From Anoxybacter fermentans (lineage in GTDB: Bacteria; Bacillota; Halanaerobiia; DY22613): a stretch of 64,000 nucleotides of DNA. The translations under genes and the position numbers were made by a program. The notes under the pieces were generated by a model. The model was given only the letters and a program-made list of their open reading frames with translations. It had not been told where the DNA came from and ran no database searches. Positions 1-64,000 of this stretch are shown here, one piece after another (position 1 is the first letter of the stretch; the number at the start of each line of letters is the position of its first letter). The DNA lies in NCBI RefSeq assembly GCF_003991135.1, contig NZ_CP016379.1, positions 744,001-808,000 of the forward strand, written 5' to 3'.

Positions 1-96
1 ACTTTTGAGAGTTTTTCCGAATTCTTCATTTGTGAGACCCAGCCGGTTTTGTATCGACTGTATTGTTGCTGCTATTTTCCGATTGTCCAGTATCAC
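1..96 (-). CDS. CI/XRE-type repressor, N-terminal part (runs off left edge)
   Basis: The first 32 codons read VILDNRKIAATIQSIQNRLG and continue with LTNEEFGKTLKS, the start of a Cro/CI helix-turn-helix. The GTG start at 96 has AGGAGG seven bases upstream; an ATG six bases earlier lies too close to that site. The gene diverges from the early operon, the classical place for a prophage repressor. The rest is outside the window, so the domain call rests on the start of the HTH and on context. Confidence 0.65.
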   Translation of the reverse strand, partial: MILDNRKIAATIQSIQNRLGLTNEEFGKTLKS

Positions 97-115
97 GACC
101 ATACCTCCTTTTTGC

Positions 116-134
116 TATACAATTTAATTGTATA
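116..134. promoter_or_regulatory. Palindromic operator candidate
   Basis: TATACAAT-TTA-ATTGTATA is a perfect 8-bp inverted repeat covering the -10 box of the repressor promoter. It is a natural site for autoregulation. I see the palindrome; the binding role is inferred. Confidence 0.45.
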
Positions 135-155
135 ATAATCGTTATAATTTGTCAA
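127..155 (-). promoter_or_regulatory. Repressor promoter
   Basis: On the minus strand TTGACA (155-150) and TACAAT (132-127) are separated by 17 bp, a near-consensus sigma-A promoter pointing into the repressor gene. Confidence 0.75.
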
Positions 156-163
156 GAACGAGC

Positions 164-192
164 TTGACAAAGGTGATACATTTTGTTATAAT
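164..192 (+). promoter_or_regulatory. Early rightward promoter
   Basis: TTGACA (164-169), 17-bp spacer and TATAAT (187-192) match both consensus boxes exactly. It starts the rightward early operon, divergent from the repressor, and is presumably shut off in the lysogen. Confidence 0.85.
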
Positions 193-273
193 GATACTAA
201 CAAAATGATTTAGATACAAAAAGTTTGTATTAACTTTGGCTTTGTGAGTTTAAATAAAAGGAGGTGAAGCAGG

Positions 274-387
274 TTGTGGATATATTTAGTATCGTTTTTC
301 CTATACGGCTTGGTAAGAATGATAGGAGTATGTCAACCGGTACCTCTGGCTGTTGAGTATTGCAACCACGCTTTTGAATTTGGCTGA
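274..387 (+). CDS. Possible small leader ORF (37 aa)
   Basis: A TTG start lies nine bases after AGGAGG and opens a 37-aa frame with a hydrophobic start (LWIYLVSFFLYG). An alternative GTG two bases on (276) opens a 26-aa frame. It is the first ORF after the early promoter. No family is recognised and it may not be translated. Confidence 0.25.
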   Translation: MWIYLVSFFLYGLVRMIGVCQPVPLAVEYCNHAFEFG

Positions 388-489
388 CGTTGGGCGGATG
401 GTGTGGGTAGCCAGAGGGTATCAACTGGACAGGTAATATCAGGTTAATGATTCTAAAATCAAGACCTCCTTAATGGCTAGAAAAAGCAT

Positions 490-594
490 ATGAGACCGGG
501 TGCTAAGGGTAAGTTGGGTCCTCCTAAGATGATATATTTGGCGGGGCGGAAGGCCCCGCCAGGGGATATGGATTTAAGAAAGGGGAGATATTGA
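490..594 (+). CDS. Possible small ORF (34 aa), basic
   Basis: The frame begins MRPGAKGKLGPPKMIYLAGR and is rich in Gly, Pro and Lys. It contains a strong GGCGGGGC/GCCCCGCC hairpin (540-559), which could alternatively be the real feature here. The frame ends exactly where the next candidate starts. No ribosome binding site was seen, so support is weak. Confidence 0.25.
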   Translation: MRPGAKGKLGPPKMIYLAGRKAPPGDMDLRKGRY

Positions 595-696
595 GTGGGT
601 ATCCCATACGAACGGATAGATGAAGATATAAGATCTTTAGTTAGAACTCTAAAAAAGGGAAGATCATTAAGATCTCCCCAGAGCAAGCTATTTTAG
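595..696 (+). CDS. Possible small ORF (33 aa)
   Basis: A GTG start lies seven bases after AGGGGAG, directly after the previous candidate's stop. The product starts VGIPYERIDEDIRSLVRTLK and is charged. It resembles a small phage early protein, but no family is recognised. The rest of 700-810 shows no gene. Confidence 0.3.
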   Translation: MGIPYERIDEDIRSLVRTLKKGRSLRSPQSKLF

Positions 697-817
697 TTAG
701 TGTGGTATTTAAGTAAACATCAGAATTTTACAAAATCCTTTCTAATTCTGGACATTGATAGTCAATTATTTTTAGATCGGATTTCGCATAGTGCGTACAG
801 AAAGGAGGGATATAAAT

Positions 818-1069
818 ATGCCAGGAGTACCTAGAAAACGTTTGAGGGAAATAAGACAAACAAAATATACACTGGAGGAATTTGCAAAGCTTGTGCATTC
901 AAGTCCTACCCACCTGAGTGACATTGAAAATGGGAAGAGAGATCCATCTCCGGAGTTAGCATCAGCTATTTGTAGAATTTTAGGGCGGAGTTTTTCTGAA
1001 CTTTTCCCTGACCTTCGCGAAAACTATATCAAAAAAAGCGCATTATTGTTAAGTTTAGCTACCCAATGA
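818..1069 (+). CDS. XRE-family HTH regulator (83 aa)
   Basis: A single helix-turn-helix fills residues 3-60: LEEFAKLVHSSPTHLSDIEN, then GKRDPSPELASAICRIL, the usual XRE pattern with a recognition helix followed by the ENGKRDPS turn. ATG 818 is chosen because AAAGGAGGG sits eight bases upstream; an in-frame GTG at 791 has no such site. Its position just after the early promoter suggests a Cro-like or early regulator. The C-terminal 20 residues carry no visible domain. Confidence 0.8.
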   Translation: MPGVPRKRLREIRQTKYTLEEFAKLVHSSPTHLSDIENGKRDPSPELASAICRILGRSFSELFPDLRENYIKKSALLLSLATQ

Positions 1070-1117
1070 TTGTGATTTGATAGTTTATATTCGAGCAAAA
1101 ACTAGGGGGTGTTGGAA

Positions 1118-1459
1118 GTGAGGAATAAGAGAAAAGAGACTATGACGGCTCAAGAGCTTGCTGATCTTTTGGGGATTAAAAGTGTACAGACAGTCTACAA
1201 GCTTCTTAACGAAGGTAAGATTCCAGGCGTGAAAGTAGGACACCAGTGGGTGATTCCCACCCAAGCAATTTTAGATTGGTTGTATGTTGCAGCATTAGGT
1301 AGTCAGAAGAGAATATTAGAGCATATAGGGGTGGATTTTGGAGAACTGATGGACTGGATAGCAAAACTTAGACATTACGAAAACTGTAGCAATCTTGATA
1401 ACTTGGTTAAAATGCCAGAGTTTGGCTCGATTAAGGAGGAGGTAGTTAATTTAAGGTAG
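1118..1459 (+). CDS. Excisionase/MerR-type HTH protein (113 aa)
   Basis: Residues 9-55 carry the winged-helix pattern of the excisionase DNA-binding family: MTAQELADLLGIK, then TVYKLLNEGKIPGVKVG. The GTG start at 1118 has AGGGGG eight bases upstream. About 55 residues without a known domain follow. It lies immediately before the partition cassette and could be an excisionase or a regulator of the cassette; the sequence cannot decide. Confidence 0.7.
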   Translation: MRNKRKETMTAQELADLLGIKSVQTVYKLLNEGKIPGVKVGHQWVIPTQAILDWLYVAALGSQKRILEHIGVDFGELMDWIAKLRHYENCSNLDNLVKMPEFGSIKEEVVNLR

Positions 1460-1464
1460 TTATG

Positions 1465-1559
1465 ATGTATTACAATGTAATACAATGTAAGACATTGTAA
1501 TACAAAATTCTAAAATCATTGAAATGACGGGCTTTTGAGTGTAATACATTTGTAATACA
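1465..1559 (+). repeat. parC: Iteron array, candidate centromere (parC) and parM promoter region
   Basis: Four tandem 10-bp units (1465-1504) follow the pattern aTGTAaTACA. Two more TGTAATACA copies, 11 bp apart, lie at 1540-1548 and 1551-1559, ending just before the parM ribosome binding site. Two groups of about one-turn direct repeats upstream of parM is the known layout of plasmid R1-type parC, where ParR binds and represses. The repeats are seen; the centromere role is inferred. Confidence 0.65.
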
Positions 1560-1572
1560 AGGAGTGATATAA

Positions 1573-2556
1573 ATGAGTAAAAATATTGCTGTTGATGTAG
1601 GATTTGGATTTGTTAAAGCGACGGATGGTAATAAAGAAGTGATTTTTCCATCTGTGGTTGGGGAAGGAAGGGAGATCAGATATAAACCAGGAGTAACGAT
1701 AAACAACGATGCGATAAAAAATCTTTTTGCTGAAGTTGATGGAGAAAAATATTTTGTAGGTGATTTGGCAACTCGACAAAGTGAATTTTTACAGTCTACT
1801 TTATCAGGTGATCGGACAAACTCTATTGAATATGATGTGCTCTTTAAGACGGCATGTGCACTTTTGAATAATGGTTCTACTGAAGTGAATATAGTAACGG
1901 GTTTACCCGTAAATGAATTTACACAGTATAAAAATACTCTTGAGAAAATGTTATTGCGGATTCATAAAATAAAGCTTAACGATATCAGTTATTCTTTTGA
2001 AATCAAAAGAGCCAAAATAATACCTCAACCTTTTGGAACAGTATTTAATTTACTTCTGGATGATCAAGGTGAGATTCAGAAAAGAGAGTATGTGAATATG
2101 AAAATTGGCGTGATTGATATTGGATTTAGGACGACAGATTTCATAGTGGTAGATTGTCTTGAATTTGTGGATAAATTAAGTTCTTCAACTACAGTAGCTC
2201 TTAGCTCAGCTTATAAGTTAGTTGGGCATAGCCTAAATGAAAGATTTGGAATAAACAAACCAATATATCAATTAGATAAGTTCATTCGGACAGGGTTTAT
2301 TCCATATAAAGGACAGCAGATGGACATTAGAGAGCTGGTTGGAAAAGCTTTTGCACTCACAACAAATAACATAATCAGCGAGGTTAGTTCTCTGTGGAAC
2401 ATCTGGGAACTTGATCAGATAATTATTACTGGTGGTGGAGGAGTTGAATTATACGCATATCTCAAGGCACATATAGATAACTGTGTGCTGGTAAATGAAG
2501 GGCAGTTCAGCAATGTTAAAGGTTATCTCAAATTGGCAAACAGATCTTTTAGGTGA
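1573..2556 (+). CDS. parM: Actin-like plasmid segregation protein (ParM/Alp type)
   Basis: The 327-aa product has the actin/ASKHA layout. Residues 1-16 give the phosphate-1 loop IAVDVGFGFVKA, residues 177-190 give phosphate-2 (IGVIDIGFRTTDF), and IIITGGGGVELY near residue 284 gives the adenosine motif. The family forms ATP-driven filaments that push DNA copies apart. ParM needs ParR and parC, and both are adjacent: the iteron array upstream and a ParR-like gene overlapping downstream. The length fits. A partition ATPase suggests that the element can exist as a low-copy circle. Confidence 0.8.
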   Translation: MSKNIAVDVGFGFVKATDGNKEVIFPSVVGEGREIRYKPGVTINNDAIKNLFAEVDGEKYFVGDLATRQSEFLQSTLSGDRTNSIEYDVLFKTACALLNNGSTEVNIVTGLPVNEFTQYKNTLEKMLLRIHKIKLNDISYSFEIKRAKIIPQPFGTVFNLLLDDQGEIQKREYVNMKIGVIDIGFRTTDFIVVDCLEFVDKLSSSTTVALSSAYKLVGHSLNERFGINKPIYQLDKFIRTGFIPYKGQQMDIRELVGKAFALTTNNIISEVSSLWNIWELDQIIITGGGGVELYAYLKAHIDNCVLVNEGQFSNVKGYLKLANRSFR

Positions 2557-2852
2557 TGATGATGGTGACAATTAGTATAAGGTTACGTCCTGGCAAGGAC
2601 AATGACATTCTGCAGTGGTGGGAAAGTCTTGATAAAGGGGAAAGATCGGGTATTGTGAGATCTATTTTAAGAAGTTATATCAATCAGGAAGATCAAAGTC
2701 AGCAGCGAGTTTCACGTCTGAATTTTGGTGTTAAAAAAGAAAATCTAGAAGATCTAGGTGATATTGAGTTTAGAATGGATTTTCCAGCAAGCGAAAACGA
2801 AGATGATAATGAAATCGACAAAAAGGTTGACCTACTGGTAGATCAATTTTAA
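2553..2852 (+). CDS. parR: ParR-like centromere-binding protein (99 aa)
   Basis: It is a small protein with an N-terminal segment typical of ribbon-helix-helix/ParR proteins (ISIRLRPGKDNDILQWWESL, then GERSGIVRSILRSYI) and an acidic C-terminus (SENEDDNEIDKKVD). The start overlaps the parM stop; several start codons follow in a row (2553, 2556, 2559, 2562). ParR proteins bind the parC iterons and the filament end. The call rests on the sequence pattern plus the parM-parR order. Confidence 0.65.
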   Translation: MMMMVTISIRLRPGKDNDILQWWESLDKGERSGIVRSILRSYINQEDQSQQRVSRLNFGVKKENLEDLGDIEFRMDFPASENEDDNEIDKKVDLLVDQF

Positions 2853-2903
2853 AACTTATAAGCAGTCGTGGCTCTAAGACAACAAGGAGGTAAGTAAATA
2901 AGT

Positions 2904-3075
2904 CAACTTCTCCCGACTGAAGTTGGGAACTTGAAACCAATAGTCACATTCAACACAACCTGATTTAAAGAGTTCATCGCAGGTATATCTTTCAAGAAAA
3001 TTTTCTAGAAAGGTGGTGAAAAACGTCGTCTTTTCTCCTCCGACTAAAGTCGGAGGTTTCCAGGCGACAGACTTT
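2904..3075 (+). repeat. Dispersed hairpin cassette, copy 1 (about 172 bp)
   Basis: It starts with a hairpin (CCCGACTGAAGTTGGG) and ends with a second one (CCTCCGACTAAAGTCGGAGG) followed by TTTCCAGGCGACAGACTTT and ATGA. Nearly the same 170 bp occurs at 20187-20359, a 3' part at 14346-14414, and reduced forms at 25912 and 48875. Terminal hairpins without terminal inverted repeats resemble IS200/IS605-derived non-autonomous elements. No transposase is present. Confidence 0.7.
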
Positions 3076-3399
3076 ATGAATGAATTTGTACTAGGTCAAT
3101 TAGATGCTTACTGTTATATGGTGGAAAGAGGAAAACCTGCTGCAATGATCCCAGTCCAGAAACATTATACTGCTGAAGCTATTAAATTTATTTCTAAGTG
3201 TTCTAATTCAAAGTTGAAGGTGTTTGTAGAAAATTTATCTGACGATTGGGATACTCTTTGGATATATAAATATCCGCATATTTTGGAGGTAATTAAAGAA
3301 CTGCAGCAGGCTCCTGATAATATTTTTTCAAAATGGGCTTTAGGGAAACTTTTTGGATATGATGAGGAATCAATTCAAAATTTCATTAACCGATCTTAA
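3076..3399 (+). CDS. Hypothetical phage protein (107 aa)
   Basis: No recognisable family. The product is mixed alpha-type (MNEFVLGQLDAYCYMVERGK at the start). The frame is open upstream to GTG 3013, but that part is the dispersed cassette, and where two other copies have a GTG start this one has GCG. ATG 3076, exactly at the cassette end, is therefore chosen; it has only the distant GGAGG in the hairpin. The last 14 bases overlap a convergent minus-strand gene. Confidence 0.5.
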   Translation: MNEFVLGQLDAYCYMVERGKPAAMIPVQKHYTAEAIKFISKCSNSKLKVFVENLSDDWDTLWIYKYPHILEVIKELQQAPDNIFSKWALGKLFGYDEESIQNFINRS

Positions 3400-3526
3400 T
3401 AAATTCTGTATGGTTGCATCTCGGGCATGGAGGAAGTGTATCAGTATCATCATCTAATCTTACTTGTTGGTAGCATTTTAGACAAAGATATAGCCCAATG
3501 CCTGGTTTTTCACCTGTAGTAGGCAT
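3386..3526 (-). CDS. Small zinc-ribbon protein (46 aa)
   Basis: Minus-strand frame with a very good ribosome binding site (AAAGGAGG, six bases before the ATG). Two knuckles, CLKC and CPRC, are separated by 18 residues, with GEKPGIGLYLC at the start and DTLPPCPRC near the end: a rubredoxin-like zinc ribbon. It is the only clear minus-strand gene in the early region besides the repressor, so it could be expressed from the lysogen. The function is unknown. Confidence 0.65.
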   Translation of the reverse strand: MPTTGEKPGIGLYLCLKCYQQVRLDDDTDTLPPCPRCNHTEFIKIG

Positions 3527-3636
3527 ATTATCACCTCCTTTCTTTATGGTCATTCGACAGGATGTTACAAATCCCTTTTTATGGGATAGAAGAAAAAAAG
3601 ATGGTTTTTATAATATATCACATTAAGGTGGTCTCT

Positions 3637-4551
3637 ATGATGTTGTACGAACAAATTGTAATTAGACATCGAAATCGTAGGGGATATGTTCAAACGTATA
3701 ATGAGTTGTATGACTTATATCAGCCAATTTTAGGGCATGCGACAATCTCAGTATATAACAATTTGATGCGTTATGTTAATAACATTATGGATCATGAAAA
3801 CAATGGATTTTCGTATCCAACATTGGACATGCTTGCAAAAAAGATGAGAATGGGGAAGAGGACTATAATCCAGGCACGGCAAAAGCTGGAAAGCATGGGA
3901 CTTCTGGAAGTTTACTATGAGAGAGTCAAATTAGGTAATCTTAACTATAACAAATATTATTACGATCTCATTGATCCACTGGAATATCATGAATTTTTTC
4001 TGAAATATGGTGAATTATTGAGACAAGAAGCAGGAGATCAATATTATCAAGAAATATTCAAGCCAATCTTTGAAGCTGAGAAAGCTGTTCTCGGGGTTTC
4101 AAATGAAACTCCGAAGAAGGCTTATCTCGAGGTTTCAAATGAAACCTCGGTCGGGGTTTCAAATGAAACCGTAAAAAAACAAAGTATACTAAAAAGACAA
4201 ATATATAGTAGTAGTAGTATACATAGGACAGGCGCATTTGGAAAATCAATATCAGAAGCAGAACAAATTTCTATTTTGGAAAATTTGTACATTGACACAC
4301 TGGGACTGAGTACATTTGACAGTAACACAACCAAAATGATCAAGCACCTGCTTTCCAAATGGGATTTTGAATATATCCGGAAACAAATGGAATATACGAA
4401 AGAGAAGATTGAGGAGTATTCTCTCAGATACCATCCATCGGAGGAAAAGGGTATTAGAAGCTATTGGGGTTTTGTTTATTGTGCTTGTCGTGACAATTAT
4501 GCAAAAGCTAGAATTAAGAGCTATCCTGAACATTGGGAAAAGGAGGGTTAA
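3637..4551 (+). CDS. Phage replication initiator (winged-helix Rep/DnaD-like, 304 aa)
   Basis: Residues 15-110 have the winged-helix layout of phage/plasmid replication initiators: a helix-rich segment (ELYDLYQPILGHATISVYNN), then YPTLDMLAKKMRMGKRTI and LESMGLLEVY. The C-terminal 90 residues resemble the DNA-binding tail of DnaD-type proteins (SKWDFEYIRKQMEYTKEKI, YWGFVYCACRDNY). ATG 3637 has AAGGTGG five bases before; upstream in-frame starts have nothing comparable. The middle of the gene carries three palindromic repeats (separate entry), as in phages whose origin lies within the initiator gene. Confidence 0.7.
   Translation: MMLYEQIVIRHRNRRGYVQTYNELYDLYQPILGHATISVYNNLMRYVNNIMDHENNGFSYPTLDMLAKKMRMGKRTIIQARQKLESMGLLEVYYERVKLGNLNYNKYYYDLIDPLEYHEFFLKYGELLRQEAGDQYYQEIFKPIFEAEKAVLGVSNETPKKAYLEVSNETSVGVSNETVKKQSILKRQIYSSSSIHRTGAFGKSISEAEQISILENLYIDTLGLSTFDSNTTKMIKHLLSKWDFEYIRKQMEYTKEKIEEYSLRYHPSEEKGIRSYWGFVYCACRDNYAKARIKSYPEHWEKEG
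4095..4170 (+). repeat. Three palindromic iterons plus AT-rich tract: candidate replication origin
   Basis: GGTTTCAAATGAAAC(C/T) occurs at 4095-4110, 4131-4146 and 4155-4170. Each copy encodes VSNET in the initiator protein. A strongly AT-rich tract rich in TA steps follows (4171-4225), like a DNA-unwinding element. Repeats plus AT-rich DNA inside the initiator gene parallel lambda ori in gene O. The origin function is inferred. Confidence 0.6.
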
Positions 4552-4553
4552 CT

Positions 4554-4808
4554 GTGAGAAGGGTTGGAAATGTTTATTTTTTGGACGAGTTTAGAGGATC
4601 AATAGAGCAACCGATTGAGGAACCGGGAATAGAAGAGGTTCTTGAAAAGGTCTTTGAAGTTATCGACCGTTTTCGCAAAAAACTTCAACAGAAAGGAGGT
4701 GAAACTCATGACCTGGCAACACAAGTTGCAGATTCTTATTCTGATGTTGTTATGGGTGGTAACGTTGTGGATTTATGTAAAATCAGGCGTTGTAAGCTTC
4801 ATGGGTGA
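4554..4808 (+). CDS. Hypothetical protein (84 aa)
   Basis: GTG start with AAAAGGAGG seven bases upstream, immediately after the rep stop. The product begins MRRVGNVYFLDEFRG and has an acidic amphipathic middle (PIEEPGIEEVLEKVFEVIDR). No family is recognised. The last 100 bases overlap the next gene in another frame, which is unusually long; one of the two may end or start elsewhere. Confidence 0.45.
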   Translation: MRRVGNVYFLDEFRGSIEQPIEEPGIEEVLEKVFEVIDRFRKKLQQKGGETHDLATQVADSYSDVVMGGNVVDLCKIRRCKLHG

Positions 4809-4941
4809 AGCGTTTAGAATTGTTTTGACCAAAGAAAAAGAACCAGATTCTCAGCTGGAACCTGGTTCAAATGAAGAATTGGAAAGCAAAATGGAACCTA
4901 ATGTAATTGTATCACAAAGAAGACATAATTTCAATGCCTGA
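4708..4941 (+). CDS. Small membrane protein (77 aa)
   Basis: AAAGGAGG precedes the ATG by eight bases. Residues 8-28 form one hydrophobic helix (LQILILMLLWVVTLWIYV), followed by a charged tail rich in Glu and Lys. No family is recognised; a single-pass phage membrane protein. Confidence 0.55.
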   Translation: MTWQHKLQILILMLLWVVTLWIYVKSGVVSFMGEAFRIVLTKEKEPDSQLEPGSNEELESKMEPNVIVSQRRHNFNA

Positions 4942-4956
4942 AAAGGAGTGAGAAAA

Positions 4957-5187
4957 ATGAAAGAGCCCAGGGAAATGATTTACAAGTGCGAAGAATGCGG
5001 GGAGCTTAAATATAGATGTTCTCTCACCCATCCAAATGAGAATTGGGATAGAGAGAAAGGAGAAGTTTTCCTGGAGTACTGTGATTGTGCCAGTGGCAAT
5101 ACAGAGCATGTAGTTTTGAAAGTTGGTTCAATGGCGCCAGTGTGCTTAGAAGGGAGGCGGAACCATGCATGGTCCCGTGCCTCCTGA
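4957..5187 (+). CDS. Small Cys-rich protein (76 aa)
   Basis: AAAAGGAG precedes ATG 4957. Residues 10-22 carry YKCEECGELKYRC and residues near 43 carry YCDCASGN: probably a zinc ribbon of the type common among phage early proteins. The end overlaps the next small gene by 23 bases. The function is unknown. Confidence 0.5.
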   Translation: MKEPREMIYKCEECGELKYRCSLTHPNENWDREKGEVFLEYCDCASGNTEHVVLKVGSMAPVCLEGRRNHAWSRAS

Positions 5188-5311
5188 TCCTATAGATCGA
5201 ATCCAGGACATAATTGACCAACAGTTTATAGACTGGATTGAAGCTGAACGAATTAAGATGGAGATGGAAAGAGAAAAGCAAGGACAAAAGCAGAAAGTGG
5301 AGGTGGCATAG
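5165..5311 (+). CDS. Small charged protein (48 aa)
   Basis: GGGAGG lies six bases before the ATG, and the frame stops directly against the ATG of the next gene. The product, MHGPVPPDPIDRIQDIIDQQ at the start, becomes a Lys/Glu/Gln-rich helix. Tight packing in the operon supports translation. No function recognised. Confidence 0.5.
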   Translation: MHGPVPPDPIDRIQDIIDQQFIDWIEAERIKMEMEREKQGQKQKVEVA

Positions 5312-6247
5312 ATGGGTTCGAATGTACCAGCTGTAGAAAGTAATATCCTACCTCCCAATCTTGAAGAGAGTATAAAGAACCAGAAGTTACAAAATAAAGC
5401 TCTCATGAGGTTAATGAGGGAATTGTTAGAAGAAGGTGTCGATTATGGCAAGGTAAAGGGCGTAAAAAGGCCTTTTCTCCACCAACCAGGTGCACAGCAG
5501 TTGGGTTTAGTTTTCAAGTTGGCTCCAAAGTTCATCAAAATAGATTCAATTTTCGACTTTGAACGGGAGCCAGTATTTATGAGTTATGAATTTAAATGTG
5601 AGTTATATCATAGAGAAACAGGTATGTTTTTGGGGGATGGAGTTGGAGCAGCCAATAACTATGAAAAGAAGTATCGTTACCTGAAGGATGGGACTGAAGT
5701 AAGAGATCCATTGGACAAGCAAAATACTATAATGAAAATGGCGAAAAAGAGGGCTTTTGTTGATGCTGTGCTCAATGTGACAGGGGCGAGTAGGCTATTT
5801 GCTACAGAGGATGACCTGGAAGAATTTTTTACCGATATAGGTACTGACCCTGGGAAAATCAAGATGCCCTTTGGCAAACATAAAGGCAAACGATTAGAAG
5901 AATTAGATACAGATTATTTGCAGTGGGTGATAGGAAAAGCAGATAAGGAAGAACTTAGAGAAGCAGCAAAAGCGGTATTAGAGCGGAGATTGAGAGAAGA
6001 AGAGACTACGAAGCAGTCTGATCAGGGAAAGATTACAGAGGAGACTCTGTCAAATCTTCGGTCATGTATCAACTCAACAGATGAAAAAATTCGGACTGAA
6101 TCCAGAAAAATTGCGCAAGTATGGTTGATTGAGCACGGTTTTACAAGCTTAACGGATATTCGTAACTTGACTGAAGAGCAAGGGAAAGAACTGTGTCAAA
6201 TGATTCTTGAGACATTCAGTACTGACGATAATAAACAAGGAGAGTAG
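5312..6247 (+). CDS. Phage recombination-associated protein with ExoX-C/DUF3820-like domain (311 aa)
   Basis: The N-terminal 180 residues match a widespread phage pattern: LLEEGVDYGKVKGVKRPFLH, PGAQQLGLVFKL and a final ASRLFATEDDLEEFF, often seen next to phage recombination and SSB genes. Residues 187-206 (MPFGKHKGKRLEELDTDYLQ) form the short module found at the C-terminus of exonuclease X and in DUF3820 proteins. A helical tail follows. Together with the helicase and SSB downstream it fits a recombination/replication module. The biochemical activity is not known to me. Confidence 0.55.
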   Translation: MGSNVPAVESNILPPNLEESIKNQKLQNKALMRLMRELLEEGVDYGKVKGVKRPFLHQPGAQQLGLVFKLAPKFIKIDSIFDFEREPVFMSYEFKCELYHRETGMFLGDGVGAANNYEKKYRYLKDGTEVRDPLDKQNTIMKMAKKRAFVDAVLNVTGASRLFATEDDLEEFFTDIGTDPGKIKMPFGKHKGKRLEELDTDYLQWVIGKADKEELREAAKAVLERRLREEETTKQSDQGKITEETLSNLRSCINSTDEKIRTESRKIAQVWLIEHGFTSLTDIRNLTEEQGKELCQMILETFSTDDNKQGE

Positions 6248-6320
6248 GGCTAATTTGAATTTACGCCCGTGGAGAGTGATGTTAACTCAATGAAGCGGGA
6301 ATAGAAGGGAGTGAATAACC

Positions 6321-8288
6321 ATAGCGACTACAATTGCAAAATTGTTCATCCGGAGTCTTTTTGAGCAAGCTGAGCAGATATTACAGGATGATTATTATCG
6401 CAGATTGAAGGACGAGGATTATTTCTATACAAAAGTGGTTGGAGTGACTTTCGAAGGTCGCCAGGAATATCTGGCAGATCTTCAAGAAGGAGAAGCCTTG
6501 GAAATTCGACGTGAACCTACCAACATATATGATCACAATGCGATTGGTATCTGGGACCAAAAGGGCAGACATTTGGGATATTTGAATCGCAAGATGTCTG
6601 CCCATCTGGCACCACTGATCGATAAAGGGCTTGAATATAATTGCAGTGTTTCAGCGGTAACTGGTCGGGACAAAGAGACGTTAGGGCTCAACATTTATCT
6701 GGAAAGAAAGGATTACGTTGAGGAGCAAGAGATCCTGGAGGGATTGAAAGAACGTCAGAGATTGGAAAAACTTTCATCTGAGCAGCTACTGGATGAGATC
6801 AGAAGATTCTTGCTTGGAAAATACCAATATCGACCGAAGCAAAAAGAAGCCCTGGACAGGCTTTTTGCAAGGAAGAATACTCTGACAGTGATGGGAACAG
6901 GAAGAGGAAAATCGGCTATTTTCCAGAGTTTTGCTGTGTATCAGGCTATCCGTAACCGGCAGATTACGGTGATCACATATCCGCTTCGAGCTCTGGTCAA
7001 TGATCAATATGAGGCTTTGAAACAGAAACTTGCCCCGATTGGGATGCGGGTTTTCAAAGCCAATGGTTCTCTCTCTGAATGGGAGAGGGAGAAGTTTCGG
7101 AAAGCTCTGGCCAGTGGGGAAGTGGATCTGATCTTGACCACCCCGGAATTTCTTGAATTCCATATTGAGAAATTCAAAGCTTTAAGGGAACGAATTGGGT
7201 TTTTTGTGGCTGATGAAGCCCATCACATAGGTATGGATTCAAACGCATTTCGCCCAGCATATCAAAAGTTAGGGTGGGTGTTGAAAGAATTAGGGGATCC
7301 GCTGGTACTGGCTGTGACTGCAACTGCAACTAATGAAGTAGCGGATGTGATTATGGACACTCTTGGGATCACAGACGTGGTGATTGATCCCCACGTACGG
7401 AAAAATCTGAGGATTAGAGATTTACGCAATCAGTACAAAGCTCCGAAGAAAAATGAGGTATTACCACCTGAAACCTGCAAAGAAGATTATATTGCCAGGT
7501 TGATTCGATCTGGCGAAAAGACCATTGTCTACGTGAACAGTCGTGAAAAGACGATTGAGATAGCTCAGAAACTTTGTGAGATGGTTCCAGAACTTGAAGA
7601 TCAGATTGTGTTCTATAATGCTGGTTTGACTTCAAAAGAGCGGGCTACAGTAGAAGATCTGTTCAGGACCGGTGAAGTCCGGGTGGTGGTATCGACGTCA
7701 GCATTTGGTGAGGGGATTGATATTCCTGATATCCGCCATGTGGTGTTGTACCATATGAATTTTAACTTCGTGGAATTCAATCAGCAGTCAGGACGGGCTG
7801 GGCGTGACGGAAACAAAGCCATTATCCATCTACTCTTTGGTTGGGATGACCGGAGGCTGAATGAATTCATCCTTGACATCTCCACACCAGATCGTGAATA
7901 CCTGGTAACGTTATATTGCTTCCTTAAGAAAGTCGGGAAATGTAACCTTACCAATGAAGAGATATCGGAAACATTGAAAACGAAAAACGAAAAGATACTC
8001 ACGTCTGCCGGAAGGGTATCAGCTGCTCTTGGAATTCTGGAAGAATTAAACCTGGTGGAGATTGTGCGGGATGGACGGGATAGAACAATTCAACTATTAC
8101 CGACTGAGCCGGGGTACAAGATAGATTTGAATCGTTCAGCACGGTATTCTGAGGGAATACTGGAGAAGAAAGCATTTGAAGAATTCAGCTTTGCTGTTAT
8201 GAATGAAAAAAACTATGAGCTCCTGGATCGGATTAACCGGCCGATTTACCCTGATAAATATATAGAGGATCATGCTCAGGCTGTTTAA
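6321..8288 (+). CDS. HIRAN-domain RecQ-type DNA helicase (655 aa)
   Basis: Residues 35-130 form a HIRAN domain (LEIRREPTNIYDHNAIGIWD), which binds 3' DNA ends in eukaryotic HLTF. A RecQ-type superfamily-2 helicase follows: Walker A MGTGRGKS near 191, DEAH box VADEAHHIG near 296, motif III TATAT, motif VI QQSGRAGRDG near 489, then a winged-helix-like end. It probably unwinds DNA in phage replication or recombination. Start: the first standard codon is TTG 6342 with no binding site. ATA 6321 has AAGGGAG nine bases upstream and gives the natural-looking MATTIAKLFIRSLFEQ, so I propose a rare ATA start. Confidence 0.85.
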   Translation: MATTIAKLFIRSLFEQAEQILQDDYYRRLKDEDYFYTKVVGVTFEGRQEYLADLQEGEALEIRREPTNIYDHNAIGIWDQKGRHLGYLNRKMSAHLAPLIDKGLEYNCSVSAVTGRDKETLGLNIYLERKDYVEEQEILEGLKERQRLEKLSSEQLLDEIRRFLLGKYQYRPKQKEALDRLFARKNTLTVMGTGRGKSAIFQSFAVYQAIRNRQITVITYPLRALVNDQYEALKQKLAPIGMRVFKANGSLSEWEREKFRKALASGEVDLILTTPEFLEFHIEKFKALRERIGFFVADEAHHIGMDSNAFRPAYQKLGWVLKELGDPLVLAVTATATNEVADVIMDTLGITDVVIDPHVRKNLRIRDLRNQYKAPKKNEVLPPETCKEDYIARLIRSGEKTIVYVNSREKTIEIAQKLCEMVPELEDQIVFYNAGLTSKERATVEDLFRTGEVRVVVSTSAFGEGIDIPDIRHVVLYHMNFNFVEFNQQSGRAGRDGNKAIIHLLFGWDDRRLNEFILDISTPDREYLVTLYCFLKKVGKCNLTNEEISETLKTKNEKILTSAGRVSAALGILEELNLVEIVRDGRDRTIQLLPTEPGYKIDLNRSARYSEGILEKKAFEEFSFAVMNEKNYELLDRINRPIYPDKYIEDHAQAV

Positions 8289-8345
8289 ATTCTTTTGAAC
8301 CTGGTTCGAAAAAGTTTAAAAAAATTAGAATAGAGAAGCAAAGAC

Positions 8346-8378
8346 GTGTCGGGAGGTATCAGGTCCTTCTCCCGGCAC
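8346..8378 (+). other. Strong hairpin after the helicase gene
   Basis: GTGTCGGGAG pairs with CTCCCGGCAC (one wobble) around a 13-base loop. There is no T-run, so it is either a factor-assisted terminator or a processing site before the tRNA-like gene that starts six bases later. Confidence 0.45.
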
Positions 8379-8383
8379 AACGT

Positions 8384-8474
8384 GCCAGAGTAGCGCAGTG
8401 GGTAGCGCGGCGGGCGCCCCGGAGAAATTCTCCGACAAGAAAGCAGGTCGCAGGTTCGAATCCTGCCTCTGGCA
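8384..8474 (+). tRNA. tRNA-like gene with abnormal anticodon region
   Basis: The acceptor stem GCCAGAG/CTCTGGC is perfect, the D arm is GCGC-AGTGGGTA-GCGC, and the T arm is GCAGG-TTCGAAT-CCTGC. The 40 bases between D and T arms do not form a 5-bp stem with a 7-base loop; instead they contain CGGG-CGC-CCCG and CGGAG-AAATT-CTCCG hairpins. No anticodon can be assigned. No CCA is encoded. It could be a decayed tRNA, one with an insertion, or a tRNA mimic. Confidence 0.55.
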
Positions 8475-8558
8475 CAATTAAAAAATTTATCTCTCCCTTG
8501 ATTTACCCGGGCTTATGCCCGGGGTTCCAAAAACAAATAGAAAGAAAGGGGAAGCAAA

Positions 8559-8687
8559 ATGGAAAAGGTTAAGTGCAACGGGAACCATAGTGTGTGTCCT
8601 TTTGAGAGTATGTGTGGGAAAGGGAAACCTGAGATTCCTCAGTTTGTAAAACAATTCACTGGGACGTTGAGGGAGTTGGACATATGA
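8559..8687 (+). CDS. Small Cys-containing protein (42 aa)
   Basis: AAAGGGGA precedes the ATG by six bases and the stop overlaps the next start (ATGA). Four cysteines lie in CNGNHSVCPFESMC and just before it, so a small metal-binding fold is possible. The function is unknown. Confidence 0.5.
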   Translation: MEKVKCNGNHSVCPFESMCGKGKPEIPQFVKQFTGTLRELDI

Positions 8688-8941
8688 TAGGCAGAATAAA
8701 ATCATTGATAAGAGCAGGATACAGGCCGGTGTTTGGAAGTGAGTATATTCTCTGTATCAATGAATATTCAAGTGAATGTGTATTGCTAATGGGAAATAAA
8801 GAGTTAGCAGGTAATGTATGTAGAATTTACGATGAAATAGCATCGGATGAGGAGCTTTGCGCTTCTCATCCCGAGCTATATCATTTTCTCCTGGAAAGGG
8901 TTAGGTTAGTGATAAAGGCAAAAAGGTGCGGTGAAAAATAG
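8684..8941 (+). CDS. Hypothetical phage protein (85 aa)
   Basis: It starts within the previous gene's stop (4-bp overlap). It begins MIGRIKSLIRAGYRPVFGSE and has a helical end (YHFLLERVRLVIKAKRCGEK). No family is recognised. Translational coupling supports that it is real. Confidence 0.5.
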   Translation: MIGRIKSLIRAGYRPVFGSEYILCINEYSSECVLLMGNKELAGNVCRIYDEIASDEELCASHPELYHFLLERVRLVIKAKRCGEK

Positions 8942-8998
8942 CTAAATTATGTGAAGTGAATAATTTGAAACAATTAAGATGAGAAAGGGGCGTTAAAT

Positions 8999-9319
8999 AT
9001 GATTCTATTCAAACCAGAGCACGTCCAGCCAATTTTAAAGGGAGAAAAGACGCAGACTCGGCGCATTGGCAAATGCAGGTGGCGCCCTGGATCCATACAC
9101 CAAGCTAAGCTCAACTTTAAGAAGGGGAGTAAGCCGTTTGCCAGGCTTCGTATCCTGGATGTTCGCCAGGAACGCCTGGGGGATATCTCGGAAGAGGACG
9201 CAAAGAGGGAAGGCTACCCAACCGTCCAGGCCTATCAAGAGGCTTTTAGACGGATATACGGCTGGTGGGATCCGGACGCGCTGGTGTGGGTGGTCGATTT
9301 TGAGGTGGTCGGGCCATGA
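8999..9319 (+). CDS. ASCH-domain protein (106 aa)
   Basis: The sequence MILFKPEHVQPILKGEKTQT followed by RRIGKCRWRPGSIHQA is the signature of ASCH domains, PUA-like beta-barrels thought to bind RNA or modified bases, and common in phages. The C-terminal part (GYPTVQAYQEAFRRIYG) also fits the family. It overlaps the next gene by 4 bp, as often seen for ASCH next to Gp37/Gp68-type genes. The local base composition is GC-richer than the surroundings, suggesting later acquisition. Confidence 0.8.
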   Translation: MILFKPEHVQPILKGEKTQTRRIGKCRWRPGSIHQAKLNFKKGSKPFARLRILDVRQERLGDISEEDAKREGYPTVQAYQEAFRRIYGWWDPDALVWVVDFEVVGP

Positions 9320-9519
9320 ACAAGAGCAGAATTGAATGGACAGAGGTGACCTGGAACCCGGTCACAGGTTGCACACCAATCAGCCCAGGGTGTGAGAACT
9401 GCTATGCCAGACGAATGGCCACCAGGCTCCGGGGCCGGTGTGGGTACCAGAAAGATGAGCCATTTAGAGTAACAATGCATCCAGAAGGGAGTGGAAATAA
9501 ATGGCTAAATATGGTTTGA
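9316..9519 (+). pseudogene. Truncated Gp37/Gp68-family (DUF5131) protein
   Basis: The start MNKSRIEWTEVTWNPVTGCT, then SPGCENCYARRMA, is the N-terminus of the phage Gp37/Gp68 family, a three-Cys radical-SAM-like family normally about 230-260 aa long. Here it ends at 67 aa after VTMHPE, and the last residues already read into the next gene's ribosome binding site. About three quarters of the protein is missing, probably by deletion. The usual ASCH partner upstream is intact. Confidence 0.75.
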
Positions 9520-9734
9520 ATATAGAAAAAATAAAGACACATATGCGGGATAGGAGATTGGGAGAATCACAAATGGCTCGAGAGATAGGTATTGATTACT
9601 CATATTTCTATAGAATATTGAGAGGTCAAAGAGGTTTAGGTATTAAGGCGTTATCAGGGCTGATTGAGTACTGTGAAAAGAATAATCTAAATTGGAAAGA
9701 TTTTGTAGTGGGAATGGAGGGATCTAAATGTTAA
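9501..9734 (+). CDS. XRE-family HTH protein (77 aa)
   Basis: AGAAGGGAG precedes the ATG. Residues 9-65 form one helix-turn-helix (LGESQMAREIGIDYSYFYRI, then LRGQRGLGIKALSGL). It overlaps the truncated Gp37/Gp68 remnant, so it was probably brought next to it by the deletion. The role is unknown. Confidence 0.7.
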   Translation: MAKYGLNIEKIKTHMRDRRLGESQMAREIGIDYSYFYRILRGQRGLGIKALSGLIEYCEKNNLNWKDFVVGMEGSKC

Positions 9735-9877
9735 GAGTTCAGAAAAAATTGAAATTGCAAAAAGCAATTGATGAAGCAGTAAAGAAACGAATGACAAATA
9801 TACAAAAAATTTATTATTGGAATATGAGATATAAGTTATGGTGGGCAAAAGTTCAGGAGGGCATCAGAAATGCTTAA
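9728..9877 (+). CDS. Small basic protein (49 aa)
   Basis: GGAGGG precedes the ATG by six bases. The start overlaps the stop of the HTH gene, and the end overlaps the ssb start and includes its ribosome binding site. Very basic and aromatic ([20 protein letters not shown]). No family recognised. Confidence 0.5.
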
Positions 9878-10268
9878 TCGGGTAGTTTTGATTGGGCGTC
9901 TGACGAGGGACCCGGAACTTCGCTATACCACCAATGGTACAGCAGTAGCTACTTTTGCCCTTGCAGTAGAGCGTCCTTTTACTAATCAAAATGGCGAACG
10001 GGATGTAGATTTTATTGATATTGTTGTCTGGCGTAAGTTGGCAGAGACATGTGCTAATCATTTAGGAAAAGGGCGCCTGGTTGCAGTAGAAGGACGTTTG
10101 CAAACCAGATCTTATGATGACAGCAACGGTATTCGGCGTAGAGCGGTAGAGGTTGTTGCAGATAGTGTACGCTTCTTAGATTGGCCTAAGAATAATTCTA
10201 CAGATAATTTTGATGGACAAGATTTTGGTGGCGATTTTTATGAGGATGATATTGATGTTCCATTCTAA
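9870..10268 (+). CDS. ssb: Single-stranded DNA-binding protein
   Basis: A 132-aa bacterial-type SSB. The OB fold spans residues 1-105 ([50 protein letters not shown]), followed by an acidic tail ending DDIDVPF, the motif with which SSB recruits repair and replication proteins. The start is supported by AGGAGG eight bases upstream. It coats single strands during phage replication and belongs with the helicase and recombination genes. Confidence 0.95.
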
Positions 10269-10284
10269 TTGGAGGTGGTATAAA

Positions 10285-10404
10285 ATGGGCATTAATTTTA
10301 GGATTGTGCTATCAGATGTGTTGAAGGCATTGTGTGTATTAAAACAGGATTTTTTGGAAGAAAACATAAAAGTAAAGGCCAGGAAGGAGAGGAGTAGATG
10401 TTAG
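10285..10404 (+). CDS. Small protein (39 aa)
   Basis: GGAGGTGG precedes the ATG. An amphipathic helix (VLSDVLKALCVLKQDFLEEN) is followed by a basic end. It overlaps the next small gene by 7 bases. No family recognised. Confidence 0.45.
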   Translation: MGINFRIVLSDVLKALCVLKQDFLEENIKVKARKERSRC

Positions 10405-10574
10405 ATTTGGATAGGAATGCTCTTAAAAAATCTAAGATTAAACCAATAATTGATAAACTTGTCCAAAGCGGGATGGATCCATCACTGGCCGAAAAGGTGG
10501 TCAGTGAGGTGTACGATGAGCTTGAAAGTAAAGATATGCTGGAGTTAAGTAAGTCTGTGGCGGGTACCATCTAA
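10398..10574 (+). CDS. Small helical protein (58 aa)
   Basis: GGAGAGGAG precedes the ATG. The product (MLDLDRNALKKSKIKPIIDK at the start) is predicted helical and acidic in its second half. The function is unknown. Its place in a tightly packed operon supports expression. Confidence 0.5.
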   Translation: MLDLDRNALKKSKIKPIIDKLVQSGMDPSLAEKVVSEVYDELESKDMLELSKSVAGTI

Positions 10575-10601
10575 AGATATAAAGAAAGTGAGGGAAGAGT
10601 C

Positions 10602-11642
10602 ATGAGGTGCGGTCCTGAGTGCTATAGATATCGTTCAGACGGAGATAAATCATGGTGTATTAGGGGGCCACGTTTTGATATCCTGAACGGTAGCTGTTTA
10701 TGGCCCGTAACTCCAGAAGTAGAGTGTTTGTATGGACAGAGTCGAGAGATATTTCAGCCAGGAGATATTGTCCAGGAGATTATAAGAGAAAGTGGCCGTC
10801 TGATATTTGGTGATCCTATTAAGTTGATAGAGCAAAACGATAATAGATGGAGAGCCCAAAACACCAAAACTGGCAAAGAAGTAGAGGTAGCAATTGATAA
10901 TTTGTATCTGTTAAAGGCTGTAAAGGAAGGAAAAACAAAAGAGACTGTAGCCGAAGCAAAGGACCGTAGTTCTGACTCTTCTCTAAAACTTAAAGTAGGG
11001 GATAAGGTTGTTAGAACAGTGAACGGCATAAATTTGGGGATAGTCTGTAAGATCGTTAAGGAGATACGTGATTCTAATTATGATTATGAGATCTATAAAG
11101 AGGGATGGCCTCAACCAATACCGGTCAGAGCAGAAGAGTTGACCTTAGTGCAGGAGCAAGAGACTGAAACAATAGAAGCAAAACCAGAAACTAATTGTGG
11201 TCCTGATTGCAAATGGTGGAGGCGGGATATCTCGCTTCCACCCAGATTTATGGATGGTGCTTGTGTCAAGAATTATCAGACTGGTGAAGCTGTCAGTGCT
11301 AAGAAGAGTTTTTGTGATTATAAAGAATCGCCTGACGACATCAAACTTGGAGATCGAATCCGGGGAATAATTGCAACAGGTACATATCTCAATATTTATG
11401 ATGGCTACGTTGTAGATATTGAAAAAAATAAATGGATCTGTAAAGTAGTTAGGATAAACCCAATAAGCAATAAATATGGACCAATGGCCATTAAACTGAA
11501 ATTCGAAAGGAATGAAGTATTTAAGGTTGAAGATTTTGGAGATCTAGCTAAGAAGGTATTTTTAGAAAAGAAAAAGACTAATCAGGAGCCGGTAGATCCA
11601 GGAAAACCGGAGATGGTCAGCTTATTTGAGTTATTTGGTTAG
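10602..11642 (+). CDS. Cys-motif protein, partner of the DndC-like gene (346 aa)
   Basis: No known family. It has two copies of a Cys module: MRCGPECYRYR with later Cys at the N-terminus, and NCGPDCKWWRRD near residue 199, each with about four Cys, suggesting two metal-binding modules. SH3-like beta segments lie between (LKVGDKVVRTVNGINLGIVC; IKLGDRIRGIIATGTYLNIY). The last residues, GKPEMVSLFELFG, closely match the end of the next gene's product (LPEMISLFDIAG), so the two proteins probably bind the same partner. The genes are 12 bp apart. Confidence 0.6.
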   Translation: MRCGPECYRYRSDGDKSWCIRGPRFDILNGSCLWPVTPEVECLYGQSREIFQPGDIVQEIIRESGRLIFGDPIKLIEQNDNRWRAQNTKTGKEVEVAIDNLYLLKAVKEGKTKETVAEAKDRSSDSSLKLKVGDKVVRTVNGINLGIVCKIVKEIRDSNYDYEIYKEGWPQPIPVRAEELTLVQEQETETIEAKPETNCGPDCKWWRRDISLPPRFMDGACVKNYQTGEAVSAKKSFCDYKESPDDIKLGDRIRGIIATGTYLNIYDGYVVDIEKNKWICKVVRINPISNKYGPMAIKLKFERNEVFKVEDFGDLAKKVFLEKKKTNQEPVDPGKPEMVSLFELFG

Positions 11643-11654
11643 GAGTGAAATCTA

Positions 11655-13061
11655 ATGAAGTTTGATGAAAAAGTCGCCTCAGTAATGGCAGAGATAAAGC
11701 GACTGTATAAAGCTGATGCCCGCCCCTGGGTAATAGGTTATAGTGGCGGTAAAGATTCTACCACAGTGGTCCAGTTAGTGTTCAATGCAATTAATGAGTT
11801 ACCAGAAAATGAACGCCATAAACAAATATATGTTATCACTTCAGATACTTTGGTTGAGATACCGATAATAAAAGACTATTTAGAAAGCAATCTGAAAAAA
11901 ATACAGAAGGCAGCTGAGGATTTGAAATTGCCCATAGTTGTACATAAGGTTAAGCCAGAGATAGATAAGACATTTTGGGTCAATCTTATTGGAAAAGGAT
12001 ATCCTTCGCCCAGGCAAAAGTTCCGTTGGTGTACTGATAAACTTAAGATAGATCCGACAAATCAGTTCATTCGTAGTAAGGTAGAAGAGAATGGGGAAGT
12101 AATTATGGTATTAGGTGTTCGATTAAACGAAAGTGCCTCTCGTGATCAGGTTCTTAACTCACACAGAGTAGAAGGTAAAAAACTCCGGACACATTCATCT
12201 TTGGTTAACGCCTACATATATGCGCCTATTGAACAATTTTCTACTGACGATGTCTGGGAGTATCTTTTAAAATATGAGTCACCCTGGGGGAGTGATAATA
12301 CTGAACTTCTGGCTTTATATCAGGATTCAGCGGGTGAGTGTCCACTTGTAATTGACCGGGATACTCCATCATGTGGGAATAGTCGCTTTGGTTGCTGGGT
12401 ATGTACAGTAGTAAAAGAGGACAAGGCTCTTAAGGGGTTTATAGAGAACGGGGAACGATGGTTAATTCCCCTGCTTAAGTTTCGTAATTGGATAGTTGAG
12501 ATAAGAGATGATCCTAAGAGAAGGATGAATAGGTCAAGAAATGGTAGAGTCTTTTATCTGCCAGACGGAAGACGAAGTCCAGGACCGTTTACGCTGGAGG
12601 CGCGAAAAGAGATTTTAAGAGAATTGCTTAGAACCCAAAAACAAATAGAGTCTTTAACCGGCAAGCAGTACCAACTTATTTTAGAAAAAGAATTGATAAA
12701 GATTAGAGAGATTTGGCTCAAAGACGGAGATTGGGAAGATTCGCTTCCGAAAATTTATCGAGAAGAGACCGGAAAACTTCTTATCAAAGATTTAATCGAT
12801 CAACCTATATTCACGGACCAGGAGATGAACGTATTATCTGATCTGTGCAAAGAAGAAGATGTGCCCTTTGATTTGGTGATGAAACTAGTGCTACTTGAAA
12901 CCGAATATTATGGCTATAAATACAGAGTTGGTATTTTAGATGAAATAAATAAGATATTACATGAAGATTGGTTACATATTCAGGAACAAACCTCAGAAGA
13001 ATCAGAGCCTTTAAAGAAACAACTTCCGGAGATGATTAGCCTGTTTGACATAGCCGGTTAG
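11655..13061 (+). CDS. dndC: DndC-like ATP pyrophosphatase / PAPS-reductase-family protein (468 aa)
   Basis: The PP-loop SGGKDSTT is near residue 30. Residues about 112-130 (GYPSPRQKFRWCTDKLK) are typical of DndC, the sulfur-transfer enzyme of DNA phosphorothioation. Four cysteines between about 230 and 255 (ECPL, SCGN, FGCWVC) match its iron-sulfur site. Length and the RNGRVFYLPDGRRSPGPFT segment also fit. No dndA, B, D or E is in the window, so it works alone, borrows host partners, or does another thiolation. The C-terminal EMISLFDIAG tail resembles a sliding-clamp-binding peptide. Confidence 0.8.
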   Translation: MKFDEKVASVMAEIKRLYKADARPWVIGYSGGKDSTTVVQLVFNAINELPENERHKQIYVITSDTLVEIPIIKDYLESNLKKIQKAAEDLKLPIVVHKVKPEIDKTFWVNLIGKGYPSPRQKFRWCTDKLKIDPTNQFIRSKVEENGEVIMVLGVRLNESASRDQVLNSHRVEGKKLRTHSSLVNAYIYAPIEQFSTDDVWEYLLKYESPWGSDNTELLALYQDSAGECPLVIDRDTPSCGNSRFGCWVCTVVKEDKALKGFIENGERWLIPLLKFRNWIVEIRDDPKRRMNRSRNGRVFYLPDGRRSPGPFTLEARKEILRELLRTQKQIESLTGKQYQLILEKELIKIREIWLKDGDWEDSLPKIYREETGKLLIKDLIDQPIFTDQEMNVLSDLCKEEDVPFDLVMKLVLLETEYYGYKYRVGILDEINKILHEDWLHIQEQTSEESEPLKKQLPEMISLFDIAG

Positions 13062-13073
13062 GGGTGATATTGA

Positions 13074-13742
13074 ATGATTGGCGAAAAGCTTAGAAAAATC
13101 CGTGAAGAAAAAGGTTTGAGTATTCAGCAAGTTACACAAATAATTGGATGTTCAAAAAACTACTTATATCGAGTTGAAAAGGGATGGCAGGGAGTAGGTC
13201 TAAAATATGCTTTAAAAATTGAAAAAATATATGGGATAAATTTACTTGACGAAATCAAATTCAGGTCGATAGGGGAAAAGATAAAATATGCGCGAGAAAG
13301 ACTGGGATTGACAGAGAAACAGGTTGCAGAAAAAGTTGGGGTTAGTCCTGATTATATACGCGCGCTTGAGAGCAATAGCAAAAAACCAGGTGTGTATATA
13401 GCTGAAAAGTTGTATAAACTACTGCAGATGGAGAGAGAACTGATGGAAGTCCAAAAACAGATTAATACTAGAATGACAAAAGCGTCAATGAGAAAAGAAA
13501 AAATTGGAAAAGAATTAGAAAAAATACTCAATAAAACATTAAAAAATGGAAACATAACAGTGGCATGTGAGAATGATACATATTCCATTATAGCTGAAGT
13601 TCCACATCTAGGAAAGGCAAGGACAAGCATTCCCTGCCGGTACTTAGTACTGTATGGACAGGAGACCTGGAAAAGAGAAGCCAGGGCGGTCATGTATGAT
13701 TTGATTCGCGAGTTCGCCAGAAAACAAAAGAGGGGAGCATGA
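13074..13742 (+). CDS. Double-HTH XRE protein (222 aa)
   Basis: Two successive Cro/CI helix-turn-helix domains are visible: residues 4-60 (LSIQQVTQIIGCSKNYLYRV) and 63-120 (LTEKQVAEKVGVSPDYIRAL). A basic helical linker and a 70-residue C-terminal part (GNITVACENDTYSIIAEVPH) follow. Tandem HTHs in one chain could bind a repeated operator as a monomer. It follows the DndC gene by 12 bp and may regulate or accompany that module. Confidence 0.75.
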   Translation: MIGEKLRKIREEKGLSIQQVTQIIGCSKNYLYRVEKGWQGVGLKYALKIEKIYGINLLDEIKFRSIGEKIKYARERLGLTEKQVAEKVGVSPDYIRALESNSKKPGVYIAEKLYKLLQMERELMEVQKQINTRMTKASMRKEKIGKELEKILNKTLKNGNITVACENDTYSIIAEVPHLGKARTSIPCRYLVLYGQETWKREARAVMYDLIREFARKQKRGA

Positions 13743-13837
13743 TTCATCTTCGTGAATGTTGTACCAGGTATAAAGAGTTCCTGGTATTTGGCCGGAATGG
13801 TGTATATTGTCGAAAGGGAGGGAAGATAGTTGAGTGA
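13739..13837 (+). CDS. Possible small Cys protein (32 aa)
   Basis: Overlaps the previous stop by 4 bp (ATGA) and the next start by 8. The product has two adjacent and one distal Cys (LRECCTRY, VYCRKGGK). The frame also carries the ribosome binding site of the next gene. Weak support. Confidence 0.3.
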   Translation: MIHLRECCTRYKEFLVFGRNGVYCRKGGKIVE

Positions 13838-14087
13838 AAAGAGATATCCCTGTAAGTGTGCAATTTGTGATCATCAATTTTTTGTTACGAAATCGATTCT
13901 TCAACATTCGGGTTACAATGAGTGTGGGCATGGAAGATGCCCTAAATGTAAAACATTCTTAAATTTGACCTTTGTTCCTGAATTAGAAATTATGAGGTCG
14001 ATGGAATGGTCAGAATACGTGAAACGGAGGTTGGAGAATGAAAGAAAAAGAAAAGAAGGAGTTGAAAAAGATCAAAGATCAGATTAA
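13830..14087 (+). CDS. Zinc-ribbon protein (85 aa)
   Basis: TTG start behind AGGGAGG. Residues 8-42 hold CKCAICDHQFF and CGHGRCPKCKT, a four- to six-Cys zinc ribbon, followed by a basic helix (EYVKRRLENERKRKEG). Probably nucleic-acid binding; the role is unknown. The end overlaps the next gene by 50 bases. Confidence 0.6.
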   Translation: MSEKRYPCKCAICDHQFFVTKSILQHSGYNECGHGRCPKCKTFLNLTFVPELEIMRSMEWSEYVKRRLENERKRKEGVEKDQRSD

Positions 14088-14340
14088 AGAATTGTACCCA
14101 GACCAGCATTTAGATCTATCGTTTATTCAAGATGTAGAATTAGCCAGGAGAGCATTATTTTTAGCCAAAAAAGGCTTAAAAAAAGAGTTTTTGGTTAGGT
14201 GTGTGAAGATTGAAATAGAGAAGAGGAAAAATGGTTGGGATGTATTTGATAGAATCAAATTTTGGAATAATTATTTTAATGCAGCTCCTTCTTTTGTGTT
14301 TAAGGGAGGTAAGAGTGATGAAGAGATGGTTAACATATAG
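14038..14340 (+). CDS. Hypothetical phage protein (100 aa)
   Basis: GGAGGTTGGAGA precedes the ATG. The N-terminus is a Lys/Glu helix (MKEKEKKELKKIKDQIKELY), followed by an alpha-rich middle (LARRALFLAKKGLKKEFLVR). No family recognised. Confidence 0.55.
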   Translation: MKEKEKKELKKIKDQIKELYPDQHLDLSFIQDVELARRALFLAKKGLKKEFLVRCVKIEIEKRKNGWDVFDRIKFWNNYFNAAPSFVFKGGKSDEEMVNI

Positions 14341-14345
14341 TTCGT

Positions 14346-14414
14346 GGAAAGGTGGTGCAAAAACGTCGCCTTTTCTCTCCGATAGAAGTCGGAGGTTTCC
14401 AGGTGACGGACTTT
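14346..14414 (+). repeat. Dispersed hairpin cassette, copy 2 (3' part only)
   Basis: It shares the AAAGGTGGTG...CGTCGCCTTTTCTC block, the hairpin CTCCGA/TCGGAG whose 3' arm contains GGAGG, and TTTCCAGGTGACGGACTTT before ATGA. The left 100 bp of copy 1 are missing. The GGAGG lies seven bases before GTG 14403, so the cassette supplies both ribosome binding site and start. Confidence 0.65.
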
Positions 14415-14588
14415 ATGAAAAGGATTGAAGACACAGTGTATTTATCACAGATCGATTTGGATCATGTATTAGGAAATTGGGTAGATGGAATACCATCTGA
14501 AAAATTTTTGGAAGCACTTCAGGAAGAAGCAAAGTGGTGCGGTTTAGATATAGACGAAATTAAAAAAATAGTGATAGATTTAAGGTGA
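14403..14588 (+). CDS. Small protein starting in the cassette (61 aa)
   Basis: GTG 14403 gives MTDFMKRIEDTVYLSQIDLD, with GGAGG seven bases before. The first five residues (MTDFM) come from the dispersed cassette and equal those of the portal protein. The rest is acidic and helical with no recognisable family. Confidence 0.55.
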   Translation: MTDFMKRIEDTVYLSQIDLDHVLGNWVDGIPSEKFLEALQEEAKWCGLDIDEIKKIVIDLR

Positions 14589-14701
14589 TTTTAGAAATTA
14601 GAGTTGTATATGCTTAGAAAGGAAGAAAACCAAAGAAAAAATCAATAAAGTTCTGGATTTGATTGATTTGTTATCAATAAGAAGCAAAGAAGGTGGTGTA
14701 G

Positions 14702-15082
14702 ATGGTATATGGAGCTTTAATAAACAATGTTGAATGGAAGATTTATATAACAGTACATGGAGAACGAAGAATGACCTGGCGACGTGTTTTTCCTTCTCAA
14801 GTAATTGAGGATCTAAAGAGGGCTGGTCCAAAATTTGGCTGGAGAAACGAAAAGATAGGGATTATTAACTCAAAGGAGTCTCGTGCTGCAGTAGTAGAGA
14901 TAACGGTTGACGATAGACTGATAAAGGTAGTAACAGTGATTAACAACAAAGATCCACAACTAAGAGATGTAGATAGGATTATTGAGATAAAAGAAGGATT
15001 AGATGAAGTGGAAGTTTTGGATATCTTCAGTATTATTGCTCCTGGTAGTAGTAACTCTAAAATTGCGTTTTCCAGACATTGA
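14702..15082 (+). CDS. Hypothetical phage protein (126 aa)
   Basis: AAGGTGGTG precedes the ATG. It alternates beta-type segments (NVEWKIYITVHGERRMTWRR; RAAVVEITVDDRLIKVVTVI). The VEWKIYI...WRRVFP pattern recurs weakly in the next gene (EINISESKVSWRVIP), so the two may be distant duplicates. Function unknown. Confidence 0.55.
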   Translation: MVYGALINNVEWKIYITVHGERRMTWRRVFPSQVIEDLKRAGPKFGWRNEKIGIINSKESRAAVVEITVDDRLIKVVTVINNKDPQLRDVDRIIEIKEGLDEVEVLDIFSIIAPGSSNSKIAFSRH

Positions 15083-15135
15083 TTAGTCTCGTTTTACTGG
15101 CCTTTAGATGCATTAATATGGAGGGGAGTTAATGG

Positions 15136-15426
15136 ATGCAGTTAACGCAAAAGTTAAGAAAGCAGATTAGAGATGAAATAAAAAATGAGCCTTTTTGTAT
15201 AGTAGAGATAAATATTTCTGAAAGTAAGGTCTCATGGAGGGTTATTCCCATGCTCAAACCAGGAAAGCAAATAAAAAAGGAAACGGTTATACCAGATGAG
15301 TTTTTTCGGCAGATAGAAGAGAAGATTAAGAATAAAGCTAATTGCATTATTGAAATAAAAATTCATGAAGGAAGACCTTCCACCTGTAGGGTTATACCTC
15401 CATTTAAAACGGTGCTTGAGAGGTGA
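15136..15426 (+). CDS. Hypothetical protein with internal repeat (96 aa)
   Basis: AGGGGAG precedes the ATG. Two halves resemble each other: residues 9-39 (IRDEIKNEPFCIVEINISES, ending VSWRVIP) and 57-91 (IEEKIKNKANCIIEIKIHEG, ending TCRVIP). A tandem duplication within a 96-aa protein is evident. No function recognised. Confidence 0.6.
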   Translation: MQLTQKLRKQIRDEIKNEPFCIVEINISESKVSWRVIPMLKPGKQIKKETVIPDEFFRQIEEKIKNKANCIIEIKIHEGRPSTCRVIPPFKTVLER

Positions 15427-15431
15427 TTAAA

Positions 15432-15701
15432 ATGAAAATCCATGTTGGTAATGGGATAGCAATAGAACCCTATCAAAACAATGGCCAGCCAGGATACTTG
15501 TGTATGCCACTGGTCCGTAACATTCCTGAAGGAAAGGTAGGGTGGAAAAAAGTTAAGTGTCAAATTTGTGGCAGTGAATGTTGGGAAAGGCCTGAACAAA
15601 AACAACTTTTGAAGGAAAATAACAATATGATAGCCTGCTGTACAAAATGTGCAATAGAGAAGGTAACCATCAGGGATGGAGTGACCATCAGGGGTGGTTA
15701 G
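15432..15701 (+). CDS. Small zinc-binding protein (89 aa)
   Basis: GAGGTG precedes ATG 15432. Residues 43-48 (CQICGSEC) and 71-75 (CCTKC) look like a zinc-finger pair. The start MKIHVGNGIAIEPYQNNGQP and LVRNIPEGKVGWKKVKC recall small phage proteins of unknown role. Confidence 0.55.
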   Translation: MKIHVGNGIAIEPYQNNGQPGYLCMPLVRNIPEGKVGWKKVKCQICGSECWERPEQKQLLKENNNMIACCTKCAIEKVTIRDGVTIRGG

Positions 15702-16394
15702 ATGGCCAAAATGGTATTGTTGTTAAGTTATATGATTCAAAAAGAAGAGGCCTTAGAAAAATTTCGTAGATGGTATCACGACCAGGGCAACGCCCCTGGC
15801 GGTTACTGCATTAAAACCATGCCCAGAGACATAGCAATTCTAACTGAAATTCTTGATCGTGAAGGATATGGAGAGTTTCGGGAAAATGGAGAGTGGTTCA
15901 AGCTTTACGAACAGTATCAAATTCCAATTTCAGCTAATGAGATAGAAAATCTTATCAGAGATTATATTGAAAAAGCCAGAAGGGAAAAACGTAAATATAA
16001 AGATATTGTTCGAGGTTTAAATTTTTCGCTTCACAGGATATTCAGCGAGTGTACAGATTCGATTGAAAAGAAGTATAGAATCAAACTGATAGAAGAGGCG
16101 ACAATTGAAGAACTCATTGAGTATAAGTTACAGTTTTATGTTCCAGAAAGGTTAGAGGATTTTGAAAATCTACATAAAATAGTTGAAGAATTGAAAAATA
16201 CCAGGGATAGAGAAGGCGTCAGAAAAATTTTAGCCAGAGAATATGACTATGATGGGGCAGAATTCAGACTTAAATTTATTTTCGGTTTAGAGGAGATAAA
16301 AATACTATCAGAAATTTCCGATAGTAAGATAATATTAAAAATAATTAAAAGCATGGGAATATATTGGGTAAAGAAGATAGAGGATTCTGGCTGA
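15702..16394 (+). CDS. Hypothetical phage protein (230 aa)
   Basis: It starts directly after the preceding stop. Mostly helical and charged (EIENLIRDYIEKARREKRKY; KIVEELKNTRDREGVRKIL). No known domain is visible. It is the last gene before the strong terminator that closes the early operon. Confidence 0.5.
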   Translation: MAKMVLLLSYMIQKEEALEKFRRWYHDQGNAPGGYCIKTMPRDIAILTEILDREGYGEFRENGEWFKLYEQYQIPISANEIENLIRDYIEKARREKRKYKDIVRGLNFSLHRIFSECTDSIEKKYRIKLIEEATIEELIEYKLQFYVPERLEDFENLHKIVEELKNTRDREGVRKILAREYDYDGAEFRLKFIFGLEEIKILSEISDSKIILKIIKSMGIYWVKKIEDSG

Positions 16395-16407
16395 GCGAAG
16401 AAAAGCA

Positions 16408-16466
16408 GGCCAGCTTGATCTTCATGATCTCATTTTGAGGTCGTGAGGGTCGGGCTGGTCTTTTGT
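16408..16466 (+). terminator. Terminator closing the early operon (24-bp stem)
   Basis: The arm starting GGCCAGCTTGATCTTC (16408) pairs over 24 positions with the arm ending GTCGGGCTGGTC (16460), with several G-U pairs and no mismatches. A four- to five-base loop and the tail TTTTGTTTT follow. It is unusually long for a terminator. Confidence 0.85.
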
Positions 16467-16497
16467 TTTAGCTATCAAGTTTTTTGGAGGTGTTAAT

Positions 16498-17016
16498 ATG
16501 GTTCTAAAGATTACTGATATAAAATTAATGCATATTATGATAGATATTGAAATTCAGGCGTCAACTCCAAACAAAGATATCATTCAATTAGTTAAGAAAA
16601 AATACCCACATCTTAGTGAATGCTATATTGCCCGGCATATTTTTGAAAGAAAAAAAGCCTGGGTAAAGAAATTGCTTGAAAATTATCATCGACTACATCT
16701 TTTAGGAGAATACAATTTTGATATGGAGTATACTGGGGGAAGTTCATATATGCTATATAGGGATATTCCAGATGGGCAATTATTAAAGATTATGATTGAG
16801 GAAGCGTTAGAAGAGTATGGAAAAATGAATCCGAAATTACGTGCTTTGCTAGTAATGAAATATATTGAGGAAGTACCAGCTACCATTGAGGAGATGATGA
16901 AGATATTTAAAGTTTGTAAACAGACAATTTATAATTGGTTAGATCGTGCAATTGGAGAACTAGTTATGGTAATAGAAAAAGACGATAGAATAGAAAAGTT
17001 ACGCAAAATATCGTGA
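16498..17016 (+). CDS. ArpU/sigma-70-like late regulator (172 aa)
   Basis: The C-terminal part has the region-4-like pattern of phage late regulators: LRALLVMKYIEEVPATIEEM then FKVCKQTIYNWLDRAIGEL. GGAGGTG precedes the ATG. It stands between the early terminator and the terminase genes, where ArpU- or RinA-type activators of packaging and structural genes are found. I infer that it switches on the late operon. Confidence 0.7.
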   Translation: MVLKITDIKLMHIMIDIEIQASTPNKDIIQLVKKKYPHLSECYIARHIFERKKAWVKKLLENYHRLHLLGEYNFDMEYTGGSSYMLYRDIPDGQLLKIMIEEALEEYGKMNPKLRALLVMKYIEEVPATIEEMMKIFKVCKQTIYNWLDRAIGELVMVIEKDDRIEKLRKIS

Positions 17017-17037
17017 TGTGATAAAAAATCAGAAGAG

Positions 17038-17046
17038 TTATCCACA
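17038..17046 (+). promoter_or_regulatory. DnaA-box-like 9-mer
   Basis: TTATCCACA equals the strong DnaA box consensus. Only one copy is seen, so it may be chance. Confidence 0.3.
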
Positions 17047-17051
17047 AATAC

Positions 17052-17080
17052 TTGACTTACTTAGACTTTTATATTAAAAT
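17052..17080 (+). promoter_or_regulatory. Promoter upstream of the terminase genes
   Basis: TTGACT (17052-17057), 17-bp spacer and TAAAAT (17075-17080). Transcripts would meet two terminators within 110 bp, so this is either a late promoter needing antitermination or the promoter of a small RNA. Confidence 0.55.
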
Positions 17081-17121
17081 TATGGTAGGTTGGAAAAGTG
17101 TAAGAAAAAGCATATTCAGCA

Positions 17122-17148
17122 GACCTGGTATTTATCCAGGTCTTTTTT
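17122..17148 (+). terminator. Terminator
   Basis: GACCTGG-TATTTAT-CCAGGTC followed by six T. It lies about 40 bases after the likely start of transcription from the promoter at 17052. Confidence 0.8.
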
Positions 17149-17164
17149 ATTGTCCGTCTAGTAA

Positions 17165-17198
17165 GAGGAGTCAGGAGAAAAAGCCGACTCCTCTTTTT
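17165..17198 (+). terminator. Second terminator
   Basis: GAGGAGTC pairs with GACTCCTC and is followed by five T. It stands in tandem with the preceding terminator. Nothing else is visible in 17200-17300. Confidence 0.8.
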
Positions 17199-17330
17199 GT
17201 TTATCTGAGAGAGGTGTATCAAGATGGACATTAAGAGAAAATTTTAATTTTTCGGTTGAAGGATTCCAAGGTTTTCGCTATAAGTGGTGGTAGTTTTTTG
17301 TAAGCATTGGCTTTATTTTGTGAGGTGGTG

Positions 17331-18194
17331 ATGTTGGATGTAAAAGAAAGAATAAAACTGGAGTATATAGAAGCTATAAAGGCCGGGAAATCAAAAAGGG
17401 GATTATTAACGAAATTAGCCAGAAAACATGGAATTTCAAGTAGTACGGTTCGGAGTTGGAAATATAGAGAAAACTGGGATGAATTAGCTGAAACGTCATG
17501 CTCAGAAACGTTTCAGAAAAAAAAACAAAACGTTGCAACATTAGATAAGAAAAACGTTGCAACGGAAGCAGAAAATGTTGCAACAGATTCAGAAATTGAG
17601 ACGGAGTATTATAAGTATGATTGGCCGGCTTTAAAGGAAGAGTTTATAACCGGTAATTATAGAACTCTCAAGGAATTTGCTGAAAAGCAAGGAATTAACT
17701 ATAAAACCCTTAGAGACAGAGCTTATAGGGAAAAGTGGACCGAAGAAAAACGACAATACATTAACAGACTCCATGCCAAATCCATAGAAAAAACATTGGA
17801 ACTTACAGCTGAAACCCTGGCTCAAAGACGACTGGTACATCTGCAGATAGCCACCGAACTAATCGAAAAAATTCAGGAAACTATTCCGGCATTGAATACT
17901 TACGTTTTAGAGGGAACCAAAACGACAACAAAAAAGATCAAGAAAAAAAATAAAGAGGGCCTAATAGATGAAATAACAGAAGATAAAGTTGAGTCATTTA
18001 TAGATGTTGTTGAAGGACCGATTGATCCAAAGAACATAAAACACTTAGCTGATGCCCTTAAGAAGGCACAGGAAGTTGAGTTTGAAGCCTTTGGTTCCAA
18101 AATGGTTGAAAGTCAAAATATTGGTGATACGACAATACAGAAGGTTAGAGAACGTCCGAAGACTCTTAGAGTTCTGTTACAAAATGAAGAGTAG
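17331..18194 (+). CDS. terS: Terminase small subunit
   Basis: The 287-aa product has two helix-turn-helix modules, residues 24-45 (LLTKLARKHGISSSTVRSWK) and about 115-135 (LKEFAEKQGINYKTLRDRAY), as in PBSX/SPP1-type small terminases. A helical oligomerisation part follows (LAQRRLVHLQIATELIEKIQ) and an ADALKKAQEVEF segment. It recognises the packaging site and recruits the large subunit, which follows after 215 bp. ATG 17331 or TTG 17334 may be the start. Confidence 0.8.
   Translation: MLDVKERIKLEYIEAIKAGKSKRGLLTKLARKHGISSSTVRSWKYRENWDELAETSCSETFQKKKQNVATLDKKNVATEAENVATDSEIETEYYKYDWPALKEEFITGNYRTLKEFAEKQGINYKTLRDRAYREKWTEEKRQYINRLHAKSIEKTLELTAETLAQRRLVHLQIATELIEKIQETIPALNTYVLEGTKTTTKKIKKKNKEGLIDEITEDKVESFIDVVEGPIDPKNIKHLADALKKAQEVEFEAFGSKMVESQNIGDTTIQKVRERPKTLRVLLQNEE
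17529..17583 (+). repeat. Three GTTGCAAC repeats inside terS: candidate pac site
   Basis: The palindrome GTTGCAAC occurs at 17531, 17555 and 17576, each inside A(C/T)GTTGCAAC and each encoding NVAT in a linker between the two HTH domains. Packaging sites of several phages (P22, SPP1) lie in or near the small terminase gene. The pac role is inferred. Confidence 0.5.
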
Positions 18195-18329
18195 AGTTAC
18201 ATAATATTGAAAAAATGTAAATCATAATAGAGTTTTTCTCTGGAAAACATGCCTTTAGAAGGAGTTAAAAATAACTAAAAATTCCGCGAACCGTTGATAT
18301 TACTAGCTTCGCAGGAAATTATAGACTCG

Positions 18330-18388
18330 ATACATAAGTCGGAGTTATGTATTGATTTTTTATAAAAGCATCCGTAAGGATGTTTTTT
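18330..18388 (+). terminator. Two hairpin terminators between terS and terL
   Basis: ATACATAA/TTATGTAT (18330-18352) followed by a T-run, and CATCC-GTAA-GGATG (18369-18382) followed by six T. The 215-bp gap holds no gene. Two terminators before terL mean the packaging operon needs readthrough or a local promoter; a cos/pac region could also be here. Confidence 0.65.
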
Positions 18389-18409
18389 ACTTTTTAAGAA
18401 GGTGGTAAT

Positions 18410-20182
18410 GTGGATCTCGACCTTCATTATGTATTATCCGGACAAAAACCCCCAGAGACGTTTGAGGAGAAGCTACATTATAAGCTGTATCGCCTGTTGG
18501 GGAAAACGGAGTACAATCAGATTAAAGATTACGGTCTGGAAGATCTTAAGGATATCTACCAGGAGAAGTTGCTATATAAATACCTCCTTAGGCACTTTAC
18601 TCCCGAGCAATTAGAGCCATTTTATGACTATTCTATTGCCGAAATGAGAGTAATGTTGGCTGAAATAGACATTGAATATTTTGCCCAGGCATATTTTGTC
18701 CACTATATATATTCTCCGATTCCTGAGCACCATTCGGAAAGTTATCGGGAATTGTACGGAATAGCTAGGGCTTTACGTGGCCGGAGAGTTGCCAGAGCAG
18801 AACCTCGTGGTAATGCTAAAACTACTCGATATGATCTAATTTTTCCAATGTGGTGTGCACTATACGAAGTTAAAAGATACATAATTATCATTTCGGCCAG
18901 TGATACCCTCGCAAAAGGATTCCTACGATCTATGAAGGATGAATTTGAAGAAAATGAATTAATTCTACAGGATTTCGGAAACTTACGGGGTAAGAAATGG
19001 ACGGAGAATGAAATTCAACTGTCTAATGGCTGCAGGATCGAGTCAAAAGGCTGGGAAGGGTCAATTCGTGGTAAGAAAAATAAGGCTGACCGGCCAGATC
19101 TCATCATTGTTGATGATATTGAAAAAGATGACTCAAAGACCAGTGAGACGATTAGAAAAAAGATGGAGGATTTCTTCTTTACAGCACTGACACCAGCTGG
19201 ATCTGCAGTTACGGATATTATAGTAATTGGTACCATCCTTCATTCGGACAGTCTTTTGAAAAAAGTTTTAGATAATCCACGTTATGATAGTAAAATATTC
19301 AAGGCTATTATATCCTGGGCAGATCGTCAGGACTTATGGGATAAATGGAAATCTATTTATACTGATATTGGAGTAGAAGGTGGAGTTGAGGAAGCCCATC
19401 GGAGAGCCAGGGAATTCTACGAACAGAATAAGGAAGAAATGCTTAAAGGAACAGAGGTTCTTTGGAAGGGCAAAGACGGCTATGGTGATTATTATGCTCT
19501 GATGGAAGAGTTAATGGAACTGGGTGAAACCCGTTTTGCCCAGGAGAAGCAGAATGAACCGATTGATCCGAGCAAAAATATCTTTTACGGCAAACTGGAG
19601 TTTTACACCCATCTCCCACCATCTGAGGAGTTTACTCAAATTGTTGGAGCTGTTGACCCATCACTGGGTAAGAAGAAAACCAGTGACTTTTCGGCTATTG
19701 TATGGCTTGGAAAACATAAATCTGGCTATATATATGTTCTGGAAGCTGATATACAAAGAAGGCATCCCAACAAGATCATACAGGATTTATTTGCTTCTTA
19801 TAATCGAATGGTTAACACCTATGGCCAGAAGAAGATTAAATGGATTGCTATAGAGGCTGTGGCGTTCCAGGAATTCTTCAAAGATAAAGTTAAAGAAGAA
19901 GGAGCAAAGCAAGGGATATATCCGCCCATAAAGCCTTTATATCCTCATTCTGATAAGGCTCTCAGAATTGCGTCACTGGAACCTGATGTAGTCAACGGAT
20001 ACATCAAGTTTAACCAGAACCATAAAGAATTGATAAAGCAGTTTGAAAACTTCACATTGGACCTTAATTATCATGATGATGGACCTGATACAGTTCATAT
20101 GTGTATGGAATTACTCAAGAAGCGTAGGCCAAAACAGAAACGTTTGAATCTTAATAAGTCTAAAGCGGATCTTGGATTATAG
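18410..20182 (+). CDS. terL: Terminase large subunit
   Basis: The 590-aa product has the packaging ATPase, with a Walker-A-like EPRGNAKTTR near residue 131 and Walker B IIVDDIEKDD near 233, then an RNase H-type nuclease with VGAVDPSLGKKKTSDFSAIV near 412 and WIAIEAVAFQEFFKD near 479. It pumps DNA into the prohead and cuts it. GTG 18410 has AAGGTGG before it. Length and domain order are normal. Confidence 0.9.
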   Translation: MDLDLHYVLSGQKPPETFEEKLHYKLYRLLGKTEYNQIKDYGLEDLKDIYQEKLLYKYLLRHFTPEQLEPFYDYSIAEMRVMLAEIDIEYFAQAYFVHYIYSPIPEHHSESYRELYGIARALRGRRVARAEPRGNAKTTRYDLIFPMWCALYEVKRYIIIISASDTLAKGFLRSMKDEFEENELILQDFGNLRGKKWTENEIQLSNGCRIESKGWEGSIRGKKNKADRPDLIIVDDIEKDDSKTSETIRKKMEDFFFTALTPAGSAVTDIIVIGTILHSDSLLKKVLDNPRYDSKIFKAIISWADRQDLWDKWKSIYTDIGVEGGVEEAHRRAREFYEQNKEEMLKGTEVLWKGKDGYGDYYALMEELMELGETRFAQEKQNEPIDPSKNIFYGKLEFYTHLPPSEEFTQIVGAVDPSLGKKKTSDFSAIVWLGKHKSGYIYVLEADIQRRHPNKIIQDLFASYNRMVNTYGQKKIKWIAIEAVAFQEFFKDKVKEEGAKQGIYPPIKPLYPHSDKALRIASLEPDVVNGYIKFNQNHKELIKQFENFTLDLNYHDDGPDTVHMCMELLKKRRPKQKRLNLNKSKADLGL

Positions 20183-20186
20183 AGGC

Positions 20187-20359
20187 CAACTTCTACCGAC
20201 TGAAGTTGGGAACTTGAAACCAATAGTCACATTCAGCACAACCTGATTTAAAAATTTCATCGCAGGTATATATTTCAAGAAAATTTTCTAGAAAGGTGGT
20301 GAAAAAAACGTCGCCTTTCCTCCGCAACTAAAGTTGGAGGTTTCCGGGTGACAGACTTT
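20187..20359 (+). repeat. Dispersed hairpin cassette, copy 3 (full length)
   Basis: Nearly identical to copy 1 over about 170 bp, including the left hairpin (ACCGACTGAAGTTGGG) and the right one. In the right hairpin CCTCC pairs with GGAGG (20336-20340), the ribosome binding site of the portal gene. The start GTG 20348 is within the cassette, seven bases after GGAGG. Insertion between terL and portal broke no essential gene. Confidence 0.75.
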
Positions 20360-21856
20360 ATGACAGTTATTACAGATACGCAATTAATTATTGAAAAAAT
20401 CAAAAAAGGAGCAATGGATATTGATACAGCGATTTTCAATGATCTGATAGAACAACATAAATCAACAGTAAAAACAGTTACAGAAATGAGGAATTTATTT
20501 AAAGGAAATCATAAGATTCTTCAAAAAGAGAAGAAAGGGACCAGGCCGAACAATCGCCTGGTTTTTAATTTTCCCAAGATCATAATCCTCTTTGCTCTCA
20601 ACTATCTTTTAGGTAATAAGCATAAATATAATATTGCTCTCAATGAAGATCATCCAGATTACCAAAAAGCCTCCTTCTTCCTTGAAGAGATTAAGAAAAT
20701 CAATACGGAAAACAATGAAGAAGCATTGCTTAGAGAAATATACAAATATATGCTTATCGATAAACGTTCCTGGGAATTAGTCTATATAGATTCAGAAGGG
20801 AGAATCAGACTTAAATATTGTCCTGAATCTGAGGTTATTCCAGTTTTTGATGGTAGCAAGGATGAAAAGTTGTCATTGGCTATCAGGTATTGGACAGAAC
20901 AGGTGAAAGAATCTGATGTAGACGAGGTTCGAGAACGGATCAGGATAGAGTTGTATGATGAAAAAATGGTGTATAACTATATACAAACCGAAGATAATAA
21001 GTTTATTTTGGATAAAAATAAACCGCCATATCCGCATTTTTTTGATGAAGTACCGTTGATTCCATATCAAAACGCTATTGATGAGTCGGATTTAGATGAT
21101 ATACAAACTCTGGTAAACGATTATGAGGAAAAGAGATCTGAGAGGTCAAATGACCTAGAGTATGCAGCAGATTCGTATTTATGGCTTAATAATGTCCTTC
21201 TGGATATAGTTAACGATGATGAGTTAACTCCACAGCAAAAAGAATATAAAATAGCTCAGATGATAAATAGTAGGTTATTTCAAACTACTGATACAGTTCA
21301 TTATAGTGATGATGACACTCCATTGATATTAAAAGCAACAATTCAATTTATAACGAAAGAGTTAATGGTTGAGCCATTGAAAGATCATTTAGATGATCTA
21401 AGAAGAACTATTTACCAGGTATCAATGACTCCATCTATATTTGATCAATCGAACTTTTCCAATGTAGCCGAAGCGACACTCCGGCTTTTCTTTATACCAG
21501 CTGATATAAAAGCTGATAATAACGAACCTCGCCTGAAGGCAGGAATTAGAAAACGTCTGAGGTTGATTTCGCAGATATTATTCAAGAAAACGGGCATACA
21601 TTATGACCCGACCTGGATAGAAGTAGAGTTCTTCAGGAATCGCATTATTAATGAAACAGAACTTATTAACAATATTAATTCATCGTATATGAGTAAAACC
21701 ATAGATCTACAAACAGCGGTCGAAAAACATCCTCTTGTTGATAATCCTGAAAGCGTTATAGAAAGATTGAAGAAAGAACAAGAGGAAAAGGAGCAAAGAT
21801 ACACTCAGGATTGGAGCCTTCTAGATCATGGTGAAATGGATGAGGATGAAGAATAA
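20348..21856 (+). CDS. Portal protein (SPP1 gp6 type)
   Basis: The 502-aa product matches SPP1-type portals: RNLFKGNHKILQKEKKGTRP, then NRLVFNFPKIIILFALNYLL near residue 75, and a long helical C-terminus with an acidic end. It forms the dodecameric ring at the capsid vertex through which DNA passes. Its first five residues (MTDFM) come from the dispersed cassette; ATG 20360 right after the cassette would be the original start. The downstream gene overlaps by one base. Confidence 0.9.
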   Translation: MTDFMTVITDTQLIIEKIKKGAMDIDTAIFNDLIEQHKSTVKTVTEMRNLFKGNHKILQKEKKGTRPNNRLVFNFPKIIILFALNYLLGNKHKYNIALNEDHPDYQKASFFLEEIKKINTENNEEALLREIYKYMLIDKRSWELVYIDSEGRIRLKYCPESEVIPVFDGSKDEKLSLAIRYWTEQVKESDVDEVRERIRIELYDEKMVYNYIQTEDNKFILDKNKPPYPHFFDEVPLIPYQNAIDESDLDDIQTLVNDYEEKRSERSNDLEYAADSYLWLNNVLLDIVNDDELTPQQKEYKIAQMINSRLFQTTDTVHYSDDDTPLILKATIQFITKELMVEPLKDHLDDLRRTIYQVSMTPSIFDQSNFSNVAEATLRLFFIPADIKADNNEPRLKAGIRKRLRLISQILFKKTGIHYDPTWIEVEFFRNRIINETELINNINSSYMSKTIDLQTAVEKHPLVDNPESVIERLKKEQEEKEQRYTQDWSLLDHGEMDEDEE

Positions 21857-22896
21857 TGCTGCTCAGGAAGATACAGCAAAGGGTCAATGAGGAATCATTA
21901 GCACGGAAATATTTGCAGGAGTTAGAAAGACTAATCCGGGATATTGAAAAGAGACTCAAATTACTGGAACAACAGGCAGCAAAAAAAGGCAAATGGAAAA
22001 GGTCCTGGTGGCATGAAGCTGAAAGGCTTCTGGAGTTTAAGCAGGCATTAATCCAGGAGTATGAAGCGAATAAAAGAGTTTTAAAAGCTTTAGATAATGC
22101 TACCACGCCAGAGGAACTTATACAAACTTTAGTCAATGCTGAGTTTAACCAATATAACAGGCGACTTATCAAAAAATTAACTGAAGATCTGGTTGAAATC
22201 TATATAAATGAGACGGAATGGACCAGGAAATTCTTACAGAACTATGTTGGTGGTAGGGTAAAATTTGAATTTTCCCGTCAAATTAACCAGCAAGTAGTTA
22301 CTCAATTAATTAAAGGTGCTACAATTAATGGTAAGACACTTAAAGAATATTTATCCAGATATAGCCGTGATTCCGCTGAAATAGCCGAAAACATAATTAA
22401 AAACGGGATTGCTCTGGGAGAGTCGGTACATAGTACCGTTAAGCAGTTACAATCTGAGCTGACTGACATTGCTAAATGGCGGTTGGAAACCACGGTCCGG
22501 ACGTGGACTATTAAGACCCACACAGATGCAAATATTGACACCTACAGGGAAGCAGGTATAAAACGTGTACAGTGGTGTTCTGCACTTGATATGCGTGTTT
22601 GTCCCAGATGTGCAGTTCTCGATGGAAAGGTATTTATTCTTTCCCGGCTGAAGAAGAAACCTCCACTCCACCCAAACTGTCGCTGTTGTTTATTACCCAT
22701 TGTAGATGAAAACGATATTTTCGATAGTGCAGAAGAGGGATATAAGGCGTGGCTTGCAGAAGATAAAAGATCTCCTGAAGACCTGTTGGAAATCAGGTCA
22801 AGAGTACTGAGAGAAAAAAGTATTAAACCGGAAGAGAAAAAAGTTCTACTAAGAATTATAGATGATAGTTTGAAGAAAAAGGGTTATTTGAAATAA
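21856..22896 (+). CDS. Minor head protein, Mu F / SPP1 gp7 family
   Basis: The C-terminal half holds the family signature: VQWCSALDMRVCPRCAVLDG near 240 and PPLHPNCRCCLLPIVD near 273, a metal-binding Cys/His pattern. The N-terminal half is helical (LARKYLQELERLIRDIEKRL). The protein is packaged with the portal in SPP1-like phages. Its start overlaps the portal stop (TAATG). Confidence 0.85.
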   Translation: MLLRKIQQRVNEESLARKYLQELERLIRDIEKRLKLLEQQAAKKGKWKRSWWHEAERLLEFKQALIQEYEANKRVLKALDNATTPEELIQTLVNAEFNQYNRRLIKKLTEDLVEIYINETEWTRKFLQNYVGGRVKFEFSRQINQQVVTQLIKGATINGKTLKEYLSRYSRDSAEIAENIIKNGIALGESVHSTVKQLQSELTDIAKWRLETTVRTWTIKTHTDANIDTYREAGIKRVQWCSALDMRVCPRCAVLDGKVFILSRLKKKPPLHPNCRCCLLPIVDENDIFDSAEEGYKAWLAEDKRSPEDLLEIRSRVLREKSIKPEEKKVLLRIIDDSLKKKGYLK

Positions 22897-22923
22897 ACCA
22901 CCCCGGCCATGGGGTGGTTTTTA
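22896..22923 (+). terminator. Terminator after minor head gene
   Basis: AACCACCCC-GGCCAT-GGGGTGGTT followed by T-rich sequence; the first bases overlap the gene's stop codon. Confidence 0.8.
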
Positions 22924-22963
22924 ATATTCCTTTGGGAAAATTCTAATAAGGAGGTAACTAATC

Positions 22964-23710
22964 ATGGGAAAACTTTTAAATTCTTTAGGTTTTATGGTAC
23001 CGGGAATCTACTTTTACCCGGACACAGGAGCAAATCAAGGGGGAGGAGGTGAAGGAGAACAGAAGCCTGGCGGTTCTGACCAAAGTAATACCGGTCAGAA
23101 TAATGCAGGTGATCAGGGTAATCTATCCGGTCAATCCGGGCAGAATTCCGGGCAAAATCAAAATGAGCAGTCTGGCCAGGAGCATAATAACAACCAGAGC
23201 AGTAAGGAGCAAAATTATGTAACCATAGAACAGCTCAATCAAACCTTTAACAACTTCATTAGTAAAATAACAGATCTTATGAAGCCTGGTAAAACGGAAG
23301 AGGAAAACGAAGAAGAAAATAATGATGAAAATGAGGATGAACAAAATAGCAACGAACCCGAAAACAATCAGCCGGAAGTTGACCCGGAGAAAATAAGAGA
23401 GGATACTGTAAAAGAGATTAAACGGCAACTGAAGATTGCAAAAGCTGCAAAAAAGAAAGCTGTTGAGCTTAACTGGCCAGCTGAAGCTATCACAGAAATT
23501 GAAGATTACATCCCTACCAGCAATGAGCGGGAAGCTGTTGCATACATCGAAACTGTTCACAAAATTGCTAACCAAATTGCCACTGCGCGGTTCCAGGGGC
23601 AGGAGCCTGGCAATTCTGGAAATGATGGCAATAATGGGGGCGGAAACGACAAACCAGATCCCAGAGAAGAAGGTAGAAGAGATTGGGAAAGGCGCCATAA
23701 AAAATCTTAA
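22964..23710 (+). CDS. Capsid scaffolding protein
   Basis: 248 aa with the composition of scaffolds: a Gly/Gln/Asn-rich N-terminus (residues 25-85), an acidic stretch (EEENEEENNDENEDEQN), then a helical core (IREDTVKEIKRQLKIAKAAK) and a Gly/Asn-rich end. It directs capsid assembly and is removed later. Position before the capsid gene and AAGGAGG before the ATG agree. The disorder is normal for the family, but its length is unusual. Confidence 0.75.
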   Translation: MGKLLNSLGFMVPGIYFYPDTGANQGGGGEGEQKPGGSDQSNTGQNNAGDQGNLSGQSGQNSGQNQNEQSGQEHNNNQSSKEQNYVTIEQLNQTFNNFISKITDLMKPGKTEEENEEENNDENEDEQNSNEPENNQPEVDPEKIREDTVKEIKRQLKIAKAAKKKAVELNWPAEAITEIEDYIPTSNEREAVAYIETVHKIANQIATARFQGQEPGNSGNDGNNGGGNDKPDPREEGRRDWERRHKKS

Positions 23711-23726
23711 GGGAGTGTGATAATTG

Positions 23727-24338
23727 ATGAACAATCTTCAACCAAAAACAACCGATTGGGTAACCGGTGTACAATGGAAAGCTGGCGAGCACGGTATGAA
23801 CGGCACTGCCGGTGTTACTATTGATTATACCAAAGTGCCTATTGATGCCGATGGGAAAAGAATTGTAAAAGTTGCTACTGCTATTTGCAAAGATACTACT
23901 ACTGGTAAATATGTTCCTTATCAGAGTACGAAAGTGACTGAAACATTTGATGGCGATGGAACCACAACTACATTTACATTAACAACCGAAGTACACCCGG
24001 AAGATAATATAAAAGTCACGGTTGACAGTATCGAGAAAAAAGAAGGTGTTGATTTCATTATAAAACGGACTGCATCCAGTGGAAAGTATGTTACTTCTGT
24101 AGAACTTGCTACAGCTCCAGCAACCGGAGTTGGTAATGTTGAAGTTACCATTACTCCAGTTCCAATTAATCCGCGTCTAACGAATGATACTGTTGATTGT
24201 ACTGATGGTGATGGTGTAGTAGGTGATCTAATCCATGGAAAAGTATATGAAGCAGCCTGTAATGGAGTTGATGAGTTTTTCAAAAAACATACGCCAATGA
24301 TTGAATATATAAAAGCTAATTATAACGGTATATCTTAA
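23727..24338 (+). CDS. Head decoration-like protein (203 aa)
   Basis: Located between scaffold and major capsid genes, where gpD-type decoration proteins lie. The sequence is beta-rich with many Thr (FDGDGTTTTFTLTTEVHPED; VGNVEVTITPVP), and AICKDTTTGKYVPYQSTKVT is typical of head accessory proteins. The segment around residues 70-145 resembles an Ig-like or fibre insertion. ATG 23727 is nine bases after GGGAGTG. Confidence 0.6.
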   Translation: MNNLQPKTTDWVTGVQWKAGEHGMNGTAGVTIDYTKVPIDADGKRIVKVATAICKDTTTGKYVPYQSTKVTETFDGDGTTTTFTLTTEVHPEDNIKVTVDSIEKKEGVDFIIKRTASSGKYVTSVELATAPATGVGNVEVTITPVPINPRLTNDTVDCTDGDGVVGDLIHGKVYEAACNGVDEFFKKHTPMIEYIKANYNGIS

Positions 24339-24382
24339 TTAATCTTTTTAAGTGAAAAATTAAGAAAGGTGAGTGATAAGTA

Positions 24383-25441
24383 ATGCCTAACTTTTATGAT
24401 CTCTTGCAGGAATTTCCCGAATTTACAGAAGAGCGATTGGTAGGTTACATTGAGGCATACCCCGAACCTGAAGAAAATATTGGCCAAAGGTTTTTGCCCA
24501 CAGAGGAGACTTATGACATTAACTATCATGTACAGCAAATTGAATCCTACCGCACAATGGCCTATCTGGTTAACTACGACACTGAAGCACCTGTAAAGGG
24601 TCCTGGCCGGATGCGTGAAATTAGCGGTAGAATCCCGCTGATTAAACACAAAACAATGATCACCGAAGCAGAAATGTATAACTTCTTCAATCGTCGAATC
24701 AATGATAAAAAATATAAGGAAAACATGAAGAATAAGCTATATGGCATGGTAGACGGGTTACTGGAAGGTATTCAGGATGTTTATGAATGGCTGCGCTGGC
24801 AAGTACTTGCGCATGGCAGGCTGGACTATAACAAGTTTGGCCTTAAATTAAGTGTAGACTTTGGTATCGAGCAGAAAGTAACTTTGACTGGTACAGATCT
24901 ATTTTCTGATCCTAACTCTACCCCTTGGGATTTTCTACGGGAACAGTTAAAAACATATAAGAGTAAGAACAAAGGCCGGGAACCGGATGTAATGGTTGGA
25001 TCTATGGAAATATTCTTTGCATTGCAAGGACATCCCCAGACTAAAAGTATGTTATCTTTAGATGGTGATCGTCCTGCATCGCCTGAAGAAATGGATACAT
25101 TATTTAAGTTAATGGGTCTGCCACCTTTTATTGTGTATGACAAAGAAGTGTATTGGGAGGATCCAGACAATCCAGGAAATCAGAATTTCATAATTAATGA
25201 AAGGTTGATTCCCGAAGAAAGATTGCTATTCCTGGCAGAGCACAAAGAAATAGCAGGAAAAGAAGTCGGTAAGCTGTTGGTTGGTCCTGTGAGAGAAGCT
25301 AATTGGGAGCCACGTATAGCGATAAAAGCTTATGATAACCTTGATGATGATGCACATCCAAGTGCAGGTTTTAAAGGCGTCGGCAGTGCTATGCCTGCTT
25401 TATTTGTACCTTCTACAATAGCGCAATTTGATGTTCTTTGA
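24383..25441 (+). CDS. Major capsid protein (lambda gpE family)
   Basis: 352 aa, normal for the E-type capsid protein. Characteristic parts are VNYDTEAPVKGPGRMREISG near 72, IPLIKHKTMITEAEMYNFFN, and a C-terminal half with GREPDVMVGSMEIFFALQGH and LIPEERLLFLAE. It builds the icosahedral shell. The ribosome binding site is AAAGGTGAG. It follows the decoration gene as in lambda-like heads. Confidence 0.85.
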   Translation: MPNFYDLLQEFPEFTEERLVGYIEAYPEPEENIGQRFLPTEETYDINYHVQQIESYRTMAYLVNYDTEAPVKGPGRMREISGRIPLIKHKTMITEAEMYNFFNRRINDKKYKENMKNKLYGMVDGLLEGIQDVYEWLRWQVLAHGRLDYNKFGLKLSVDFGIEQKVTLTGTDLFSDPNSTPWDFLREQLKTYKSKNKGREPDVMVGSMEIFFALQGHPQTKSMLSLDGDRPASPEEMDTLFKLMGLPPFIVYDKEVYWEDPDNPGNQNFIINERLIPEERLLFLAEHKEIAGKEVGKLLVGPVREANWEPRIAIKAYDNLDDDAHPSAGFKGVGSAMPALFVPSTIAQFDVL

Positions 25442-25462
25442 TGAGTGAGGAGGGTGAAATTA

Positions 25463-25903
25463 ATGAATGAAATTCAAGAAATTAAATTATTAAGGCAATA
25501 CGGAAGGGATCCTGAAACTGGTAAGCCATATCCCATCGGAAAAGTTTTAAAGGTTGGTAAAGATATTCCAAAATCTGAAGTAGAAAGAATTTTGCGTTTA
25601 AAGGCCGGCATACCATATAAATCTACTGCCGGCCTTATGCCTATTGAAGATCATGAAGCAAAAGTAAAGGCTTTAAGGGAAAAGGTATTAAAAGAGAAAA
25701 AAGAAAAGCAAGAAATTAAAGATCTGCTAATAAAGGTTCTTAAAAAAGCTGATTTATCTAACGTCCATGTTCCAGAACTCAAAGAAGTAGCAACTTTGCT
25801 GGGAGTGGAAGGACTCGGCAATGCCAAAAAAGATCAAATCATTGCTGCAATCCAAGAAGCTCTTGGAGTTTCTGAGCAGAGTGAAGATAGCGAGGAGCAG
25901 TAG
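25463..25903 (+). CDS. Head protein with C-terminal SAP/Rho-N-like domain (146 aa)
   Basis: GAGGAGGG precedes ATG 25463. After an N-terminal part and a Lys/Glu helix, residues 105-138 (VHVPELKEVATLLGVEGLGN, then AKKDQIIAAIQEAL) form the small helix-extended-helix fold seen in SAP and Rho-N domains, which often bind nucleic acid. This place in head operons often holds such proteins. The exact role is unknown. Confidence 0.6.
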   Translation: MNEIQEIKLLRQYGRDPETGKPYPIGKVLKVGKDIPKSEVERILRLKAGIPYKSTAGLMPIEDHEAKVKALREKVLKEKKEKQEIKDLLIKVLKKADLSNVHVPELKEVATLLGVEGLGNAKKDQIIAAIQEALGVSEQSEDSEEQ

Positions 25904-25911
25904 AGAGGACA

Positions 25912-25945
25912 TTAACTTCTCCCGGCTGAAGTCGGGAGAAGTTAA
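25912..25945 (+). repeat. Palindrome related to the dispersed cassette (copy 4, minimal)
   Basis: TTAACTTCTCCCGGCT is followed by a matching inverted arm ending GTCGGGAGAAGTTAA and then ATGA. It resembles the left hairpin of the cassette joined directly to the ATGA that follows the other copies. It may be a deletion derivative. Confidence 0.5.
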
Positions 25946-25987
25946 TGAATAAAAAAACGGTTCGGACCTGGTACCACTATTTTTCTG

Positions 25988-26018
25988 ACCGCATCATAGT
26001 AACAGATGCGGTTTTTTG
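25988..26018 (+). terminator. Terminator
   Basis: ACCGCATC-ATAGTAACA-GATGCGGT followed by five T and G. It separates the capsid genes from the next group. Confidence 0.8.
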
Positions 26019-26039
26019 TTTATAAGGGGGTAAATATAC

Positions 26040-26639
26040 ATGCTCGAAAAAATCAAAGTGGGTGGTATTACTTATAGCATTGAACTTGTATCGGCCGAAA
26101 CAGAAGAACTGCAGGGGAATTATGGATACATTGATTACAATAAATGCAAAATGTTTATCAATAAATCCCTACATCCAGACTTGAAAGAAGAAGTGTTATG
26201 TGAACTTATTTTGTTGGCAATTGGAAGCCATATGGAAGTAGACGATAAAGTAGAAGATGTTATTTCTAAAAATTGTGCAAAGATCTTAAGAATGGTTATG
26301 GTAGATAATTGGAACTTCAAAAAATTTAAGTTGAGGCACAAAGCATGGGTAAGACTTGGAGGATCCAGATATTATATTTATTTGGTCGATCGATACAATA
26401 AAGAATTAAAATATGGGGAAGCTGCGGGGCGTATTGAGTTTTCATCTAGAAGAATATGGCTGCCAAAAGAATTAGATCAGCATAAAGCTCTTGAAAATTT
26501 ATTTCACGAAATTTGGCACTGGATTTTAGACTTTGCCGGAATTAAGGATGATATTGATATAGAAGATACAGTCCTGAAATATAGTAAAGGCTTTTTCCAG
26601 GTGTTCATTGACAATGATATTAAATTTCATATGTATTAA
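26040..26639 (+). CDS. Duplicated ImmA/IrrE-like metalloprotease-fold protein (199 aa)
   Basis: The second half has a zinc-protease motif, LENLFHEIWHWILDFAGI (HEIWH) near residue 160, with the context of ImmA/IrrE-like phage proteins. The first half has the same layout (INKSLHPDLKEEVLCELILL, AIGSHMEVDDKVEDV) but CELIL replaces HExxH, so it is a duplication with one catalytically dead copy. Such genes lie in many Firmicute phage head operons; substrate unknown. Confidence 0.65.
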   Translation: MLEKIKVGGITYSIELVSAETEELQGNYGYIDYNKCKMFINKSLHPDLKEEVLCELILLAIGSHMEVDDKVEDVISKNCAKILRMVMVDNWNFKKFKLRHKAWVRLGGSRYYIYLVDRYNKELKYGEAAGRIEFSSRRIWLPKELDQHKALENLFHEIWHWILDFAGIKDDIDIEDTVLKYSKGFFQVFIDNDIKFHMY

Positions 26640-26660
26640 AGTGGAGTCAGGAGGTGTCGT

Positions 26661-27029
26661 ATGCCAGAATACGCCACATTGCAAACCGTTAAAGATTATC
26701 TTTCAATCCCACAAGATTTTACTCAATTTGATGGGAAACTGAACATTATTCTGGCCGGTGTAAACAGCCGGATCGAAAATTTAACTAATCAAACAGAAAG
26801 TAATCCCGACTTGACCCTTGCAGCCTGTAAGTGGACCGAATGGCATTACATTAAAGCAACCGGAGTAAGTTCTGAAGACGACAGTGATTACAGAAGATCT
26901 TTTTTTAAAACCAGAGACTATATTCCGCCTGAAGTTTTGAGCCTTCTGGAAGACTATTTGACAGATGAAGCAAAAGAAAAATATGTTAAATCCAGGGCAA
27001 TTAAATTCCAGGAGGTGAAAGCCTATTGA
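26661..27029 (+). CDS. Head-tail connector (gp6-like)
   Basis: 122 aa. The pattern TLQTVKDYLSIPQDFTQFDG, INSRIENLT-type helices and a C-terminal FLEDYL-like helix fit the HK97 gp6 / SPP1 gp15 connector family, which forms a ring below the portal. GGAGGTG precedes the ATG. The gene order (capsid, connector, adaptor, gp10, tail completion, tube) confirms it. Confidence 0.7.
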   Translation: MPEYATLQTVKDYLSIPQDFTQFDGKLNIILAGVNSRIENLTNQTESNPDLTLAACKWTEWHYIKATGVSSEDDSDYRRSFFKTRDYIPPEVLSLLEDYLTDEAKEKYVKSRAIKFQEVKAY

Positions 27030-27346
27030 GTATTCACGGCAGGTTTAATCAGATTGTAAAGATTACCAGAAGGGTAGAAAACAGCAGTGTCTCTTCATAT
27101 GATTTTGACGATACAGCAGATATTGAAACCACTGTTATTGAACAATACCTATGTTCTATTTCTGAAAAGAATGTTCGATATGAGGTGGATAAGAAGGGTG
27201 ATAATTATTCAGGCATCCTGGTTATGAAAGGGTTACTGACAGATCAAATTCAAGAGGGTGACATTGTAGATGGACAATTTAAAGTTGTTGGGAAACCACG
27301 GCAGATTGCAGGAGCTTATATCCGATGTAATTTAGTGAGGTTATAA
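27026..27346 (+). CDS. Head-tail adaptor / stopper-type protein (106 aa)
   Basis: TTG start overlapping the previous stop by 4 bp. A beta-rich small protein (FNQIVKITRRVENSSVSSYD; IQEGDIVDGQFKVVGKPRQI). The size, composition and position are those of SPP1 gp16-type stoppers that close the head after packaging. Mainly a positional call. Confidence 0.6.
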   Translation: MSIHGRFNQIVKITRRVENSSVSSYDFDDTADIETTVIEQYLCSISEKNVRYEVDKKGDNYSGILVMKGLLTDQIQEGDIVDGQFKVVGKPRQIAGAYIRCNLVRL

Positions 27347-27349
27347 GAA

Positions 27350-27811
27350 ATGGCGCAAAATCAATGGATTGAGGTTGAATTTAGAGGAAATGATGGGCAA
27401 ATATACAGGCTACAACAAATCAAAAGTAGGATTGAAAACAAAATAGAATTGATTATGTTGAGAGCTGCCCAGAAGCTTGAAAGAGAAGTGAAGCTAGTTA
27501 TAAGAAGCCTTGGTCTTATTAAAACAGGTTCGTTGATGTCAAGTATCCATACTTTTGTTAGATATCAATTTGGATTGGTAGAAGGTGTAGTAGGAACTAA
27601 TCAAATATACGCACCTTTTTTAGAGTTTGGTACCGGAAAAAGGGGTGCTGCTTCAAATTATCCAAAAAAAATGATGCCGTCATGGTATCAATATGGTGAA
27701 AGTCCAGGTATGAGAGCCTTTAAATACATGCTTATAGCCTGGGAGAGAAAAAAAGATGAAGTATATGCGTATGTTAACATGGAATTTAGAAGGCTGGTGT
27801 ATGGTCGTTGA
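27350..27811 (+). CDS. HK97 gp10-like tail protein (153 aa)
   Basis: Residues 48-110 contain the HK97 gp10 pattern: LIKTGSLMSSIHTFVRYQFG, VVGTNQIYAPFLEFGTGKRG. The family joins head and tail. Overlaps the next gene by 4 bp. Confidence 0.75.
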   Translation: MAQNQWIEVEFRGNDGQIYRLQQIKSRIENKIELIMLRAAQKLEREVKLVIRSLGLIKTGSLMSSIHTFVRYQFGLVEGVVGTNQIYAPFLEFGTGKRGAASNYPKKMMPSWYQYGESPGMRAFKYMLIAWERKKDEVYAYVNMEFRRLVYGR

Positions 27812-28221
27812 ATGTATTGTTAAAATGTGTAGCTAATAAATTAATAGAGTTAACCAGGATATTGGATGTAAATCATATAAAGCCCATTAGCCAGATAAAC
27901 GATCTGAAGAATGATAAGACCTGGAAATATGCAATAACCCTTGAATTTGACAATAACCAACCTTACAAAAAAAGAAAAGGTAAATATGAAACATTAATTT
28001 TTGTAAATTGTTATGCAAGAAACATCACTAATCCAGACATGGCTGTATTGGCTTTTGTAAATGAAGTCATTGGGCTATTGGATGAAGCAGACTTTTCCAA
28101 TGAAGACATAAAGATTTATGCAGTTAAATATCGCGCCTGTTATCCTCAACCTGAGAAGAATTCTTTATTGGATGCATGGCAGAGTTTTGCAGCTTTTTTA
28201 GTGAGGTGGACTATGAAATGA
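27808..28221 (+). CDS. Tail completion-type protein (137 aa)
   Basis: TTG start overlapping the upstream stop. A mixed alpha/beta small protein (WKYAITLEFDNNQPYKKRKG, VLAFVNEVIGLLDEADFSNE) in the place of the tail completion/terminator protein. The family assignment is mostly positional. Confidence 0.5.
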   Translation: MNVLLKCVANKLIELTRILDVNHIKPISQINDLKNDKTWKYAITLEFDNNQPYKKRKGKYETLIFVNCYARNITNPDMAVLAFVNEVIGLLDEADFSNEDIKIYAVKYRACYPQPEKNSLLDAWQSFAAFLVRWTMK

Positions 28222-28234
28222 GGTGAACTATGAG

Positions 28235-28633
28235 ATGAACTCTTTTCTCAATGCCATTAAAGATATTATATCAGCAAATACTCTAATAAATTATGCTGCT
28301 AAAACAATGTATGAATTTTTCGTGGCTGAAGATTATCCTGCTCTTTGTCTACAACCCAACAGTATTTTTGAGACACTGAGAGAAACCCTGGCCTTTGAGT
28401 ACAAAGATACTCTTTCGGCAAGTATCTTTTATGTGGAAAGGGCACCCGAAAATAGAGAGATGGACACCTTCATTCAAAAAGTTGAACAGATCAAAGATAT
28501 TCTAAAAGGCAACCCGCAGTTGAACGGTACAGTTAACGCGGGTTTTTCTATTAATGTTATCTATCACAGCAATCGAATTGATGACAATAATGAATTTGTG
28601 GCTGAATTTCAAATTGAAGGGAGGAATTTATAA
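28235..28633 (+). CDS. Tail completion / terminator-like protein (132 aa)
   Basis: ATG 28235 is nine bases after GAGGTG. The start MNSFLNAIKDIISANTLINY and a central beta part (LAFEYKDTLSASIFYVERAP) fit small tail terminator proteins that cap the tail tube. It directly precedes the tube gene. One of this gene and the one before is likely the terminator. Confidence 0.5.
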   Translation: MNSFLNAIKDIISANTLINYAAKTMYEFFVAEDYPALCLQPNSIFETLRETLAFEYKDTLSASIFYVERAPENREMDTFIQKVEQIKDILKGNPQLNGTVNAGFSINVIYHSNRIDDNNEFVAEFQIEGRNL

Positions 28634-29563
28634 ATGGCAGCCTTAGGAAGGAATAGCGTAACTGCCATTGGTGAGCAGACAGCCAAGGGCACTGAAGCAA
28701 CAACATTAACTGAATTATTGGCCACTTCTAATAACTTAGAAACTACTGTCAATTATATTAAGAGTGAAGCGCTTACCGGGAAACGCTTTGCAGAAGAGAG
28801 TTATATTGCAGCATTCGCGGTAAGTGGTTCGATTGGCGCAGAAGTTGATGATAATTTATTTGGGTTAATTCTAAAACATGCATTGGGTAGTGTCAGTACT
28901 GTTGCTAATCAAGACGGTACTTATACTCATACTTTTAAACCTGGCTTAACATTATCAGGTTGGCTAACCTTCATTAAAATGTTAAAAGATGAAGGATATT
29001 ATGAAAAATTTGTAGATTGTCGTATTAGCCAATTGAGCTTGAATTTAACCAGTCAGGCAATTTTAACCTGTAACTTAGATATATTAGGTATTACCGGTAG
29101 TCAAATTGATGGTACAGCAATTACCACAGCGAATACAGGTAATCGTTTATTTGCCTGGGATACAACTGTTACTTTGGATGGTGCTGATGCCACTGCATTG
29201 GTTGACGAATTTTCTTTCCAGCACAACAACGGAATTAAAGAAGACGATTACGGGTTATCTCAGTATAGACGTACTCTGGATGCAGAAAACAGCGAACATA
29301 CATTTAATATGACTCTTCAATTTGATAAAACAACTTACTTGAATCTTAAAAATAAATTAGCAAGTGGCGCAATTTTACCGTTAGGTATTAGTGTAGGCAG
29401 TACATTACAAATAACTTATCCAAAAGCCAAATTAACCGAAGTTTCTGCACCAATTACTGGTGGCGGTAAGATATTGGTTAATTTAGCCGGTGAAGCTTTA
29501 TGGGATAGCACTCAAGATGCTAATGTCGTGGTTGATTTAACAAATGATGTTGCGAGTTATTAA
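28634..29563 (+). CDS. Major tail tube protein
   Basis: 309 aa. MAALGRNSVTAIGEQTAKGT and AVSGSIGAEVDDNLFGLILK, followed by FKPGLTLSGWLTFIKMLK and LDILGITGSQ, fit siphovirus tube proteins, which stack in hexamers around the tape measure. GGGAGG precedes the ATG. The order tube, G/GT, tape measure is the universal one. Confidence 0.8.
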   Translation: MAALGRNSVTAIGEQTAKGTEATTLTELLATSNNLETTVNYIKSEALTGKRFAEESYIAAFAVSGSIGAEVDDNLFGLILKHALGSVSTVANQDGTYTHTFKPGLTLSGWLTFIKMLKDEGYYEKFVDCRISQLSLNLTSQAILTCNLDILGITGSQIDGTAITTANTGNRLFAWDTTVTLDGADATALVDEFSFQHNNGIKEDDYGLSQYRRTLDAENSEHTFNMTLQFDKTTYLNLKNKLASGAILPLGISVGSTLQITYPKAKLTEVSAPITGGGKILVNLAGEALWDSTQDANVVVDLTNDVASY

Positions 29564-29593
29564 AATTAAATTTAAAAATAGGGGGAATGTCAT

Positions 29594-30013
29594 ATGGAAA
29601 AAGATAAAACTTTTGAAAATGAAGAGCAGGTTAAGGATCCTATTCAGGTTATTGAGTTAGATCAAAATAAAATCCGTGTAGAACACGAGGATGGTAGATT
29701 TGTTGAAGGACGTTTAAAAATGCCCTATGGTATGAAGAAGTTTGTTGAAAATATGAACCGGCCATCAAGAATGAGATATAAGGGTGATGATGATATTATT
29801 GTTGAAACAGCAGACTACACCGAAAAGAAGGATCCAGATATTTATATCCTTCAAAACATGCTAACAGCATGGAGTAAAAATGAGGAAATTACCCGTCATG
29901 CTATCATAAATGATTGGGAGTTAACAGATTTATTTGACCGGTTTGTTGAGGAGATTAAAGAAAAAAACAACTTAATTCGTAATTTGGGAAAGAACAGGAA
30001 GAAAGGGAAATAA
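29594..30013 (+). CDS. Tail assembly chaperone (gpG-like)
   Basis: 139 aa between tube and tape measure. The product begins MEKDKTFENEEQVKDPIQVI and is acidic and helical, ending LIRNLGKNRKKGK. Near its 3' end the ribosome can slip at GGGAAAG (29986) to make the longer GT-like form. Such chaperones bind the tape measure during tail assembly and are absent from the virion. Confidence 0.75.
   Translation: MEKDKTFENEEQVKDPIQVIELDQNKIRVEHEDGRFVEGRLKMPYGMKKFVENMNRPSRMRYKGDDDIIVETADYTEKKDPDIYILQNMLTAWSKNEEITRHAIINDWELTDLFDRFVEEIKEKNNLIRNLGKNRKKGK
29986..29992 (+). other. -1 frameshift site GGGAAAG
   Basis: In the zero frame the codons are ttG GGA AAG, i.e. X-XXY-YYZ, the same heptamer used in the lambda G/GT frameshift. 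The -1 frame is open from 29983 to 30255. Slippage joins the 133 zero-frame codons to 87 new residues, giving a product of about 220 aa. Confidence 0.75.
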
Positions 30014-30255
30014 GGCTTGCCTGTTCTGCGTATGTGAAAGGGCAAGAATACCACGATAAGTATTTAACACAGGAAATTAGTGAAGTCAGGGCGATGTGCA
30101 GGGTCAACTTCAATGGAAAATTGGAGTTGGCCTTTTTGCCTTATTCGGGCGGATTTTATGATCAGCCTGCTCCAGATTTAGAAAGAATATTGTTGATAAT
30201 CCGGTATTTGAATGAAGCAATTGAGAAAAAACAGAAAGAGGAAAGAAAAAAGTAA
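29992..30255 (+). CDS. T-domain extension of the tail chaperone (frameshift product)
   Basis: The -1 frame reads EQEEREIRLACSAYVKGQEY at its start and ends EKKQKEERKK just before the tape measure ribosome binding site. Its internal GTG (30034) has no binding site, so it is probably made only by slippage at GGGAAAG. In lambda the T part contacts the tape measure and tube protein. Confidence 0.75.
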   Translation, partial: EQEEREIRLACSAYVKGQEYHDKYLTQEISEVRAMCRVNFNGKLELAFLPYSGGFYDQPAPDLERILLIIRYLNEAIEKKQKEERKK

Positions 30256-30271
30256 ATAGGAGGTGAATTAG

Positions 30272-33200
30272 GTGAACGATGCAGCAGTACTCGAAATGAT
30301 AATTCGTGCTCGTCAGCAATTGCATGGCATTGATGCTACCATCCAGATGATTAAAAAAATGAAAAAGCAGTTTAGAGAACTTGCAAGAACCGTCACTACA
30401 TATGCTAAACAGATCAAAGAAGCAGTAGAGAAAGTTAAAGAATCATTTATCCGGCTAAATAATGCCATGCATATGTTACGAAATACTGCTCTCAAAGCAT
30501 TCACAGCGATCGTTGCCTTTACAGGCATTCCGTCAAAAATGTATATGGATTTTCAACAGGGAATGTCAAATGTAAACACATTATTGAATGTATCACGGGA
30601 AGAATTGGATAGATACAGTCAGGGTGTAATTGAAGTATCAAATAAAATTGGTGAAAGTGCAAAGGAATTAACAGGTGCTCTCTATGACATCATTTCTGCC
30701 GGTGTTGAAGCCAGCCATTCCATAGAAGTTCTTGAGCTTTCCGGCAAGGCTGCCAAGGCCGGGATGACTCAAACAAAGGTGGCTGTTAATGCCGGTATTG
30801 CTGCAATTAATGCTTATAACCTGGAGATCAGTGAACTTAGTCGGGTATATGATCTTCAGTTCAGCACAGTAAAAAAAGGTGTAATAACTTTTGCACAGCT
30901 GGCCAGTGCGCAAGGCCAGCTGATACCATCTGCCCGGAAAGTCAATGCGACTTTAGAGGAAATGTATGGATCGCTGGCCTACTTGACCAAACAAGGTCTT
31001 TCAGCAGAAGAAGCATCCACATCCCTTGCCCGGGCATTTGACGCCTTAGTTGAGCAGAAGTCTTCTTTTGCGCAATTAGGAATTAACGTCTTTGATGAGA
31101 TGACCGGTCAATTCCGCGGGTTGGAAACTATTGTTACAGAATTGGCCGATAAACTACAGGGTTTAACAGAAGAAGAACAGGCTAACCTTCTTGAAAATCT
31201 TGGTCTTGATATTCGTGCCCAGAGAGCTATTATCCCAATGATCAAGAATATAGAACAGTATAAAGAAACAGTAGCAGATGTAGCAAATTCAGCAGGGGCA
31301 ATGGAAGAAGCTTACAAAAGAGCAATTGATAATATTGCCTTCCATTGGAACCGGGCTAAACAGAATGTAATCAATGCTGTAATGAATATAGGAATGACTT
31401 TTGAAGATGAAATTAGGGATATGTTGGACCAGATCACAGCCTGGGCGCGTGCTATTGCAGGTTTTGTGAAAGATAATAAAGAGGTAATTAAAAGTGTCAT
31501 AGAATCTGCCATTAAATTAGCTGGAACTGTAGCCCTATTTACTATGGTTGCAGCTGCAATAATGACGTTAATGACTCCAATTGGCATGGTTACTGCTGGT
31601 ATTGGAATATTAGCTGCAGCCTGGTATTTGAACATTGGAGGAATAAGGGAAAAGACTGAAAATGCAGTAAACTTTATCACCCAGAAGTGGAACGAACTGA
31701 AGCTATGGTGGCAGGATACCACGTGGACAGAAAAGGCTAAGGATATTGGAAAATTGGTGCTGAATTTTGGCGGATTTATCTGGAGTGAATCGATTGATTT
31801 GCTCAAAAAGTTTGATGCCTGGATAGGAAAACAATTAGATATGGATGATAACGGCCGTATAGACCTGGGAGATTTAATACTGCTGGTTAAGATAATTTGG
31901 GAATCAGTCAATGACATATGGAATGCATTTTCTGATTGGATGAAAGATCAGGGGTTAGTAGGCGGAGACCTATGGGAAGCAATAAAAAATATATGGAATT
32001 CCAACATTGGTAATGTGCTGAAAATAGGATTCCTTGTGAAATGGTCTGCAATCAAAATACCAAGTTTAATCTCATATCTTATAACTCATGTTGAAGGTTT
32101 ATCATTACTTGGATCAGGCGTAGGATTGGCTTTGAGTCTCGGCCAGATTGCATTAGTTGGGGCGATTATCTGGAGTATACTCCCTGAAGACTGGAAAGAG
32201 GAAATCAGGAAAAATGTTATTAACCCAGTAGTAGAATTTGTCAAAAAAGGTTGGTCAGAACTTGCAAACTTTGAATTAGATCCACATCAGTTATTTGTTG
32301 ACTTTGTAGAGAAAGTTAAAGAATGGGTAAACAATACTTTGACTCTGGAAAATTTCAAAAAATGGGGGAAGTTAATAGGAGAAGCCATATTGGAAGGTAT
32401 TAAATCAATGATTAACCCCGCTAACTGGTTTAGTAATAACTATACAAAGCCAGCCGTAATGCAAAGTAGTTATTGGTCGAACTATGCTAATCCCGAAAAC
32501 TGGAACATTCAATCAAATGCAGATGGCGGATTAATTATCGGACCTGGTACCGGTACTAGTGATTCTATTTTATCCTGGGTATCAAACGGTGAATATATTG
32601 TCAATGCCAGAGCAACCCGGAAATGGTTACCCCTTTTGGAAGCAATCAATGAAGACAGACTTCCGAAGTTTGCATCTGGTGGCTATATAAATCTTTCAAC
32701 CGGAGCAGGAACGGGCGGGGGAGCCAGTTTTGCAGAGGCAAATATAGCAATATTAGAAATATTAGGCCTTACCGGTAATACAGCAGCAGAAAGCACTTTG
32801 AGGTATCTGGCTCAAATATCCCATGATACAGAAAACTTCCAGGTAATTGCTCAAATTATAGCTGGATTATACAAAACTGTTGAGGATTATAGAAAAGAAT
32901 TAGAGAACATTAGAGAAGAGACTGAAAAACTTATCAATGAGTATAATAATGGTGATAATGGAGGAAATAATGGCCCACCAGAAGCAGAATCAAATTATTG
33001 GAAAGAATTTGTCAATGTGATGAGTAATATATTAGAATCAACCCTTGATGATTTTGCCAGCATATTTGAAGATACCACCAGAACTTTTATAATAGGCATA
33101 ACTAATACAATACATAGTTTAAATGCTCATGAAGAAGGCGTATGGGGCGCTGTTTCTGAAATTACTAATTTATTCAAGGGTGGTAACTTCGAAGAAAAAT

Positions 33201-34801
33201 TGGCTGGTTTGTCCTTAGAAACTACAAGCGCTATGGTATCTTTCTTTGAGACTATTCGTGATACTATCATCAGTTATGCTGAACAAAATGCAGAAAAGCA
33301 ATACGAAGAGTTTAAAGAAGCAGTAGACCAATTCCAAGAAGTAGTAGAACAACTTACTGATGCAATCCGGCAAGGTGGCAGTTTGCAAAAAGCACGGGAA
33401 TTGTATCAAAATACAAAGCTTGAGGCGGAACAAGTGGCGCGTGAATACGCGCAGTATCAGGAAGCCCAACGACAGGCACAGGGAGCAAAACAGGGCGCAG
33501 GTTGGGGTGCTTTGTTAGGAGGTATTGCTGGCTTTCTGATAGGTGGCCCAATTGGAGCTACTATTGGGGCTGCGATTGGTGGTGCTGCTGGTGCTGGAGT
33601 GGGCTATCTGGCTAACGAAGGTATAAATTATGAAGAGGAATTGCAAAAATTAACAGAAGAATTAGAAAAGGCTAAGGAAACTCTAGCTAAAACAATTGAG
33701 GAATCTTTTGGATTAGGGTTGCAAGAAGTTTTAAGCGGGTTAAATCATAGTATTATTACCGCTATTAATAATGGTGAAGATCTTGCAATAGCAGTTGGGA
33801 CAGCCCTTTATGGGCATATTAAGGAATCATTAATGCAAGTTTTTACATGGGCAACTAATGAATTAATAGCCCAACAATTAGAGCCGATACTGACTAAAGT
33901 AAGAGATACAATAATGAATGCAATTATTCAAGGCAGTGATATTAATTTTGACACACTCATTGATATTGAACAGTTGATTCAAGTTGGCCGGCAGGCTGAA
34001 AAACAGGCTCAAATGATGGAGGAATTAATTAATAAGTATAAAGAAGCCCTGAGAGAAGCTGGTATAGATGAGGAAATTATCGATCAATTATTCCCTATGA
34101 CAGAGGCAGAACAAAAAGCCGAAGAATTAGCACAAACTGTATCTGGTGCTTTGAGAAATGCTTTAGCAGAAGCATTAGAAGCCGGGAATATTAGAGATTT
34201 CAGTTCTGCAATGGGGGAAGCAATATACACTCATGTTAAGGATGCGCTTATTCAAGCCTTTATGCAATCTGAAGTTTATCAGGAGATGTTTAAAAAGTGG
34301 TTTGATGTATCAGATATTACTTTTACCGGGAACTTAGCAGAAGATTTTGAGACTATTCAAGACATACTGGACGATCTGGAACAGCAATTGAAAGCAGCTG
34401 GCCTGGGATTCAATTATACCACGATTCCTATGATAGGCAACGGGGTAACTTTGGACCAGGGATTGTATGGTACGGAGTCATATTTCGCACCAAGCACACT
34501 GGAAGCAGGTAGGGATATGGCAAACACATTTGCAACAGCAATTGAGCAGTTTACTATAGCAACTGATAGTTTGGTCCGTAGTATTGATGAACTGACTGAC
34601 TCCATAAATTATTCTAAATCTAAAATACAACCATTTATCTGGTATAGAAGACCTGAACCGGACCTGGATTATAGCAACAAACAAATACATAACCACTATC
34701 ATTTTGAACCTAAAATCAATAACATGTTTGATGGTGATAAATCTACACTATTTGAAGAGTTTGTAGCGTGGAAAAGAAAGCTTGAAATGAACCAGGCGTG
34801 A
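30272..34801 (+). CDS. Tape measure protein (1,509 aa)
   Basis: GTG start behind AGGAGGTG. Long helical N-terminus (residues 20-60), then a TP901-type conserved part (FQQGMSNVNTLLNVSREELD near 90; GESAKELTGALYDIISAGVE near 127). Hydrophobic helices lie near 410-455 and 600-640. A Gly-rich zipper (GALLGGIAGFLIGGPIGATI) lies near 1077. Residues about 524-540 (LDMDDNGRIDLGDLILLV) match one dockerin/EF-hand calcium loop, unexpected here. It sets the tail length and helps DNA pass the membrane. Confidence 0.9.
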   Translation: MNDAAVLEMIIRARQQLHGIDATIQMIKKMKKQFRELARTVTTYAKQIKEAVEKVKESFIRLNNAMHMLRNTALKAFTAIVAFTGIPSKMYMDFQQGMSNVNTLLNVSREELDRYSQGVIEVSNKIGESAKELTGALYDIISAGVEASHSIEVLELSGKAAKAGMTQTKVAVNAGIAAINAYNLEISELSRVYDLQFSTVKKGVITFAQLASAQGQLIPSARKVNATLEEMYGSLAYLTKQGLSAEEASTSLARAFDALVEQKSSFAQLGINVFDEMTGQFRGLETIVTELADKLQGLTEEEQANLLENLGLDIRAQRAIIPMIKNIEQYKETVADVANSAGAMEEAYKRAIDNIAFHWNRAKQNVINAVMNIGMTFEDEIRDMLDQITAWARAIAGFVKDNKEVIKSVIESAIKLAGTVALFTMVAAAIMTLMTPIGMVTAGIGILAAAWYLNIGGIREKTENAVNFITQKWNELKLWWQDTTWTEKAKDIGKLVLNFGGFIWSESIDLLKKFDAWIGKQLDMDDNGRIDLGDLILLVKIIWESVNDIWNAFSDWMKDQGLVGGDLWEAIKNIWNSNIGNVLKIGFLVKWSAIKIPSLISYLITHVEGLSLLGSGVGLALSLGQIALVGAIIWSILPEDWKEEIRKNVINPVVEFVKKGWSELANFELDPHQLFVDFVEKVKEWVNNTLTLENFKKWGKLIGEAILEGIKSMINPANWFSNNYTKPAVMQSSYWSNYANPENWNIQSNADGGLIIGPGTGTSDSILSWVSNGEYIVNARATRKWLPLLEAINEDRLPKFASGGYINLSTGAGTGGGASFAEANIAILEILGLTGNTAAESTLRYLAQISHDTENFQVIAQIIAGLYKTVEDYRKELENIREETEKLINEYNNGDNGGNNGPPEAESNYWKEFVNVMSNILESTLDDFASIFEDTTRTFIIGITNTIHSLNAHEEGVWGAVSEITNLFKGGNFEEKLAGLSLETTSAMVSFFETIRDTIISYAEQNAEKQYEEFKEAVDQFQEVVEQLTDAIRQGGSLQKARELYQNTKLEAEQVAREYAQYQEAQRQAQGAKQGAGWGALLGGIAGFLIGGPIGATIGAAIGGAAGAGVGYLANEGINYEEELQKLTEELEKAKETLAKTIEESFGLGLQEVLSGLNHSIITAINNGEDLAIAVGTALYGHIKESLMQVFTWATNELIAQQLEPILTKVRDTIMNAIIQGSDINFDTLIDIEQLIQVGRQAEKQAQMMEELINKYKEALREAGIDEEIIDQLFPMTEAEQKAEELAQTVSGALRNALAEALEAGNIRDFSSAMGEAIYTHVKDALIQAFMQSEVYQEMFKKWFDVSDITFTGNLAEDFETIQDILDDLEQQLKAAGLGFNYTTIPMIGNGVTLDQGLYGTESYFAPSTLEAGRDMANTFATAIEQFTIATDSLVRSIDELTDSINYSKSKIQPFIWYRRPEPDLDYSNKQIHNHYHFEPKINNMFDGDKSTLFEEFVAWKRKLEMNQA

Positions 34802-34815
34802 AAGGAGGGGTAAAC

Positions 34816-35040
34816 ATGCTATATAAATTCTTAGTGCATTTAACCAGCGGTGAGCAAAAAGAGGTGATCGCAGAAAATTTTATGCCGGCCAATGGATCCA
34901 AGGTATACTTCAAAATAGGGCAGCGTTATATAGCCATGTATAAGGAAGAACAAATAGACAAAATAGATTTTTTGGGAGAATATATTCCTGAAACTACAAC
35001 AGAAACCACGACAGAAACAACAGTGGATCCTCAGGTATAA
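34816..35040 (+). CDS. Small tail-region protein (74 aa)
   Basis: AAAGGAGGGG precedes ATG 34816. A beta-type start (MLYKFLVHLTSGEQKEVIAE) is followed by a Thr/Glu-rich tail with repeated TTTE. It lies between tape measure and large tail protein. No family recognised. Confidence 0.5.
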   Translation: MLYKFLVHLTSGEQKEVIAENFMPANGSKVYFKIGQRYIAMYKEEQIDKIDFLGEYIPETTTETTTETTVDPQV

Positions 35041-35061
35041 AATAAATTGGAGGTACTGGCG

Positions 35062-38000
35062 ATGGGGCAAAGATTAACTATTATTGAAGATTTTCAACAG
35101 GGTACCCTCAATAATGTCATTAACTCAGCAGGTACGCTTAAACTTGTGCAATTAACAAATGCATTCCCGCACAGTCAGTCTTTTGAAGACTGTGCGGGTG
35201 AGCATATTGGAGATATTAATAATTCAAATGCTGTTAAAACAGATATTGGTGGAGGGTGGCAAGTAGCTACTCATTATAATACAACTACCATTAGAGTAGA
35301 AACCGACGGTGGCTATCATGGAACTAAACGATTAGCTTTCATCCATGATGGCTCTTCTGGCTGGAAGGGTGCAGTTTCAGGCGCCCTTAGCGTTATAGCA
35401 GGTAAATGGTACAGGGTATCTGTCAGAGCAAGAGCTAATATGAAATCCAGTCAGGTGTTTAGTGAAGGATATGCCTTTTATGTGTATGGTGTATATTCTG
35501 TAAAATTCAGTTGGAATGTCAAACCTACAGACAACCCGGGAAAATGGGTGACTGGTGTTGCGATTTTTCAAGCACCAGATAATTATACAGGATATATGTA
35601 TCTTTATGGTTTAACTGATGGAGAAAATGGATTGATTTTAGAATATGATGCTGTTATGTGGGAAGAATTTGATGCTGATCCCACTAATCAACCTTTTGGA
35701 TTCACTGTTAATACCGGTTACCCAATTGAAGGAGGAGAGCGGATTTCTCCAGTTGTAGACATTTCAGCAGTCGGCATAGCGCAAAAATCTAGATGTAAAC
35801 AAACTGCTGCCATTCCCACAGACACTAATATCGAATTATATAGTTCATTGGATGATGGGAAAACCTGGCAAGGTGTTGTACCGGGTTGGAATCCATTAGC
35901 ATCAAGAATAGGCCTTAAATTTGATGGTGTTGACGATTATGTCTATATTCCAAGCCAATCTTATCTAGCTTTGACAGGTGACGAACCTGAGACCGTTGAA
36001 ATGAGGGTAAAGCCAAATGACAAAGCAAGCAACTATTTCCTTTTTCAGGCAAACACATGGAGCAGGCGTATGGCGTGGAGTGGCTATAAGTTTTATGTGC
36101 TTGTTACTGACATTGATGGCACGTTACATCAATTAGTGACCCCAAATAATTATGCACCAAACAATGTATACCATATAACTTATACATTTGACGAAAATTA
36201 TGTATTATCTGTGTATGTAAATGGTGAACTGGCTGTTCAAAAAACAATAGGTAAACCCTTAAAACCTGCTGACAGTTATTGGTGGTTTGGCAGCGCTAGA
36301 GCAGGTAGTGATACTTGTTATTTCGATGGTACGATTTATGAAGCAAGATTTTGGAGAGGTATCGCGCGCACTCAAGCAGAAATTCAAGCGGATATGGATA
36401 AACACCTTACCGGCGATGAAACAGGTTTAATAGGATATTGGACATTCAATACCGGTGAGGGTAGTACAGTTAAAGATCGTGTGTACAGAGGAAATTATTA
36501 TCGCGCAGACGGAACTATTTATGGCGCGCAGTGGGATGTTGAAAAAATATCCGGGTATGTAGTAGGTCAACAATTATTACTTAAACAGAAACTATTAACT
36601 GATGATCCTTCTAATACACCCCAATTGCAATCATTAGAAACGATTATTACGCCAGCAAATGCATTAGTTGTTACAGATTCATTTAAAAGTAATTGTAAAG
36701 ACTTTAGTTTAAGAAATGAGCATAACATTGACGTTTATAATGTTACCAAAGCTGCCTATATCACTCAATATATTGATCTAACCAGCCTGGATATTAGATG
36801 CGAAGAAACTGGCATATTTGGGCATTCTTCAGCAAATACATTAACATTTGATATTGAACTTTCACCAACTGATGATATTTCTACAATTATACAAGAGGGA
36901 GATGTTATCAGGGTAGAAGAGACTTTTAATAATGAACAAATTACAATTTTTGTAGGCTATGCAGATAACCCACCTGTAGAATATAACAATCTCAAACATA
37001 GATTTCGAATAGAAGCATATGATTACATTAAACGAGGCATACAATATATATTCCAGGACCATGAAGTAAAAACCAATTGGTATTTATGTAATAATGACGC
37101 ACCTGATCAATCTTTGGCACACTATTTAGGCACTTTAATGGGCTTTAGCTATAATGATATGTTATTCGAAGACATTACTGATGCAAACGGTAATTATATT
37201 ACAATCCCATATGCCCACTTAGAGCGTGGTAAAAATGTTTTAGCAGAATTTTCTACTTTGGTACAAAGCGTTTGTGGAAAGTTGTTTGTAAATCATGATG
37301 GAGTATTAGTTTTAACTTCGCCATTCAATGAAGAAGATTTTTACGATATTAATGTAACCTTCGACGATAACATTTTAGGAAAAATAGAAGTAAAATCAAT
37401 TCCAGCTACAAATGATGAAGTACGTGTAATATATGATACATTTCATATAGCTGAGAGGCAAGTTTGCTGGATGCTATATGATAAAACCAGTTATGACGAA
37501 ATAAATGATAAAGCTAATATGTTGTTACCCGCTGGAGAAACAAGCGCATGGATAAAGATCCAGCTAGTAACGCCAATATGTCTTAACCTTGAAGGAGCTG
37601 CACCGGAAATAGTGGTAGAAGACGCTAATGGTAATGATATGAGTGCTTATTTCCAATATGATCTTGAATTGGACATGACCGGTGGTAAAGTTCGATTTTA
37701 TAACTTACACAGTACCGAAGATCTATACATTCAAAAATTCAAAATATATGGCCAACCGTTAGAAAAATTATCCGGCAATGAATATATTTACTCTGAAGCA
37801 ACTACTCCCAACAATCCATTAGAAATTAAAAACAAATTCATTCAAACTGATAGTTTAGCTGAAGCAGTAGCGAAATATACTTACCACATGACTTGCAAAG
37901 ACAGAAAACTATATAAGTTTAAAACGTGCTATGCACCTTATTTAGCTTTAACTAATAAAGTTAAAATTCAAAAACGAGACATTAATACAGAAGCAGTAGT

Positions 38001-40422
38001 AACAAGATACACTCATGCAGTCCAAGATAACTATTTAGTTACAAAGGTTGAATTGTTGGAGTTTATACCGTATGAGGGTTTTCCTGGCAATTTGACCGCT
38101 ATACAAACAGCCCCTAACATTAAAGACGATAAAACTGAATTTACTTTCAGTAAGATGGAAAATGACGGTATATTTCCAGAGGGATTGCCGGTACCACAAC
38201 CAACGGGTGTAGTCGGAATTGGTTCTTTTAAGCATATTTTTATTGAATGGAATCCGGTAGATAGAAGGGATCTATTGGGATATAACATTTATGTTGATGA
38301 TGGTAATAGCTATAAACAATATTTTACGAAGGCAACGTTCTGCAGCATAGAGGCGGAAAGTGGTGTTACATATAATGTTCAAGTAACAGCAGTTACTCTG
38401 GCCGGTGAAAGTACCAAAACTACAGCAATTCAGGTTACAACAGCCAGTGGGGTAGATTGGTCAGAAGTCGTAAACGCTGCAGTTAATACGAATGATATTG
38501 TAGATAGGGCTATTTCTACGGTTAAAATTGCTCTTGATGCAATTACCAGCGACGAGATAGCAAATAGTGTAGTACAAACTGCTCATTTAATTAACCAAGC
38601 GGTTACTGCCACTAAGATTGCTTTATTAGCTGTGCAAACTTCTCACATAGAAAATCTGGCTGTAGATACAGCAAAAATCAATGATTTAGCTGTTACTACT
38701 GGTAAATTAGTTGATTTAGCAGTACAATCAGCCAAAATTAACGATCTTGCAGTTATTTCGACAAAGATAGCAGACCTGGCTGTGGCGACTGCAAAAATAG
38801 CAGATTTAGCTGTTACTAATGCTAAAATTGCTTCTCTGGCCGTTGCTGAAACAAACATTCAGGATGGCAGCATTACTAACGCAAAAATCGCAAATGCAGC
38901 TGTGGATAATGCCAAAATTGCTAATGCAGCTGTGGACAGCGCAAAAATTGCTAATGCGTCGATTACCAGCGCACATATTCAAAACCTGGCTGTGCAGGAT
39001 GCACACATTCAGGATTTGAACGGTAGTAAGATACATGCCAAATCAATCACAGCAGAGCAGATACGAGCAGGTGAATTTTTACCAATAGCAAAACCAGAAG
39101 GTGCTCATCTCTGGCATTTTGATCGCTCGTTAATATCTACCGATGGTATTAGGCCGGAAGGTACACCAATTGCTACATTGCGACTAAACGAAGGAAAATT
39201 TGGAGGAGCGGTAGCAGTAGAAGAGGGAACGGAAAATTTATTGGCGACTGTTGGTGGAGGAGCTGCTCAAGATTGGAGTAAATGGTCGCATTGGAATAGC
39301 AGTTACTGGGGGAAAACTGAACAGTATGATGATGAAAAATGGGGTAAGGTTTTCAAAGGCACAAAGGATGGAGCAAGTTCATCTAGTACTTATATTTACG
39401 ACTATTATCCTTATTCTTATGCAGTAGGAGATGTATTAACATTTTCTTGCTATATGAGGGTTAATAAAGATATAACCAAAACTATAGATTTTTATGTCAA
39501 TTCAAGTGCTGGAGGTCAACATCATGTAGCGACTCCGGATTCTAAAGTAATAACTTTCAAAGCTGGAGAGTGGCAATATATTACGTGGACTTCTGGGCCT
39601 GTAACTGAGACCGTAAATGGAACAGGTGGATTTGGTCTTGCCATGGGTTCTGGCTGGGAAGGATATGTAGTGGAAATAGCTTATCCCCAGCTCGAGAAAA
39701 AACCTTTTGCTACTTCTTTTGTAAATGGCACAAGAGCAAGCGGGGACTTGGCTTATTCAGCAGATATAATTGATGTAAACAAAACTACGTGGCATTTTGT
39801 ATGGATACCAGAACAGTCTTTAGATAGTATGGTAGACCAAGCGAGTTATCCTAAAATATTATCAGTAGGAGAATATTATAAAAACAACTCATTTGTATTA
39901 TGGTTTTACGACAAATACATTGCTTTGTATATTAAAGGTTCGACTGCCTATCACTGGTCTGCTGCTCCTTCTTGGATTCCTCCTGCTGGTTGGTATCAAC
40001 CGTATAACAAATACACCTTTGATGTACAAATAGAAAACGGTAATCATTTTAAGGTATATTTAGATGGGGAATTAATTATTGAAACTACTATAACTGACAG
40101 CTTTACAGGTGTGGCCGGCAACAAATGGTGGGTAGGTGATAATACTACCAGCAGTGCTGCTAATGCTCTATTTGATGAATTAATGGTATCGAACGAAATA
40201 CACACAGCTGAAGAAATCAAAGCATGGTGCGAATCGCAAGCACCATTTTTTGATAACGAATCAGTAGTTAGTGGTGGTAGTACTATAATTGATGCTAATG
40301 GTTTTAGAGCTTATGATGGTAATGGATTATTAATGATAGAACTTAATTCGCAAAAAGGTACAGGATTTTTTAAAGGGTCGATAGAGGCTGAGGAATTTAT
40401 TCTACCGATAAGGTCGGTGTAG
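35062..40422 (+). CDS. Large tail / receptor-binding protein with two LamG-like domains (1,787 aa)
   Basis: ATG 35062 follows GGAGG. Layout: a beta-sandwich (about 30-215), a LamG-like domain (285-475; LKFDGVDDYVYIPSQS, GLIGYWTFNTGEGS), a tail-hub-type part (540-720), an FnIII domain (1046-1126), a repeat tract (1135-1335) of ten- to eleven-residue units such as AVDNAKIANAAVDSAKIANA, a second carbohydrate-binding/LamG-like part (1380-1715), and a short C-terminal cap (GFRAYDGNGLLMIELNS). LamG domains bind glycans, so it is a likely adhesin and tail fibre. The repeats probably form a fibrous shaft. Confidence 0.8.
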   Translation: MGQRLTIIEDFQQGTLNNVINSAGTLKLVQLTNAFPHSQSFEDCAGEHIGDINNSNAVKTDIGGGWQVATHYNTTTIRVETDGGYHGTKRLAFIHDGSSGWKGAVSGALSVIAGKWYRVSVRARANMKSSQVFSEGYAFYVYGVYSVKFSWNVKPTDNPGKWVTGVAIFQAPDNYTGYMYLYGLTDGENGLILEYDAVMWEEFDADPTNQPFGFTVNTGYPIEGGERISPVVDISAVGIAQKSRCKQTAAIPTDTNIELYSSLDDGKTWQGVVPGWNPLASRIGLKFDGVDDYVYIPSQSYLALTGDEPETVEMRVKPNDKASNYFLFQANTWSRRMAWSGYKFYVLVTDIDGTLHQLVTPNNYAPNNVYHITYTFDENYVLSVYVNGELAVQKTIGKPLKPADSYWWFGSARAGSDTCYFDGTIYEARFWRGIARTQAEIQADMDKHLTGDETGLIGYWTFNTGEGSTVKDRVYRGNYYRADGTIYGAQWDVEKISGYVVGQQLLLKQKLLTDDPSNTPQLQSLETIITPANALVVTDSFKSNCKDFSLRNEHNIDVYNVTKAAYITQYIDLTSLDIRCEETGIFGHSSANTLTFDIELSPTDDISTIIQEGDVIRVEETFNNEQITIFVGYADNPPVEYNNLKHRFRIEAYDYIKRGIQYIFQDHEVKTNWYLCNNDAPDQSLAHYLGTLMGFSYNDMLFEDITDANGNYITIPYAHLERGKNVLAEFSTLVQSVCGKLFVNHDGVLVLTSPFNEEDFYDINVTFDDNILGKIEVKSIPATNDEVRVIYDTFHIAERQVCWMLYDKTSYDEINDKANMLLPAGETSAWIKIQLVTPICLNLEGAAPEIVVEDANGNDMSAYFQYDLELDMTGGKVRFYNLHSTEDLYIQKFKIYGQPLEKLSGNEYIYSEATTPNNPLEIKNKFIQTDSLAEAVAKYTYHMTCKDRKLYKFKTCYAPYLALTNKVKIQKRDINTEAVVTRYTHAVQDNYLVTKVELLEFIPYEGFPGNLTAIQTAPNIKDDKTEFTFSKMENDGIFPEGLPVPQPTGVVGIGSFKHIFIEWNPVDRRDLLGYNIYVDDGNSYKQYFTKATFCSIEAESGVTYNVQVTAVTLAGESTKTTAIQVTTASGVDWSEVVNAAVNTNDIVDRAISTVKIALDAITSDEIANSVVQTAHLINQAVTATKIALLAVQTSHIENLAVDTAKINDLAVTTGKLVDLAVQSAKINDLAVISTKIADLAVATAKIADLAVTNAKIASLAVAETNIQDGSITNAKIANAAVDNAKIANAAVDSAKIANASITSAHIQNLAVQDAHIQDLNGSKIHAKSITAEQIRAGEFLPIAKPEGAHLWHFDRSLISTDGIRPEGTPIATLRLNEGKFGGAVAVEEGTENLLATVGGGAAQDWSKWSHWNSSYWGKTEQYDDEKWGKVFKGTKDGASSSSTYIYDYYPYSYAVGDVLTFSCYMRVNKDITKTIDFYVNSSAGGQHHVATPDSKVITFKAGEWQYITWTSGPVTETVNGTGGFGLAMGSGWEGYVVEIAYPQLEKKPFATSFVNGTRASGDLAYSADIIDVNKTTWHFVWIPEQSLDSMVDQASYPKILSVGEYYKNNSFVLWFYDKYIALYIKGSTAYHWSAAPSWIPPAGWYQPYNKYTFDVQIENGNHFKVYLDGELIIETTITDSFTGVAGNKWWVGDNTTSSAANALFDELMVSNEIHTAEEIKAWCESQAPFFDNESVVSGGSTIIDANGFRAYDGNGLLMIELNSQKGTGFFKGSIEAEEFILPIRSV
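35166..35198 (+). repeat. Perfect 11-bp inverted repeat inside the tail gene
   Basis: CCCGCACAGTC (35166-35176) pairs with GACTGTGCGGG (35188-35198) around an 11-base loop, about 105 bases into the coding sequence. No T-run follows. It could slow translation or be a protein site; it may also be chance. Confidence 0.5.
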
Positions 40423-40426
40423 TACT

Positions 40427-41584
40427 ATGAATAGTCAGCAAGGTAAAATCTGGATAGACGGTAGTTATTTATGTATATGGAGGTATGGCGAAGCTAATTA
40501 TTATAAAATTCTGGGGGAGATTGCGGGAAATGACCCGAATACTCCCCCGGGTACTCTTTATTTAGAAGTCGGGCGAATTGTTTATCACGATACAAGTTAC
40601 AATAAACGCATTATTAGAGTTAAGCAGAATACAAGCTATCCTACAAGTAGGCAGGATGGAAGCCTGGCTATAGACCCTGTTAATTATTTATGGTTTGCTT
40701 GGCAGGGATATAAGTATGAAGTAACACATGAGGATGCTAGTCATAGTGATATGAACCTTCATGATGATATAGCTGCTAGAAGTTCTAGTTACCATTCTGA
40801 TATTAGTTATTCAGACCATGATGACCATGAGGATTCTGCTCATAATGACTGGAATGATTACACTGATGAGTACATCAATTGGAGCGATTATACAGATGAC
40901 CCTCCTCACCAAGATTGGTCAGATTGGAATGACTATAATAACTGGAGTGATTACATTGATGATTACGGTAATTGGGCAGATAATGTTTTACATCAAGATT
41001 GGAACGATTACACTGATGAATATATAAATTATTCTGACCACAATGATACAGTTCATAGTGATTGGAGTGATTATAACGATGTAACTCATAGTGATTGGAG
41101 TAACCATAATGACCTTTATTGGAGTGATTTTGGTTTTGATGACCATACTGACTGGTCAGACTATAATAATACAGCTCATACCGATTGGTCTGACTATAAT
41201 GATACTCATAGTGATTGGAGTAACCACTCTGACGGATATGCTTCGCCAGTATGGAGTGACCATAATGATGTTCCACATAGTGATTCACATACTGACCAAT
41301 GGTATTCGCCAGCATGGAGTGACCATAATGATGTAACAGGAGTAAATTGGTCCGACCATACTGATGTACATGAAGATGATTGGTCTAATCATACTGATAG
41401 TTATGCATATCCACCTTATAATGACCACTATGATACTGCTCATACAGATTATAGTGACCATAGTGATAGAGACCATAGTAACCATAGTGATTATTCAGAC
41501 TCTCCACATTATGATTATACAGACCATTTAAATGCTTCCCATGCAGACAATCCTATACCGGCTCCTTATACAGATAATAGCTAA
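40427..41584 (+). CDS. Repetitive tail protein with aromatic/His-X-Asp triads (385 aa)
   Basis: Residues 1-100 form an ordinary beta-type tail domain (GKIWIDGSYLCIWRYGEANY; DPVNYLWFAWQGYKYEV). From about 105 to the end almost every third residue is Asp or Asn, preceded by Ser/Thr/Asn and an aromatic or His: WSDYNDVTHSDWSNHND is typical. I count about 64 such triads. There are few Lys, Arg or Leu. The composition is highly acidic and could bind cations or sugars. The next two genes encode a radical SAM enzyme and a DUF483-like protein, suggesting modification of these triads. No known family for the repeat part. Confidence 0.7.
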   Translation: MNSQQGKIWIDGSYLCIWRYGEANYYKILGEIAGNDPNTPPGTLYLEVGRIVYHDTSYNKRIIRVKQNTSYPTSRQDGSLAIDPVNYLWFAWQGYKYEVTHEDASHSDMNLHDDIAARSSSYHSDISYSDHDDHEDSAHNDWNDYTDEYINWSDYTDDPPHQDWSDWNDYNNWSDYIDDYGNWADNVLHQDWNDYTDEYINYSDHNDTVHSDWSDYNDVTHSDWSNHNDLYWSDFGFDDHTDWSDYNNTAHTDWSDYNDTHSDWSNHSDGYASPVWSDHNDVPHSDSHTDQWYSPAWSDHNDVTGVNWSDHTDVHEDDWSNHTDSYAYPPYNDHYDTAHTDYSDHSDRDHSNHSDYSDSPHYDYTDHLNASHADNPIPAPYTDNS

Positions 41585-41634
41585 TATAAGTTTTTAAATT
41601 TATTTAGAAGTATAATAAGGGAGGTTTAATAAAG

Positions 41635-43020
41635 ATGAGTTTAAGTATTAAAGTAACAAATACTGTATGTCAAGCTGGATGTGAGTATTGTTATGAGATT
41701 CCTTTAAGAGAAAATGGAAGAGGAGTTAGGCCTTTTGATTTGGATGCTATTATGAATGAGATGGAATATGAATGGAAAAAAACTAGTTTAGGTCAATCCG
41801 GTCAAATTTACCTTCACGGTGGAGAAGCATTGACTGCAGGACATGAAGTAGTAGAAAAACTGCTGAGGAAAGCTTATGAATTGAGCGGAAGTTCAAGTAT
41901 TCAGACATATGGATATTTAATTGATGATAGATATATTAAGATATTTAAGAAGTATAAAACTTCTGTTGGAATTAGTATTGACGGTCCATATCCATTAAAC
42001 GAGTTGAGAAAAGTTCCAGGCCAAAATACAGAAGAAATTACAAAAAAAGTACATGAAAACATTAAAAAGTTGAAGGATAATGGAATTAGTGTAGGAATGA
42101 TAGTCGTTCTTCATAAAAAGAATGCAGTAGGAGATAGATTAAATAGATTAAAAGAATGGATAATAGAACTTCGAGATAAATATGGAGTTGATGGCGGTAG
42201 GCTTAATATGATGGTAGGAATTCATCCACAAGCAAAGAAATATGAATTAACTCCAGAAGAAGCTAAAATAGCGTGGACTGAATTGGCCAAGTTAGTTCTT
42301 GTTGAAGAAGATGAATTACATTGGCAGCCTTTCCATGATATTGTATCTAATTTACTTGGACTAGAACAAGGCACTTGTACATTTAATGCATGTCAGTATT
42401 ACCATGCTCATACTGAACCGGTAATATTCTCTGATGGTAAAACAGGTACTTGCTTAAAAACTTGTGGAAAAGACGGGCATGTTTATCCTAGGTATCTTGA
42501 TTATAAATGGTATGACGATTCTCAAAAAAGGTTTGGACTTATTAGATATGATATTTTACCCAAAATTCCACAAGAAGATGGTGGATGTAAAGGCTGTAAA
42601 TACTGGAGAAATTGTTTGGGAGGTTGCCCATCAGCAGGAATTGATAATGACTGGAGAAATAAAACCAGATTTTGTGAAGCATTGAAAGGTTTATTTGAGT
42701 TAGTAGAAAAACATCTTAAACGTCTTATGCCTAATATTGTCCTCTCTACAGATAAGGAGGTTACATTTCTTTCTAAATATGGTATAACTGGAATGCAACC
42801 TAAAGCTTTTGTATATATGGACTATGACACAGCAAAACGTCCCAGCTCCTGGAGAAGGGAAGCTAAAGAATCTAAAAAAGAGAATCATATGCAGATTAGA
42901 GTTCCAATAAAAGGTTTAAACGGAGATGGATGTAAGCAGTTTACCTCACCCATAGAACATTTGGACGGACATATTAGACATTTGGATAGTAATTATCATG
43001 ATTTAAAGGGGGAGTTATGA
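41635..43020 (+). CDS. Radical SAM/SPASM peptide-modifying enzyme (461 aa)
   Basis: The cluster motif is C12-x3-C16-x2-C19 (VCQAGCEYCYE), with the SAM-binding LHGGEAL near 64 and GISIDGP near 116. The C-terminal part has SPASM/Twitch-type cysteines (GTCTFNAC, GTCLKTCG, GGCKGCKYWRNCLGGCPSAG near 316), as in peptide maturases such as anSME and RiPP enzymes. A 95-residue tail follows. GGGAGG precedes the ATG. It stands in the tail operon between the triad-repeat protein and the DUF483-like gene, whose start overlaps its stop. The likely substrate is the repeat protein. Confidence 0.85.
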   Translation: MSLSIKVTNTVCQAGCEYCYEIPLRENGRGVRPFDLDAIMNEMEYEWKKTSLGQSGQIYLHGGEALTAGHEVVEKLLRKAYELSGSSSIQTYGYLIDDRYIKIFKKYKTSVGISIDGPYPLNELRKVPGQNTEEITKKVHENIKKLKDNGISVGMIVVLHKKNAVGDRLNRLKEWIIELRDKYGVDGGRLNMMVGIHPQAKKYELTPEEAKIAWTELAKLVLVEEDELHWQPFHDIVSNLLGLEQGTCTFNACQYYHAHTEPVIFSDGKTGTCLKTCGKDGHVYPRYLDYKWYDDSQKRFGLIRYDILPKIPQEDGGCKGCKYWRNCLGGCPSAGIDNDWRNKTRFCEALKGLFELVEKHLKRLMPNIVLSTDKEVTFLSKYGITGMQPKAFVYMDYDTAKRPSSWRREAKESKKENHMQIRVPIKGLNGDGCKQFTSPIEHLDGHIRHLDSNYHDLKGEL

Positions 43021-43874
43021 TGATTAAAATGGATGCTAAGAAAGATTTTGTGGTAGGGTTGGATGTTCCACCTACTGCGGAAATAATTTGGAATGACCCA
43101 GATGCTGAAGAAGAGTGGGGTAGTATTGTTGAACGAGCAAAAACTTTGCATTATAGATTAGAGTATGAAATGGTAAAGCATAAAAAGAGAAAGTGTGCTA
43201 CACTTCATATAAGTCCACGTAATTATGATAAGGATATAGAAAGGATTTTATCTGATGGTTTAGTATGGTTACCTATTCAAAGAACTAAGTCTTATACCGG
43301 ATTTAGTCATAAACATTTTCCGGTAGATGAACTTGATATGAATTCTAATGTTTATGGAGTTTTAGCTAGAAATCTGGAAGATGCTGAAGATTTCCGAGCC
43401 CATAGTATGCAGAAAAAAGTAAATCATAAAGGAATAGGTAAATTGTTAGGCTTTCCAAAATGTTGTAGTGGATTTTTTGTAGAAGAATGGAGTAATGGAT
43501 TTTACGACCCTGTGTATCAATCCGCATTAAAATCAAAGAATGTAAAAGAAATTGGAGAAAGACATATAAAAATTAGACCTCATATAGCAACTCATCAAAT
43601 GATGAGATATGTAGGATTTAGGTTAACTTCTCATTTTCCTTGCAGTTTGGATTGTAAAGATAGTATAGAAATAGGGAAAGTATGGTATGATTTAGCTAAG
43701 AAAATTGACCCTCAAGGATTAAGAGCTTTGGAGAGGATTCTTACTTTACCTGGAAGATGGGAAGTTCTACATGGAGTAGCTGTAGTAGTTACTGAACCAT
43801 TTACGATTATAGCCAATAGTATTCCTACCAAAGAAAAATGGGTAGTAGAGTGGGATGAAGTAGATACTTATTAG
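43017..43874 (+). CDS. DUF483-like protein (285 aa)
   Basis: The motif KLLGFPKCCSGFFVEEW near residue 142 and LTSHFPCSLDCKDSIEIG near 203 resemble DUF483 proteins with their GYPxCC pattern; four conserved Cys suggest metal or cluster binding. It is translationally coupled to the radical SAM gene (ATGA overlap), which suggests a joint complex, perhaps for substrate recognition or a second modification. I do not know a function for the family. The terminator at 43899 ends the unit. Confidence 0.6.
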   Translation: MMIKMDAKKDFVVGLDVPPTAEIIWNDPDAEEEWGSIVERAKTLHYRLEYEMVKHKKRKCATLHISPRNYDKDIERILSDGLVWLPIQRTKSYTGFSHKHFPVDELDMNSNVYGVLARNLEDAEDFRAHSMQKKVNHKGIGKLLGFPKCCSGFFVEEWSNGFYDPVYQSALKSKNVKEIGERHIKIRPHIATHQMMRYVGFRLTSHFPCSLDCKDSIEIGKVWYDLAKKIDPQGLRALERILTLPGRWEVLHGVAVVVTEPFTIIANSIPTKEKWVVEWDEVDTY

Positions 43875-43898
43875 GTAGGTGGTTGTTTCTCTTTATGA

Positions 43899-43918
43899 CT
43901 CCCAACGGGAGGTTTTTT
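43899..43918 (+). terminator. Terminator after the radical SAM unit
   Basis: CTCCC-AAC-GGGAG followed by G and seven T. Confidence 0.8.
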
Positions 43919-43984
43919 TATATCTAAGAGATTTAGGTAGTGTCAAAAAATCTATGAGAAAAGGATTCAGAAAGGATGATCAAA

Positions 43985-44416
43985 ATGTCAATACAAGAGA
44001 TAATGGACAGTATCAAAAAAGTACTTGAAGCCCCATTGTTCAAAGGGGTTTTTTCTTTTGTCGGATTGGTTTTAACTAAACTCTTTGGAAAGCCTGACAC
44101 TGCTTTACAAGCATTCATTATGCTTCTGATTCTTGATTTAATAACAGGTTTTATTAAGGCATTTTTATCCGGAAGTGCAAGGTCTTTTATCTCCCACGAA
44201 AAAGGTCGGAAAAAATATTTAGGTTATGCTGTGGTACTTTCAGTTTGTCATCTTCTTGATATGGCAGCTGTCCCAGGTTTACGTAATGTGGCTCTATTCT
44301 GGGGAAGTGCTACAGAAACCTATAGTATCTTAGAAAATATGGAAGAGATGGGTGTGCCTATGCCTGAATTCATTAAACAACAATTAAACAATACCAAAAA
44401 AAAGTACAAGCTTTGA
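43985..44416 (+). CDS. Phage holin (phi29/TcdE-type, 143 aa)
   Basis: Three hydrophobic segments: VFSFVGLVLTKLFG, ALQAFIMLLILDLITGFIKA and YLGYAVVLSVCHLLDMAAV, plus the family ending ILENMEEMGVPMPEFIKQQL. This is the phage_holin_4 pattern. It opens the membrane at the end of the lytic cycle. ATG 43985 follows AAAGGATG. The amidase gene comes next. Confidence 0.85.
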   Translation: MSIQEIMDSIKKVLEAPLFKGVFSFVGLVLTKLFGKPDTALQAFIMLLILDLITGFIKAFLSGSARSFISHEKGRKKYLGYAVVLSVCHLLDMAAVPGLRNVALFWGSATETYSILENMEEMGVPMPEFIKQQLNNTKKKYKL

Positions 44417-44426
44417 GGTGATCGGA

Positions 44427-44978
44427 ATGAAAAGAATAATTTGTATTGATCCAGGCCATGGAGAACCGTGGCCTGGTGCTGTTTTCGGAGATATAAAAGA
44501 GAGTGAATTCTGTCTCGATGTAGGTAATTTTCTATCAAGAGAACTACAGAGACGGGGACATATTGTAGTACAAACAAGGTACACATCATCTGCGATCGTC
44601 CCCGGGAGGCTAACAGAAGACCTTACAAGGCGTGCTGAAATTGCTAACCAGATCGAAGCTGATATTTTCCTTTCACTGCATTTCAACTCTCACCCAAACC
44701 ATGAGGCAAACGGCGTAGAAACCTGGTATTTCAAGCACTCGACTAAAGGTAGATATTTGGCAGAATTGATTCAAAATCAACTTATTAAGAAATTTAAGAT
44801 GCGTAACCGCGGGATAAAAGGTTCCCGCGGTTTAATTGTTTTGAAAAAAACCCTGATGCCTGCTGTACTGATTGAACTGGGATTTATTACTAATCCGAGA
44901 GATAGAAATATTATGACTGCATCTGTTTATCCAGAAAGGGTTGCCTGTGCAATTGCTGATGGAGTAGAAATTTTTTAA
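44427..44978 (+). CDS. N-acetylmuramoyl-L-alanine amidase (endolysin)
   Basis: 183 aa Amidase_3 domain without cell-wall-binding part. Zinc ligands and catalytic residues are visible: IDPGHGE near the start, ESEFCLD, FLSLHFNSHPNHEANGVE near 80, and the catalytic Glu in AVLIELGFITNPRD. It cleaves peptidoglycan during lysis. GAGGTG precedes ATG 44427. It lies between two holin-type genes. Confidence 0.9.
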   Translation: MKRIICIDPGHGEPWPGAVFGDIKESEFCLDVGNFLSRELQRRGHIVVQTRYTSSAIVPGRLTEDLTRRAEIANQIEADIFLSLHFNSHPNHEANGVETWYFKHSTKGRYLAELIQNQLIKKFKMRNRGIKGSRGLIVLKKTLMPAVLIELGFITNPRDRNIMTASVYPERVACAIADGVEIF

Positions 44979-45007
44979 AAAAAATATAAGAAAGGATGAG
45001 TATCATA

Positions 45008-45439
45008 ATGGTAAATGAGTTTGTTGGAACTTTCTTTGACTGGTTATGGGGAATTTCTCCAGGTGTAGTGTTGGTGTTTTTGGCTGTGGCTATTTGTGTT
45101 GCTATTTGGGGGAAGCGTCTGGTATTCTTGCTATTCAAGAATACCATTGGGCGCAAATATGCCCTACAGGCGGTTAGAGCAGCTGAAAAAATGGTAATAT
45201 TGCTTGGGAAAGAAAAATGGATGTTGGCTTTGGAGTATCTGAATGTCAAGCTTAAAAGGAAATTTGGTATTTCTGTTCCAAAGTATGTTTTGGAAAAATG
45301 GGTCGATTGGGCATACAAAAAGATGCTTCAAAATGGAGAAGAAATCAAGGCTAGTGTTGTTCTGGGAGTGCCAAAAGATCAGTTTAGATTATTTAAGGAA
45401 GGAGATAGTTTTAGAATTAAATATTCGAAAGAATTTTAA
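45008..45439 (+). CDS. LLH-family holin-like protein (143 aa)
   Basis: One N-terminal membrane helix (PGVVLVFLAVAICVAIWG) and a charged helical tail with ALQAVRAAEKMVILLGKEKW and YVLEKWVDWAYKKMLQNGEE, as in LLH-type holins of Firmicute phages. ATG 45008 follows AAAGGATGAG. The strong terminator just after it ends the late operon. Confidence 0.7.
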   Translation: MVNEFVGTFFDWLWGISPGVVLVFLAVAICVAIWGKRLVFLLFKNTIGRKYALQAVRAAEKMVILLGKEKWMLALEYLNVKLKRKFGISVPKYVLEKWVDWAYKKMLQNGEEIKASVVLGVPKDQFRLFKEGDSFRIKYSKEF

Positions 45440-45445
45440 AAAAAT

Positions 45446-45490
45446 AACCCCCACTTTCCTGGTCGGTATGGCCAGGGAGTGGGGGTTTTA
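45446..45490 (+). terminator. Terminator of the late operon
   Basis: AACCCCCACT...AGTGGGGGTT with an additional inner CCTGG/CCAGG pairing, followed by T-rich sequence. Works in both directions by composition. Confidence 0.9.
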
Positions 45491-45543
45491 TTTTTTCTCT
45501 GCAATATGTTTTTAAAAAAAAAGAAAAAATTTTTATTTATTAC

Positions 45544-45572
45544 TTGACATATGTCTAGTCATATGTTATAAT
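45544..45572 (+). promoter_or_regulatory. Strong promoter with palindromic operator
   Basis: TTGACA (45544), 17-bp spacer and TATAAT (45567) are perfect consensus. Between them ACATATG-TCTAGT-CATATGT (45547-45566) is a 7-bp inverted repeat, a likely repressor site. It drives the small peptide gene at 45596. Confidence 0.8.
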
Positions 45573-45595
45573 AAAAATAGAAAGGAGGTGCAATA

Positions 45596-45730
45596 ATGGG
45601 CTGGTTGCAGATTTTAATTCAAATTGTAACACTTGTCGTATTAATATTAACAGTAATCGAAAAAGCACAGAACATAGCAAAAAATAATAGGGAGCGTAAA
45701 TCCCCAAGATACCCTAGATTGAAGAAGTAA
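45596..45730 (+). CDS. Small membrane peptide, candidate type I toxin (44 aa)
   Basis: AAAGGAGG precedes the ATG by six bases. One hydrophobic helix (LQILIQIVTLVVLILTVIEK) is followed by a basic tail (KNNRERKSPRYPRLKK), the build of type I toxins such as TxpA and BsrG. The 3' end is covered by a convergent antisense transcription unit (separate entry). Toxicity is inferred from structure and layout. Confidence 0.6.
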   Translation: MGWLQILIQIVTLVVLILTVIEKAQNIAKNNRERKSPRYPRLKK

Positions 45731-45765
45731 ACGCTCCCAAGGGGAGGAGAAATCCTCCCCACCCT
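45679..45765 (-). ncRNA. Candidate antisense RNA (type I antitoxin)
   Basis: On the minus strand TGCTATAAT (45780-45772) is an extended -10. Transcription from about 45765 would give GGGGAGGA-TTTC-TCCTCCCC at the 5' end and a terminator GGGAGCGT...ACGCTCCC followed by TATTATTTTTT near 45679. The roughly 87-nt RNA is complementary to the 3' end of the toxin frame and its downstream region. Confidence 0.55.
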
Positions 45766-45799
45766 AAATACATTATAGCACATCCAGCCCGAAAAATCT

Positions 45800-45937
45800 A
45801 TGAGAAAAGATTTTCTTTTTAAACTTTCGATGGTTTTAGTGACTTTGGTCTTCGCGATGAATAAAAATTGGACTTTAGCAATTTTTACAGGAATATTAGC
45901 TGTAGTATTAATAGTTGTTGATATTATTAGGAGGTGA
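45800..45937 (+). CDS. Two-helix membrane peptide (45 aa)
   Basis: The frame MRKDFLFKLSMVLVTLVFAM, then NKNWTLAIFTGILAVVLIVV and DIIRR, has two hydrophobic helices. Its last codons provide the AGGAGG for the next gene, so the two are coupled. A shorter copy lies at 48922. No upstream ribosome binding site is clear for the ATG at 45800; the inner ATG 45857 is the part kept in the second copy. Function unknown. Confidence 0.5.
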   Translation: MRKDFLFKLSMVLVTLVFAMNKNWTLAIFTGILAVVLIVVDIIRR

Positions 45938-45941
45938 GACA

Positions 45942-46151
45942 ATGTTTGCTAATGATCAAGAATATGAACAGTTTTTAAAAGAAAATGTGCTCAGTACTAA
46001 AGATGCAGCTGATTTTTTGGGAATCACCAGGAAGGGTATTAGTTATTTAGTCAAAGAAGGGAAGCTGCGTCCTTTCAAGGATCAGGACCGTGTACGTCTG
46101 TTCTCCAGGAGAGAGGTAGAAAGATATAAAAAAGAACGTGATGGTGTTTAA
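45942..46151 (+). CDS. Excisionase/MerR-type HTH protein, copy A (69 aa)
   Basis: Residues 17-60 have the excisionase-family pattern: LSTKDAADFLGITRKGISYL then VKEGKLRPFKDQDRVRLFSR. ATG 45942 is seven bases after AGGAGG. Near the prophage end such a protein may help excision or regulate the small peptide. A second copy with one Val-to-Ile change is at 49007. Confidence 0.75.
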   Translation: MFANDQEYEQFLKENVLSTKDAADFLGITRKGISYLVKEGKLRPFKDQDRVRLFSRREVERYKKERDGV

Positions 46152-46236
46152 GCCACCTTTCAGGGTGGTTTTTGGGTAGAAGGTTTTCATTAAAAATAAA
46201 GAAAAAACCACGCCTGTTTTCGGGCGTGGTTTTGAA
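46152..46236 (+). terminator. Two terminators after HTH copy A
   Basis: CCACC-TTTCAG-GGTGG with T-run (46153-46172), and AACCACGCC-TGTTTTCG-GGCGTGGTT with T-run (46206-46234), the second able to act in both directions. Confidence 0.85.
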
Positions 46237-46319
46237 TTGGAGGTCTGATACCTTAACAATTATTTAGATAACTGATTATTCAACTTTATAATAACATTTT
46301 TAAGTTAATAATGCAACTT

Positions 46320-46514
46320 ATTTTCTGGACAAAAGAAAAAAATAATCAAAAAAGAGGATAATGATTTTTTATGTAGAAAATACAATATATTAGTTTTTTG
46401 TAAATCTCAGATTTTTGTGCAGAAAATCGATTTGCGAAACTGAGAGCTTTAAATTGGCTTTTTGGCTGGTCAAGAATGGCGAAATGACGCGGTTTGTTCA
46501 GACTACCAACTGCG
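46320..46514 (+). promoter_or_regulatory. AT-rich stretch before the CRISPR array, candidate leader
   Basis: 195 bp without gene, AT-rich in its first half, ending in TGGCGAAATGACGCGG and a short tract before the first repeat. The last part is conserved at 49385-49435 before the degenerate repeat. The upstream position opposite the degenerate terminal repeat fits a leader. Confidence 0.45.
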
Positions 46515-46791
46515 GTTGCAACCTAGACTCCGTTAGCTAGGAGACTGAAACCGAGGCTTGTCATCTATTCTAAGATATGCTTTCATTTTTGTGTTGCAAT
46601 CTAGACTCCGTTAGCTAGGAGACTGAAAGTTCGCAGCATAATGACCCAACTTCATAAGAAAAACCTCCGTTGCAATCTAGACTCCGTTAGCTAGGAGACT
46701 GAAACCCTGCAAATTCAAATTGCGGATGATTACTTAATAAATTCCAATTCTTAAGTTGCAACCTAGACTCCGTTAGCTAGGAGACTTCAAA
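46515..46791 (+). CRISPR. CRISPR array, 4 repeats and 3 spacers
   Basis: A 37-bp repeat, GTTGCAA(C/T)CTAGACTCCG plus TTAGCTAGGAGACTGAAAC, starts at 46515, 46593, 46669 and 46755. The last copy ends TTCAAA instead of GAAAC, so the terminal end is on the right. Spacers are about 41, 39 and 49 bp. The inner CTCC...GGAG and the GTTGCAA/GAAAC ends resemble type I/III repeats. No cas genes are in the window. I saw no spacer match within the window by eye. Confidence 0.9.
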
Positions 46792-47403
46792 TAAAGGACC
46801 AAGCTAACAACCTATGTCCCGGATCATAAGATCCAGGATTTTTTATTTTTAAAAAGAAAAATCCCGGGTGCTATTATACCTGGGTTTATCACAAGTTGTT
46901 GACCTTATACTTTTGTCAACACTTGACAGTACCCATCAAAATGAGTGTGGTTTTCTTATAAAAAAATTTAATCCCCACTCTCCTGGCAGAAGGGTGGGGA
47001 TTTTTTAATTGATTTTTAAAGCAACTATGAATTTTCAGAACTCAAAAAATTTGATAACAACATACCATTTTTAGTTGAAGTCAGCTTTAGGGGAATGGTG
47101 ACTTTTGCTTTCAATCATAGAGCTGTACAAAGGAAGAGTTAAGACGTTGAGTTCAATTTTATTTATTTTAATTTTATTAAGGAAAGTCAATGTTTTTATA
47201 ATATATTAAATGCCCAAAATGCCAGAAAAAAGAAGATACAACAAAGCAATTTATATAGATAATAAATAGTAAAATAATGAAATTTATTATTGTGAATTGA
47301 CGATTTTTTTGATATAATAAAAATTGTAACCTAAGTAAAAATACGTATTAAATCAAATAGGTAGTGTCAAAAGATCAATAAAAAAATATTTGGAGGTGTT
47401 AGT
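46792..47403 (+). other. Intergenic stretch with terminators
   Basis: No gene. It holds a hairpin GGATC-ATAA-GATCC with T-run (46824-46850), a strong terminator ATCCCCAC...GTGGGGAT with six T (46971-47006), and an inverted repeat GTTGAC/GTCAAC near 46897-46919. An extended -10 (TTGATATAAT) near 47310 may serve the TPR gene. Confidence 0.5.
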
Positions 47404-48375
47404 ATGGAAAATATTGAACCTTATTTGGAAAAAGCTAAACAAGGATTAAAAGAAGGAAATTATAGAAACTTTATGGAAAATATATCTATTGCAAAGTATT
47501 TAACTAAATTTCATTCAAAAAATAAACAGGAGGTTTTTTATCTCTATATTAAGGGATTATACAAATTAAATGATTATAAAGCTGCAATTCAGGTACTTAG
47601 TGAAGCTTTTCCGATGTTTGAGGGTGAGACAAAGTATGATTTACTTAATCTGAAAGGTTTAATTCTGGGAAGATTAGGAGACTATAAAGATTCAATTCAA
47701 ATCTTTGAAGAGTTAGCAAAATTAGATGAATATTTGAGCATAAAAATTAAAGCGATAAATAATTTAGCATGGGCTTATCTATATTTATTCAAAGTTGAAT
47801 CTGACCCATCATTCTTGATCTTAGCTGCAAAAAGATGTAATGAAGCTATTAAAAAATTTGATTTGTTTGATGATAATATTTTAAAGAAAAAAATATTAGT
47901 GAATTTAGGGACAGCCTATTGGTTTCAGAAAAAATTTGATCAAGCTCTTGAAACATTTTTTGAAGCTCAAAAATTTATGCAGGATGACCCTAAATTATTT
48001 AATAATATTGCTTCTACTTTTGCTAGATTAGGCAACCAAGAAAAAGCTATGGAATATTTGAAAAAAGCGGAGCTTCTTGCTGATAAGATGAATAATTTAT
48101 TTGAAAAAGCACAATCATATAGAATTTTGGCAGAGTTAGCTGAATTTAATCAGGATTATATGCAAGCAGTTGACTATTATTTGGTAGCATATGATCTATA
48201 TACCTCTATTCAAGCTTTTCGAGAAAGTTTGGAGTGTCAGGATGAAATAGATCGTTTAACATACTTGATTAAACAGGAATCAAGAGAAATTATGAAGGAA
48301 AGTTGGAGAAAAAAGAAAACAAATGGTTTCGATAAAGAAATTCACTTTACATATAAAAAGGGGGAATCAAGATGA
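47404..48375 (+). CDS. TPR-repeat regulator, Rap/RRNPP-like (323 aa)
   Basis: The chain consists of tetratricopeptide-type helix pairs from residue 10 to 290 (KDSIQIFEELAKLDEYLSIK, KFDQALETFFEAQKFMQDDP, QEKAMEYLKKAELLADKMNN, QDYMQAVDYYLVAYDLYTSI). No N-terminal DNA-binding domain is seen, as in Rap phosphatase/anti-activator types. Its stop overlaps the start of a small exported peptide, the hallmark of rap-phr-like pairs. GGAGGTG precedes the ATG. I infer a peptide-sensing regulator carried by the prophage. Confidence 0.6.
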   Translation: MENIEPYLEKAKQGLKEGNYRNFMENISIAKYLTKFHSKNKQEVFYLYIKGLYKLNDYKAAIQVLSEAFPMFEGETKYDLLNLKGLILGRLGDYKDSIQIFEELAKLDEYLSIKIKAINNLAWAYLYLFKVESDPSFLILAAKRCNEAIKKFDLFDDNILKKKILVNLGTAYWFQKKFDQALETFFEAQKFMQDDPKLFNNIASTFARLGNQEKAMEYLKKAELLADKMNNLFEKAQSYRILAELAEFNQDYMQAVDYYLVAYDLYTSIQAFRESLECQDEIDRLTYLIKQESREIMKESWRKKKTNGFDKEIHFTYKKGESR

Positions 48376-48512
48376 AAAAAATTGCGACAATTTTGTTAAT
48401 TTCGATTTTGTTATTTTCTATGTCCAATTTTGTTTTAGCTGGTGATTTAAGTTTAACTTCAAATGAGCAATTATTTGTGTTGCAAACCCCATCTCCAGAT
48501 CCTGCTGATTAA
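48372..48512 (+). CDS. Small exported pro-peptide 1 (46 aa)
   Basis: MKKIATILLISILLFSMSNF then VLAGDLSL is a signal peptide with a likely cut after VLA; the rest ends VLQTPSPDPAD. ATGA overlap with the TPR gene couples translation. Size, signal and position match Phr-type signalling peptides, in which a C-terminal piece is the signal. Which residues form the mature peptide is unknown. Confidence 0.6.
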   Translation: MKKIATILLISILLFSMSNFVLAGDLSLTSNEQLFVLQTPSPDPAD

Positions 48513-48549
48513 TTTTTGACAATACGAAATTTAAAAAGGAAGTTATATT

Positions 48550-48698
48550 ATGAAAAAATTATTATATTTTTACTAATTTTTATTTTAACAGGCACTCTTT
48601 CCTTTCAAGTCTTAGCCAATGATTTGCAAACAATAAGTTATAATGATGTGGCTGTAACTACTGATGGTCCTTCTCCTGCTCCTAGTGAAGGGTGGTAG
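48550..48698 (+). pseudogene. Second pro-peptide, frameshifted at an A-tract
   Basis: The ATG at 48550 behind AAAGGAAG starts ATGAAAAAATTATTATA and would stop after eight codons. With one extra A in the A6 tract the frame would read MKKIIIFLLIFILTGTLSFQ, then VLANDLQ and an end TTDGPSPAPSEGW, very like peptide 1. It is either broken, phase-variable, or translated from TTG 48516. Confidence 0.55.
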
Positions 48699-48781
48699 AA
48701 ATGTGATAGAAATATAGAAACTTAAATTATAGCAAAATAATTTTTTAAAGATTTTGCAAATAAGGTATTGTTTTTTCCAAG

Positions 48782-48813
48782 ACCTCTGAATTAATTTTAC
48801 AGAGGTTTTTTTA
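48782..48813 (+). terminator. Terminator of the TPR-peptide unit
   Basis: ACCTCTG-AATTAATTTTA-CAGAGGT followed by six more T. Confidence 0.85.
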
Positions 48814-48874
48814 TTAAAAAAGTCTTTCCATGTTTTAGGTAAGTAAGAAAGCCTTTCAGTGAATATGAGCGGTT

Positions 48875-48921
48875 GTTAACTTCCGAGGACTGGAAGTTGG
48901 GATTTCCTGGCGATAGACTTT
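48875..48921 (+). repeat. Dispersed hairpin cassette, copy 5 (internal deletion)
   Basis: The left hairpin part (GTTAACTTCCGAGGACTGG, AAGTTGGG) is joined to the right end (TTTCCTGGCGATAGACTTT). The next bases, ATGAATAAAAATTGG, equal the sequence inside the membrane peptide gene at 45857. Comparison with copy A of the duplication therefore fixes the right end of the cassette at ACTTT. Confidence 0.65.
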
Positions 48922-49002
48922 ATGAATAAAAATTGGACTTTAGCGATTTTTACTGGAATATTAGCTATAGTATTGATAGTTGTTGATATTATTAGGAGGT
49001 GA
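48922..49002 (+). CDS. Shortened membrane peptide, copy B (26 aa)
   Basis: Keeps only the second helix of the 45-aa peptide (MNKNWTLAIFTGILAIVLIV). The first part was replaced by the hairpin cassette. Probably only relevant as the leader carrying the next gene's binding site. Confidence 0.4.
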   Translation: MNKNWTLAIFTGILAIVLIVVDIIRR

Positions 49003-49006
49003 GACA

Positions 49007-49216
49007 ATGTTTGCTAATGATCAAGAATATGAACAGTTTCTAAAAGAAAATGTGCTCAGTACTAAAGATGCAGCTGATTTTCTGGGAATCACCAGGAAGG
49101 GTATTAGTTATTTAGTCAAAGAAGGGAAGCTGCGTCCTTTCAAGGATCAGGACCGTGTACGTCTGTTCTCCAGGAGAGAGATAGAAAGATATAAAAAAGA
49201 ACGTGATGGTGTTTAA
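49007..49216 (+). CDS. Excisionase/MerR-type HTH protein, copy B (69 aa)
   Basis: Identical to the protein at 45942 apart from one Val-to-Ile change (FSRREIERYKKERDGV). Same AGGAGG ribosome binding site. Two near-identical genes 3 kb apart point to a recent duplication or to recombination between related phages. Confidence 0.75.
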   Translation: MFANDQEYEQFLKENVLSTKDAADFLGITRKGISYLVKEGKLRPFKDQDRVRLFSRREIERYKKERDGV

Positions 49217-49435
49217 GCCACCTTTCAGGGTGGTTTTTGGGTAGAAGGTTTTCATTAAAAATAAAGAAAAAACCACGCCTGTTTTCGGGCGTGGTTTTGA
49301 ATTAGAGGTCTGATACCTTAACAATTATTTAGATAACTGATTATTCAACTTTATAATAAAATTTTTAAGTTAATAATGCAACTTGGCTGATTAAGAATGG
49401 CGAAATGACACGGTTGGTTCAGGTAAAAAACTGCG

Positions 49436-49468
49436 GTTGCAACTTAAACTCCACTAATGGGAAGAGGT
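49436..49468 (+). CRISPR. Degenerate single CRISPR repeat
   Basis: GTTGCAACTTAAACTCCACT, then AATGGGAAGAG, aligns with the repeat at 46515 with several changes, in the same place relative to the duplicated module. No second repeat follows, so it is a relic of an array or of its leader end. Confidence 0.55.
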
Positions 49469-49612
49469 TGGGAATAATTTGGGAATAAACTGATTTAAGT
49501 TTGTTTAATTTAAATAAATTTGAAGGATAGAAAGATTCTTAAAAATGGCGTTATTTCAATGGTTTATTAAAGTTTATTTAAGATAATTTAAGTTGAATGT
49601 ATTCAATATATT

Positions 49613-49669
49613 TAGACTTAGGATCTAGTGCCTTCGGGCGTGGGGGTTCGAATCCCCCTCTTCGCACCA
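49613..49669 (+). other. 3' half of tRNA-Leu(UAG): probable attR of the main prophage
   Basis: The sequence from TAGACTTAGGATCTAG to CCCTCTTCGCACCA contains the anticodon loop CTTAGGA (anticodon TAG), a variable arm, the T arm GGGGG-TTCGAAT-CCCCC, the 3' acceptor strand TCTTCGC and ACCA. The 5' half is absent, as expected for an att core whose complete tRNA lies at the other end, left of the window. A terminator TCGGC/GCCGA with T-run (49691-49719) follows. Confidence 0.8.
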
Positions 49670-49756
49670 ATTATTGATATAGCTTGAATCTCGGCACTTT
49701 TGAAGTAGCCGATTTTTTTATTTATATCCCCAAAATTGGGGGTAAAATGGATATAA

Positions 49757-50938
49757 CTAGATAGAATTCGATGAACTTTGGAGCATTTTTTCTAACTTTT
49801 CAACAGCTTCTTTTTGTAGGCTTGGAAGGACATGCGAATAAGTATCCATAGTTATAGTTATGGAGGAGTGTCCTAGTCTTTCCTGAACTATTTTCGGATG
49901 AATTCCGGCCTCCAGCATGAGAGTAGCATGAGTATGCCTTAAATCATGGAATCGTACGTCAATAGAGGATTTTTCCTTTACTCTGTTGAATCTATGTCTT
50001 ATGGCGTCCGGGGTGATCGGCGACCCATCGGTATTAGTGAAGACAAGATTATATTCATTTTTATAACTTTCTCCCAGGAGTAAGCGGTTTTGTGCTTGCT
50101 CTTTTTTTATTTTTTTAAGTATGTTTACCACACTATCAGGCAAACTAATCATTCTTATGCTTCCTTTTGTCTTTGGAGTGTCAAATCGATAACCGCCTTC
50201 AAGAGCTTTTTGTAATGTTTGCTGGATACTGGCGGTTTTGTTTTTGAAGTCTATATCGGACCATCTTAAGCCTAACAGCTCTCCTCGTCGCATACCGGTG
50301 AATATCGCTATGTATATTAGTCCGTAAGTTGTATAGTCATAAATTTCTTTAGTCGTGTTGAGTAGTTTTTTAATTTCCTGTGCATTCATGGTTTTCATTT
50401 CTTTTTTCTTTGGCTTTGGAGGGTCAACGGCATTTGCGGGATTACGATGTATTATTTGGAGTTTTACAGCATGCTGGAAAGCTTCTCTATAGAATCCTAA
50501 AATGATATTGTACTGATCTATTTGAAAGGCCGCCTTTTCCGTTTCTACGGCCGTTTTTGAGCTTCTCAGTAATGTATGACTGCAGATGTATAGGCTGAAG
50601 TTTCTGAAGCTGAATCTAACCCGAATCAGGAATAAGATGCTTTTCGATGATTATTTTGTAATTATCAAGCGTGGAGGACTTAAGGTTGACCCCATGATTC
50701 TGAATCCACTGTCTCAGATACTCCGCGAAGTTATATTTTTTGCTTCGACATACGTCCCCTTCAGGACTTCTACTTCAATTTCTTTGGCTTTAGCCAGGGC
50801 TTCTCTTTTGTTCCTGGCCTTTATCGTTCTCCGGATCCGCTTCCGTTTCCCGGTTACTGGGTTCCGCTCAACGTCAATTTCGATTCTTCAACTGTTTTTT
50901 CCTCTCTTTTCTAGATACGCCACCCTTTCACCACTCCT
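49757..50938 (-). pseudogene. int: Tyrosine integrase, broken by stops and frameshifts
   Basis: The C-terminal 213 codons (50398-49757) are intact and hold the catalytic residues: Arg in FTGMRRGELLGLRW, RFHDLRHTHATLMLEAG, ERLGHSSITITMDTYSHVL. Upstream, pieces of the arm-binding and core-binding domains appear in changing frames (NPVTGKRKRIRRTIKARNKR; EYLRQWIQNHG-like; LQKLQPIHLQSYITEKLKNG), with stops between them. The 3' end faces the att site 90 bp away. It belonged to a second element, now immobile. Confidence 0.85.
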
Positions 50939-51422
50939 TTCAGTTGAGTAATTCATAAGAAAAAATTCCATAGATAATTTGATATTCTTTCTTTGAAGGA
51001 ATAGAATTAAAATGACCAGGCAGGTTACCTGATCACATGTGAAGGAAGTTTAGGACAGTTTAATTTTATACTTTTGTTTAGTTTCAATCCCAGTTTTAGT
51101 GAAGCTTGGATCATACTTCTAAGAAGTTCCATGTCAAGCTATAATTTGAATTACATTTAATGAATAAAAATACGATCAAATGCAGGATTTTTATATGACC
51201 AAAAACAATCATTATTGAGAGTTAATTATTGTGGTAAATGTAAAAGAATCTTCTGAGTCTATAAATTTTTCTACTTATATTTGCAATAAAAGCAAAATTT
51301 ATGTATAATATAATTAGATTTAGACTTAGAATATTATTGATTTTGCATTTTTTTTTCTTTAGAGATAGATGAAGCGGAGGTTAGTTTAAATGAAGAAGAC
51401 GACTTAAAAAAGTAAGGGTTTT
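50939..51422 (+). other. Intergenic stretch without visible gene
   Basis: About 480 AT-rich bases. I see no convincing ORF. A short inverted repeat CAGGTTACCTG lies near 51022. Confidence 0.5.
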
Positions 51423-51947
51423 AAAAAGTGAGTTAAAAATTCAAAAAATAGATTTTTTGATAAGATATCCAGATTATTTATCTTATGAATTATTAAGATT
51501 GTTGAAGAACGTAATGACTTAGATCGAGATAAAATTAAAAATATAATTAAGAGAATTTATAATTCACATGAACTAGAATTAAGAAGATAAGAAATGATTT
51601 GTTATTTATATGGAGTATATGAAGATCTTAATGATAGTATTTGTTTTTTGATTTCTAGGGGTTTTATTATATATGAAAGTAAAAAACATGTTAATGGTAA
51701 AAATTATGATAAATTATATTATTTGACTTTATATGGTGTCAAAAGGATTGAGGATGATATTATTAAGGATTTTTCAAAAAATTTAACTTGTGCAAAATGG
51801 TATGTGGATAAATGCAAAATTATTAAAGAATATTTTGGTGATATGTCAGGTACTGAGCTAAAAATTAGACAATATAGGCATGATGAATACGCTTCCACTA
51901 AGATAAACGATTATATTCAAGATATTACGGATAAAGTTAGAAAATGA
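51423..51947 (+). pseudogene. Degenerate winged-helix-like gene
   Basis: The last 117 codons (from 51594) are open: MICYLYGVYEDLNDSICFLI, SRGFIIYESKKHVNGKNYDK, LYYLTLYGVKRIEDDI, a winged-helix-like pattern. Upstream pieces in other frames (KIQKIDFLIRYPDYLSYELL; DRDKIKNIIKRIYNSHELEL) appear to belong to the same protein but are cut by a frameshift and stops. No family recognised with certainty. Confidence 0.5.
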
Positions 51948-51963
51948 TTTCGAGATGAAGAAC

Positions 51964-52762
51964 CTGTTAAGTGAATATGAAAGATGAGCTTTAAAAATCG
52001 TAGTATTTCGTCAATATTCAATTTTTTTACTTTAAGCAGCTAGTAGCCAGGTTCTTCGTTGTTTATCAGAATAGTTACATCCAGCAACCTGAGCTGGGGT
52101 TAGGTTATTTAGTGCAGAGTGGGGCCTAACATTATTATAAAAATAAATAAACATAAAGATAAGCTGATTAGCGGAAACAAAGTTATTAAAACCTTTACGT
52201 TGCTTATACCAATCTTTAAAAGCTCCAAAGAAAGATTCAATTATATTATTGGAGATATCTTCTTTAAAAGATTTTACTTGAATATGTTTTGAGCCGTCAC
52301 AAAGATTGATTTGATTGGTACACGATAAACGGCTAATCTGTCAGAAATAATGGAATTTGGTTTTCCATGATGCTTTTTAACATCATGAAGAAGGATAAAG
52401 GCTTGTTTAGAATTACGGTAAGGTGAGAAATGAAAAGCAACGATAAACCTTGTTTCAGCATCTATAACAACCCAAAAATAATACTTTTTACCATTAATTT
52501 TAATTACTGTTTCATCGACATGCCATTCATCTGAAAGGTGTAAGAGTACCAGGGGCAAATTGACGTTTACAGTGTTTACACTGATACTTTTAGCTACCTA
52601 AAGAATAAAGAATCTTTACCAAATTTATAGGGGTCTTTTGAGAAGCATCTAGGGCATTGAACATTTAAATTTAGACATAAGATTTAGTCTCCTCTCCTGG
52701 GAGTGTTAAAACTATTGTACTACCAGGAAGGAGGCTAGTTCAATTTTCATATAACTTAACAG
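51964..52762 (-). mobile_element. IS6-family-like element, decayed (799 bp)
   Basis: Terminal inverted repeats: CTGTTAAGTGAATATGAAA at the left and the complement of TTTCATATAACTTAACAG at the right. The transposase (about 52695 to 52032, minus) shows WHVDETVIKINGKKYYFWVV with the first Asp, then ISDRLAVYRVP, then NIIESFFGAFKDWYK with the Glu, and VRPHSALNNLTP near the end, but the frame is broken and the N-terminal part is partly deleted. A further remnant is at 61870. Confidence 0.8.
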
Positions 52763-52792
52763 ACCGGTAATTATTTAAAGGAGGATACATCT

Positions 52793-54649
52793 ATGAATAT
52801 TAAGTTATTACTCAATATATTAGTTTTATCATTTTTAGTTATATTAGTATTATTTTATAGCAATCTAGGTGAGGCAAGTAGTAAATTAGTTTGGAAAGAG
52901 TATTCGAATCAATACTTTAAAATTAAATATCCGGCAGAATGGAATAAAGCTGAAGCTGGTAATAGAGTAGGTTTTGCTCCTATTAATGGTAGCATATATT
53001 TTGGGTTTGATATTGATGTTGTCACTACAGAAGATGTATCTTCATTTGAAAAATTTCAAAATCGATTTAAAAATCAAATTAAAAAATTACATAGTAGTGC
53101 TTCTGAAATTGAAGTTGAAGAAATTTCTATTGATGGTCAACCTGCTTATAAAATACTTGCAACTAATTCATTGTATCAAATAAAAGGGTTTATAATTTCT
53201 GTGTATAAAAATAAGACAGCTTTTGATTTAACTTTCACTGGAACAGAAGAGGAGTATTTTAATTATTATAATGTTTTTGAAGAAATGATAAATTCTATAA
53301 AATTTTATAATTTTAAAGTTGAAGAAGAAGAAATTAAATTGGTTAAAGGAAGAAAATTAACTTCTAAAGAAGCAATAGAAGATGCTTTGTATCTCTTTGA
53401 AAAATTAGAAGAAATACATCCGAATTTATATAAATATTATAGTAAACAAGAAGCTTACGTATATTTTAATCAAATAAAGGAGGAAATAAGTAAAAAAGAT
53501 GAAATTAGTAAATTAGAATTATATAAATTATTGGCACCCTATGTAGCAAGTTTTAAAGATGGTCATACCGAACTTTCAATCTATAATGAATATAATAGTT
53601 ATTTAGAACAAGGTGGTAAAATTTTCCCTTTAAAAGTAGTTATTAAAGGAGATAAGTTATTTGTAGGTGAAGATTTTGCTGAAAGTGATATTTCAGTGGC
53701 TACAGAAATATTAAGTATTAATGGGGTCAGTAGTTCAGAAATATTAGAAACAATGAAAAAAAATATTAGTTATGATCTGGAAGGTTTTAGAATTAAAAGA
53801 CTTGAAGATGATTTTCCAATGTGGTTATGGGCTAATTATGGCAAAAAAGATTTTTTTGCAGTTAAATTTAAAATTAAATCAGGTGAAGTAAAATCAGTAT
53901 TCTTAAAAGGAATTAAAGATATAAAGAAAAAGGAGAATGATTTTTCTTTATCTTATCCTGATGAGGGTGTAGCTTTATTAAAGATTAATAATTTCTATTC
54001 TGAGAGGGGAGAAAAATTTAAAACTTTTGTGGATAAATCTTTTAAAGAAATAAAAAGTAAAAAATGCAAAAACTTAATAATTGATCTGAGAAATAATGGT
54101 GGGGGTACATCTATTTTAGTTAGCTATCTCTATGAGTATATAACAAATAAACCTTATTGTACTGTAAAAGAAACAAGATATAAATTATCAGATTATGTTT
54201 TGGAGCATGGAGAATATTTTAAATTAAGTCAAGTAGCTAAATTAGGCAACAAAAGGGTATTAGTTGAAAAACCTGAATTAAAAAAACCTAATAAGAATCA
54301 ATATAAATTTAACGGTTGTATTTATGTTCTGATTGGTAAAGGAACTTATTCTGCTGCAGTAAATTTTGCAGCTATGGTTAAAGATTTTATTACAGGCATT
54401 TTAGTAGGAGAAGAAACAGGGGGATATGCTTCCTATTATGGTAATTCGGTAGATATTGAGTTACCTTATTCTGGTTTAACACTAAAGGTAGCGACTACTC
54501 AAAATATACGGCCAGCCGGCTATGATAATGGGAAAGGAGTACTTCCAGATGTCAAAGTCGATGTAGATCCTTTAATGTTAGTTCAAGGTAAAGATCAGGT
54601 ATTAGAAACTGTGTTACAAATGATTAAAAATAAGGAGATAAATCAATGA
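52793..54649 (+). CDS. S41-family (C-terminal processing type) secreted peptidase (618 aa)
   Basis: N-terminal membrane/signal helix (LLNILVLSFLVILVLFYSNL), an extra domain to about 180, then an S41 protease: LIIDLRNNGGGTSILVSYLY near 425, the serine region GKGTYSAAVNFAAMVKDF near 514 and VGEETGGYASYYGN. It acts outside the membrane on proteins or peptides. GGAGG precedes the ATG. Its stop overlaps the start of a C39-peptidase exporter, so the pair is the remains of a bacteriocin/peptide processing and export operon. Confidence 0.8.
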   Translation: MNIKLLLNILVLSFLVILVLFYSNLGEASSKLVWKEYSNQYFKIKYPAEWNKAEAGNRVGFAPINGSIYFGFDIDVVTTEDVSSFEKFQNRFKNQIKKLHSSASEIEVEEISIDGQPAYKILATNSLYQIKGFIISVYKNKTAFDLTFTGTEEEYFNYYNVFEEMINSIKFYNFKVEEEEIKLVKGRKLTSKEAIEDALYLFEKLEEIHPNLYKYYSKQEAYVYFNQIKEEISKKDEISKLELYKLLAPYVASFKDGHTELSIYNEYNSYLEQGGKIFPLKVVIKGDKLFVGEDFAESDISVATEILSINGVSSSEILETMKKNISYDLEGFRIKRLEDDFPMWLWANYGKKDFFAVKFKIKSGEVKSVFLKGIKDIKKKENDFSLSYPDEGVALLKINNFYSERGEKFKTFVDKSFKEIKSKKCKNLIIDLRNNGGGTSILVSYLYEYITNKPYCTVKETRYKLSDYVLEHGEYFKLSQVAKLGNKRVLVEKPELKKPNKNQYKFNGCIYVLIGKGTYSAAVNFAAMVKDFITGILVGEETGGYASYYGNSVDIELPYSGLTLKVATTQNIRPAGYDNGKGVLPDVKVDVDPLMLVQGKDQVLETVLQMIKNKEINQ

Positions 54650-54789
54650 ACAAATTAATAAGAAGATTAAAACGGGTTTTCAAGAAATATTATTGTGTAA
54701 AACAACATGATATGACTGATTGTGGAGCAGCCTGTCTAGCTACGATAGCAAAATATTATGGATTAAAAAAATCAATTAGCCAAATATGA
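54646..54789 (+). pseudogene. Truncated C39-peptidase bacteriocin exporter
   Basis: KYYCVKQHDMTDCGAACLAT then IAKYYGLKKSISQI is the N-terminal C39 peptidase domain (catalytic Cys in DCGAAC) of ABC exporters that cleave double-Gly leaders. An in-frame TGA at 54787 follows, then a few more family residues (KIVGTDAK). The remaining roughly 650 residues (membrane and ATPase domains) are gone. Confidence 0.85.
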
Positions 54790-54819
54790 AAAATTGTCGG
54801 AACAGATGCGAAGCAGTAT

Positions 54820-55344
54820 ATGTCTGCAAAATCAATAGATGAGTTTGATATACCAGTTGTTAAAAAAGAAATCGATGAAGGGGTTAAAGTAATTTTTGAA
54901 GAAAACAAAGAAGAAACAAAAACGGTTAACAATGAATATTACTACAATATTGAAGCGTTGCGTGAGATACTTATGTGGATATTAGATAAGTATAATATTG
55001 AATATTATACCAAAGATGAACAAGAATATTATTTAAAATTAGATGATGGAAAAATATATTCAATCAATTTTAATCAAGTTTACAATATGATTGACAAAGA
55101 ACATAACTTTTTTAGAGATTTTGAGTTCAATAATTATATTACCAATGAAAAACATAAAGAGCCTGTTGAATCTATAGAAAGGCTTTATTTTACAATATAA
55201 GAACAGGATCGTACTGAAATAATTGATAAAATAACAGATTTACCGATAGATAATAAAACAAAAGAAGCTTTTTACAAAATCTTGGATATTGATAATGATA
55301 AGTATTTAGTTCAGTTAAATCTAGATGTAGAATACTTTATGTAA
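54820..55344 (+). pseudogene. Unknown protein, interrupted by a stop
   Basis: The frame runs on from the C39 remnant and gives an acidic, Tyr-rich protein (NEYYYNIEALREILMWILDK), stopped by TAA at 55198; the same frame continues 48 more codons (EIIDKITDLPIDNKTKEAFY) to 55344. Probably the C-terminal part of another gene joined to the exporter by deletion. Confidence 0.45.
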
Positions 55345-55351
55345 TCGGAAA

Positions 55352-55570
55352 ATGGGAAAATTCTCAAAGTCGAAATTTAAAGCTGTCTTAATAACACCAG
55401 ACAAAATAATATCTGATGAAAATATTATAAGGTTGTTTTCTATTATGCCAGTAAAAGGACAAAAACAGGCACGATTTGATACCATGGCAAACTATCAGAT
55501 TTATGAATTTATTTACAACGAGTTGCTAAAAGATTACTTGATAAGAGAAAAAGATATGATCTTAGTTTAA
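55352..55570 (+). CDS. Hypothetical protein fragment (72 aa)
   Basis: Starts MGKFSKSKFKAVLITPDKII and ends LLKDYLIREKDMILV. No clear ribosome binding site and no family. It lies among broken genes and may itself be a fragment. Confidence 0.3.
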   Translation: MGKFSKSKFKAVLITPDKIISDENIIRLFSIMPVKGQKQARFDTMANYQIYEFIYNELLKDYLIREKDMILV

Positions 55571-55656
55571 AAGATGTCCGAATTTATATCTATAATGGTA
55601 CTGCATTTAAAATATTACAATAATTCAAAACTGGCCTTTAAAAGGTCTGTTTTTTT

Positions 55657-57103
55657 GTGTTCGCCCGGCATACTGAGCCGATGGGCCGAAAGAAGCCCTG
55701 TTGCCTAACCAGCGTGAATACAATCCTTAGGCAAAGGCGTCACTAACGGTGGGGTTTGAAAGAAGCTGAAGGAGAACTTGGAACATAGCGAAAGCGAACC
55801 GGGGTTAGCTTTTCAGGTGGGTAACCTTGCATAATGTGGGAAAGCTTGAAAGCTAGATAACCTGAGAAGTTAGGACAGATGGATTCAAATTCAGGCAGGC
55901 TTAAACGGGGAAGTCCAATATCAGCTTGATAGATAGGTAAGCTCAAACAAATGGAGAAACGAGGGAGAGAAAATATGGTGTTGGGCGGTAGCTGAGTTCG
56001 TAGTAGTTATAAACTTTCAGCTTATGAAAGCTGGTAACAGACTGGAAGATAAAACTGAGAGGACATTGCACTGGGTTGCAGTGGGACATAGAAAGTCAAA
56101 TGCTTCTATAGTCTACGAAGGGACGAAGATAAACCGAAGTGTGCGAGACAAAGAATCTAGCTGTGGGCATGAAGATAACTGAGGCTGAGATGCCAAAGGG
56201 AACGTTAGAACTGGGAGTGATGAGCTTACTGGTTTTAACGTCTGCAAAGTAGAGTACTGCCAGAAATTATAGTAAGATTGCTTTTAAGCTAGAGACGTTA
56301 TAAGAATGGCAGGAAGAAACTACTGCAAAGAAGTGAGAGACTTCAGGCAGTATAGTGAAAGAAGGTGAAATGATGAAGAAATGGTGCAGTCTAATAATAG
56401 ACAAAGTATATTAAATATGGAATCTAAAACGAGCACGAAATTATCAGGAAGCTAAAAGGTACCAAAAGATAACTTATGAGATACTGAAGAAAAAGCTTAA
56501 GTTAGTAGTAAATAAGGAGAAAACACATCTAACTAATGTATATAAGGGGGTTTCATATCTGGGTTTTGTTATATACTCTAAATTTGTCACAATTCATTCT
56601 AAAAAGATTAAGAGAAGTTTAAAGAGAAAATTAAGCGACTTACTCCAAGGAATCATGGAAAGAATCTGGAGACGATAATTAGAGAGATAAATCCAATTAT
56701 CAAATGATGGGCGAACTATTTCAGGATAGTAAATTGTAAGGCAGTCCTTGCCTGGTTAATGGAATGGATAAGGCGAAGACTGAGGATGAAGAATATAAAA
56801 GAATGGAAGATCTGGAAAGTATTGCGTAAACAATTAAGAAGAATGGGCTATCAAGGAGATTTTAAAAAGATCTCGATAACGAGATGGAAGAACTCTGCCA
56901 GTCCATTAATCAATATGGCACTGTCTAATAGATGGTTTGATGAGATTGGACTAGTAAATTTACAGAGATATGAAGTTGGTGTTTTGCATCACTACTATGA
57001 GTAGTGACTGAGGTTTATCAGGAGCCGTATATAAGGCCCGTACGTACGGTTCTGTGATAGGGATAACGCCGAAGCTGATCACCTCGGCGTTACCCTACTC
57101 GAT
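55657..57103 (+). mobile_element. Degraded group II intron
   Basis: Starts GTGTTCGCCCGGC just after a terminator-like hairpin (GGCCTTT/AAAGGTC, T7) at 55633-55656, a target preferred by bacterial class C introns. Ribozyme-like segments such as CCTTAGGCAAAGGCGTCACT follow. The 3' end carries a domain V-like GAGCCGTATATAAGGCCC and a domain VI hairpin (ACGCCGA/TCGGCGT) ending CTACTCGAT. Most of the reverse transcriptase is deleted, so it cannot move by itself. Confidence 0.75.
56399..57003 (+). pseudogene. Remnant of the intron reverse transcriptase/maturase
   Basis: Only the end of the RT (KLKLVVNKEKTHLTNVYKGV, then SYLGFVIYSK) and the maturase X domain (WIRRRLRMKNIKEWKIWKVL; PLINMALSNRWFDEIGLV) are recognisable, in at least two frames with stops. 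The catalytic RT core is missing. Confidence 0.75.
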
Positions 57104-57284
57104 TAAGAAAGTCTTACCAGAAATTATTTTAAAGAAATAAGCCACCAATTGGGGACAAATTGGGGGCAAAATAAATAAAACTTAACAGAAGTAGATGGGT
57201 CTAGACGGAACAAAAGGCGGGGAAAATGGCGATATATCAACATTTAACAGAACCAGATAATACTAGTCGGAATATACTCTGCTT

Positions 57285-57338
57285 GACTTAGGATCTAGTG
57301 CCTTAGGGCGTGGGAGTTTGAATCTCCCTCTTCGCACC
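57285..57338 (+). other. Second tRNA-Leu 3' fragment: outer att site
   Basis: GACTTAGGATCTAGTGCCTT to CTCTTCGCACC equals the att at 49613 except for a few changes. The T arm reads GGGAG-TTTGAAT-CTCCC, i.e. both sides of one pair are changed. The upstream sequence holds two copies of TTGGGG(A/G)CAAA (57150-57172), and TTGGGGGTAAAA lies beside the inner att (49734), possible integrase arm sites. A hairpin CATGGCA/TGCCATG with T-rich tail (57359-57389) follows. Confidence 0.75.
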
Positions 57339-57499
57339 CTGTTGATATGACAAGAATCATGGCACTTTTATAAAAATGCCATGTTTTGTTATTGCTTTTT
57401 TAGGATCGAATTGGGATTTAGGCTTTTCTATCTTATGAAATAATAAAAACAGATTATGCCAGTCAGCACAATCTGCTTTTATTAATAAGGAGGTCTACA

Positions 57500-57613
57500 G
57501 TGATCTTTGCTCCGGTTATTGCAAAGTCTAAGGAGCCTATAGTAATCTTTCAACTGCTTTGGAATCCACTTCCTTTAACCACTGTAAACCTCATATTTAT
57601 GGTAACATGGTAG
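57500..57613 (+). CDS. Possible small ORF (37 aa)
   Basis: GTG start behind AAGGAGG. A hydrophobic peptide (VIFAPVIAKSKEPIVIFQLL). It lies between two hairpin terminators (CAGATT/AATCTG near 57451-57475; GGGGCCC/GGGTCCC near 57667-57687). Probably a gene fragment. The rest of 57690-57960 is AT-rich without a gene. Confidence 0.25.
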   Translation: MIFAPVIAKSKEPIVIFQLLWNPLPLTTVNLIFMVTW

Positions 57614-57965
57614 AAGAATTTTATGCATGTGAAATAAAGTTTTTCTAAACTATTTTATGGATAATAGGGGCCCTAATTTGGGTCCCTTTTTACATCTAAA
57701 TACTGCCCTTTCAGAATAAATAAGCATATGATTTTACTATAAAAAGCTAATTTTTTATTTCAAAAGAAATTTTTCAAATCATTATCTTCTATGATGAGAT
57801 CTTATTTCTTCTTCAATTTCACTAGGATGAAAATTGGCTTTTTGCAGTAATCATCATATTATTATTTAAATAGTCAAATGTTTATAAAGATATATTATAA
57901 AGTTCTGTTATAAAGTTTTGTAGTAACATTTATTAAGTTAATTTTAACTATATTATAGAAAAATC

Positions 57966-57995
57966 TTGACGGTATAAGTGATAAAATGATACAAT
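57966..57995 (+). promoter_or_regulatory. Promoter of the Spo0E-like gene
   Basis: TTGACG (57966), 18-bp spacer, TACAAT (57990), 44 bases before the ATG. Confidence 0.6.
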
Positions 57996-58038
57996 AATAA
58001 AAATTATTATTAAATATTTTAAAGACGGAGGATATTCC

Positions 58039-58215
58039 ATGTGTTTAGACAAAATTTTATTTTCAATAGAAGTTTTAAGAGAGAAGATGATGAATGCATT
58101 CAATGAAGGAGATTTTACTGAAGCACTTAGCTTGAGTCAACAATTAGATAAATTAATTGTTCAATTCCAAAAGAATTTAAACAATTCTAATTTAAGTACT
58201 GAACATGAATCCTGA
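58039..58215 (+). CDS. Spo0E-like aspartyl phosphatase (58 aa)
   Basis: A small two-helix protein with the family motif SxxLD: LSLSQQLDKLIVQFQ at residues 33-47, preceded by a first helix (ILFSIEVLREKMMNAFNEG). Spo0E proteins dephosphorylate Spo0A and delay sporulation. Length is normal. CGGAGG precedes the ATG. It supports a spore-forming or Spo0A-containing host. Confidence 0.75.
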   Translation: MCLDKILFSIEVLREKMMNAFNEGDFTEALSLSQQLDKLIVQFQKNLNNSNLSTEHES

Positions 58216-58490
58216 TTTATGCCTGATTTTTTGAAACAGTTTTTAGATTAATCAGGACGTTTAAGTAAAAATCTTTAAAAAGATTGCTTTACCTATATGT
58301 GAAAATTTAGATCTATTTTATGGCTACTGCCATTATTTTTCTATATTGCAGGAGGAAAAAATCTTAATTTTAAAAGAGGATTTTGACTAATAATGTTGAA
58401 TTTATCGTTGGATAGGGAAGTTGTATTAAGAGATGAATGAATCGACAGAATAAAATTGAGATATATTTTGCTAAAAGGAGTCGTTATAGT

Positions 58491-59819
58491 ATGATTTCAG
58501 TAGGGTTAGTAACATTAGGCTGTCCAAAAAATCAGGTAGATTCGGAAATTATGCTTGGTTTATTGGATCAAGCTAAATTTAACATTGTTGATAATCTAGA
58601 AGAAGCTGATGTAGTAATAGTCAATACATGTGGTTTTATTGAAAGTGCCAAACAGGAATCTATAGATACTATTCTAGAGTTGAGCCAATTAAAAGATTCT
58701 GGCCGGCTTAAATACCTGGTGGTTACAGGTTGCCTTGCACAAAGGTATTATGACGAACTCAAAAAAGAAATTCCTGAAATTGATACAATTTTAGGGACTG
58801 GTAATTTTGATCGGATTGTAGAGGTTATTGAGGAAGGGCTTAAGGGGCAAGATCTGGGTGGTATTATCCGTCCAAAGTTTGAATATCGTAAAGATCTACC
58901 CAGGATAATTACAACCCCAGGTTATACTGCATATGTAAAGATTGCCGAGGGTTGTAATAATCGCTGTAGCTATTGTATTATTCCCACTTTACGTGGACCA
59001 CTTAAAAGTCGTTCTATAGAAGATATTTTAGAAGAAGTAAAAGAGCTTGTATCTCGGGGTGTAAAAGAGATTATCTTAGTTGCTCAGGATACAACAGTTT
59101 ACGGGATTGAACGTTATGGACAACCAATGTTAGCTGCTTTACTCAGGAAACTGGTAGAGATAGATGGTATCCATTGGATCCGGATTATGTACTCTTATCC
59201 GGATTATTTAACTGATGAAGTAATTGAGATTATTGCACAAGAAGAAAAAATTTGTAAATATCTTGATTTACCGATTCAGCATGCTTCTGATCGTATTTTA
59301 AAATTAATGAATCGACCAACCCGACAAAAAGAAGTAGAAGCGTTAATCAAAAAGATTAGAGAACGAATTCCCGATGTGGTACTTCGAACATCACTGATTG
59401 TGGGATTTCCTGGTGAAACAGAAGAGGATTTCCAGCAGTTGGTTGATTTTGTCCGGAGAATACGCTTTGATCGTTTGGGGGTATTTACCTATTCTCGGGA
59501 AGAGAATACCCCTGCTGACCGGATGAAGGGTCATCTACCTGAAGAGATAAAAAAAGAACGCTGGAATAAAATTATGGCTATCCAGCGTGAGATTGCTCTA
59601 GAAAAGAATGAAGTAATGATTGATAAAGAGGTAGAAGTATTGGTTGAAGAGGTATATTCTGAAGAAGAGGGGATAGTCATTGGACGTACCCAATGGGATG
59701 CTCCCGAAATCGATAATCTTGTCTATGTTTATAACTGTCACGCACAGGTTGGAGATTTTATAATGGCAAAGATTGTGGATGCGCTAGAATATGATCTGGT
59801 GGGAGAGGAGATTAAATGA
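58491..59819 (+). CDS. rimO: Ribosomal protein S12 methylthiotransferase RimO
   Basis: 442 aa. N-terminal MTTase domain with TLGCPKNQVDSE, VNTCGFIESAKQES and TGCLAQRY (three Cys of the auxiliary cluster), then the radical SAM motif CNNRCSYC near residue 154, and a C-terminal TRAM domain (VEVLVEEVYSEEEGIVIGRT). It adds a methylthio group to a conserved Asp of S12. ATG 58491 is chosen because AAAGGAG is nine bases upstream; an earlier in-frame ATG (58437) lacks one. It overlaps pgsA by 4 bp. Confidence 0.95.
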   Translation: MISVGLVTLGCPKNQVDSEIMLGLLDQAKFNIVDNLEEADVVIVNTCGFIESAKQESIDTILELSQLKDSGRLKYLVVTGCLAQRYYDELKKEIPEIDTILGTGNFDRIVEVIEEGLKGQDLGGIIRPKFEYRKDLPRIITTPGYTAYVKIAEGCNNRCSYCIIPTLRGPLKSRSIEDILEEVKELVSRGVKEIILVAQDTTVYGIERYGQPMLAALLRKLVEIDGIHWIRIMYSYPDYLTDEVIEIIAQEEKICKYLDLPIQHASDRILKLMNRPTRQKEVEALIKKIRERIPDVVLRTSLIVGFPGETEEDFQQLVDFVRRIRFDRLGVFTYSREENTPADRMKGHLPEEIKKERWNKIMAIQREIALEKNEVMIDKEVEVLVEEVYSEEEGIVIGRTQWDAPEIDNLVYVYNCHAQVGDFIMAKIVDALEYDLVGEEIK

Positions 59820-60373
59820 ATTTACCAAACAAATTATCATTGTTACGGATTATTTTAGTACCGCTATTTTTGATTTTTTTGCTGGTTAAATTTAATATGC
59901 CTTATGGTGAATATGCTAAATATATTGCTATCTTTATTTTTGTTATAGCTGCTTTAACTGATAGTCTGGATGGTTATATTGCTCGAAAGCATGGTTTGAT
60001 TACTAAATTAGGTAAATTGATTGATCCACTGGCTGATAAGATGCTCATTTCTGGAGCTCTTATTGCGCTGGTTAGTCTGGGTGAGGTCAGCGCCTGGCCG
60101 GCATTTATTATCATCACCCGGGAATTTGCCGTGACCGGTTTGCGAGCCATTGCTTCAGCGGAAGGTGTTGTTATTGCTGCCAGTATTTGGGGAAAAATGA
60201 AAACCATTTCTCAAATTATTGCTATCTTAGCTGTTATGATTGATATCAGTATCTTTAAGATTCCATTTGATGCTCATGAAATTTTAATCTGGATTGCTAC
60301 TTTTATTACCATTATTTCAGGGTTAGATTATATGATTAAAGGTTGGCATATTTTGAGGAGTGAAAAACATTGA
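59816..60373 (+). CDS. pgsA: CDP-diacylglycerol-glycerol-3-phosphate 3-phosphatidyltransferase
   Basis: 185 aa with several membrane helices. The CDP-alcohol phosphotransferase motif is complete: D-G-x2-A-R-x8-G-x3-D-x3-D in DGYIARKHGLITKLGKLIDP then LADK. It makes phosphatidylglycerol phosphate in the inner membrane; the next gene's product removes the phosphate. It is joined to both neighbours by overlapping stop/start codons. Confidence 0.95.
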   Translation: MNLPNKLSLLRIILVPLFLIFLLVKFNMPYGEYAKYIAIFIFVIAALTDSLDGYIARKHGLITKLGKLIDPLADKMLISGALIALVSLGEVSAWPAFIIITREFAVTGLRAIASAEGVVIAASIWGKMKTISQIIAILAVMIDISIFKIPFDAHEILIWIATFITIISGLDYMIKGWHILRSEKH

Positions 60374-60819
60374 AAACTTTGGTAAAATGGTTGGGACTGG
60401 GTCTCGGAACTGGTTTAAGCCCAAAAGCTCCGGGGACGGTTGGTTCATTACTGGCTCTGGTAATTGCGGCCAATATAAAAATTGTGCATGCTTCTTACTT
60501 TCTTTTAATTAGTATCATTGCAGGTGTACTGATTTGTGAATTGACTGAAAGGGAGCTAGGATGCAAAGATGATAGCCGGATTGTCTTTGATGAGATGGTA
60601 GGTCAATGGATTGCAGTTGCCGGCTTCACTGGTTATTATCTCATTGCTGGTTTTATTTTATTTAGAATCTTTGATATTTTAAAGCCACCCCCTGTTCGTC
60701 AATTGCAAAAGTTTCACGGTGGGCTTGGAGTTATGTTGGATGATATACTGGCTGGTGGAATGAGCTGGGTTATTTTAATTCTAATTAAAAATTTGCTGTT
60801 ATTAGTACCGGTTTTTTAA
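60370..60819 (+). CDS. pgpA: Phosphatidylglycerophosphatase A
   Basis: 149 aa with SPKAPGTVGSLLAL near 20, the family motif IVFDEMVGQWIAV near 74, and FRIFDILKPPPVRQLQ near 100. It forms phosphatidylglycerol from the pgsA product. The start is TTG 60370, overlapping the pgsA stop. In many Firmicutes cinA and recA follow; here they do not. Confidence 0.9.
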   Translation: MKTLVKWLGLGLGTGLSPKAPGTVGSLLALVIAANIKIVHASYFLLISIIAGVLICELTERELGCKDDSRIVFDEMVGQWIAVAGFTGYYLIAGFILFRIFDILKPPPVRQLQKFHGGLGVMLDDILAGGMSWVILILIKNLLLLVPVF

Positions 60820-60836
60820 GACCGGTACTTTTATTT
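60804..60836 (+). terminator. Terminator of the rimO-pgsA-pgpA operon
   Basis: AGTACCGGT-TTTTTAAG-ACCGGTACT followed by TTTATTTTTT; it overlaps the pgpA stop codon. Confidence 0.9.
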
Positions 60837-60947
60837 TTTACGGGTAGATAAAAGGCAAATCGGAGTTAAAATAGAAAAAATGAGGTATAGTTAAAAATAT
60901 TGAGTTCGGTGTAGATAGTATGTCGTAATTTCTGATAATCAAAAACA

Positions 60948-60980
60948 GAACACTTGTTCGATTAAAAATGATGGTATAAA
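60948..60980 (+). promoter_or_regulatory. LexA/DinR-box-like palindrome and -10
   Basis: GAAC-ACTT-GTTC (60948-60959) matches the Gram-positive SOS box core GAACN4GTTC. TATAAA lies at 60975-60980, so the box would cover the -35 region. The next gene starts at 61114. Confidence 0.5.
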
Positions 60981-61113
60981 ATAAATTTAGGAAATAAATA
61001 TTTAATATTTTGTCTTTAGGCAACATAGATAGCCAGGAAGTATGTTAGAGCCATTGCAATAATTAGCCTACCTTTGCAGTACCTTATTATAAATTTAAAG
61101 GAGGTTTTTTGAG

Positions 61114-61566
61114 ATGGCTCAAAATCTGCTTAGTGTTAATCATCAACAGATTGTTGAGATGGAGGAAATGTTAGATAGGCTTGAGGAAAGGTTGCTAAAG
61201 TATGAAATAGAAGAAGAAATGGTCAATGAACTTGTGGAAATCGGATATTGGGCCAACGAATTACTTCAATCCCGAATTTCTTATAGAGAACGTCAGTCAC
61301 TGGTTAATTTGATTCAACGGGTCAGATATTTACAAATATTATATCTAGAAAGCTTTCTTAATTTGAGGGTCAACCAGCTTTCTCAAGAGTTAAAAGGTCT
61401 AATTTCTGATCAAGCTTGGCAGATTTATCTCAGATTGGATGAATTGAGAGGAATGGAGCGGGAGTTTTTTAAGGAAAAAGACTATCATTTGGATTTCAAT
61501 ACAGATTTATTAAATCTGGAACAGGAATTGATAGCGCGTCTTGTACTTCTTAAATTAACAACTTAA
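61114..61566 (+). CDS. Coiled-coil protein of unknown function (150 aa)
   Basis: Almost wholly helical and acidic (VEMEEMLDRLEERLLKYEIE; LQILYLESFLNLRVNQLSQE). No family recognised. AAAGGAGG precedes the ATG. It has its own terminator and, upstream, a LexA-like box, so damage induction is possible. It stands where recA would be expected in related genomes. Confidence 0.6.
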   Translation: MAQNLLSVNHQQIVEMEEMLDRLEERLLKYEIEEEMVNELVEIGYWANELLQSRISYRERQSLVNLIQRVRYLQILYLESFLNLRVNQLSQELKGLISDQAWQIYLRLDELRGMEREFFKEKDYHLDFNTDLLNLEQELIARLVLLKLTT

Positions 61567-61572
61567 GAATAA

Positions 61573-61607
61573 AAGGCCGGATGGGTGAGAAACCATCTGG
61601 CCTTTTT
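61573..61607 (+). terminator. Terminator
   Basis: AAGGCCGGATGG-GTGAGAAA-CCATCTGGCCTT followed by T-run. Confidence 0.9.
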
Positions 61608-61752
61608 AATGCCAGGGGAATTGTACAGTTATGGATAACATTCAGTCTTGTATCAACAAATTTTCCTATAAAATATTATAATTGAAAAAATTAAATATTA
61701 TTTATAGTAAAACTTATTTCGACTCTAAGATAGAATTTTTGCAAAAAATTTC

Positions 61753-61781
61753 TTGACAAGTATGTTGAATAAAGTTATAAT
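61753..61781 (+). promoter_or_regulatory. Orphaned consensus promoter
   Basis: TTGACA (61753), 17-bp spacer, TATAAT (61776). The next plus-strand coding sequence is the remnant at 62886; the IS debris between suggests that the promoter lost its gene start. Confidence 0.7.
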
Positions 61782-61869
61782 AAAGGTAAAGTGACTATAC
61801 CAAAATAAAGCTTAAATTATATTAAATGGAATAAACAAAGTACATTTTATCTTTCTGAAAGAATAGAAC

Positions 61870-62318
61870 CTGTTAAGTAAATATGAAAGATGAGCTTTAA
61901 AAATCGTAGTGTTTCCTCAATATTCAATTTTTTACTTTAAGCAGCTAGCAGCCAGGGTTTTCGTTGTTTGTCAGAATAGTTACATCCAGCAACTTGAGCT
62001 GGGGTTAGGTTATTTGGTGCAGAGTTAGGCCTAACATAATTATAAAAATAAATAAACATAAAGATAAGCTGATTAGCGGAAACAAAGTTATTAAAACCTT
62101 TACGTTGCTTATACCAATCTTTAAAAGTTCCAAAGAAAGATTCAATTATATTAAAAAGACTTTACTTGAATATGTTTTGAGCCATCAAAGATTGATTTGA
62201 TTGGTACACGATAAGCGGCTAATCTGTCAGAAACAATGGAATTTGGTTTTCCATGATACTTTTTAGCATCATGAAGAAGGATAAAGGCTTGTTTAGAATT
62301 ACGGTAAGGTGAGAGATA
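61870..62318 (-). mobile_element. IS6-like remnant, second copy (one end)
   Basis: Begins with the same end (CTGTTAAGTAAATATGAAA) as the element at 51964 and matches it for most of its left half, with a deletion near 62152. It stops abruptly at 62318 where IS3-like sequence begins. Confidence 0.8.
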
Positions 62319-62885
62319 TAATACTTCATATAATCACTTACAATATCATATACTTCCATAAAACTGTTAAACTTATTACGACTATAACATTTTTCTTCAA
62401 GTATCGAATGAAATGATTCTATATGGGCATTCATATTTGGTGTTTTTACAGGAATTCTTTGATGTTCCATGTTAATACCTTATATATGTTTTCAAATTCA
62501 TTAGAAATAAACTGGGGACCGTTATCTGTTCTTATTTTTGGTATCTTTATCCCTTTAATTAACTGTCTTATTCTCAACGAGTTCTTAAGAACTCTACAGG
62601 CATTTTTAGCAGTACATAGTAATCCTAAATGATAATCGATTACTTGACGATCAAAAACATCTATCAGTGATAATGGAAAGAAAAATTGCTCAGTACCATG
62701 TATGTAGCTATATTTTATATCTATTTCCTAGAGTTGATTTGATGAATCTATCTTATCCCTTTTTGTTAATCTTCGAGGGTATTTCTTTTTAACTTTACGC
62801 TGTGGTTTTAAGATATTTAGTTCCTTGCAAAGTCTGTAAACTTTCTTATGATTGATTTGAAGGTAATAATCTTGCTGAAGACATA
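62319..62885 (-). pseudogene. IS3-family transposase OrfB remnant
   Basis: Minus-strand pieces in several frames: INHKKVYRLCKELNILKPQR, KYPRRLTKRDKIDSSNQL, DIKYSYIHGTEQFFFPLSLI, PKIRTDNGPQFISNEFENIY and HQRIPVKTPNMNAHIESFHS. These are the middle and end of an IS3/IS150 integrase core (DDE with NGPQF and NAHIES). Both ends are missing. Confidence 0.8.
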
Positions 62886-63257
62886 CTGTTAATTTACGCA
62901 GTTAAAGTTGTAGCTAACCTTCCCGGTATCGGTATTACTCAACCAGATCATCAAGCATGGACTGATTCTCTGATTGATAGTGGGGATTATGATCTGTACA
63001 CCATCTATGTTGATACTTTGGATTACTTAATTGGTGTAAACCTGATAATTTCCGATTGGTGTAAGGTAACTCCAGTAAGAGCAGCTCCAGATTTTAATCT
63101 GTTCCTGTATGATCCAAGTGGAAACTTAGTTGCATCTTCTGAAGGAACTGAGTGTCAGGAAGATATTAAATTTTTCCTAACAGTGACCGGTACTTATACC
63201 ATCAAGGTTTACTCTTATAGTGGTGATGTCGATTACGTATTAGATGTAAGCAATTAA
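62886..63257 (+). pseudogene. C-terminal part of a secreted protein with PPC-like domain
   Basis: An open frame from the IS junction to 63257: DYDLYTIYVDTLDYLIGVNL, APDFNLFLYDPSGNLVASSE, and TVTGTYTIKVYSYSGDVDYV. This is the bacterial pre-peptidase C-terminal domain that follows subtilisin-like and other secreted proteases. The N-terminal part, signal and catalytic domain, is missing, cut off by the IS debris. Confidence 0.75.
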
Positions 63258-63271
63258 TAGAATAAAAATAC

Positions 63272-63336
63272 CTGAATCCGGTTTTAGGATTCAGGTTTCT
63301 ATAGAAAAAGGGCCTCTAGTGTAGGGGTCCTTTTTT
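63272..63336 (+). terminator. Two terminators
   Basis: CCTGAATCC-GGTTTTA-GGATTCAGG with T's (63272-63299), and AAGGGCC...GGGTCCTT with T-run (63308-63337). Confidence 0.8.
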
Positions 63337-63414
63337 ATTGGGTTAGTTAGGATTATTTTGAGATCGTTAAATTCCATAATTTACATAATGAATTGGCTGG
63401 ATTTCTTTCAAAAG

Positions 63415-63480
63415 CCATGCTATAATAGATTCCGATGAGAGGACTGGGTATAAAAGAGCATCAATTGCTCTTTTCTTTTT
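63415..63480 (+). promoter_or_regulatory. Extended -10 promoter and leader hairpin
   Basis: TGCTATAAT ends at 63426. About 30 bases later AAAGAGCA-TCAAT-TGCTCTTT with T-rich tail (63453-63480) looks like a terminator or attenuator before the next gene. Confidence 0.4.
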
Positions 63481-63537
63481 GTATTATCGAATACAGTAAA
63501 TGTAAATACAGTTTATTATTGAAAGGAGGACCTGAAA

Positions 63538-64000
63538 GTGTTCCTTAAAGGAATTCGTCCGGTGGTTGTTCTTATTGCATTGATAATAGGACTTGTTGTA
63601 ATTTTTGGTACTCAATATATGGTGCAAACAAAATTTTTGGAAGAGCCCTTTAAAAAAAAGGTCCTCTCTATTGACGGAATTGAAGATGTAAAATTAATTG
63701 AGACAGAAAATGGAAAACAAGTATATTTGATAATGAGGTCTGATGTAGAATTGAAAGATGCATTTCTGGAAGTGAACAGGCTTGCACAGGAGATGTTAAG
63801 TGGGCGGATTGAGATAAAGATTGAGAATCAGGTTTCTCAAGATATGAAAGAACTTTATAAGAGAATGCATTTTGTAATTTATGAGGGGATTGCCAGTGGA
63901 AAATTTACCTGGATGGCTGCTCAGCTTGAGGCTATTGGATTAGAAGCTCAGCTTCAGGATCTGGATGTTCAGGTTGATAACAACTTTGTATATGTAAAAA
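63538..64000 (+). CDS. Membrane-anchored protein, partial (runs off right edge)
   Basis: GTG start seven bases after AAAGGAGG. One N-terminal membrane helix (VVVLIALIIGLVVIFGTQYM), then an extracytoplasmic part of at least 120 residues, mixed alpha/beta (SIDGIEDVKLIETENGKQVY; FTWMAAQLEAIGLEAQLQDL). I do not recognise the family. The C-terminus is outside the window. Confidence 0.7.
   Translation, partial: MFLKGIRPVVVLIALIIGLVVIFGTQYMVQTKFLEEPFKKKVLSIDGIEDVKLIETENGKQVYLIMRSDVELKDAFLEVNRLAQEMLSGRIEIKIENQVSQDMKELYKRMHFVIYEGIASGKFTWMAAQLEAIGLEAQLQDLDVQVDNNFVYVK

Follow-up and report, generated by a model that had tools for sequence, protein, structure and literature searches.

A radical SAM/SPASM enzyme and a DUF483 protein paired with aromatic-x-Asp/Asn triad proteins: a candidate system for cross-linking phage tail fibres

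The triceptide enzymes (XncB, OscB/GrrM, MscB, YxdB, HaaB and YhhB) and the dynobactin maturase belong to the radical SAM (rSAM)/SPASM class. The triceptide substrate unit is an aromatic-x-residue i,i+2 arrangement within a small precursor peptide, pairing W, F, Y or H with D, N, S, R or A, and the parts of PMC11002830 available here describe Tyr-Asp, Trp-Asn/Asp, Phe-Asn/Ser and His-Ala/Arg links. A related three-gene module was noticed in Thermus phages by Kolesnik et al. 2024 (PMC11437467), who suggested a role in DNA modification and called two of the genes unknown; the text on the module, as far as it was available, does not mention triads. Our first-pass annotation knew of no phage tail described as modified in this way; the three-gene arrangement itself had been noticed.

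The window studied here is a 64,000-nucleotide stretch of the Anoxybacter fermentans genome (NZ_CP016379.1, positions 744,001 to 808,000), and contains the following features:

35047..40422, + strand: tail-fibre-like protein just upstream of the triad gene, 1791 aa, with a laminin-G-like domain
40427-41584, + strand: triad-repeat tail protein, 385 aa
40427..40738, + strand: N-terminal part of the triad protein, aa 1-104, with GxIWIxG-type repeats (by eye) and tblastn matches to phages phiMa and Cumys
40739..41581, + strand: triad region, aa 105-385, with 67 non-overlapping [HWYF]-x-[DN] triads
41635..43020, + strand: radical SAM/SPASM enzyme, 461 aa, with CxxxCxxC and eight further conserved Cys
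42829..43017, + strand: C-terminal tail of the rSAM enzyme, aa 399-461, with disorder predicted and the triads HLD, HLD and YHD
43017..43874, + strand: DUF483 protein, 285 aa, matching PF04467
43976..44416, + strand: holin, lysis module directly downstream
44418..44978, + strand: N-acetylmuramoyl-L-alanine amidase, lysis
49757..50398, - strand: phage integrase, near the prophage end

The module lies in the late region of a prophage. Genes for terminase, portal, major head and minor tail proteins lie upstream, a tape measure gene is present, and IMG/VR lists an identical stretch as a predicted provirus. Pfam Radical_SAM is hit by the 461-residue protein at 8e-13, and DUF483 by the third protein at 29.4 bits, above the curated gathering cut-off of 25; NCBIfam and PHROGs gave no match for the triad protein or the DUF483 protein. 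The three open reading frames, including the 4-base overlap of the DUF483 start with the rSAM stop, the identities of the rSAM and DUF483 proteins and the prophage tail location were all confirmed as first annotated. By eye, the N-terminal GxIWIxG-type repeats resemble the repeats of homologues from Thermus phages and uncultured phages. The 1791-residue protein ends in ..FILPIRSV, which resembles the ..VLPVG(T/S) ends of proteins encoded at this position, or close to it, in loci L006 and L008 and in Cumys.

Cumys and phiMa have homologues of all three module genes of the window, arranged in the same order. They are distant relatives: the rSAM enzymes of Cumys and the window are 31% identical overall, and the repeat protein is 27-28% identical by tblastn. 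Thermus triads mostly begin with H, whereas half of the window's triads begin with W, Y or F (36/67).

Within residues 105-385 of the window protein, D or N is found at +2 of 67/77 aromatics, comprising His 31/31, Trp 17/18, Tyr 18/26 and Phe 1/2; the next best offsets reach 0.56 (-1) and 0.51 (+5). Shuffling the composition of these last 281 residues 5000 times yielded a mean of 25 triads (sd 3.5, maximum 38) against the 67 present, close to the approximately 64 originally counted in the last 280. Of the (W/Y/H)-(S/N/T)-(D/N) form proposed at that stage, the aromatic and the D/N at +2 are borne out, but position 2 is looser, with S at 27, N at 13 and T at 11 of the 67 triads and a mixed remainder.

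The same geometry is kept across relatives, where triad proteins extend to 1476 aa and units number up to over 100. Across 58 clusters, D/N follows at +2 for 97% of the His residues in triad regions, the next best offset reaching 48%; picking regions by composition alone gave 96%, and the start-to-start spacing of triads ranges from 3 to 7 and more. In 22 homologous pairs of 70-97% identity, changes affected 7% of position 1 and 15% of position 3, compared with 41% of position 2 and 48% of linkers. Only close pairs were used for these counts, in place of an all-pairs count, because repeats aligned between distant sequences tend to pair triad with triad. Approximately two thirds of position 1 changes are aromatic to aromatic, with H, Y and W interchanging between homologues, and those at position 3 are mostly D/N swaps. 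The aromatic choice follows rSAM distance (Mantel r 0.32, 0/5000 permutations). Variant units occur as F-x-N/Q/S at one locus and H-x-K at one. The conserved unit is thus an aromatic with D/N at +2, set among variable linkers, and the initial argument from i,i+2 geometry stands.

A set of 80 rSAM clusters was drawn from rSAM- and DUF483-based searches blind to triads, and is no random genome sample. A cluster was counted as positive when an ORF no more than 1.5 kb away had 5 or more HxD/N triads per 150 aa. Such a triad-dense neighbouring ORF was found for 60/80 clusters, as against 10/996 distant ORFs; a dense triad ORF was present anywhere in the locus for 58/80, and the two measures combined give 69/80. 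No triad protein was found in 8/80 clusters, from Bradyrhizobium, Sphingomonas, Pseudoalteromonas, Plesiocystis, one Halorussus plasmid and three viral contigs (two of these contigs are under 9 kb). In the reverse direction, loci were found by DNA patterns, the counts are samples, and simple repeats and other-frame artefacts were set apart by sequence complexity. Among the matches listed, 28/32 aperiodic triad loci hold an rSAM gene in the stretch fetched and 3 more have one in the same record, 31/32 in total. Sources of the module include Thermus phages, haloarchaea, Chloroflexota, Nitrospinaceae and Bacteroidota. That enzyme and triad protein belong together is therefore strongly supported in both directions and in many unrelated viruses; widespread occurrence of one without the other had been named at the outset as grounds for abandoning the idea. 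The system was first seen as one of phage fibres, which fits the tail setting here, but it is not confined to phage tails: some chromosomal loci with no obvious phage setting encode large proteins with C-terminal H-x-D triads.

In the window enzyme, the CxxxCxxC cysteines (C12, C16 and C19) and the eight of the SPASM region (248, 253, 273, 318, 321, 327, 331 and 347) are invariant in 50/50 members. The fold is closest to those of anSME and ChlB. anSMEcpe is the closest solved relative by both sequence and fold, and the SPASM cysteines are common to both enzymes. The position following C273, occupied in anSME by a catalytic Asp, is L in the window enzyme; D occurs there in only 1/50 members. 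The rSAM maturase ChlB (9gm3, 9gmc) is the next best fold match, with a TM of 0.74-0.76 by target length and about 18% identity. The literature library searched yielded nothing useful on ChlB or on phage tail cyclophanes, although papers on them may exist outside it. The DynA, AmcB, YhhB, GrrM/OscB and sulfatase maturase models each match 52/52 members. For the window enzyme, scores in bits against the curated cut-offs are 93.1 vs 450 (DynA), 73.3 vs 425 (AmcB), 63.9 vs 445 (YhhB), 53.3 vs 310 (GrrM/OscB), 41.6 vs 370 (FxsB), 37.6 vs 450 (XyeB) and 76.6 vs 349.45 (sulfatase maturase TIGR03942), placing it far below the cut-off of every named maturase family. The enzyme is similar both to sulfatase maturases and to maturases that form cyclophanes, and because it lies so far below these cut-offs, the reaction type is assigned by analogy.

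The early likening to three-residue cyclophane enzymes is apt in view of the i,i+2 links described for them, although the parts of PMC11002830 available report no link for His-to-Asp, the pair that occurs most often here. Unlike triceptide systems, that of the window combines a 385-aa tail protein as candidate substrate with a DUF483 partner, scores below family cut-offs and triads in the enzyme's own tail. At least 3 triads are present in 45/55 rSAM C-terminal tails, where H-x-D density is 4.1 per 100 aa compared with 0.16 in the cores. Neither a classical leader peptide nor an RRE is evident.

The structure of the DUF483 protein was predicted confidently, using alignments without Thermus sequences as for the other structure predictions. 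Searches of PDB and BFVD with this fold gave nothing convincing (best TM by query below 0.3), and for this reason no function is claimed. Residues P147, C149, C150, D164, C213 and W248 are conserved, and DUF483 is fused to rSAM in some genomes.

Judging from these sequence patterns, the triads are very likely the substrate of the rSAM enzyme, and by analogy with the cyclophane maturases cross-linking is likely to be the chemistry. Taken as a whole, we favour modification of aromatic-x-D/N triads of structural proteins by the rSAM enzyme, most probably through i,i+2 cross-links.

A minority possibility, which we consider unlikely although the strongest of the alternatives, is that the enzyme acts on the triads by other chemistry, such as Asp epimerisation, a C-O or C-N link, methylation or oxidation. 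The SPASM fold class also holds thioether enzymes, epimerases and sulfatase maturases, and the DUF483 proteins of loci L026, L079 and L117 have weak methyltransferase matches. However, that of the window has none, and chemistry at a single Asp leaves both the fixed i,i+2 spacing and the H/Y/W/F exchange at position 1 unexplained. It is improbable that the triads form an unmodified metal-binding or acidic beta-structure needle with the enzyme acting elsewhere. His and Asp are good ligands, and metal-binding His motifs are known in phage fibre tips, for example T4 gp37, but the many W, Y or F triads of the window and the F-x-N/Q/S and H-x-K variants do not suit metal binding, and a needle does not account for the near-obligate two-way rSAM association or for triads in rSAM tails. 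That the module makes an unusual modification of DNA, the role put forward for it in Thermus phages, appears very improbable. The parts of PMC11437467 available place related genes near deazapurine genes in cyanobacteria; however, the module's third gene encodes a triad-repeat tail protein, the enzyme's tail carries the same triads, and peptides or proteins are the substrates of its closest structural relatives. Cargo genes are often found between tail and lysis genes, and simple HxD repeats without rSAM do exist (29/42 simple-repeat loci among the matches listed), but chance placement of a low-complexity repeat beside unrelated cargo, already disfavoured by the association counts, is scarcely credible when positions 1 and 3 of the aperiodic triad proteins are retained against divergence of position 2 and the linkers, and when the same pairing turns up again in viruses and cells that are not related.

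Under the favoured cross-linking reading, the rSAM/SPASM enzyme would act post-translationally on many triads of the neighbouring tail protein, bonding the aromatic ring of His, Trp, Tyr or Phe to the beta carbon two residues on. Each chain would acquire dozens of three-residue cyclophane-type rings, with a loss of 2 Da each, and a flexible Asp-rich stretch at the tail tip would be turned into a string of strand-like elements that is stiff and withstands proteases and heat. Stiffening of the fibre and a role in host attachment are plausible. The triad-bearing rSAM tail may imitate the substrate while tethered to the enzyme, or may itself be modified by it, and DUF483 probably acts on the same substrate, in delivery or a second step. 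The broader proposal, for which we see the case as evenly balanced, is a new maturation class in which rSAM and DUF483 staple tens to more than 100 aromatic-x-Asp units per structural protein into a polymer-like cross-linked fibre, in viruses of bacteria, probably of archaea, and in cells.

To our knowledge, rSAM peptide maturation concerns small peptides and few sites, and we know of no earlier radical SAM modification of a virion. If the proposal is true, virus tails would bear a covalent armour or scaffold that radical chemistry installs at dozens of sites per protein, a function that differs from the published suggestion for the module in Thermus phages. The cultured phages phiMa and Cumys (T. 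thermophilus HB8) make it directly testable. It would also provide a biological context for DUF483, a family without assigned function and without a fold match here, as well as new enzymes for stapled protein polymers, and a way to probe the role of the fibre in host attachment and in virion stability at high temperature or salt.

The window belongs to a 3.56 Mb chromosome and contains a prophage, the identical sequence of which is a predicted provirus in IMG/VR. The prophage genes run in the order terminase, portal, head, minor tail, tape measure, a 1791-residue tail-fibre-like protein, triad protein/radical SAM/DUF483, holin and amidase. The features concerned are:

40427-41584: triad protein, 385 residues
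41635-43020: radical SAM/SPASM enzyme (rSAM), 461 residues
43017-43874: DUF483 protein, 285 residues
49757-50398: prophage integrase

The triad gene starts 4 bases past the end of the fibre gene, rSAM has a GGAGG site and starts 50 bases past the triad gene, and the rSAM stop is overlapped by DUF483. These positions bear out the first-pass annotation of a tail protein followed by a radical SAM/SPASM gene and an overlapping DUF483 gene, and the layout from fibre to DUF483 reads as a single late operon.

In residues 105-385 of the triad protein, [HWYF]-x-[DN] units that do not overlap (triads) number 67, where the first-pass annotation had estimated about 64 in the last 280 residues; shuffling the residue order of this region gave a mean of 25 and a maximum of 38 (5000 trials). 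Asp or Asn occurs two places on from 31/31 His, 17/18 Trp and 18/26 Tyr. In related loci (58 clusters), D/N follows 97% of His at +2, the next best offset reaching 48%, and the distance from triad to triad is variable (3, 4, 5, 6, 7 and more). Picking regions by composition only gave 96%. Position 1 in the 58 clusters is H (82%), Y (11%), W (4.5%) or F (2.4%), and position 3 is D (89%) or N (11%). In 22 close-homologue pairs, partly non-independent so that the rates are descriptive, position 1 is substituted in 7% (mostly aromatic-for-aromatic) and position 3 in 15% (mainly D/N exchanges), compared with 41% at position 2, 48% in linkers and 20% in the N-terminal part. At the level of sequence, these rates show the conserved unit to be an aromatic ring plus D/N at a fixed distance.

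Co-occurrence across genomes, named by the first-pass annotation as a check on its proposal, was assessed by rSAM and DUF483 profile scans that used no neighbour-gene information and yielded 80 rSAM clusters (80% identity); seed alignment A1 came from loci already seen with triads, using the rSAM sequence only, tails included. The expected association is clear: an ORF within 1.5 kb of rSAM has at least 5 HxD/N per 150 residues in 60/80 clusters, against 10/996 distant ORFs (75% versus 1%, with a slight bias towards adjacent ORFs, which were scored by best member). A dense triad ORF lies within the fetched stretch in 58/80 clusters, and one or other criterion holds in 69/80. In addition to these, L051 has a triad ORF at the opposite end of its contig (L055), and inspection by eye revealed other aromatic triads at two loci: a repeat protein of a phage has F-x-N/Q/S repeats (L092), a Chitinophagaceae protein H-x-K units (L122). 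The L092 protein (L092:3015-4805) ends in these repeats (TPFAQ, GFVN) directly 5' of rSAM, with a collagen-like gene slightly upstream; the L122 gene (L122:4052-6670), with C-terminal units such as PHIK and PHVK, is also directly 5' of rSAM. A triad protein was not found in 8/80 clusters, two of them contigs below 9 kb; two (L020 and L022) carry triads close to the rSAM C-terminus. Bradyrhizobium/Sphingomonas loci (L119-L121, L126-L128, L130, L131) have rSAM and DUF483-like genes without triad proteins, and L119 has a B12-binding radical SAM gene upstream; these enzymes likely have another substrate. One viral contig (L073:5090-10691) has two rSAM and two DUF483 genes, then a triad-rich ORF.

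The reverse test started from DNA patterns of four HxD units and made no use of the enzyme sequence. Among the matches listed, rSAM is in the fetched stretch of 28/32 aperiodic triad-protein loci, some of which are close mutual relatives or overlap the enzyme-side set; it lies elsewhere in the record for three of the other four, the last being a 10 kb fragment. Simple tandem HxD repeats, again among the matches listed, are mostly without rSAM (29/42), as expected if unrelated. The complexity rule also places among them a freshwater phage protein (L154, L183, L205, L211), which has rSAM in 1/4 records.

All three components are present in Thermus phages Cumys, phiMa and phiLo; the genes are adjacent and in the window's order in Cumys and phiMa, and the phiLo triad gene lies approximately 4.4 kb off on the opposite strand. 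The Cumys and phiMa module of three genes was the subject of Kolesnik et al. 2024, who also noted it in prophages and suggested a role in DNA modification; triads do not feature in the passages of that account covered here (PMC11437467).

Most partner rSAMs also carry triads in their tails, past the last SPASM cysteine. In loci with triad proteins, H-x-D density is 4.1 per 100 residues in these tails versus 0.16 in the core, and 45/55 tails have at least three triads, although such tails are partly expected in close relatives of the seed sequences, which bore them; the scan patterns lay in the core. The window tail (..IEHLDGHIRHLDSNYHDLKGEL), predicted to be disordered, is a weak example. It would be difficult to account for these tail triads if the enzyme did not itself work on triads.

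The dynobactin, AmcB, YhhB, GrrM/OscB and sulfatase maturase models all match 52/52 members, and the predicted window rSAM structure (mean pLDDT 82) has anSMEcpe and ChlB as nearest folds. By sequence, rSAM thus belongs to the broad class of sulfatase and cyclophane maturases. By the criteria applied it falls outside the sulfatase maturases and outside every named cyclophane family, since the window enzyme scores far under every curated cut-off and the residue aligned with the Asp following the SPASM cysteine of anSMEcpe, which is catalytic there, is Asp in just 1/50 members.

The DUF483 model (pLDDT 96.5) gave no convincing fold match in the PDB or BFVD. Residues C149, C150, C213, D164 and W248 show little or no variation; this fits, but does not prove, a metal or Fe-S site. 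Several viral DUF483 proteins have a C-terminal methyltransferase-like stretch (weak matches):

L026:8173-9582
L079:6932-8449
L117:8923-10770

Fusion of rSAM and DUF483 into a single polypeptide in Cohnella, Nitrospinaceae and a Pirellulales MAG suggests that the two act jointly. DUF483 was not found in the 6 kb contig L377 (G048:C41, from the host's class), which has a triad protein (152-3088), rSAM with tail triads (3879-4853) and then other radical-SAM-like genes; the core of the module therefore looks like the pair of rSAM and triad protein.

The system would not be limited to phages. Cohnella, Nitrospinaceae, Aquimarina, Owenweeksia/Cryomorphaceae, a Myxococcales MAG and others encode a large protein with C-terminal H-x-D units before or near rSAM, and the complete set occurs in haloarchaeal sequences (Halovenus, Halomicrococcus). 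The Cohnella gene 3' of the fusion (L104:10044-11333) matches Pfam Endotoxin_N and, weakly, jacalin lectin. Similar-looking fourth genes follow rSAM and DUF483 at chromosomal loci L112:9982-11439 (weak P-loop kinase-like match), L114:9984-11381, L118:10004-11443 and L107:10055-10909.

Taken as a substrate of rSAM, which we consider very probable, the triads resemble known sites of i,i+2 linkage. Radical SAM links of this type, as listed in the available part of a 2024 review (PMC11002830), comprise Trp-Asn/Asp, Phe-Asn, Phe-Ser, Tyr-Asp, His-Ala and His-Arg, and cover most aromatic/partner choices seen here, but the His-Asp pair of our triads is missing among them. An i,i+2 cross-link is the product we favour, with reasonable confidence. 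As three-residue links hold peptides beta-strand-like (PMC12257519), we speculate that the modification may stiffen the fibre, and that it may serve receptor binding.

Follow-up and report, generated by a model that had tools for sequence, protein, structure and literature searches.

We propose that a long aspartate-rich tract in a putative prophage tail protein of Anoxybacter fermentans is cross-linked into a polycyclophane by the radical SAM (rSAM) enzyme encoded by the adjacent gene. The genes lie in a 64,000-nucleotide stretch (contig NZ_CP016379.1, 744 001 to 808 000, hereafter the window; all window coordinates below are positions within it). We give this reading as a whole a probability of about 0.72. 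It is supported by the linkage of three genes across relatives, the family of the enzyme, a positional substrate rule in the tracts, the same motif in the tails of the rSAM enzymes, a natural gene fusion, gene order and ORFs that join the tract to large phage proteins. It is highly likely that the rSAM enzyme modifies the tract, quite likely that the tract protein is located in the virion tail and likely that the product is a cyclophane; what the modified protein does in the tail is suggested here only tentatively. rSAM enzymes that form cyclophanes are known from the biosynthesis of short peptide natural products. The first-pass annotation of this DNA had described the tract without the enzyme genes adjoining it, and these genes change the interpretation.

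The tract is in frame with a plus-strand ORF between 40427 and 41584 (stop codon TAA at 41582–41584), which encodes the putative substrate (precursor) protein of 385 a.a.; homologues are found at the same position in two loci of our collection (L006 and L008; L numbers denote such loci) and in the Thermus phages Cumys and phiMa. The protein begins with an all-beta domain (residues 1–104; 40427–40738) containing three GS-x-W-[IV]-[DE]-G-like units, predicted by AlphaFold with pLDDT mostly 80–97, in which G6, W9 and G30 are invariant among 35 relatives. The tract itself occupies residues ~100–385, i.e. the C-terminal three quarters, and its aromatic-x-Asp/Asn part (40727–41539) is the proposed site of dozens of three-residue cross-links. 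It is followed by a conserved C-terminal end with the pattern H-[AST]-D-x-P (41540–41584; P376 is nearly invariant in the alignment of relatives), which is predicted to pack as a strand (pLDDT 70–79, strand at residues 377–379). The first-pass annotation had reported an Asp/His/Trp/Tyr-rich composition for 40730–41584, with Leu, Lys and Arg nearly absent, and this holds: the translation of 40727–41581 contains 22.8% Asp, 9.8% Asn, 1.4% Leu, 0.7% Arg and no Lys. The unit it had proposed, WSDYND, has just two exact copies; the repetition is real as a degenerate triplet, [His/Tyr/Trp]-any-[Asp/Asn], in which His dominates the first position. The pattern [HWYF]-x-[DN] occurs 68 times in the 287-residue tract; when the same residues were shuffled 10 000 times, the mean was 25.2 (sd 3.5) and the highest count 40. 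The tract ORF is the sole ORF of the window that scores in our motif-density test. In the AlphaFold model of the unmodified chain the tract has a pLDDT of ~42 and no predicted secondary structure, which fits a chain made rigid by modification; according to the same model, the C-terminal strand may bring the end of the tract back to the N-terminal domain, so that the tract would form a loop on it.

Searches of Pfam, PHROG and NCBIfam returned no match for the tract protein itself. The best structural match of its N-terminal domain, the LlpA lectin (Z 4.8 over 89 residues), is too weak to name a fold, and the one clear BFVD match (A0A451ED92, an unnamed protein of 342 a.a., the same length as phiMa_29) gives no function. 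A 146-a.a. open frame lies opposite the tract on the minus strand (40875–41315), and is probably a by-product of the biased codons of the tract.

The DNA of the tract had been taken as a sign of growth by slippage, for which we find little support. Against permutations of synonymous codons that preserve the protein, the longest exact DNA repeat in the tract (23 bp) has p = 0.08, repeated 12-mers have p = 0.17 and repeated 15-mers p = 0.02; Tandem Repeats Finder reports just 2.4 imperfect copies of a 33-bp unit. As the repetition at the DNA level is this modest, the periodicity of the tract is mainly a property of the protein and not a fresh product of slippage. The expected variation in length is seen between distant relatives, which carry from 12 to 116 motifs, but close pairs differ by only one and three residues.

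Directly after the tract gene, on the same strand, lies a gene (41635–43020) for a radical SAM/SPASM peptide maturase (PF04055, E = 8e-13), the proposed cyclophane-forming enzyme. Its CX3CX2C motif (C12, C16 and C19; 41668–41691), which binds the SAM 4Fe-4S cluster, is invariant in 53 out of 53 relatives, and the cysteines of the SPASM auxiliary clusters (C248, C253, C273, C318, C321, C327, C331 and C347; 42376–42675) are conserved in 52–53 of them. The seven-cysteine SPASM pattern is present (C253-X14-G268-X4-C273, C318-X2-C321-X5-C327-X3-C331 and C347, each in 52–53 of the 53), and the SPASM profile TIGR04085 scores 23.1 bits, just under its cut-off of 27. The best NCBIfam profiles are DynA (dynobactin), the sulfatase maturase, AmcB, TIGR04083 and YhhB. 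AmcB and YhhB, together with GrrM/OscB, FxsB and XyeB, are named in NCBIfam as cyclophane-forming, and the profiles of DynA, YhhB, AmcB and GrrM/OscB match all 53 diverse rSAM relatives; matches of the enzyme to PDB profiles include ChlB (9gm3). The window enzyme does not reach the curated cut-offs of DynA, YhhB, AmcB, GrrM, FxsB or XyeB (e.g. 93 versus 450 bits for DynA and 64 versus 445 for YhhB), and with scores so far below them it is not a member of any of these named families. The sulfatase maturase profile matches equally well. Formylglycine formation, or other Ser/Cys chemistry of sulfatase maturases, was considered and rejected: Ser is at position 2 in only 22% of the motifs, so it is not a required residue.

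The rSAM ORF overlaps by 4 bp with the gene of a DUF483 protein (43017–43874, plus strand; PF04467, 29.4 bits against a cut-off of 25), the constant partner in this system. PF04467 matches 35 out of 46 of its relatives, and C149, C150, R197 and C213 are invariant among 44 relatives. AlphaFold predicts the protein with a pLDDT of 96. Assigning it by its fold did not succeed: a PDB sequence search returned nothing, the best Foldseek E-value is 0.14, and the VIA-align matches, to 2guk (Z 8.0, 103 residues) and NleE (Z 5.4, 101 residues), are both weak. A member of the same family as the window's host (L097) and Halothermothrix sp. B5_bin.9 (L122) share an identical DUF483 protein of 285 a.a., so the host probably belongs to the Halothermothrix family; neither the tract nor the system rSAM was detected in the stretches examined at these two loci.

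The three genes are linked well beyond this prophage. We collected relatives by searches that were blind to the tract, using rSAM and DUF483 alignments against IMG/VR and the DUF483 alignment against GTDB genomes. Among 72 non-redundant rSAMs of the clade, a protein with the aromatic-x-Asp repeat is encoded within 4 kb in 66 cases, a DUF483 protein in 67 and both in 62; the tract gene is directly upstream on the same strand in 53 out of 72, and the DUF483 gene directly downstream in 56. Several exceptions come from contig ends (L014, L029 and L051), and in L087 the DUF483 gene is near the start of a short contig; two more are L009 (phiLo), with its tract genes beyond the 4-kb limit, and L109, with its fused enzymes, both described below; in L019 the DUF483 protein falls just below the threshold, and L020, L022 and L050 are exceptions without an explanation. 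When the density test was applied to ~2,640 control ORFs (at least 100 a.a.), five passed: two of Thermus phage phiLo, two beside truncated system rSAMs and one of L108; none passed at a distance from such systems. No other rSAM gene of the host genome has a neighbor with such a tract. The two phiLo proteins (L009; 13810–15243 and 15256–17034, minus strand; 478 and at least 593 a.a.) are giant HxD-repeat proteins annotated as hypothetical, and are encoded more than 4 kb away from the rSAM and DUF483 genes, on the other strand. The L108 protein (11608–12126; Elusimicrobia) looks secreted, carries HYD/HSD and NHGNHGNHSNHG repeats, and is encoded beside rSAMs distantly related to the clade; it perhaps represents a neighboring system.

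The sources of the set span haloarchaea, cyanobacteria and DPANN archaea: it is found on contigs assigned to Halovenus, Halomicrococcus (a plasmid), Chloroflexota, Chengkuizengella, Micrarchaeota, Aminicenantes, Nealsonbacteria, Elusimicrobia, Desulfurococcales and Scytonematopsis. Its arrangement varies in places. In L109 (2371–5070) the rSAM and DUF483 proteins are fused into one protein of 900 a.a., and in L073 (5090–10691) the rSAM and DUF483 genes are each present twice, next to a repeat protein that has mainly His-x-Asn where others have His-x-Asp. Two repeat proteins, in L107 (4718–5662; Chloroflexota) and L110 (4917–5681; Scytonematopsis), lie behind a signal-peptide-like stretch and are apparently cellular rather than of phage origin; the one in L107 also has a C-terminal membrane-like segment, and the neighbors in L110 include chromosomal metabolic genes. 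Given these signal-like stretches and metabolic neighbors, the chemistry is probably not confined to phages.

The motifs follow a positional rule. We pooled 68 non-redundant tracts; as these had been selected by motif density, the absolute motif fractions given here are somewhat inflated, whereas the exclusion of Pro was not selected for and Glu was free to occur at other positions. The residue two after His is Asp in 1997 and Asn in 214 cases (2211 out of 2293), and Ser in only seven. Glu is found there eight times versus the 2211 Asp/Asn, although elsewhere in the tracts there are 260 Glu versus 1194 Asp/Asn (Fisher p ~1e-98). Position 2 accepts nearly any residue except Pro, which occurs in 10 out of 2267 motifs versus 526 out of 6495 residues elsewhere (p ~3e-56). 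Asp or Asn follows two residues on for 97% of His but for only 54–65% of Tyr, Trp and Phe, so not all aromatic residues are sites. Most phages have His at position 1, and Tyr and Trp are also frequent there in the window, L006, L014, L098 and others. In the close pair Cumys and phiMa, positions 1 and 3 of the triplets show conservative replacements (His by Tyr and Asn by Asp, respectively), while position 2 and the linkers change freely.

Judged from the sequences, these rules are the substrate rules of the three-residue cyclophane (triceptide) enzymes. Such enzymes join the first and third residues (i, i+2) of a motif: Tyr-C3 to Asp-Cbeta by YxdB, Trp-C7 to Asn/Asp-Cbeta by OscB, and His-C2 to Cbeta by HaaB and YhhB (PMC11002830). 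In both the known systems (3-CyFE: YxdB, OscB/GrrM, HaaB, YhhB and XncB) and the window, an rSAM/SPASM enzyme is encoded beside a protein with aromatic-x-Asp/Asn motifs; such a motif protein accompanies the rSAM in 66 of the 72 loci. The known substrates, however, are short precursors of natural products, whereas here we see a phage protein of hundreds of residues with a His-dominated series of motifs and a near-constant DUF483 partner.

Some other chemistry could instead be applied to the tract by the rSAM and DUF483 proteins, e.g. a C–N link from His to Asp-Cbeta, beta-hydroxylation, epimerization or rearrangement of the Asp backbone. His does dominate position 1, the second conserved enzyme, DUF483, could add a step, and the top NCBIfam profile is DynA (NF041298), which forms a His-N to Tyr-Cbeta bond over i, i+2 as well as a Trp-Asn C–C bond (PMC11002830). 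But DynA has another substrate and another context, quite apart from its cut-off; Tyr and Trp at position 1 with the same spacing fit coupling of the ring to Cbeta best, and a strained ring of three residues fits the fact that position 2 excludes Pro and position 3 excludes Glu. We therefore regard these other chemistries as rather unlikely. The His-Xaa-Ser system (HxsABCD) resembles the window in having three-residue His repeats beside rSAM enzymes, and was rejected as a parallel: its third residue is Ser, so rare at that position here, and HxsB matches only weakly, with 24.5 bits where the cut-off is 370.

The same rule bears on the idea, in line with the metal binding suggested by the first-pass annotation, that the tract is an unmodified metal-binding or acidic low-complexity strand grown by slippage. 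Asp, Asn and His are good ligands, the length of the tract varies widely among distant relatives, and the 15-mers do show some excess of exact DNA repeats. Yet Glu is barred where Asp is required while being present at other positions, Trp and Phe serve as first residues, close pairs keep the triplets while position 2 and the linkers vary, the DNA repetition barely exceeds the synonymous-codon null, and the linkage with rSAM and DUF483 is near-constant; we find no support for metal binding as the main role, and on these grounds consider this alternative improbable. Calcium binding of the RTX type was looked for as well, and the tract protein has no Gly-rich GGxGxDxxx nonapeptide (the tract has 1.4% Gly).

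Returning to the proposed cyclophanes, the rSAM enzyme itself carries the motif: its C-terminal tail (42946–43017) has HxD-type motifs of its own (HLD, HLD and YHD). At least two [HWY]xD motifs are found in the last 70 residues of 57 out of 72 system rSAMs, versus one out of 18 other rSAMs and six out of 70 DUF483 proteins, and a typical motif string in these tails is HGDxPHGDxHGDHTD. This tail may act as a substrate built into the enzyme, or as a tether.

The genomic context of the tract gene is that of a phage tail. The prophage genes in the window follow the order terminase, portal, major head, minor tail protein, tape measure (30272–34801, plus strand; TIGR01760, 112 bits), tail-fibre/tail-tip protein (35047–40422, plus strand; PF13385, with two Laminin_G_3 lectin-like stretches and PHROG tail-fibre matches), tract gene, the two enzymes, and holin and N-acetylmuramoyl-L-alanine amidase for lysis (43976–44978, plus strand; PF05105 and PF01520). 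In a dozen or so loci a very large phage ORF ends with the tract (L024, L025, L049, L063–L068, L072, L085, L095, L102 and L105); in L095 a Laminin_G_3 domain and the tract are found in one gene, and in L065 the tract is fused to a Gly_rich_2 domain. The N-terminal parts of these fused proteins mostly lack named tail families. No sequence match identifies the product of 40427–41584 as a tail fibre; its position in the tail module and the fusions to large phage proteins in relatives point to the tail, in agreement with the first-pass assignment to a tail protein. The resemblance is to phage tail fibres with Laminin_G_3 or glycine-rich domains: a gene of this kind precedes the tract gene here. 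We know of no tail fibres that carry enzyme-made cyclophanes. The upstream tail-fibre ORF has repeats of its own (AV-x-T-A-K-I-x-D-L, 38643–38960), including a 30-bp tandem array at the DNA level (38877–38957).

This context also bears on the idea that the prophage carries a RiPP-like system for a bacteriocin or a signalling peptide, in which the tract would be set free as peptides. Such radical SAM maturases usually make secreted natural products, and signal-peptide-like or membrane-like segments are seen in L107 and L110. However, most precursors bear the conserved beta domain or form a section of a very large phage protein, the ends of the tract are conserved on both sides, and no protease or transporter was recognized by Pfam next to the window genes. 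Rather than a typical short RiPP precursor with a removable leader and export genes, the window has a 385-a.a. protein with both ends conserved, whose Pfam-recognized neighbors are tail and lysis genes. A released peptide thus seems quite improbable, and a tail protein bearing cyclophanes remains our preferred reading.

The 'rSAM module' of the Thermus phages Cumys and phiMa (Cumys_11–13 and phiMa_27–29) consists of these three genes in identical order (HxD repeat protein, rSAM and DUF483). The parts of the 2024 report on these phages available to us (PMC11437467) list an rSAM, a DUF483 protein and an unknown protein, mention the module in other prophages as well and suggest DNA modification; in those parts the repeat protein is left unexplained, and no repeat motif or cyclophane reading is given. 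If the rSAM–DUF483 module made a DNA modification, the repeat protein would be an accessory, and homologues near deazapurine DNA-modification genes in cyanobacteria, mentioned in the same parts of that report, speak for this. Against it, the rSAM belongs to the SPASM peptide maturases, the third protein repeats one peptide motif that is also carried by the rSAM tail, and the module sits in the tail region; furthermore, in the cyanobacterial locus L110 the neighbors with Pfam matches are not DNA-modification genes, and the repeats lie behind the signal-peptide-like stretch. We hold this alternative to be highly improbable. Searches of phage records with parts of precursors and of fused tail proteins returned only phiMa and Cumys, or nothing. 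Within the open-access literature searched we found no earlier description of phage cyclophanes or of tail modification by radical SAM enzymes.

Our proposed mechanism is as follows. The tract would be the substrate region of a phage-encoded protein-modification system, in which the neighboring radical SAM/SPASM enzyme acts many times on one chain and in each triplet couples the aromatic ring at position 1 (mostly His, but also Tyr and Trp) to Cbeta of the Asp or Asn two residues on; the outcome would be a succession of three-residue cyclophanes. For DUF483 we suggest the part of an obligate partner, which either carries out a second tailoring step or handles the substrate. Once modified, the protein might form a stiff rod or loop, resistant to proteases and heat and borne on the beta domain of the tail fibre or tip, and could serve in host attachment or in the stability of the fibre. 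We see a somewhat better than even chance for the broader generalization that structural proteins widespread among tailed viruses of bacteria and archaea are turned into polycyclophane fibres by a phage rSAM with an obligate DUF483 partner, the enzyme with its substrate-like tail probably modifying itself.

What sets these loci apart is that the same substrate rule is repeated dozens of times in one long protein, apparently in phage tails, across bacteria and archaea. If the proposal is true, viruses use an enzyme of their own to staple a protein covalently into a rod. This would be a novel type of structural post-translational modification in virions and would put the chemistry of ribosomal peptide natural products to use for virion material. 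DUF483 would also gain a function, the three-gene phage module that had no explanation in 2024 would be accounted for, and enzymes able to install many cross-links in one chain would become available. As the gene set recurs in both bacterial and archaeal viruses, it suggests that viruses build with a heavily cross-linked material that has drawn little notice.
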